Positions 1 to 16,773 of a DNA stretch of 16,773 nt are shown piece after piece. The notes below the pieces were generated by a model. The model made no database searches and was not told the origin of the DNA. It saw only the letters and a program-made list of their open reading frames with translations. The first letter of the stretch is position 1. Each line of letters opens with the position of its first letter. A program made the position numbers and the translations under genes. The DNA comes from an uncultured Lachnospiraceae bacterium (GTDB lineage Bacteria; Bacillota_A; Clostridia; Lachnospirales; Lachnospiraceae), in the NCBI GenBank assembly GCA_947177885.1, contig CAMWWF010000017.1:1-16773 (forward strand), written 5' to 3'.

Positions 1-2
1 AT

Positions 3-31
3 GATAATGGTTGTGCCATTATCCTCTTTTT
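3..31 (+). terminator. Terminator-like hairpin at the window edge
   Basis: An 8-bp perfect inverted repeat (GATAATGG at 3-10, CCATTATC at 16-23, loop TTGTG) is followed by a T-rich run CTCTTTTT at 24-31. This is the shape of a rho-independent terminator for a gene that ends left of the window. The stem is AT-rich, and it overlaps the -35 region of the candidate promoter at 11-39, so it could instead be an operator. The upstream gene cannot be seen. Confidence 0.4.
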
Positions 32-39
32 GGTATTAT
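11..39 (+). promoter_or_regulatory. Candidate sigma-A-type promoter for the amino-acid ABC operon
   Basis: TTGTGC (11-16), a 17-nt spacer and TATTAT (34-39), with TG at 31-32 giving an extended -10 element. Transcription would start near 46 and leave a leader of about 135 nt before the permease at 182. That leader has only a weak 5-bp hairpin (GTCAT 118-122 with ATGAC 132-136) and no recognisable riboswitch. If the promoter is real, the operon starts here and the permease is its first gene. Confidence 0.4.
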
Positions 40-181
40 TGTATTTGTTGAATTATGGAAGCTATATGGGTTGTGAAAGACGGGAGCACAGGAGAGCGTT
101 TGAAAGATGGAACCGGAGTCATCAGAATCTTATGACAGGCTGATCATATGATATGACGGCGGAAGAACAGGGAGGGACAGG

Positions 182-877
182 ATGGAACAATCTGAAATCA
201 TCAGAAAGATCACGGCGGCATTTATCACCGGTGATCGATGGAAATTATATTTTAAAGGTCTGGGAGTCACCATGCAGGTGGCGGCCATGGCGGCTGTACT
301 GGGAATCATTATCGGCACCATTGTGGCCTTTATGAAGATTTCCGTGAGGAAGAACGGGAAAAAGACCGTATTGGCGCACATTGCCAATGTGTACATTGAT
401 ATCATCAGGGGAACTCCCTCTGTGCTTCAGCTTATGATCATGTATTTTGCGATCCTGGCCAGCAGCAAGAATGCAGTTATGATAGCGGGACTGTCCTTCG
501 GCATTAACTCCGGGGCCTATGTGGCGGAGATCATCCGTGCCGGGATTCTGGCGGTGGACAAGGGACAGACGGAAGCGGGCAGATCTCTGGGCCTTTCCCA
601 TTTCCAGACCATGTGCAATATCGTGATTCCGCAGGCTTTCAAAAATGTCCTTCCGCCTCTGGTAAATGAGTTTATCGTACTGCTGAAGGAGACTGCGATC
701 GTGGGTTATGTGGGTCTGAGCGATCTGACCCGTGTGGCGAACCAGATCGCGTCCAAGACCTTTGATTCTTTTACGCCTCTGATCGGCGCGGCAGTGATCT
801 ATTTTGTTATCATCAAGATCCTGACAAAATTGCTGGAGAAACTGGAAAGGAGGATGCGCAAGAGTGATAATCGTTAA
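182..877 (+). CDS. Polar amino-acid ABC transporter permease (HisM/GlnP type)
   Basis: This 231-residue inner-membrane permease belongs to the polar amino-acid uptake family (HisMQ/GlnP); the subunit forms the transmembrane channel as a dimer. Hydrophobic segments lie at about residues 27-50, 64-101, 170-190 and 200-217. The cytoplasmic EAA loop that docks the ATPase is clear at about 132-152 ([20 protein letters not shown]). The RGTPSVLQ sequence after the second helix is typical of the family. The start is ATG with GGAGGG at 171-176, five bases upstream. Its last 14 nt overlap the ATPase gene, so the two are translationally coupled. No substrate-binding protein gene is present in the window, and the exact amino acid cannot be inferred from the permease. 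Confidence 0.93.
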
Positions 878-1586
878 GGAACTGTGTAAACAATTTGAAG
901 ATAACCAGGTATTGAAGGGTGTCAATTATCATATCCAGCCGGGGGAGAAGATTGTGGTCATCGGTCCTTCCGGTTCCGGAAAGAGTACGTTTCTGCGCTG
1001 TCTGAACCTGTTGGAGACTCCCACCAGCGGCGAGATCTGGTTTGACGGCCGTAGGATCAACGATCCCAAAGTAAATATCGACGAGGTGCGCCGTCATATG
1101 GGAATGGTGTTCCAGCATTTTAACCTGTTCAACAATCTCACCATTATGAATAATATTACGCTTGCTCCCGTAAAACTGAAGCTGATGAGCGCGGAGGAGG
1201 CCGGAGAAAATGCCCTGAAGCTGCTGCAGCGTGTGGGATTGGCGGAGAAAGCGGACGCTTATCCCAGTTCCCTGAGCGGCGGGCAGAAACAGCGTATTGC
1301 CATTGTGCGTTCCCTTGCCATGAATCCGAAGGTAATGCTCTTTGATGAGCCCACCTCCGCGCTGGATCCTGAGATGGTGGGAGAGGTGCTTGAGGTTATG
1401 AAAGAGCTTGCCGACAGCGGAATGACAATGGTGGTGGTAACCCATGAGATGGGATTTGCCAGAGAGGTGGGGACTAAGGTATTGTTCATGGACGAAGGAA
1501 ACATTGTGGAGGAGAACACGCCCACAGAGTTTTTCAGCCATCCCGAGAGTCCCAGACTGCAGGAATTTCTGTCAAAGGTTCTGTGA
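864..1586 (+). CDS. Polar amino-acid ABC transporter ATP-binding protein (GlnQ type)
   Basis: This 240-residue cytoplasmic ATPase powers the permease encoded just upstream. All motifs are intact: Walker [10 protein letters not shown] (34-42), Q-loop glutamine 84 in MVFQHFNLF, signature LSGGQ (137-141), Walker B VMLFDE (157-162) and switch histidine 194 in VVVTHEMGF. The length is normal for GlnQ/HisP-type ATPases. The start is GTG at 864, with AAAGGAGG at 846-853 inside the end of the permease gene, so the two reading frames overlap by 14 nt. The glutamine/glutamate/cystine-type subfamily is certain; the substrate is not. No strong terminator follows. Confidence 0.95.
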
Positions 1587-1708
1587 GGGGAAGCGTTGTA
1601 ACAGTTCAGACAGTCCCTCCCGCGAAGTCAAAATTGCAATGTGTCCTTTGGATAGATTTCCATGTGATTTCGGGAAACCTGGGAGCGCAAATCTGAACTT
1701 CTAAAATG

Positions 1709-1733
1709 ACACTTTTTTCCGAAAAATAAGTGT
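1709..1733. repeat. AT-rich imperfect palindrome upstream of the glycosyltransferase
   Basis: ACACTT (1709-1714) pairs with AAGTGT (1728-1733), and TTTT (1715-1718) can pair with the A-run at 1722-1726, leaving T1727 bulged and a CCG-containing loop. The hairpin has almost no GC in the stem, so it would be a poor terminator. It sits between the ABC operon and the glycosyltransferase and may be a protein-binding site or a weak bidirectional terminator. Confidence 0.3.
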
Positions 1734-1797
1734 TTTGCGGAAAGAGATTTGTGCCGGCGGTATGGATTTGCATGTTGTGGAAAGGCATGGATTTACT

Positions 1798-2838
1798 ATG
1801 ATTACGATTTCTCTGTGTATGATCGTGAAAAATGAAGAGAAAATTCTGAAGAGGTGTCTGGACAGTGTGGCCGACCTCTGTGAGGAGATCATTATCGTGG
1901 ATACAGGTTCCACGGACAGGACGAAGGAGATCGCACGGAAATATACGGACAGGATTTACGATTTTCAGTGGATAGATGATTTCAGCGCTGCAAGAAATTA
2001 TGCATTTTCCAAAGCAACTCAGGAATATATTTATTCTGCCGATGCGGACGAAGTGCTGGATGAGGAGAACCGTCAGCGGTTCCGTGTGCTGAAGGAGGCG
2101 ATGCTTCCGGAGATTGAGATCGTTCAGATGAAATACGGCAACCAGATGCAATTCGGCACAGTGTACAATTATGATGAGGAGTACCGTCCCAAGCTGTTCC
2201 GCCGGCTGCGGGAATTCGTGTGGACGGAGCCCATCCATGAAACCGTGCGGTTAGATCCGGTGGTGTACGACAGTGATGTGGTCATCACCCACCTGCCCGA
2301 AAGCAGTCATGCCGGGCGCGATCTTGCCAATTTTCACAGGCATGTGTCGGAGGGATATCGTCTGTCCCGGCGGCTCCACAATATGTATGCAAGGGAGCTG
2401 CTGATGGCGGGAGATCGGGAGGAGCTTGCCCGGGCATCAGAGTATTTCCGGCAGTCGGCCGCGGATGAGAGCAGAAGCGGTGAAGAGGTGCTGGAGGCGT
2501 GCTGTGTGGCGGCAAGGGCGGCAAGACTGAGTAACGATACGGCAGCTTTTCTGAAATATACATCTAAAGCACTGGCTGCGGGAGCCAGCTCCGAAATCTG
2601 CTGCGAGCTGGGAAGCTTTTATGAGGAGGCGGGAGACTTTGAGGAGGCCGTTCTGTGGTATTACAATGCGGTGTATGAGACACAGCCGGTTTTGCAGCTC
2701 ATCTGCGGCGGAGAGACCGGCCTGGAGGGGATGATCCGCTGTTATCGGGCACTCGGATGCAGTGAACAGGAGGAATGCTATTGTCGAGAGCTTGAACGCT
2801 GGCGGGCGGAGAACAGCAGCGTGAGACCGGAGGGCTGA
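1798..2838 (+). CDS. Family 2 glycosyltransferase with helical (TPR-like) C-terminal region
   Basis: With the ATG at 1798 this is a 346-residue soluble protein. The start MITISLCMIVKNEE is the usual N-terminus of one GT2 subfamily; a TTG at 1735 and an ATG at 1762 would add residues that fit nothing. The GT-A fold motifs are present: IIIVDTGSTDRT (32-42) for the nucleotide-sugar site, WIDDFSAARNYAF (58-70), and DADE (82-85) as the metal-binding DxD equivalent. The segment RPKLFRR...WTEPIHE is typical of the SunS-like/TPR-linked GT2 group. From about residue 190 to the end the protein is alpha-helical with repeats that look TPR-like (ELGSFYEEAGDFEEAVLWYYNA). The substrate is unknown; peptide or cell-surface glycan transfer is possible. 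The ribosome site is modest (GGAAAGG at 1779-1785). Confidence 0.88.
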   Translation: MITISLCMIVKNEEKILKRCLDSVADLCEEIIIVDTGSTDRTKEIARKYTDRIYDFQWIDDFSAARNYAFSKATQEYIYSADADEVLDEENRQRFRVLKEAMLPEIEIVQMKYGNQMQFGTVYNYDEEYRPKLFRRLREFVWTEPIHETVRLDPVVYDSDVVITHLPESSHAGRDLANFHRHVSEGYRLSRRLHNMYARELLMAGDREELARASEYFRQSAADESRSGEEVLEACCVAARAARLSNDTAAFLKYTSKALAAGASSEICCELGSFYEEAGDFEEAVLWYYNAVYETQPVLQLICGGETGLEGMIRCYRALGCSEQEECYCRELERWRAENSSVRPEG

Positions 2839-3056
2839 CGGAATGAGAAGGCACTGGGGAGGATGAGTTACCCGGCAGGAGAATGGCTGACTGGAGAGAA
2901 GAAGCAGCCCGGCAAAAACTGCGGACCAATCAACAAAGAACCCTCATCGGGAATCGGACGGGAGAACGGAGGTAACGGACAGAATAACAGACTGTCGCGT
3001 GCGGTTAGGAAAAGGAAAGGAACCTCTCCGTGATAACTTCACAATGGAGGATTGAA

Positions 3057-4118
3057 ATGAAGTGGGAAGATAATGTACGAAAAGTAGTGCCCTATGTGGC
3101 AGGGGAGCAGCCCGACAAACCGAATATGATCAAATTAAATACGAATGAGTGCCCGTATCCTCCGGCTCCCGGGGTACAAAAGCTGGCGGCACAGATGGAT
3201 TGCGACGCGCTGCGGCTTTATCCGGATTCCAATACGACGCCGCTTGTGGATGTGCTGGCGGAGTACTATGGGGTCAGACCGGAGCAGGTGTTTGTGGGAG
3301 TGGGTTCTGACGACGTGCTGGCAATGGCGTTTATGACTTTTTTCAACAGTGATCTGCCGATCCTGTTTCCCGATGTGACATATTCCTTTTATGATGTCTG
3401 GGCGAAGCTGCACAGAATCCCTTACCGGACCTGTGCGCTGGATGAGAACTGGCATATCCGTCCGGAGGATTATAAGCAGCCCAACGGCGGTGTGATCTTT
3501 CCCAATCCCAATGCGCCCACAGGGCTGATGGAAAACCCGGATACTGTGGAGGAGATCATCCGGTCGAATCCGGATGTGATCGTCATTGTGGATGAGGCTT
3601 ATGTGGATTTCGGAGGTGTCAGCGCGCTGCCCCTGTTGGAAAAGTATGAGAATCTGCTGGTGGTGCAGACATTTTCAAAGTCCCGTTCCATGGCGGGCTT
3701 GCGGATCGGATTCTGTATCGGTAATGAGAAACTGATCCGGTACTTAAATGATGTGAAGTTTTCCTTTAACTCCTATACCATGAATTACCCTTCCCAGATG
3801 CTGGGTGTGGAGGGTGTCAGGGACGACGCCTATTTTAAGTCCGTTACGGGGAAGATTGTGGACACAAGGGAGCGGGTCAAAAGGGAATTGGCAGAGCTTG
3901 GTTTTACTTTTCCGGATTCCAGGGCGAATTTTATCTTTGCGTCCCATAAGACGGTGCCGGCGGAGAAAATTTTTCAGGCGCTCAGGGAGGCGGATATCTA
4001 TGTGCGCTATTGGAACAGGCCAAGGATTTCGAATTCCCTGCGCATCACAATAGGTACGGATGAACAGATGGATCGTCTGATCGCGTTTTTGAAAGATTTT
4101 CTGAGGGTGAACGGGTAA
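3057..4118 (+). CDS. hisC: Histidinol-phosphate aminotransferase
   Basis: This 353-residue PLP enzyme of fold type I converts imidazole-acetol phosphate plus glutamate to histidinol phosphate in histidine synthesis. Seen in the protein: KLNTNECPYPPAPGV near the N-terminus (26-40), NPNAPTG (150-156) with the PLP-ring-binding Asn, DEAY (179-182), and the Schiff-base lysine 208 in TFSKSRSMAGLRIGF. The substrate-carboxylate Arg is in SLRITIG near the C-terminus. The ATG at 3057 has TGGAGG at 3045-3050; the in-frame GTG at 3030 has no ribosome site. No other his genes are nearby, so this is a solitary hisC. Some solitary HisC-like enzymes also act on aromatic amino acids or cobalamin precursors, but the motifs and length favour the classic role. 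Confidence 0.9.
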   Translation: MKWEDNVRKVVPYVAGEQPDKPNMIKLNTNECPYPPAPGVQKLAAQMDCDALRLYPDSNTTPLVDVLAEYYGVRPEQVFVGVGSDDVLAMAFMTFFNSDLPILFPDVTYSFYDVWAKLHRIPYRTCALDENWHIRPEDYKQPNGGVIFPNPNAPTGLMENPDTVEEIIRSNPDVIVIVDEAYVDFGGVSALPLLEKYENLLVVQTFSKSRSMAGLRIGFCIGNEKLIRYLNDVKFSFNSYTMNYPSQMLGVEGVRDDAYFKSVTGKIVDTRERVKRELAELGFTFPDSRANFIFASHKTVPAEKIFQALREADIYVRYWNRPRISNSLRITIGTDEQMDRLIAFLKDFLRVNG

Positions 4119-4163
4119 GGCAGATATTAGAACTGACAATCAAATGTAGAATGGAGAAATGAA

Positions 4164-5027
4164 ATGATCAAAAGTATTTTAAAAGGCATGTTAATTGGGA
4201 TCGCAAATATTATCCCCGGCGTCAGCGGCGGCACAATGATGGTGTCCATGGGTATCTATGACAAACTGATCCATTGTATCACCCACCTGTTCAGTGAGTT
4301 TAAGGAAAGTGTCAAATTCCTTTTTCCCATCGCCATCGGTATGGGAATCGCCATCATTGCAAGCGCTTTCGGATTGGAGTGGCTGTTTGAAAGCTTTCCC
4401 GTCCAGGCGAACCTTTTGTTTATAGGACTGATTCTGGGCAGCCTGCCGATCATGTGGAAAAATGTAAAAAGAAGCAGGATGAAGGCCGGCCATCTGATCG
4501 CTGCGCTTGCCTTCTTTGCGCTGGTCGTGGGAATGGCGGCTTTCGGCGGTACAGAGGGGGCGGCGGCAAATCTGACATTCAGCATTGTGAACGTGCTGAA
4601 GCTTTTTCTGGTTGGCATCGTTGCTTCCGCAACTATGGTGATTCCCGGTGTCAGCGGTTCCATGGTGCTGATGCTGATGGGCTTTTATCAGCCCATTTTA
4701 AGCGCTATCACTGATTTTATCGAGGCGCTGACCAGCTTTGACATGGATGGGATTTTTGCCGGTATCGGTATTCTGGCTCCTTTCGGCATTGGTGTGGTGG
4801 CAGGAGTCTTTGCGGTAGCGAAGGTGGTGGAGATCATATTTGAGAAATTTCCCCTTTATGCTTATTGGGCGATCATCGGTCTGGTGGTGGCGTCTCCTGT
4901 TGCCATTGCGCTGATGGGAGGATTCGCGGCTCTGAGCGGCATGGGTGCGATGATGATCGTGCATCTGCTGACAGGCGCGGTTGCACTGATCGCAGGCTTT
5001 GTTGTGGCGATGAAGCTGGGCGAATAG
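4164..5027 (+). CDS. DUF368 family membrane protein (polyprenyl-phosphate transporter type)
   Basis: This 287-residue multi-pass membrane protein has the two DUF368 hallmark loops, each with PGVSG: IANIIPGVSGGTMMVSMGIY (residues 13-32) and TMVIPGVSGSMVLMLMGFY (157-175). The two copies reflect an internal duplication in the fold. Hydrophobic segments fall at about 55-75, 83-97, 110-128, 145-175, 190-220, 235-250 and 262-283. Work on DUF368 members (PopT) ties the family to recycling undecaprenyl phosphate across the membrane for envelope synthesis; applying that here is inference from family membership. The gene starts 45 nt after hisC with a GGAG site at 4153-4156. A repeat cluster begins three bases after its stop codon. 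Confidence 0.88.
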   Translation: MIKSILKGMLIGIANIIPGVSGGTMMVSMGIYDKLIHCITHLFSEFKESVKFLFPIAIGMGIAIIASAFGLEWLFESFPVQANLLFIGLILGSLPIMWKNVKRSRMKAGHLIAALAFFALVVGMAAFGGTEGAAANLTFSIVNVLKLFLVGIVASATMVIPGVSGSMVLMLMGFYQPILSAITDFIEALTSFDMDGIFAGIGILAPFGIGVVAGVFAVAKVVEIIFEKFPLYAYWAIIGLVVASPVAIALMGGFAALSGMGAMMIVHLLTGAVALIAGFVVAMKLGE

Positions 5028-5030
5028 GAA

Positions 5031-5206
5031 GAGCATCCGGAAATGCCTCTGTCGGCAAAGGCAAGGCGTTGTCCGGTCGGGCGCGGAACGGAAATAGAAG
5101 CGGCATCTGCCCGGACAGTGCCTGGAGCATTTGCGGACGTTGGAGCATCCACAAATGCCTCTGCCGGCAAAGGCGTTGTCCGGTCGGAGGCGGAATTGAA
5201 AAAAGA
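5031..5206. repeat. Cluster of two direct repeats with an inverted partial copy between them
   Basis: Copy 1 (5031-5097) and copy 2 (5143-5206) share GAGCATCC..AAATGCCTCTG, CGGCAAAGGC, GTTGTCCGGTCGG and GCGGAA in the same order, with few substitutions and one 5-nt indel. Between them, 5112-5137 read on the opposite strand resembles a shortened copy (TCCGCAAATGC then CTGTCCG). Each copy has short internal palindromes (GAGCAT..ATGCCTC; GGCGTTGTCCGG with CCGGACAGTGCC at 5111-5122). The cluster fills the whole spacer between the DUF368 gene and the methyltransferase ribosome site. It has no spacers of even length and is not a CRISPR. It looks like a REP-type or miniature mobile repeat family. Confidence 0.75.
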
Positions 5207-5224
5207 TTGACGCGGGAGGCTTGT

Positions 5225-6046
5225 ATGGACGCGTATCGGGATTTCTCGGCGGTTTATGATGAGTTTATGGATAATGTGCCTTATGGGCAGTGGAGTGAGA
5301 GACTGCATGAACTCATAGAAAAATACGGGGTGTCAAAGCCAGTGCGGGATGCGGAGGACGCTCTGGTATCGGAGCGCAATCTGGTGCTGGATCTCGGATG
5401 CGGCACGGGAACGCTGACGGAGATGATGTACCGCAAAGGTTATGATATGATCGGGGCAGATGTCTCCGAAGATATGCTGAATGTCGCCATGGAGAAGCGG
5501 GCGGCAGGCGGGGCTTCCATTCTCTATCTGAATCAGGATATGCGGGAACTGGAATTGTACAGCACGGTAGGTACGGTGTACAGTGTGTGTGATTCTCTGA
5601 ATTATATTCTGGAAGAGGCGGAACTGGTGACCGTATTTTCTCTGGTGAACAATTACCTTTATCCCGGGGGCATTTTTATCTTTGACTTTAACACCGTTTA
5701 CAAGTATGAGAAGATCATCGGGGATACTGTCATAGCGGAGAACCGGGAGGACTGCAGCTTTATCTGGGAGAATTTCTACAATCCGGAGAACGAGATCAAC
5801 GAGTATGACCTGACTGTCTTTGCAAAGCAGGAAAATGAACTGTTTCGAAGATTTACGGAGACTCATTTTCAGAGAGGATATCGTGCGGAACAGATGAGAA
5901 TGCTGGTGGAGCGTGCCGGTATGAAGATTCTGGAGATGACGGACGCTGACACAGGGGAAGATGTGACTGCTGAAAGTCAGAGAATTTATATTGTGGCACA
6001 GGAGTGGGGAAAGAACACGAAACGGGAAGAAACTAAACTCCCATGA
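5225..6046 (+). CDS. Class I SAM-dependent methyltransferase
   Basis: This 273-residue cytosolic protein has a Rossmann-type methyltransferase core. Motif I is VLDLGCGTGTLTEMM (54-68), the ribose-binding acid is D79 in GADVSEDML, and the next motif is LNQDMREL. A short helical N-terminus (MDAYRDFSAVYDEFMDNVPYGQWSERL) is typical of the group that includes small-molecule methyltransferases in Firmicutes. The C-terminal half has a beta-rich insertion (FIWENFYNPENEINEYDLTVF) that would cap the substrate site. The start is the ATG at 5225 with GGGAGG at 5214-5219. The reading frame stays open upstream to 4865, but that stretch overlaps the DUF368 gene and the repeats and has no ribosome site. The substrate is unknown. 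Confidence 0.88.
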   Translation: MDAYRDFSAVYDEFMDNVPYGQWSERLHELIEKYGVSKPVRDAEDALVSERNLVLDLGCGTGTLTEMMYRKGYDMIGADVSEDMLNVAMEKRAAGGASILYLNQDMRELELYSTVGTVYSVCDSLNYILEEAELVTVFSLVNNYLYPGGIFIFDFNTVYKYEKIIGDTVIAENREDCSFIWENFYNPENEINEYDLTVFAKQENELFRRFTETHFQRGYRAEQMRMLVERAGMKILEMTDADTGEDVTAESQRIYIVAQEWGKNTKREETKLP

Positions 6047-6109
6047 ATTCCGATGCACCACCATAAATAGAAAGTAAGACAATAAGGAGAATCGTCTGGG
6101 AGTTTAGTT
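6031..6109. repeat. 12-bp perfect inverted repeat across the methyltransferase stop codon
   Basis: AACTAAACTCCC (6031-6042) and GGGAGTTTAGTT (6098-6109) are exact reverse complements, 55 nt apart. The left arm lies in the last codons of the methyltransferase gene. A 7-nt direct repeat GATGCAC follows each arm (6052-6058 and 6110-6116). The loop is AT-rich with no coding potential. It could end the methyltransferase transcript through a long hairpin, although no T-run follows, or be the remains of a small inserted element. Confidence 0.6.
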
Positions 6110-6159
6110 GATGCACACAAGCTCCATAGAATATACAGGTTGGCGCAGAGCTGTCTCGC

Positions 6160-6183
6160 AAAACCATAAAGCAACATGGTTTT
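6160..6183. repeat. 8-bp hairpin just upstream of the hslO promoter
   Basis: AAAACCAT (6160-6167) pairs perfectly with ATGGTTTT (6176-6183) around an 8-nt loop. The right arm ends in TTTT, so it could work as a weak terminator. The arm runs into the -35 box (TTGACT, 6182-6187) of the candidate hslO promoter, so an operator role is also possible. Confidence 0.5.
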
Positions 6184-6210
6184 GACTTCGCGGTGCCAGA
6201 ATGGTATAGG
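6182..6210 (+). promoter_or_regulatory. Candidate sigma-A-type promoter of hslO
   Basis: TTGACT (6182-6187), a 17-nt spacer and TATAGG (6205-6210), with TG at 6202-6203 (extended -10). Transcription would start near 6217, leaving a short leader of about 38 nt before the hslO ATG. No second promoter of similar quality is visible between the methyltransferase stop and hslO, so hslO probably starts its own transcript. Confidence 0.55.
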
Positions 6211-6254
6211 AACTTTTAAAATAACGCGGAAAGGAAGCAACACAGGGAACAGAC

Positions 6255-7133
6255 ATGCCAGATTATATTGTGCGAGCAACTGCTGCAAATGCCCAGATCA
6301 GGGCCTGCGCCTGTACCACCAGGGAGACGGTGGAGACAGCCAGAACGGCGCATAATACCAGCCCCGTGGTGACGGCAGCGTTGGGCAGACTGCTGAGTGC
6401 GGGAGCCATGATGGGCAGTATGCTGAAAGGAGAAGAGGACATCCTGACGCTGCAGATCAAGGGAGACGGTCCCATGCAGGGTCTGACCGTTACGGCCAAT
6501 TCCCGGGGAAAAGTCAAAGGTTATGCCTGTGTTCCCGATGTGATCCTGCCGGCAAACGCCATGGGAAAGCTGGACGTGGGAGGAGCGATAGGCACCGGGA
6601 TCTTAAGCGTGGTAAAGGATATGGGATTAAAAGAGCCGTATGCAGGGCAGACTTTACTGCAGACAGGCGAGATCGCCGAGGATCTGACCTATTATTTTGC
6701 CACCTCTGAGCAGGTACCGTCGTCCGTGGGCCTTGGGGTGCTCATGAACCGCGATAACACAGTACGGCAGGCAGGCGGATTTATCATTCAGCTGATGCCT
6801 TTTGTGGAGGATGCGGTGATCGATCGTCTGGAGGAAAATCTGAAAAAGATCAGTCCTGTCACTGCCATGCTGGACGAGGGTAATACTCCTGAACAAATGC
6901 TGGAGCTGGTTCTGGAGGGATTGTCCGTGGAGGTGACAGATACCATGCCTGCAGCTTTTGGCTGTGACTGCAGCAAAGAGCGTGTGGAGAAGGCGCTGGT
7001 CAGTCTGGGCAGGAAAGAGCTGCAGGATATGATAGACGAGGGAGAAGGAATCACGGTCAACTGTCACTTCTGTAATAAGGATTATAAATTCTATCCGGAG
7101 GACTTAAAGGATCTGTACCACAGAAGCAAATAG
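6255..7133 (+). CDS. hslO: Redox-regulated molecular chaperone Hsp33
   Basis: This 292-residue cytosolic holdase is switched on by oxidative stress. The N-terminus MPDYIVRATAANAQIRACACTTRETVETA matches the family, followed by HNTSPVVTAALGRLLSAGAMMGSM. The C-terminal zinc switch is complete: Cys237 and Cys239 (CDC) plus Cys270 and Cys273 (CHFC). In known members these bind Zn when reduced and form disulfides when oxidised, exposing the client-binding surface. The length is typical. Cys18 and Cys20 near the N-terminus are extra cysteines of unknown use. The start ATG has only GGGAA close by (6248-6252) and a better AAAGGAAG farther upstream (6229-6236), so translation may be moderate. It has its own candidate promoter. 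Confidence 0.96.
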   Translation: MPDYIVRATAANAQIRACACTTRETVETARTAHNTSPVVTAALGRLLSAGAMMGSMLKGEEDILTLQIKGDGPMQGLTVTANSRGKVKGYACVPDVILPANAMGKLDVGGAIGTGILSVVKDMGLKEPYAGQTLLQTGEIAEDLTYYFATSEQVPSSVGLGVLMNRDNTVRQAGGFIIQLMPFVEDAVIDRLEENLKKISPVTAMLDEGNTPEQMLELVLEGLSVEVTDTMPAAFGCDCSKERVEKALVSLGRKELQDMIDEGEGITVNCHFCNKDYKFYPEDLKDLYHRSK

Positions 7134-7148
7134 AACACGGTCGGGCGG

Positions 7149-7177
7149 TTGATGTATGTTTTCGGGAAAGTTACGAT
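7149..7177 (+). promoter_or_regulatory. Candidate promoter of nadE
   Basis: TTGATG (7149-7154), a 17-nt spacer and TACGAT (7172-7177), each 4/6 to consensus. A start near 7184 would leave a leader of about 110 nt. Other AT-rich hexamers nearby (TATAAA at 7267-7272) lack a well-spaced -35. No NAD-sensing riboswitch is apparent. Confidence 0.3.
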
Positions 7178-7293
7178 TTTACGATTATAAGTTGGAATAA
7201 TTGGAGAAAATATGATTCGGGACTGACCGGGAAAAGGGAAATACATTTTGGTGAAACAATTTGGAGTATAAATAAAGCAGAACGGAGACGCAC

Positions 7294-9207
7294 ATGAAGC
7301 ATGGATTTATCAAAGCGGCAGCGGTAACGCCGAAGATCAAAGTGGCGGATCCCTCCTACAATGCGGGAGTGATCTGCGAAAGACTGGAAGAAGCATACGG
7401 GATGGGGGCGAAGGTCATTGTGTTTCCCGAGCTTTGTCTGACGGGATATACCTGCGGTGACCTGTTCATGCAGTCCGCTCTGTTGGAGGAAGCCTCAAAA
7501 CAGCTTCTGACGGTGGCCGGGGCCACAAGAGACAAAGACGCGCTGGTCATGGTGGGACTTCCGGTGGAGAGGGCGGGCAGGCTTTATAATGTGGCGGCGG
7601 TGCTTCAGAACGGGGAGGTGCTGGGCATGGTGCCAAAGGCGAATATTCCTTCCTATGCGGAATTTTATGAAGGGCGCCATTTTGCCATGGGAAACAGGGA
7701 ACCGGCAGATTTTCAATTTCAGGGAAAATCCATTCCCTTTGGAACCAATATTCTGTTTACCTGTGAAAATGTGCAGGGATTGACGGTGGGCTGCGAGATA
7801 TGCGAAGACTTATGGGTGGCGAATCCTCCCGGCACGGACCATGCGCTGAAAGGCGCCACGCTGATCGCCAATCTGTCCGCTTCCAACGAGACCATAGGAA
7901 AGGATGAATACCGGGAACTGCTGGTAAAATCAGGCAGCGCCAGACTGATCTGCGGCTACGTCTATACCTCTGCCGGGGAAGGTGAGTCCACCCAGGATCT
8001 GGTGTTTGGCGGACATAATCTGATCGCGGAAAACGGAACGATCCTGACACAGACCAAGACCTTTCAATGTGAAACGATCTACGGAGATATCGACATTCAG
8101 AGAATTTTGTCGGAGCGGCGGCGGATGGGAACCTTTGGCAGTGAGCCGCAGGATGTCTACGCGATGATCCCCTTTTCGTTAAAGGTGGAAGAGACAGAAT
8201 TGACGAGAACTTTTAACAGTATGCCCTTTGTGCCTTCCGATGCGGTTCAGCGGAATAAGCGGTGTGAGGAAATTCTGTCCATTCAGTCTTACGGGTTAAA
8301 GAAGCGCTATGAGCACACGGGACTTAAGACAGCGGTGGTGGGCCTTTCCGGCGGTTTGGATTCCACGCTTGCGCTGCTCGTCACAGTGCGAACCTTTGAT
8401 CTGCTGCAATTGGACAGAAAGGGTATCTTTGCGGTGACCATGCCCTGCTTCGGCACCACGGACAGAACTTATAACAATGCCTGCGAACTGGCACGGACTC
8501 TGGGTGTTACGCTGGAAGAGATCGATATCAGAGAATCGGTGAACGTTCATTTCAGAGACATCCGGCAGAACCCGGAGAATCGCGATGTCACCTACGAGAA
8601 CGCACAGGCCAGGGAGCGCACGCAGGTGCTGATGGACATTGCCAACAGAGAGAACGGACTGGTGATCGGTACGGGGGATATGTCGGAGCTTGCACTGGGC
8701 TGGGCCACCTACAACGGTGATCACATGTCCATGTACGGTGTCAATGCAGGGGTTCCGAAGACGCTGGTGCGTCATCTGGTAAAATATTACGCGGACACCT
8801 GCGGAGCGGATGGGCTTTCCCGAGTGCTGGAGGATGTGTTGGATACGCCCGTCAGCCCGGAGCTTCTGCCGCCGGTGGATGGTGAGATTGCTCAGAAGAC
8901 GGAAGATCTGGTGGGCCCCTATGAGCTTCATGATTTCTTTCTGTATTACATGCTCCGCGGCGGATTTCCGCCTGCAAAGGTGTTCCGCGTGGCTCAGCTT
9001 GCTTTTGCGGGGCAGTATGACAGGACGGTTATCTTAAAATGGCTGAAAAATTTCTATCGGAGATTTTTCGCGCAGCAGTTCAAGCGTTCCTGTCTGCCGG
9101 ACGGTCCCAAGGTGGGAAGCGTGGCCGTATCCCCCAGAGGAGATCTCCGCATGCCCTCCGATGCCAGCGCAGCGCTATGGCTGGCGGAAGTGGAGAAATT
9201 ATCATAG
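7294..9207 (+). CDS. nadE: Glutamine-dependent NAD+ synthetase
   Basis: This 637-residue two-domain enzyme makes NAD+ from deamido-NAD+, ATP and glutamine in the cytosol. The N-terminal nitrilase-type glutaminase domain (about 1-290) has the full Glu-Lys-Cys triad: E46 in FPELCLTGY, K115 in PKANIPSYAEFYEGRHF and C170 in CEICEDLW. It releases ammonia, which is channelled to the C-terminal synthetase domain (about 320-637), where the ATP pyrophosphatase loop SGGLDS lies at 352-357, followed by PCFGTTDRTYNNA and GTGDMSELALGWATYNGDHM. The length is that of the long, glutamine-using NadE, not the short ammonia-dependent form. The ATG has GGAG at about 7285-7288. A bidirectional terminator lies about 120 nt after the stop. 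Confidence 0.97.
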   Translation: MKHGFIKAAAVTPKIKVADPSYNAGVICERLEEAYGMGAKVIVFPELCLTGYTCGDLFMQSALLEEASKQLLTVAGATRDKDALVMVGLPVERAGRLYNVAAVLQNGEVLGMVPKANIPSYAEFYEGRHFAMGNREPADFQFQGKSIPFGTNILFTCENVQGLTVGCEICEDLWVANPPGTDHALKGATLIANLSASNETIGKDEYRELLVKSGSARLICGYVYTSAGEGESTQDLVFGGHNLIAENGTILTQTKTFQCETIYGDIDIQRILSERRRMGTFGSEPQDVYAMIPFSLKVEETELTRTFNSMPFVPSDAVQRNKRCEEILSIQSYGLKKRYEHTGLKTAVVGLSGGLDSTLALLVTVRTFDLLQLDRKGIFAVTMPCFGTTDRTYNNACELARTLGVTLEEIDIRESVNVHFRDIRQNPENRDVTYENAQARERTQVLMDIANRENGLVIGTGDMSELALGWATYNGDHMSMYGVNAGVPKTLVRHLVKYYADTCGADGLSRVLEDVLDTPVSPELLPPVDGEIAQKTEDLVGPYELHDFFLYYMLRGGFPPAKVFRVAQLAFAGQYDRTVILKWLKNFYRRFFAQQFKRSCLPDGPKVGSVAVSPRGDLRMPSDASAALWLAEVEKLS

Positions 9208-9225
9208 TTGTCAGAGCCTGTATGC

Positions 9226-9263
9226 CACATGCCTTCCGGTGTGAAGGTGGAGCGGAAGGTGTG
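9226..9263 (+). other. Hairpin in the nadE 3' untranslated region
   Basis: CCTTCCG (9232-9238) pairs with CGGAAGG (9253-9259), extended by CACA (9226-9229) with TGTG (9260-9263) across a 2-nt bulge. There is no T-run after it, so it is more likely a 3'-end stabiliser or repeat remnant than the terminator, which lies at 9327-9365. Confidence 0.4.
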
Positions 9264-9326
9264 CTGCTGATTGTGGAGAGATAAATAAGGATCAAAAGGG
9301 TATTCCGGTTCTGAAAATGCAGATTC

Positions 9327-9365
9327 AAAAACAGCCCTTTCCTGAAATATCAGGGGGGCTGTTTT
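9327..9365. terminator. Bidirectional rho-independent terminator between nadE and the convergent gene
   Basis: AAAACAGCCC (9328-9337) pairs with GGGCTGTTTT (9356-9365), and the inner CCTGA pairs with TCAGG around a 4-nt loop. The stem ends in a T-run on the + strand and, read in reverse, in a T-run on the - strand. It is therefore placed to end both nadE and the convergent gene at 9444-9929. Confidence 0.85.
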
Positions 9366-9443
9366 CGTGTGTGCTCATCCGTGTATATTTGTAAACCGGT
9401 AAACCAGTGCTTCATCCAGTCGGTTCAAAAGTTTGGTTCTGAC

Positions 9444-9929
9444 TCAAGGCGTCCCGGTAGGCGCAGGTGTTTCCTTTACCTTCGCCTTGTTCAGAGAGTT
9501 CTGTATCGCCTCCAGCAGCACCAGGGAGGTATACTTACTTTCGGAGGTGTAAGTGACCTGATCCAGAGACTGATTTTCGTAAACCTGTTCACAGATCGTG
9601 TCGAAGGTGGGCTCCAGCAGCGGGTACATGGTGGTCACGGCTTCATTTAAGTTTACCATACGGATGGAAGTGATGGTGTTCTTATCCACAATGACTTCCA
9701 CATCGATGGTCTGGGCTCCCAGAATCAGTTCAGTGGTATAAATACCGGGTATGTAAACGGAGCCGACAGTAGCAGAGACCTCTTCGTCAGGTACATTGTT
9801 TTCTTCTTTTTCTCCGGGCAGAAACATCATCACCAGCAGGATGATGAACAGGATTCCCAGAAGGGCAAAGATACCTGTATAGATCAATTCTTTCATGTGA
9901 AGTACAACGATTTTTGTCTTAGCGCTCAT
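9444..9929 (-). CDS. Membrane-anchored protein with a degenerate FMN-bind-like domain
   Basis: This 161-residue protein is encoded convergently to nadE and divergently from glnA. The start is ATG (reverse of 9927-9929) with AAGGGG upstream; the frame stays open further upstream but without a ribosome site. Residues about 15-37 are one strong hydrophobic helix (ELIYTGIFALLGILFIILLVMMFLP), so the rest is probably outside the membrane. The segment GIYTTELILGAQTIDVEVIVDKNTITSIRMV...DQVTYTSESKYTSLVLLEAIQNSLNKA matches the layout of the FMN-bind domain (strand pair, then D.vSGAT.TS..l..A...AL). The SGAT-TS flavinylation site reads S-E-S-K-Y-T-S, so the threonine that would carry FMN is Lys. It is likely a non-flavinylated relative of unknown function. 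The C-terminus ends in a Pro/Thr tail. Confidence 0.75.
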   Translation of the reverse strand: MSAKTKIVVLHMKELIYTGIFALLGILFIILLVMMFLPGEKEENNVPDEEVSATVGSVYIPGIYTTELILGAQTIDVEVIVDKNTITSIRMVNLNEAVTTMYPLLEPTFDTICEQVYENQSLDQVTYTSESKYTSLVLLEAIQNSLNKAKVKETPAPTGTP

Positions 9930-10012
9930 CCCTATTCCCCTTAAATGTGTATCCGTATTTATTTCTTTATAGTATATATGTGAGGATTTCAGAAAATATA
10001 CATGATTTATGA

Positions 10013-10042
10013 TTGACAAGACATGGCAACGATTGCTATTAT
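10013..10042 (+). promoter_or_regulatory. Strong candidate promoter of glnA
   Basis: A perfect TTGACA (10013-10018), an 18-nt spacer and TATTAT (10037-10042), with TG at 10034-10035 (extended -10). This is the best promoter in the window. A start near 10049 gives a leader of about 113 nt before the glnA ATG. The region between here and 9930 is shared with the divergent gene, whose own promoter is not clear. Confidence 0.75.
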
Positions 10043-10053
10043 GGCTATGGGAC

Positions 10054-10122
10054 AAGGGCGTTCTACATGGGGGAGAACTGCCCTTATTTATATAGTTCGG
10101 GCCGTAGCGGTATGGCTGGACT
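10054..10122 (+). ncRNA. ANTAR-type dual-hexaloop leader element of glnA
   Basis: Two hairpins lie in tandem in the glnA leader. The first pairs AAGGGC (10054-10059) with GCCCTT (10080-10085) and GTTCT (10060-10064) with AGAAC (10074-10078). With C10066-G10073 paired and A10065 bulged, the loop is ATGGGG. The second pairs AGTTC (10094-10098) with GGACT (10118-10122), GGCC (10100-10103) with GGCT (10114-10117), and GT (10104-10105) with AT (10112-10113), leaving loop AGCGGT. Both loops are six bases with A at position 1 and G at position 4. That is the established recognition pattern of ANTAR regulators such as EutV. An ANTAR gene lies immediately downstream of glnA. The folding is by eye; the single-base bulges are the weak points. 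Confidence 0.7.
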
Positions 10123-10131
10123 GTGACGACA

Positions 10132-10149
10132 CTACCATTATATGGGAGG
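10132..10149 (+). promoter_or_regulatory. Hairpin covering the glnA Shine-Dalgarno sequence
   Basis: CCAT (10135-10138) pairs with ATGG (10142-10145) around loop TAT, and CT (10132-10133) pairs with AG (10147-10148) across one mismatch. The paired 3' side overlaps GGGAGG (10144-10149), the only ribosome site for the ATG at 10163. It is short, so the effect may be modest, but it lies just 3' of the second ANTAR hairpin. Confidence 0.4.
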
Positions 10150-10162
10150 CGCGATCGATCTT

Positions 10163-11494
10163 ATGAATAAGTATACAAAAAATGATATTCTGAAACTGGT
10201 GGAAGAGGAGGACGTAGAGTTTATCCGTTTACAGTTCACAGATATGTTCGGCAATCTGAAAAATATTGCCGTGACGGCAAATCAGCTGGAGAGGGCGCTG
10301 GACAATAAGTGTATGTTTGACGGCTCGGCCATTGACGGCTTTGTGGGTATTGAGGTGTCCGACATGTTCCTTCACCCTGACTTTTCCACCCTGGAAATTT
10401 TCCCGTGGAGACCCCAGCAGGGCAAGGTGGCAAGACTGCTGTGCGATGTTTACCGCGCGGACGGTACTCCTTTTGAAGGCGATCCCAGGCTGGTGCTGAA
10501 GCGTGCCATCAGAGATGCGGAAGCTTTGGGTTACACTTTTGAGGTGGGACCGGAATGTGAATTTTTTCTCTTTGACACGGATGAAAATGCCATGCCCACC
10601 ACGGAGACCGGAGAGCAGGCAGGTTATTTTGACATAGGTCCTCTGGACGGGGGAGAGAACGCGCGCCGGGATATTGTCATGACGCTGGAGGATATGGGGC
10701 TGGTCATTGAGGCTTCCCACCATGAGATCGCACCGGCACAGCATGAGATCGACTTCCGGTATGACGAAGCGCTTACCACAGCGGATAATATCATGACCTT
10801 TAAACTGGCGGTACGCACCATTGCGAAGCGCCATGGATTGCACGCTACTTTTATGCCGAAGCCCAAGTTTGGCGTAAACGGTTCCGGAATGCATATCAAT
10901 ATGTCCATGAGGAAGGGCGGGAAAAATATCTTTGAGGATAAGAGTGACCCGAACGGACTCAGCAGGGAGGCATATTGGTTTATCGGCGGTATCATGAAGC
11001 ATATCCGGGGAATGGCGGCCATCACCAATCCTCTGGTAAATTCGTATAAGAGGCTGGTGCCCGGCTTTGCCGCGCCGGTTTATATTGCGTGGAGCACCGC
11101 CAACAGAAGCTCTCTGATCCGCATCCCGGCTGAGGGAGGCGGCGGCACAAGGATTGAGCTTAGAAGTCCGGATTCCGCCGCGAATCCGTACCTGACGCTG
11201 GCGGTCTGCCTGAAAGCGGGATTGGATGGGATGATCAATCGGATCGATCCTCCGGAAAGCGTCAATTGCAATATATATAACATGACAGACGGGGAAAGGT
11301 GTGCGCTGGGCATCCGCAATCTCCCGGGAACACTCTTTGAAGCCCTGGAAGAAATGAAGAGAGATGAACTGGTTCTTGATGTGCTGGGAAGTCATCTGGC
11401 CGAAAAGTATATTGCGGCGAAAGAAGCGGAGTGGCAGAAGTACCGCGCCAGTGTATCGGAGTGGGAGATACGGGAATATTTGTACAGATACTGA
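10163..11494 (+). CDS. glnA: Glutamine synthetase, class I-alpha
   Basis: This 443-residue enzyme joins ammonia to glutamate with ATP, the main entry of nitrogen. The ATG at 10163 gives the N-terminus MNKYTKNDILKLVEEEDVEFIRLQFTD, in register with Bacillus GlnA; an ATG at 10142 adds seven residues with no ribosome site. Active-site motifs are intact: GPECEFFLF, EIAPAQHEIDF, NGSGMHINMS, NRSSLIRIP and ELRSPDSAANPYL. The length and lack of the beta-type insertion and adenylylation region mark it as the alpha type, which is not controlled by adenylylation. Residue 62 is Gly (FVGIEVSDM) where Bacillus subtilis has Arg62, a residue needed for glutamine feedback inhibition. The usual A/S-R-G in the PAxRG loop reads E-G-G. 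It follows a structured ANTAR-type leader and precedes an ANTAR regulator. Confidence 0.97.
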   Translation: MNKYTKNDILKLVEEEDVEFIRLQFTDMFGNLKNIAVTANQLERALDNKCMFDGSAIDGFVGIEVSDMFLHPDFSTLEIFPWRPQQGKVARLLCDVYRADGTPFEGDPRLVLKRAIRDAEALGYTFEVGPECEFFLFDTDENAMPTTETGEQAGYFDIGPLDGGENARRDIVMTLEDMGLVIEASHHEIAPAQHEIDFRYDEALTTADNIMTFKLAVRTIAKRHGLHATFMPKPKFGVNGSGMHINMSMRKGGKNIFEDKSDPNGLSREAYWFIGGIMKHIRGMAAITNPLVNSYKRLVPGFAAPVYIAWSTANRSSLIRIPAEGGGGTRIELRSPDSAANPYLTLAVCLKAGLDGMINRIDPPESVNCNIYNMTDGERCALGIRNLPGTLFEALEEMKRDELVLDVLGSHLAEKYIAAKEAEWQKYRASVSEWEIREYLYRY

Positions 11495-11553
11495 TATCCA
11501 ATGCTCATGTCGGAGGGTACTTTTCATCCGGATCTGAGATTCCTCAGAGCGGA

Positions 11554-11583
11554 ATCATGGGGGTAAGCATCATGGAGGTAAGC
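11554..11583 (+). repeat. 15-bp tandem duplication that doubles the ribosome site of the ANTAR gene
   Basis: ATCATGGGGGTAAGC (11554-11568) is followed directly by ATCATGGAGGTAAGC (11569-11583), differing at one base. The second copy holds GGAGG (11574-11578), well placed 7 nt before the GTG start at 11586. The first copy holds the changed GGGGG. The unit is 15 nt, so the duplication would not disturb a frame. Confidence 0.8.
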
Positions 11584-11585
11584 AT

Positions 11586-12134
11586 GTGACGAATATTATT
11601 ATAGCCTTACCGAAACAGGAGGATGCAAGAGGGATCAAAAATATACTGGTCCGAAACGGTTTTCAGGTGACGGGAGTCTGTACTACAGGAGCTCAGGCCA
11701 TCAGTCAGGCAGACGGTCTTAACGACGGTATCATAATATGCAGCTTTAAACTGGCGGATATGGTGTATTCGGAATTATATGACTGTATGCCCTGTGGGTT
11801 CGAAATGCTTCTGATGGCTTCCAACCGCCTGCTCAGCGAGTGCGGGGGAAATGGTATCGTGTGTCTTTCCATGCCGTTAAGAGTCAATGATCTGATCAGT
11901 ACTGTGGGGATGATGTGTGAGGGGATCCGACGCAGACGGCGGAAGAAAAGATTCACCCCCGGGGTGCGAAGTGCGGAGGAGGAAGCGGATATAAAGGCGG
12001 CCAAGGAACTTCTCATGGCACGGAACCATATGACGGAAGAGGAAGCGCACAGATATCTGCAAAAGTGCAGTATGGACAGCGGGACTAACATGGTGGAGAC
12101 GGCTCGCATGGTGTTGTCTGTGATGCAGGAATAG
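11586..12134 (+). CDS. ANTAR-domain RNA-binding regulator with a pseudo-receiver domain
   Basis: This 182-residue cytosolic regulator lies 91 nt behind glnA. The C-terminal part (about 130-180) is a clear ANTAR domain: DIKAAKELLMARNHMTEEEAHRYLQKCSMDSGTNMVETARMVL. ANTAR domains bind paired hexaloop RNA hairpins and change terminator formation or translation. Residues about 1-110 follow the response-regulator fold (MTNIIIALPKQEDARGIKNILVRNGFQVTGVCTTGAQAI), but the acidic pocket reads PKQED and the phosphoacceptor region IIICSFKLADM has Cys-Ser where Asp is expected. An Arg-rich linker (RRRRRKKR, 115-122) joins the halves. Input is therefore probably not phosphorylation. The start is GTG with GGAGG 7 nt upstream. 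It resembles the glnA-linked NitR/GlnR-type ANTAR proteins of Clostridia. The likely target is the glnA leader at 10054-10122. Confidence 0.9.
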   Translation: MTNIIIALPKQEDARGIKNILVRNGFQVTGVCTTGAQAISQADGLNDGIIICSFKLADMVYSELYDCMPCGFEMLLMASNRLLSECGGNGIVCLSMPLRVNDLISTVGMMCEGIRRRRRKKRFTPGVRSAEEEADIKAAKELLMARNHMTEEEAHRYLQKCSMDSGTNMVETARMVLSVMQE

Positions 12135-12356
12135 TGTGTTTCGGATTTCGCACGGCAAAGATATTATTGAGGTGGAACGTACATTTGACGGGATCAGGAA
12201 GTATCAGGAGAAAACTATATTGAGGGTATCGTTTTTTGGAAGATGGTATTCCCGGATGTAAGACCAAGCGTTCCGATTTTGGATTTAGGTGGGAATAGAA
12301 TAGCGGATGCGGAACAAAATACCGTAAGCGTCAATGGAACAGGAGGCGGACATGTT

Positions 12357-13355
12357 ATGAAATTTACGAAAATGCAGGGGTGTGGAAATGATTATGTCTA
12401 TATTAATGGTTTTCAGGAGAAGGTCCCTGCGGGGGAAAAGCCGGGGCTGGCGAGAAGGCTCAGCGACCGTCATTTCGGTGTCGGGAGTGATGGCGTGATC
12501 TTTATCAATCCTGCGGAAGAAGCGGATTTCGAGATGGAGATGTATAATGCGGACGGCACCAGATCGGAGATGTGCGGAAACGGCATCCGTTGTGTGGCGA
12601 AATTCGTCTATGACAGGGGACTGACGGATTCGGAGCACATCAGTGTGGTCAGTGCAGGGCAGATAAAGTATCTCAGTATGGTGATAGCGAGACAGCATCC
12701 GTGGGACAGAGGAGTGGTCAAAAAGGTGCGGGTGAACATGGGAAGCCCTGTGCTGAAACCGGAACAGATCCCCGTATCCTGTAAAGCCGTGTCTGCGGAC
12801 CGATATCACGGATCACAGGAGGGTATGGCGTGGGCTTCCAAAGCCTGTCCGGACGGAAGCGGGGAAGAAGCTTCTTGCGCTGATACGGGGATGGAGAGGA
12901 ACAGAGCGGCGGAGGACAGGATTGTCAATGTCCCTATTGAAGTCAGCGGAAAGCAATATCGGATGACCTGTGTCTCCATGGGAAATCCGCATGCGGTTAT
13001 TTTCATGGAGAATGTACAGAGCCTGGATCTGGAGCGCATCGGTCCCGCTTTTGAGAATCATGAGTGTTTTCCCAATCGGGTAAATACCGAGTTTGTGGAG
13101 ATCCTTGACAGGCGGCATGTATTTATGAGAGTCTGGGAGCGCGGAACGGGGGAAACCCTGGCCTGCGGGACAGGTTGCTGCGCCACGGCGGTGGCATGTG
13201 TGCTGAATGATCTGACGGATTCTGACATAACGGTTAAACTTCTGGGTGGAGAATTACAGATCGAGTGGGACAGAGAGCAGAATCTTGTGTATATGACCGG
13301 CCCTGCAGAGACGGTATTTGAGGGAGAGATACCGGATCTGAACTATGAAGATTAG
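12357..13355 (+). CDS. dapF: Diaminopimelate epimerase
   Basis: This 332-residue enzyme turns LL-diaminopimelate into the meso form for peptidoglycan and lysine. The two catalytic cysteines are in place: C73 in [13 protein letters not shown] and C270 in [14 protein letters not shown]. The N-terminus [16 protein letters not shown] and the motifs [11 protein letters not shown] and [11 protein letters not shown] are standard. The ATG at 12357 has AGGAGG at 12341-12346; the frame is open upstream to 12243 but without a ribosome site. The protein is about 50 residues longer than usual. The excess lies at about 143-188, a hydrophilic Gly/Ser/Ala/Cys-rich stretch between IPVSCKAV and [14 protein letters not shown], at a loop far from the catalytic motifs in sequence. 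It is in an operon with dapL, 35 nt apart. Confidence 0.95.
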
Positions 13356-13390
13356 AGCGAGAAAAGACGGAACCGGAAAGGAGAGATCTC

Positions 13391-14611
13391 ATGTTTAAAG
13401 TGAATGACAATTATTTGAAGCTTCCCGGAAGCTATCTGTTTTCCGCCATCAGTAAAAAGGTGAATGCATATAGCGCGGCGCATCCTGATAAAAAGATCAT
13501 CCGTCTGGGGATCGGCGATGTGACCCAGCCTTTGGCGCCGGCAATCATTGAGGCGCTGCACGGGGCGGTGGATGAGATGGGAAGGGCGGAGAGCTTTCAC
13601 GGGTATGCCCCCGACCTTGGCTATGAGTTTCTGAGAAACGCCATTGCGGAGAATGATTATAAGGCGCGGGGCTGCGAGATTGCCGCTGACGAGATATTTG
13701 TATCGGACGGCGCAAAGTGTGACTGCAGTAATATTCAGGAGATATTCAGTCTGGACAATAAGATTGCCGTCTGCGACCCTGTCTATCCCGTTTATGTGGA
13801 TTCCAATGTCATGGCGGGCAGGACAGGTACTTATGACGCGAAAACGGAAGTCTGGAGTGATGTGATCTATATGCCCTGTACGGCGGAGAATCATTTTGTA
13901 CCCCGGATTCCTGAGAAGACCCCGGACCTGATCTATCTCTGTTTCCCCAATAATCCTACCGGCGCCACGGTTACAAAGGCACAGCTGCAGGAATGGGTTG
14001 ATCATGCGAATAAAACGGGGGCGGTGATCCTCTATGACGCGGCATATGAAGCGTATATTTCCGAGGAGGATGTCCCTCACAGCATCTACGAATGCGAGGG
14101 CGCGAGAACCTGTGCCATTGAGATGCGTTCTTTTTCGAAAAATGCGGGATTTACCGGTGTGCGTCTGGGATTTACCGTGATTCCGAAGGAATTAAAATGC
14201 GGCGATGTGGCGCTCCACACTCTCTGGGCGAGGAGGCATGGAACCAAGTATAACGGTGCTCCCTATATTGTCCAGAAGGCAGGAGAGGCGGTCTACTCTG
14301 AGGCAGGCAGAGCGCAGCTGAGGCAGCAGGTGGCTTATTATATGAATAATGCCCGCTGTATATATGACGGTCTGAAGGCGGCCGGATTTACCGTATCCGG
14401 AGGTGTCAATGCGCCCTATATCTGGCTGAAGACCCCTGAGGGGATGACCAGCTGGGAATTCTTTGACCATCTGCTGGAGGAGGTAAATGTGGTGGGAACT
14501 CCCGGTTCCGGATTCGGTCCCAGCGGAGAGGGATATTTCCGGCTGACCGCATTTGGCAGCTATGAGAATACGGTGGAGGCTGTGGACAGAATAAAGGGAA
14601 TACGGCTGTAA
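13391..14611 (+). CDS. dapL: LL-diaminopimelate aminotransferase
   Basis: This 406-residue PLP enzyme makes LL-diaminopimelate directly from tetrahydrodipicolinate and glutamate, bypassing the succinyl and acetyl branches. Family signatures are visible: [18 protein letters not shown] at the N-terminus, [61 protein letters not shown] and CFPNNPTGA. The PLP lysine is K250 in [16 protein letters not shown]. The ATG has AAAGGAG at 13376-13382. Together with dapF just upstream it supplies meso-diaminopimelate: DapL makes the LL form and DapF epimerises it. The pair is common in Clostridia that use the aminotransferase route. The end is clean, with no strong terminator right behind it. Confidence 0.96.
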
Positions 14612-14727
14612 ATGATATCGGGGCAGTGAGCTTGGAAGTGCACGCGGAGGCGGGCATGGGGTGTAAAAGGATCATGACGTTTACGATACGGGAAAACAGT
14701 CTCTCGGAATCTACCCTGCACCTGCCT

Positions 14728-14823
14728 TTGCGGCCGATTTTCTGCCGGTTGCAAGACCCAATTGGGGAGGCGTAGTGGGGCTACGGTGACCAAATTGGGG
14801 CGCAGCAGGCCGCGAAGTGGGGC
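14728..14823. repeat. Palindrome-rich intergenic element between dapL and the membrane protein
   Basis: Four small symmetric units occur in about 95 nt: a 9-bp hairpin with two G-T pairs (14728-14736 with 14746-14754); the perfect palindrome CCCAATTGGG (14757-14766); the 5-bp hairpin CGTAG-TGGGG-CTACG (14771-14785); and a second AATT-centred near-palindrome CCAAATTGGGG (14790-14800). AATTGGGG and AGTGGGGC each occur twice in the same order, so it looks like a duplicated unit. There is no T-run for termination and no convincing ORF. The spacer from 14612 to 14895 holds nothing else I recognise. Confidence 0.55.
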
Positions 14824-14895
14824 GTGCAAACCGGAGGAATGATTTTTCAAACACGCTCCAGAGTGAATGAAACAGAAAAAGAGGTAGCAGAGCAT

Positions 14896-16140
14896 ATGAA
14901 GGAAAGATCACGCAGAATTATGTGGGGAATAACAGGTATTTTGATTTTAGTGTCGGTGCTGGTCATGTATAAGACGCATCGGGAGCTTCCCTTTATGATG
15001 GATGATCTGTGGTATTCTACCATGTTGTCCGACGAGACACCCATTACCTCTTTTTCCGATATTGTAAAGAGTCAGATATGGCATTATAACAACTGGGGCG
15101 GCAGGAGCATGACGCATGGGATCCTGCAGATCACGCTGCTGATGGGAGAGCATGCGGCGGATATTCTGAATGTGGTCATGACGCTGCTTTTGTCTGCCAT
15201 GGTCTGTACGGTTGCACAGTATAAAAGTCTGCCGGCATTCTGGGCGGCCATGGCTATGATACCGGGATTAAATGCCAACTGGAAGATGAGTATGTTCTGG
15301 CAGGCGGGGGCCGCCAACTATCTGTATATTACCGTTTTCATTTTGATTTTCACGTGGTGCTATCTGCGGGAGCTGCCGGAGAAAAATGCACTGGAGACGA
15401 AAACGGGCAGCTCTCAGAAAAATGTCTCCGAGTCCGATCAGGCATCTGCAGGCGGAAATGCTTTGTGTGACAGCGGAAAAACAGGCGGCGGGGCAATATC
15501 CGCGCCAAAGCATCTGTGGGGGACCACTCTGTGGATCATTCCTCTGGGAATTCTGGCAGGCTGGAGTAATGAGAACATGGGGCCGACGATGTGGCTGCTG
15601 AGCCTTGTGGTGATCGTGCTTGCCGTCCGGGAGAAGCGAAAGCTGTCTCTCTGGATGATTCTGGGCAATATCAGCTGTCTGGCGGGGAGCATCATGGTCA
15701 TTGCGGCGCCGGGAAACTTTGTCCGCAGTGCGCAGGTGGAAAGTAATGAATATGGTTTCTTCTGGCAGTGCTTTCTGAGAGGATACGCGGAGAGTGCAGC
15801 GGTAACGGTGCACCTGTTTCCCGCATTGCTGGTATTGGGATTCATGGTGATATTGTGCAGAGGAGTGCTGAAACAGGAGCTGGGACGGCGAAATGTATTA
15901 CTGCTTCTGTGTGCCTTGCTGTCCTGGGGGGCTATGGTATTATCTCCGCATTATCCTGACAGAGCTACTTTCGGAACAATGGTTTTTTTGATCTGTGTGA
16001 CAGTGTCTCTGGCGAAGAAGGTGTTAAGTGTGAGAAAGGATCTTGCCTGGATGCTGTGGGGCATGACGGCCCTGATCTGGCTGCGCGGCATGTATTACTG
16101 CGGGGAATACCTTGCGATCACATGGGGATGGATAAGGTAG
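14896..16140 (+). CDS. DUF6056 family multi-pass membrane protein, GT-C-like
   Basis: With the ATG at 14896 (GAGGT at 14881-14885) this is a 414-residue integral membrane protein; an ATG at 14839 and a GTG at 14824 would add a hydrophilic tail. Hydrophobic helices lie at about 9-25, 90-108, 114-124, 139-156, 210-222, 231-243, 252-270, 300-322, 333-349, 358-373 and 384-398. The first loop has MDDLWYST (35-42) and WHYNNWGGRSMTHG (62-75), the usual DUF6056 signatures. Later come GWSNENMGP (222-230), APGNFVR (271-277) and SPHYPDRA (350-357). The early Asp pair after the first helix recalls GT-C lipid-linked sugar transferases, but no reaction is known. An unusual polar stretch of about 45 residues (161-205) rich in Ser, Gly, Ala and Lys splits the helices. 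Confidence 0.75.
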   Translation: MKERSRRIMWGITGILILVSVLVMYKTHRELPFMMDDLWYSTMLSDETPITSFSDIVKSQIWHYNNWGGRSMTHGILQITLLMGEHAADILNVVMTLLLSAMVCTVAQYKSLPAFWAAMAMIPGLNANWKMSMFWQAGAANYLYITVFILIFTWCYLRELPEKNALETKTGSSQKNVSESDQASAGGNALCDSGKTGGGAISAPKHLWGTTLWIIPLGILAGWSNENMGPTMWLLSLVVIVLAVREKRKLSLWMILGNISCLAGSIMVIAAPGNFVRSAQVESNEYGFFWQCFLRGYAESAAVTVHLFPALLVLGFMVILCRGVLKQELGRRNVLLLLCALLSWGAMVLSPHYPDRATFGTMVFLICVTVSLAKKVLSVRKDLAWMLWGMTALIWLRGMYYCGEYLAITWGWIR

Positions 16141-16162
16141 GCTTATGTGTTCGCCGCTGATT

Positions 16163-16281
16163 CCCCGGTACAGCACTGCATTAATCCTCGAGTACTCAGC
16201 ACTCGCTGTTCAGACTACCGCCGTGTTGGCGCAAACATCAAGCATTGATCACTTTAAGATTAATGCAACACTGTACTGGGG
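16163..16281. repeat. Cloverleaf-like inverted-repeat region downstream of the membrane protein
   Basis: A 24-nt left arm (16163-16186) and right arm (16258-16281) are inverted repeats matching at 20 of 24 positions, with three mismatches in a row and one G-T pair. Inside are three small hairpins: CGAGT/ACTCG (16189-16193, 16201-16205), CGCC/GGCG (16219-16222, 16228-16231) and ATCAA/TTGAT (16237-16241, 16245-16249). The whole can be drawn as a four-way junction. It is not a tRNA. It could be a miniature inverted-repeat element, a small RNA or the 3' end structure of the upstream transcript. The right arm runs into GCTGTCACGCAAAA. Confidence 0.5.
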
Positions 16282-16326
16282 CTGTCACGCAAAAAGTGCA
16301 GGAAAGACACCGACCGGATTACAGTT

Positions 16327-16345
16327 GTTCAGCCTTCAGCTGAAC
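16327..16345. repeat. 7-bp perfect hairpin in the spacer before the T-box
   Basis: GTTCAGC (16327-16333) pairs exactly with GCTGAAC (16339-16345) around a 5-nt loop. It may end the membrane-protein transcript, but the following bases are not a T-run (CGTTACGGCTTAATTTAT). It is the only strong symmetric unit between the cloverleaf region and the T-box promoter. Confidence 0.4.
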
Positions 16346-16389
16346 CGTTACGGCTTAATTTATCTGCTGACAAAATTTTGTATACCCTA

Positions 16390-16418
16390 TTGCAAAATGG
16401 GAAAAAGTGTGGTAGCAT
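16390..16418 (+). promoter_or_regulatory. Candidate promoter of the T-box transcript
   Basis: TTGCAA (16390-16395), a 17-nt spacer and TAGCAT (16413-16418). The predicted start near 16425 lies about 20 nt before the T-box stem I, the normal arrangement. Confidence 0.5.
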
Positions 16419-16424
16419 GTTTTC

Positions 16425-16754
16425 CATATTGAAAATGCCATGAAGGAGACTCTTGTCAAGGGAAACGACAGGAAGACAGCGTCACCGACTGAGAGCGCTG
16501 TCAGTGGAAGCGGATAAAGGGAACACTCCGGAGCAGGCTGCCTGAACAGGAAATACGGATCATTTAGGGGTGACAGAACCTGACATGATCCGGTACACAT
16601 TATTAGGGCAGCACGTTGCATGCGTTAAATGCGAGAGAGGGAACTGCCGGGAACACCTTTGATGGAAGGTGCGGCGTTTCAATGCGGGTGGTACCGCGGA
16701 TAATGTAAATTATTCGTCCCGGGATGCAGAAAACTGTGTCTCGGGACTTTTTTT
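16425..16754 (+). ncRNA. T-box riboswitch, probable asparagine (AAC) specifier
   Basis: This is a complete leader that senses uncharged tRNA. The conserved T-box AATGCGGGTGGTACCGCGG lies at 16681-16699, with the TGGT bulge at 16689-16692. Stem I is closed by GGAG (16445-16448) with CTCC (16526-16529); above it TTGTC (16453-16457) pairs with GGATAA (16512-16517, one base spare). The specifier loop between these helices is AGGGAACA (16518-16525), and the three bases before the last A are AAC, Asn. CGGATCAT/ATGATCCG (16556-16563, 16585-16592) forms stem II, and CACCTT/AAGGTG (16654-16659, 16666-16671) forms stem III. The controlled gene starts beyond the window: an asparaginyl-tRNA synthetase or asparagine-supply gene is expected. 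The specifier is read by eye and is less certain than the class. Confidence 0.93.
16716..16754 (+). terminator. T-box terminator hairpin
   Basis: GTCCCGGGA (16716-16724) pairs with TCTCGGGAC (16739-16747) with one G-T pair, extended by CAG/CTG around an AAAA loop, and seven T follow (16748-16754). It competes with the antiterminator that contains the T-box sequence, so read-through into the gene beyond the window depends on uncharged tRNA. Confidence 0.93.
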
Positions 16755-16773
16755 GCGCGAATAAGCAGAGTCA

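Follow-up and report, generated by a model that had tools for sequence, protein, structure and literature searches.

In the dual-hexaloop RNAs recognised by ANTAR proteins (eut/EutV, nasF/NasR and amiE/AmiR), two tandem hairpins joined by a short linker present hexaloops with A at the first and G at the fourth position (A1/G4) on a C-G closing pair, and a hairpin overlaps the 5' arm of a terminator. The accessible text of the NasR SELEX study (PMC7496416) gives the rule as a C:G closing pair, A1 and G4, and binding of NasR to one hairpin is described, in the available part of its source, as ~12-fold weaker. In the accessible part of the EutV-RNA structure paper (PMC8934654) the minimal ANTAR site is redefined as a single hexaloop, and single hexaloops bind with affinities similar to that of the pair (3.1 and 6.0 versus 3.8 μM); antitermination in vivo requires both hairpins, for a reason that is left open there. 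ANTAR control of clostridial glnA is already known in outline: the accessible text of a review (PMC6316151) describes NitR of Clostridium saccharobutylicum as an ANTAR protein acting on GS/GOGAT genes by antitermination on nitrogen limitation. Ramesh 2012 (PMC3369931, available portion) predicted ANTAR motifs upstream of ammonium transporter, P-II and glutamate/glutamine/arginine synthase genes; compared by text rather than by site lists, those RNAs resemble the ones described here in the nitrogen genes they precede and differ in following a two-hairpin model. Our literature search, for which most subscription papers were beyond reach, turned up no description of lachnospiraceal glnA leaders with one ANTAR hexaloop.

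The locus analysed here lies in a stretch of 16,773 nucleotides from an uncultured Lachnospiraceae bacterium (contig CAMWWF010000017.1; the window, with all features on the forward strand). Type I glutamine synthetase is encoded by glnA at 10163..11494 (TIGR00653, 543 bits against a cut-off of 429; also Pfam), followed by an ANTAR regulator gene at 11586..12134 (PF03861, E 1.4e-15, 57.2 bits against a cut-off of 27.3). As for NitR, the ANTAR protein is tied to glutamine synthetase: glnA stands directly upstream of the ANTAR gene in all 80 relatives kept (179 found). The promoter comprises TTGACA (10013..10018) and TATTAT (10037..10042) with an 18-base spacer, and transcription is predicted to start near 10049-10050; GGGAGG at 10144..10149 is, by its position, the probable ribosome-binding site of glnA. 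Both this promoter and the gene order had been correctly recognised in an earlier, sequence-only reading of the same DNA. A search with Rfam 15 matched nothing at the glnA leader, even at E 10.

We compared 79 leaders including the window, after the leaders of L031 and L065 had been dropped because the contig end cuts their glnA. A promoter was called in 73, of which 72 carry exact TTGACA (window counted among them), and in six it was not (L015, L017, L019, L043, L045 and L057); part of the element is visible further upstream in L015 and L045, while L019, L043 and L057 contain neither promoter nor element within the 230 nt examined. The glnA-leader alignment has 63 rows and excludes L006, L039, L067, L068, L074 and duplicates, as well as L058 for its length.

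The conserved structure at the predicted +1 is an ANTAR-type hexaloop hairpin, P (10048..10065, TGGGAC[AAGGGC]GTTCTA, -3.7 kcal/mol), with the loop at 10054-10059 closed by the pair C10053-G10060. Its conserved stem consists of the inner four pairs (10050-10053 with 10060-10063), which are kept in 136, 138, 136 and 127 of 138 distinct 18-mers (shuffle maxima 136, 135, 135 and 119), and compensatory changes occur at three of them. The outer two pairs form in the window and lack covariation support (79/138 versus 76.7 in shuffles, and 53 versus 52.2). In the 77 distinct sequences from outside glnA leaders, conservation of three of the inner pairs amounts to 77, 77 and 68, where shuffles reach 76, 77 and 64, and at least three contiguous pairs of P are present in 115/116 regulon loci and in 59 of the 63 rows of the glnA-leader alignment. 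G4 is found in the loop at 179/179 sites and A1 at 156, the remaining 23 having G, and the closing pair is C-G in 135/138 distinct sequences. Judged by these letters, P is close to the NasR SELEX rule and obeys the ANTAR hexaloop rule. An automated hairpin finder returned a hairpin in 65/73 promoter-bearing leaders and gave no hairpin with three pairs in the other eight (L011, L026, L039, L062, L067, L068, L074 and L075). Since it chose the terminator apex in several rows (e.g. L027, L033 and L037), our counts for P are taken from the other analyses, i.e. the 138 18-mers, the spacing and the contiguous pairs. P is absent from the sequence-only reading, although it is conserved; it overlaps the terminator.

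The second structure, T, is a terminator-type hairpin at 10054..10085 (-13.3 kcal/mol) followed by a U-rich stretch (10084-10093). P and T share 10054-10065, and because the loop and 3' arm of P also serve as the 5' arm of T, the two are mutually exclusive; T is more stable by ~9 kcal/mol on average. In the alignment 85.8% of the cells of T are paired and a GC to AU exchange occurs at one pair in 11 rows, while doubly changed pairs and pair types show no excess over shuffles (147 and 252 of 500 shuffles reach them). The z of the whole element row lies below -1.5 in 61/63 rows. TTTT is present at the base of T in 108/116 regulon loci, but in 43/63 glnA leaders of the alignment. The window's own U tract after T is weak. 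Overlap with the 5' arm of a terminator, the A1/G4 hexaloop, the C-G closing pair and the ANTAR partner are shared with the dual-hexaloop RNAs. The glnA element departs from them in having a single hexaloop where they have a tandem pair separated by a short linker. The 5' arm of its terminator is made of the loop plus the 3' arm of P, and P sits at the predicted +1, where upstream room for a recruitment hairpin is absent.

A model of the element built on the glnA leaders (R1) contains T as structure, with the flank holding P included as sequence only, so that agreement in the flank letters of its matches is expected in part, whereas agreement in their pairing is not. Against this model the window, itself one of the 63 training sequences, reaches 48.6 bits (E 1.2e-12). 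The model matches 79 of 150 Lachnospiraceae genomes, where the element precedes glnA, glnN, glnK-amtB, gltB, purF and others. Fifteen loci from the first listing of matches were inspected and nine kept; L101, L105, L106, L107 and L109 were dropped as conserved coding region by eye, and L102 for want of a matching gene. The genome-wide search gave 107 new loci, not recounting the known glnA leaders L012, L036, L058 and L062 or the previously counted L093 and L096. None of the resulting 116 regulon loci is the same DNA as any of L001-L080. The genes behind them are glnN (42), glnA (28), glnK (8), amtB (2) and ATP-grasp genes (6); the other 30 include three gltB, two purF, one pyrG and one class-I amidotransferase (L165, L172 and L108 called by Pfam, the others by eye). 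No clear gene was found behind 13 (L140, L143, L144, L145, L156, L166, L173, L188, L191, L204, L207, L211 and L214), which are kept in all denominators of 116. The same putative switch thus stands before several nitrogen genes in relatives; its design is simpler than that of the two-hairpin switches described so far. The sequence-only proposal of a 'self-contained' glnA module has to be given up, since the element is not confined to glnA.

Presence of the element goes along with presence of an ANTAR gene. In Lachnospiraceae, 77 of 79 element-bearing genomes have one, usually a single copy, compared with 54/71 of the others (p 1e-4), and across Clostridia, with matches taken as called, the figures are 27/30 versus 97/215 (p 2.4e-6); both tests ignore kinship and incomplete assemblies. 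Several called matches look false. In one genome (G125) the element precedes glnN, yet no ANTAR gene and no close glnA were found; in G148 the contig ends inside glnA.

The ANTAR protein of the window combines a receiver-like N-terminal domain with the ANTAR domain, and matches Rv1626 and EutV in fold and by sequence alignment; AmiR, like these two an ANTAR protein of known structure, shares this architecture. The phosphorylation site is missing: Ser53 occupies the phospho-Asp position and Met96 that of the conserved Lys, which sets the protein apart from the EutV type and recalls the pseudo-receiver of AmiR. In an alignment of 23 rows the Asp site is Ser in 15, Gly in 7 and Asn in 1, and the Lys site Met in 21 and Leu in 2. 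Several RNA-contact residues of EutV have also changed. Three of 11 contact positions are identical throughout (Lys149, Glu160 and Met172, 23/23), mapped by the EutV alignment with an inferred offset of 2, while Tyr164 is replaced by His in 22/23 and Arg142, Lys143 and Lys147 are kept in 1, 3 and 1 rows.

Taken together, the most likely reading of these sequence comparisons is that nitrogen-assimilation genes form a regulon under ANTAR antitermination through one hexaloop. We consider it probable that P and T form a one-hairpin switch with glnA and further nitrogen genes as its regulon, as suggested by the recurrence of P/T upstream of glnN, glnK-amtB, gltB and others. The glnA transcript would begin with P, a hairpin of the kind recognised by ANTAR proteins through A1, G4 and the C-G pair. 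When the regulator is absent, T would displace P and transcription would end near +45. Active ANTAR protein, presumably under nitrogen limitation, may capture P as it emerges from the polymerase; T could then not form, and glnA as well as the ANTAR gene itself would be read. The usually single ANTAR protein of a genome would serve all P/T elements. The need of EutV for both hairpins and the weaker binding of NasR to one count against a one-hexaloop switch.

In the sequence-only reading the regulator was instead thought to bind two other hairpins, with loops ATGGGG and AGCGGT. The core idea, that the ANTAR protein encoded behind glnA uses an A1/G4 hexaloop to act on the leader of that gene, finds indirect support in our comparison; the hairpins named for it do not. 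ATGGGG (10067..10072) is the apex of T, set off by one C-G pair beside a bulge, so the first hairpin does fold but is of terminator type, and its A1/G4 are not kept in relatives. The second (10095..10121, loop AGCGGT at 10106-10111) folds in the window with up to 14 pairs and one bulge, stronger than chance (0.65% of 2000 shuffles of that stretch give a stem of at least 10 pairs around a loop of this kind), but lies outside the conserved element. The same stretch of the closest relatives compared (L001-L005) has no A1/G4 hexaloop, even of three pairs, and judged by these five the hairpin appears unique to the sequence studied here; by eye, neither a U tract after it nor an overlapping terminator is present. 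Downstream A1/G4 hexaloops of at least five pairs occur in 4/48 leaders versus 1.5 in shuffles. That a dimer binds these two hairpins is hence scarcely credible: by the standard set in that reading, conservation of the loops' A1 and G4, the pair fails. A subtler version, in which a dimer holds P together with a degenerate hexaloop at the T apex, is improbable. Candidates can be drawn, e.g. TTAC[AGTGGA]GTAA (L012), TGC[AGTGAG]GCA (L079) and ATC[AGAGCT]GAT (L058), GGG is kept in the T loop of 53/68 glnA leaders, and 3' of P a second A1/G4 hexaloop of at least five pairs occurs in 23 of the 116 loci versus 7.6 in shuffles (at least four pairs, 32 versus 16.4). This excess is expected, however, because shuffling destroys the built-in terminator hairpin. 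Among the 68 leaders, bulge-free A..G apices (11) fall behind T..G and T..C (17 each), and A..G leads T..G, by 28 to 25, only if one bulge is allowed; by eye, many glnN apices have no such hexaloop. Upstream of P second hexaloops are at chance (24/116 versus 24.0), and no conserved one was found at the T apex, upstream or downstream of P.

Two further explanations retain the conserved elements and assign them differently. The GAAC-N6-GTTC dyad at +1 could be a DNA operator for a repressor, with T a separate terminator, and the near-fixed distance from the -10 hexamer (6-8 nt to the 4-bp arm of P in 65/69 glnA leaders) would suit this. The stem pairs carry an RNA signature, however, with G-U tolerated (59 observed versus 85.6 expected) and A-C avoided (8 versus 36.5; rough p 0.004). 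The loop letters are nearly fixed, for which a dyad has no need, P overlaps T, and ANTAR-type double hairpins precede glnA in some other Clostridia, all of which makes an operator very unlikely. Alternatively, P/T may be a genuine attenuator flipped by a factor other than this ANTAR protein. The only partial conservation of the EutV contact residues and the one element-bearing genome in which no ANTAR gene was found would fit, but P obeys the ANTAR hexaloop rule, element and ANTAR gene co-occur (by eye, the three class-level matches from genomes lacking ANTAR look spurious), and the gene lies right behind glnA. We regard another factor as unlikely.

Returning to the one-hexaloop switch, we also tried pairing of the GGG in the T loop with the CCC of the T 3' arm. 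With P forced, CC is re-paired in 44/62 glnA leaders; as many glnN leaders lack GGG in the T loop by eye, this is not the common mechanism.

We lean towards one-hexaloop ANTAR antiterminators forming a natural class across Lachnospiraceae and other Clostridia, placed at +1 in glnA leaders, with a single ANTAR protein lacking the phosphorylation site running the nitrogen-assimilation regulon in this clade. A recruitment hairpin would be unneeded here, because the first hairpin of the mRNA would be both landing site and antiterminator. Ammonium assimilation in a large gut family may thereby be controlled by one short RNA switch acting on glutamine synthetases, GOGAT, ammonium transport and glutamine-using enzymes, and two-hairpin searches may have missed such switches. 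In 20 comparison genomes, hand-picked among ANTAR-bearing genomes not listed with an element match, double hexaloops were found in 4/22 other clostridial glnA leaders (L257, L258, L260 and L269, from three genomes). Their linkers of 19-21 nt are longer than the 5-12 nt given for eut hairpins in the accessible part of the source. With one-hexaloop leaders at +1 beside double hexaloops before some other clostridial glnA genes, the question of why two hairpins are required becomes directly testable. A strict link between a single hairpin and absence of the phospho-Asp was considered and rejected: by eye, the Asp is present in 3/3 double-hairpin genomes (L272, L273 and L274) and also in 3/8 single-hairpin ones (L278, L280 and L281), the other five (L275, L276, L277, L279 and L282) lacking it.

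The promoter, glnA and downstream ANTAR gene named in the sequence-only reading are all present on the forward strand of the window. A consensus-matching promoter (-35 TTGACA at 10013-10018, an 18-base spacer, -10 TATTAT at 10037-10042) lies upstream of glnA, and profile matches identify glnA as type I glutamine synthetase (10163-11494) and, directly behind it, the ANTAR protein gene (11586-12134). The same reading drew two ANTAR-type hexaloops in the leader, each with A at position 1 and G at position 4 (A1/G4), and neither withstands comparison with relatives. Hairpin 1 (ATGGGG, 10054-10085) is a terminator, T: it is strong, its position and pairing are kept among relatives, a U tract follows it in most of them, and its apex loop, whose length by eye lies between about 4 bases and more than 10, does not keep A1/G4. 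Hairpin 2 (AGCGGT, 10095-10121) is private to the window, with no counterpart in the five closest loci (L001-L005), where an A1/G4 hexaloop of at least 3 pairs was sought between terminator and start codon and none was found. The divergent neighbour of glnA, an ORF of 203 residues (9444-10055, reverse strand) without a match in Pfam or NCBIfam, probably carries a membrane anchor, judged by eye.

Genome contigs scanned with the ANTAR protein yielded 179 relatives; the best 80 of the 179 were retained, and in all 80 glnA lies directly upstream of the ANTAR gene. Among the 79 leaders compared (the window and 78 loci; L031 and L065, which are cut, were left out) a promoter is called in 73, with exact TTGACA in 72 of these, and a hairpin search yielded none of 3 pairs in 8 of the 73 (L011, L026, L039, L062, L067, L068, L074, L075). 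The conserved hexaloop hairpin, P (10048-10065), has four conserved stem pairs, carries the loop AARGGY and is located at the predicted +1. Its loop and 3' arm double as the 5' arm of T, and therefore P and T exclude each other. The -10 hexamer is 6-8 nt from the P arm in 65 of 69 leaders, so by sequence the message should start with P, leaving no room for an upstream hairpin.

In the 63-row glnA-leader alignment 94.9% of P cells are paired, versus 40.8-59.4% when P is slid, and 85.8% of T cells. For T, all 500 shuffles fall short of the observed paired cells and covariation score, but some reach its numbers of doubly changed pairs and pair types. P was analysed with 138 distinct 18-mers from 179 sites: 136 of the 138 keep pair 6-13, 138 keep 5-14, 136 keep 4-15 and 127 keep 3-16 (shuffle maxima 136, 135, 135 and 119), the closing pair 6-13 being too invariant for a covariation test. 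For the outer pairs, 2-17 and 1-18, the counts are those expected by chance (79 versus 76.7 and 53 versus 52.2 shuffled). In the non-glnA subset pairs 5-14 and 3-16 exceed the shuffles, while 4-15 is kept in 77/77 but shuffles reach the same. At least three contiguous P pairs are present in 115/116 regulon loci and 59/63 alignment rows. The loop has G at position 4 in 179/179 sites and, at position 1, A in 156 and G in the other 23. Within the P pairs G-U is tolerated (59 observed, 85.6 expected) and A-C avoided (8 versus 36.5; rough p 0.004), which favours P acting as RNA rather than as a DNA dyad.

The free fold is more stable than the P-forced fold by 9.4 kcal/mol (mean of 62 leaders). Without ANTAR capture of P, T would win; most likely the ANTAR protein captures P as the transcript emerges and so prevents T. 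Because the ANTAR gene sits behind this switch, we infer a positive loop. A GGG in the terminator loop (10067-10085 region), kept in 53/68 glnA leaders, is able to pair with the CCC of the T 3' arm once P forms, as a 7-bp hairpin in the window. The predicted ANTAR protein structure (pLDDT 88.9, pTM 0.65) matches Rv1626, EutV, RNA-bound EutV and AmiR (TM 0.47-0.65 by query length). Eleven EutV residues are listed as RNA contacts in PMC8934654; Lys149, Glu160 and Met172 are identical in 23/23 clade proteins, Tyr164 is His in 22/23, and Arg142, Lys143 and Lys147 are mostly replaced. In the receiver-like N-terminal domain all 23 of these proteins have Ser, Gly or Asn in place of the phospho-Asp and Met or Leu in place of the conserved Lys; judged from these replacements, phosphorylation at the usual site is excluded as the signal. 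Our guess for the signal is that the protein interacts with glutamine synthetase, GlnK or a metabolite.

Dual-hexaloop ANTAR RNAs have two hairpins; the P/T element has one hexaloop and is therefore not classed with them. It nevertheless looks to work like them, and one-hexaloop variant is the most fitting name for it. For EutV, it is reported (PMC8934654) that both hairpins are required in vivo, that single hexaloops are bound about as well as the pair, and that the minimal ANTAR site is redefined as a single hexaloop; for NasR, a single hairpin is reported to be bound at ~12 μM versus 1 μM. NitR is described in PMC6316151 as the controller of clostridial GS/GOGAT genes. As a control we hand-picked 20 ANTAR-bearing Clostridia genomes among those without a listed match to R1, the covariance model of the element, and read 22 glnA loci from 19. 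Double hexaloops occur in four (L257, L258, L260, L269; three genomes), so the method detects double elements where present; in L258 they are TTGCGC[AATGGC]GCGCAG and GTACTC[AACGGC]GAGTAC, and by eye a terminator overlaps the second. Their linkers are 19-21 nt, in contrast to 5-12 nt in eut. Five loci (L251, L252, L256, L259, L263) have a single hexaloop over a terminator by eye, and single elements thus extend beyond R1 matches; neither form is clear in the other 13.

R1, built with T as its structure, matches in 14/14 genomes of the chosen loci (E up to 1), 79/150 Lachnospiraceae and 30/245 Clostridia genomes (both E up to 0.001). The closest proteins and loci to the window are from Lachnospiraceae, Acetatifactor among them. 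An ANTAR match is found in 131/150 Lachnospiraceae genomes, exactly one in 128 of these. ANTAR is present in 77/79 element-bearing versus 54/71 other Lachnospiraceae genomes (p 1e-4) and in 27/30 versus 97/215 in Clostridia (p 2.4e-6 as called), both values ignoring kinship and incomplete assemblies. The two ANTAR-less exceptions in the family are G148, whose contig ends inside glnA, and G125, in which no close glnA was found. The three element matches in ANTAR-less Clostridia genomes (L228, L240, L244) are false by eye; doubtful matches also occur in ANTAR-bearing ones (L226, L233, L237, L238).

Reading 116 loci (9 from the chosen-locus genomes, 107 from the 150-genome search) placed the element before glnN (GS III) in 42 and glnA in 28; 30 loci are of other kinds, 13 of them with no clear gene. 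It precedes glnK in 8, amtB following in all 8, amtB in 2 and a circularly permuted ATP-grasp gene in 6. The 30 others include glutamate synthase (L165 by Pfam; L189, L206 by eye) and PurF (L172 by Pfam; L180 by eye). Also behind the element, Pfam identifies a class-I glutamine amidotransferase (L108) and a RelA/SpoT protein (L099); inspection by eye adds CTP synthase (L098) and amino-acid ABC transporter ATPase genes (L152, L153). In the Clostridia sample 16/28 loci precede glnA, glnN or glnK (tblastn) and one a relative of the L154 protein; by eye four more precede genes resembling glutamate synthase, one of them at a distance of 645 nt, and seven have no fitting gene. The L154 protein, which starts MAAF(D/E)(K/R)V, occurs behind the element in three genomes (L154, L185, L219); its first 260 residues, tested for L154, match no Pfam family.

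The gene after the ANTAR gene in the window is dapF (Pfam, 12243-13355), which may be part of the regulon, since genes that by eye are dapF-like (diaminopimelate epimerase) lie behind their own P/T copies in L132 and L151. At 182-1586 the window holds polar amino-acid ABC transporter genes of the glutamine type (GlnP/GlnQ-like, below equivalog cut-offs), and the ATPase genes behind the element in L152 and L153 are by eye of this sort. At its end, a T-box leader match (16431-16724, forward strand) scores 65.4 bits (E 1.6e-12), short of the gathering score of 93; the gene under its control lies outside the window.
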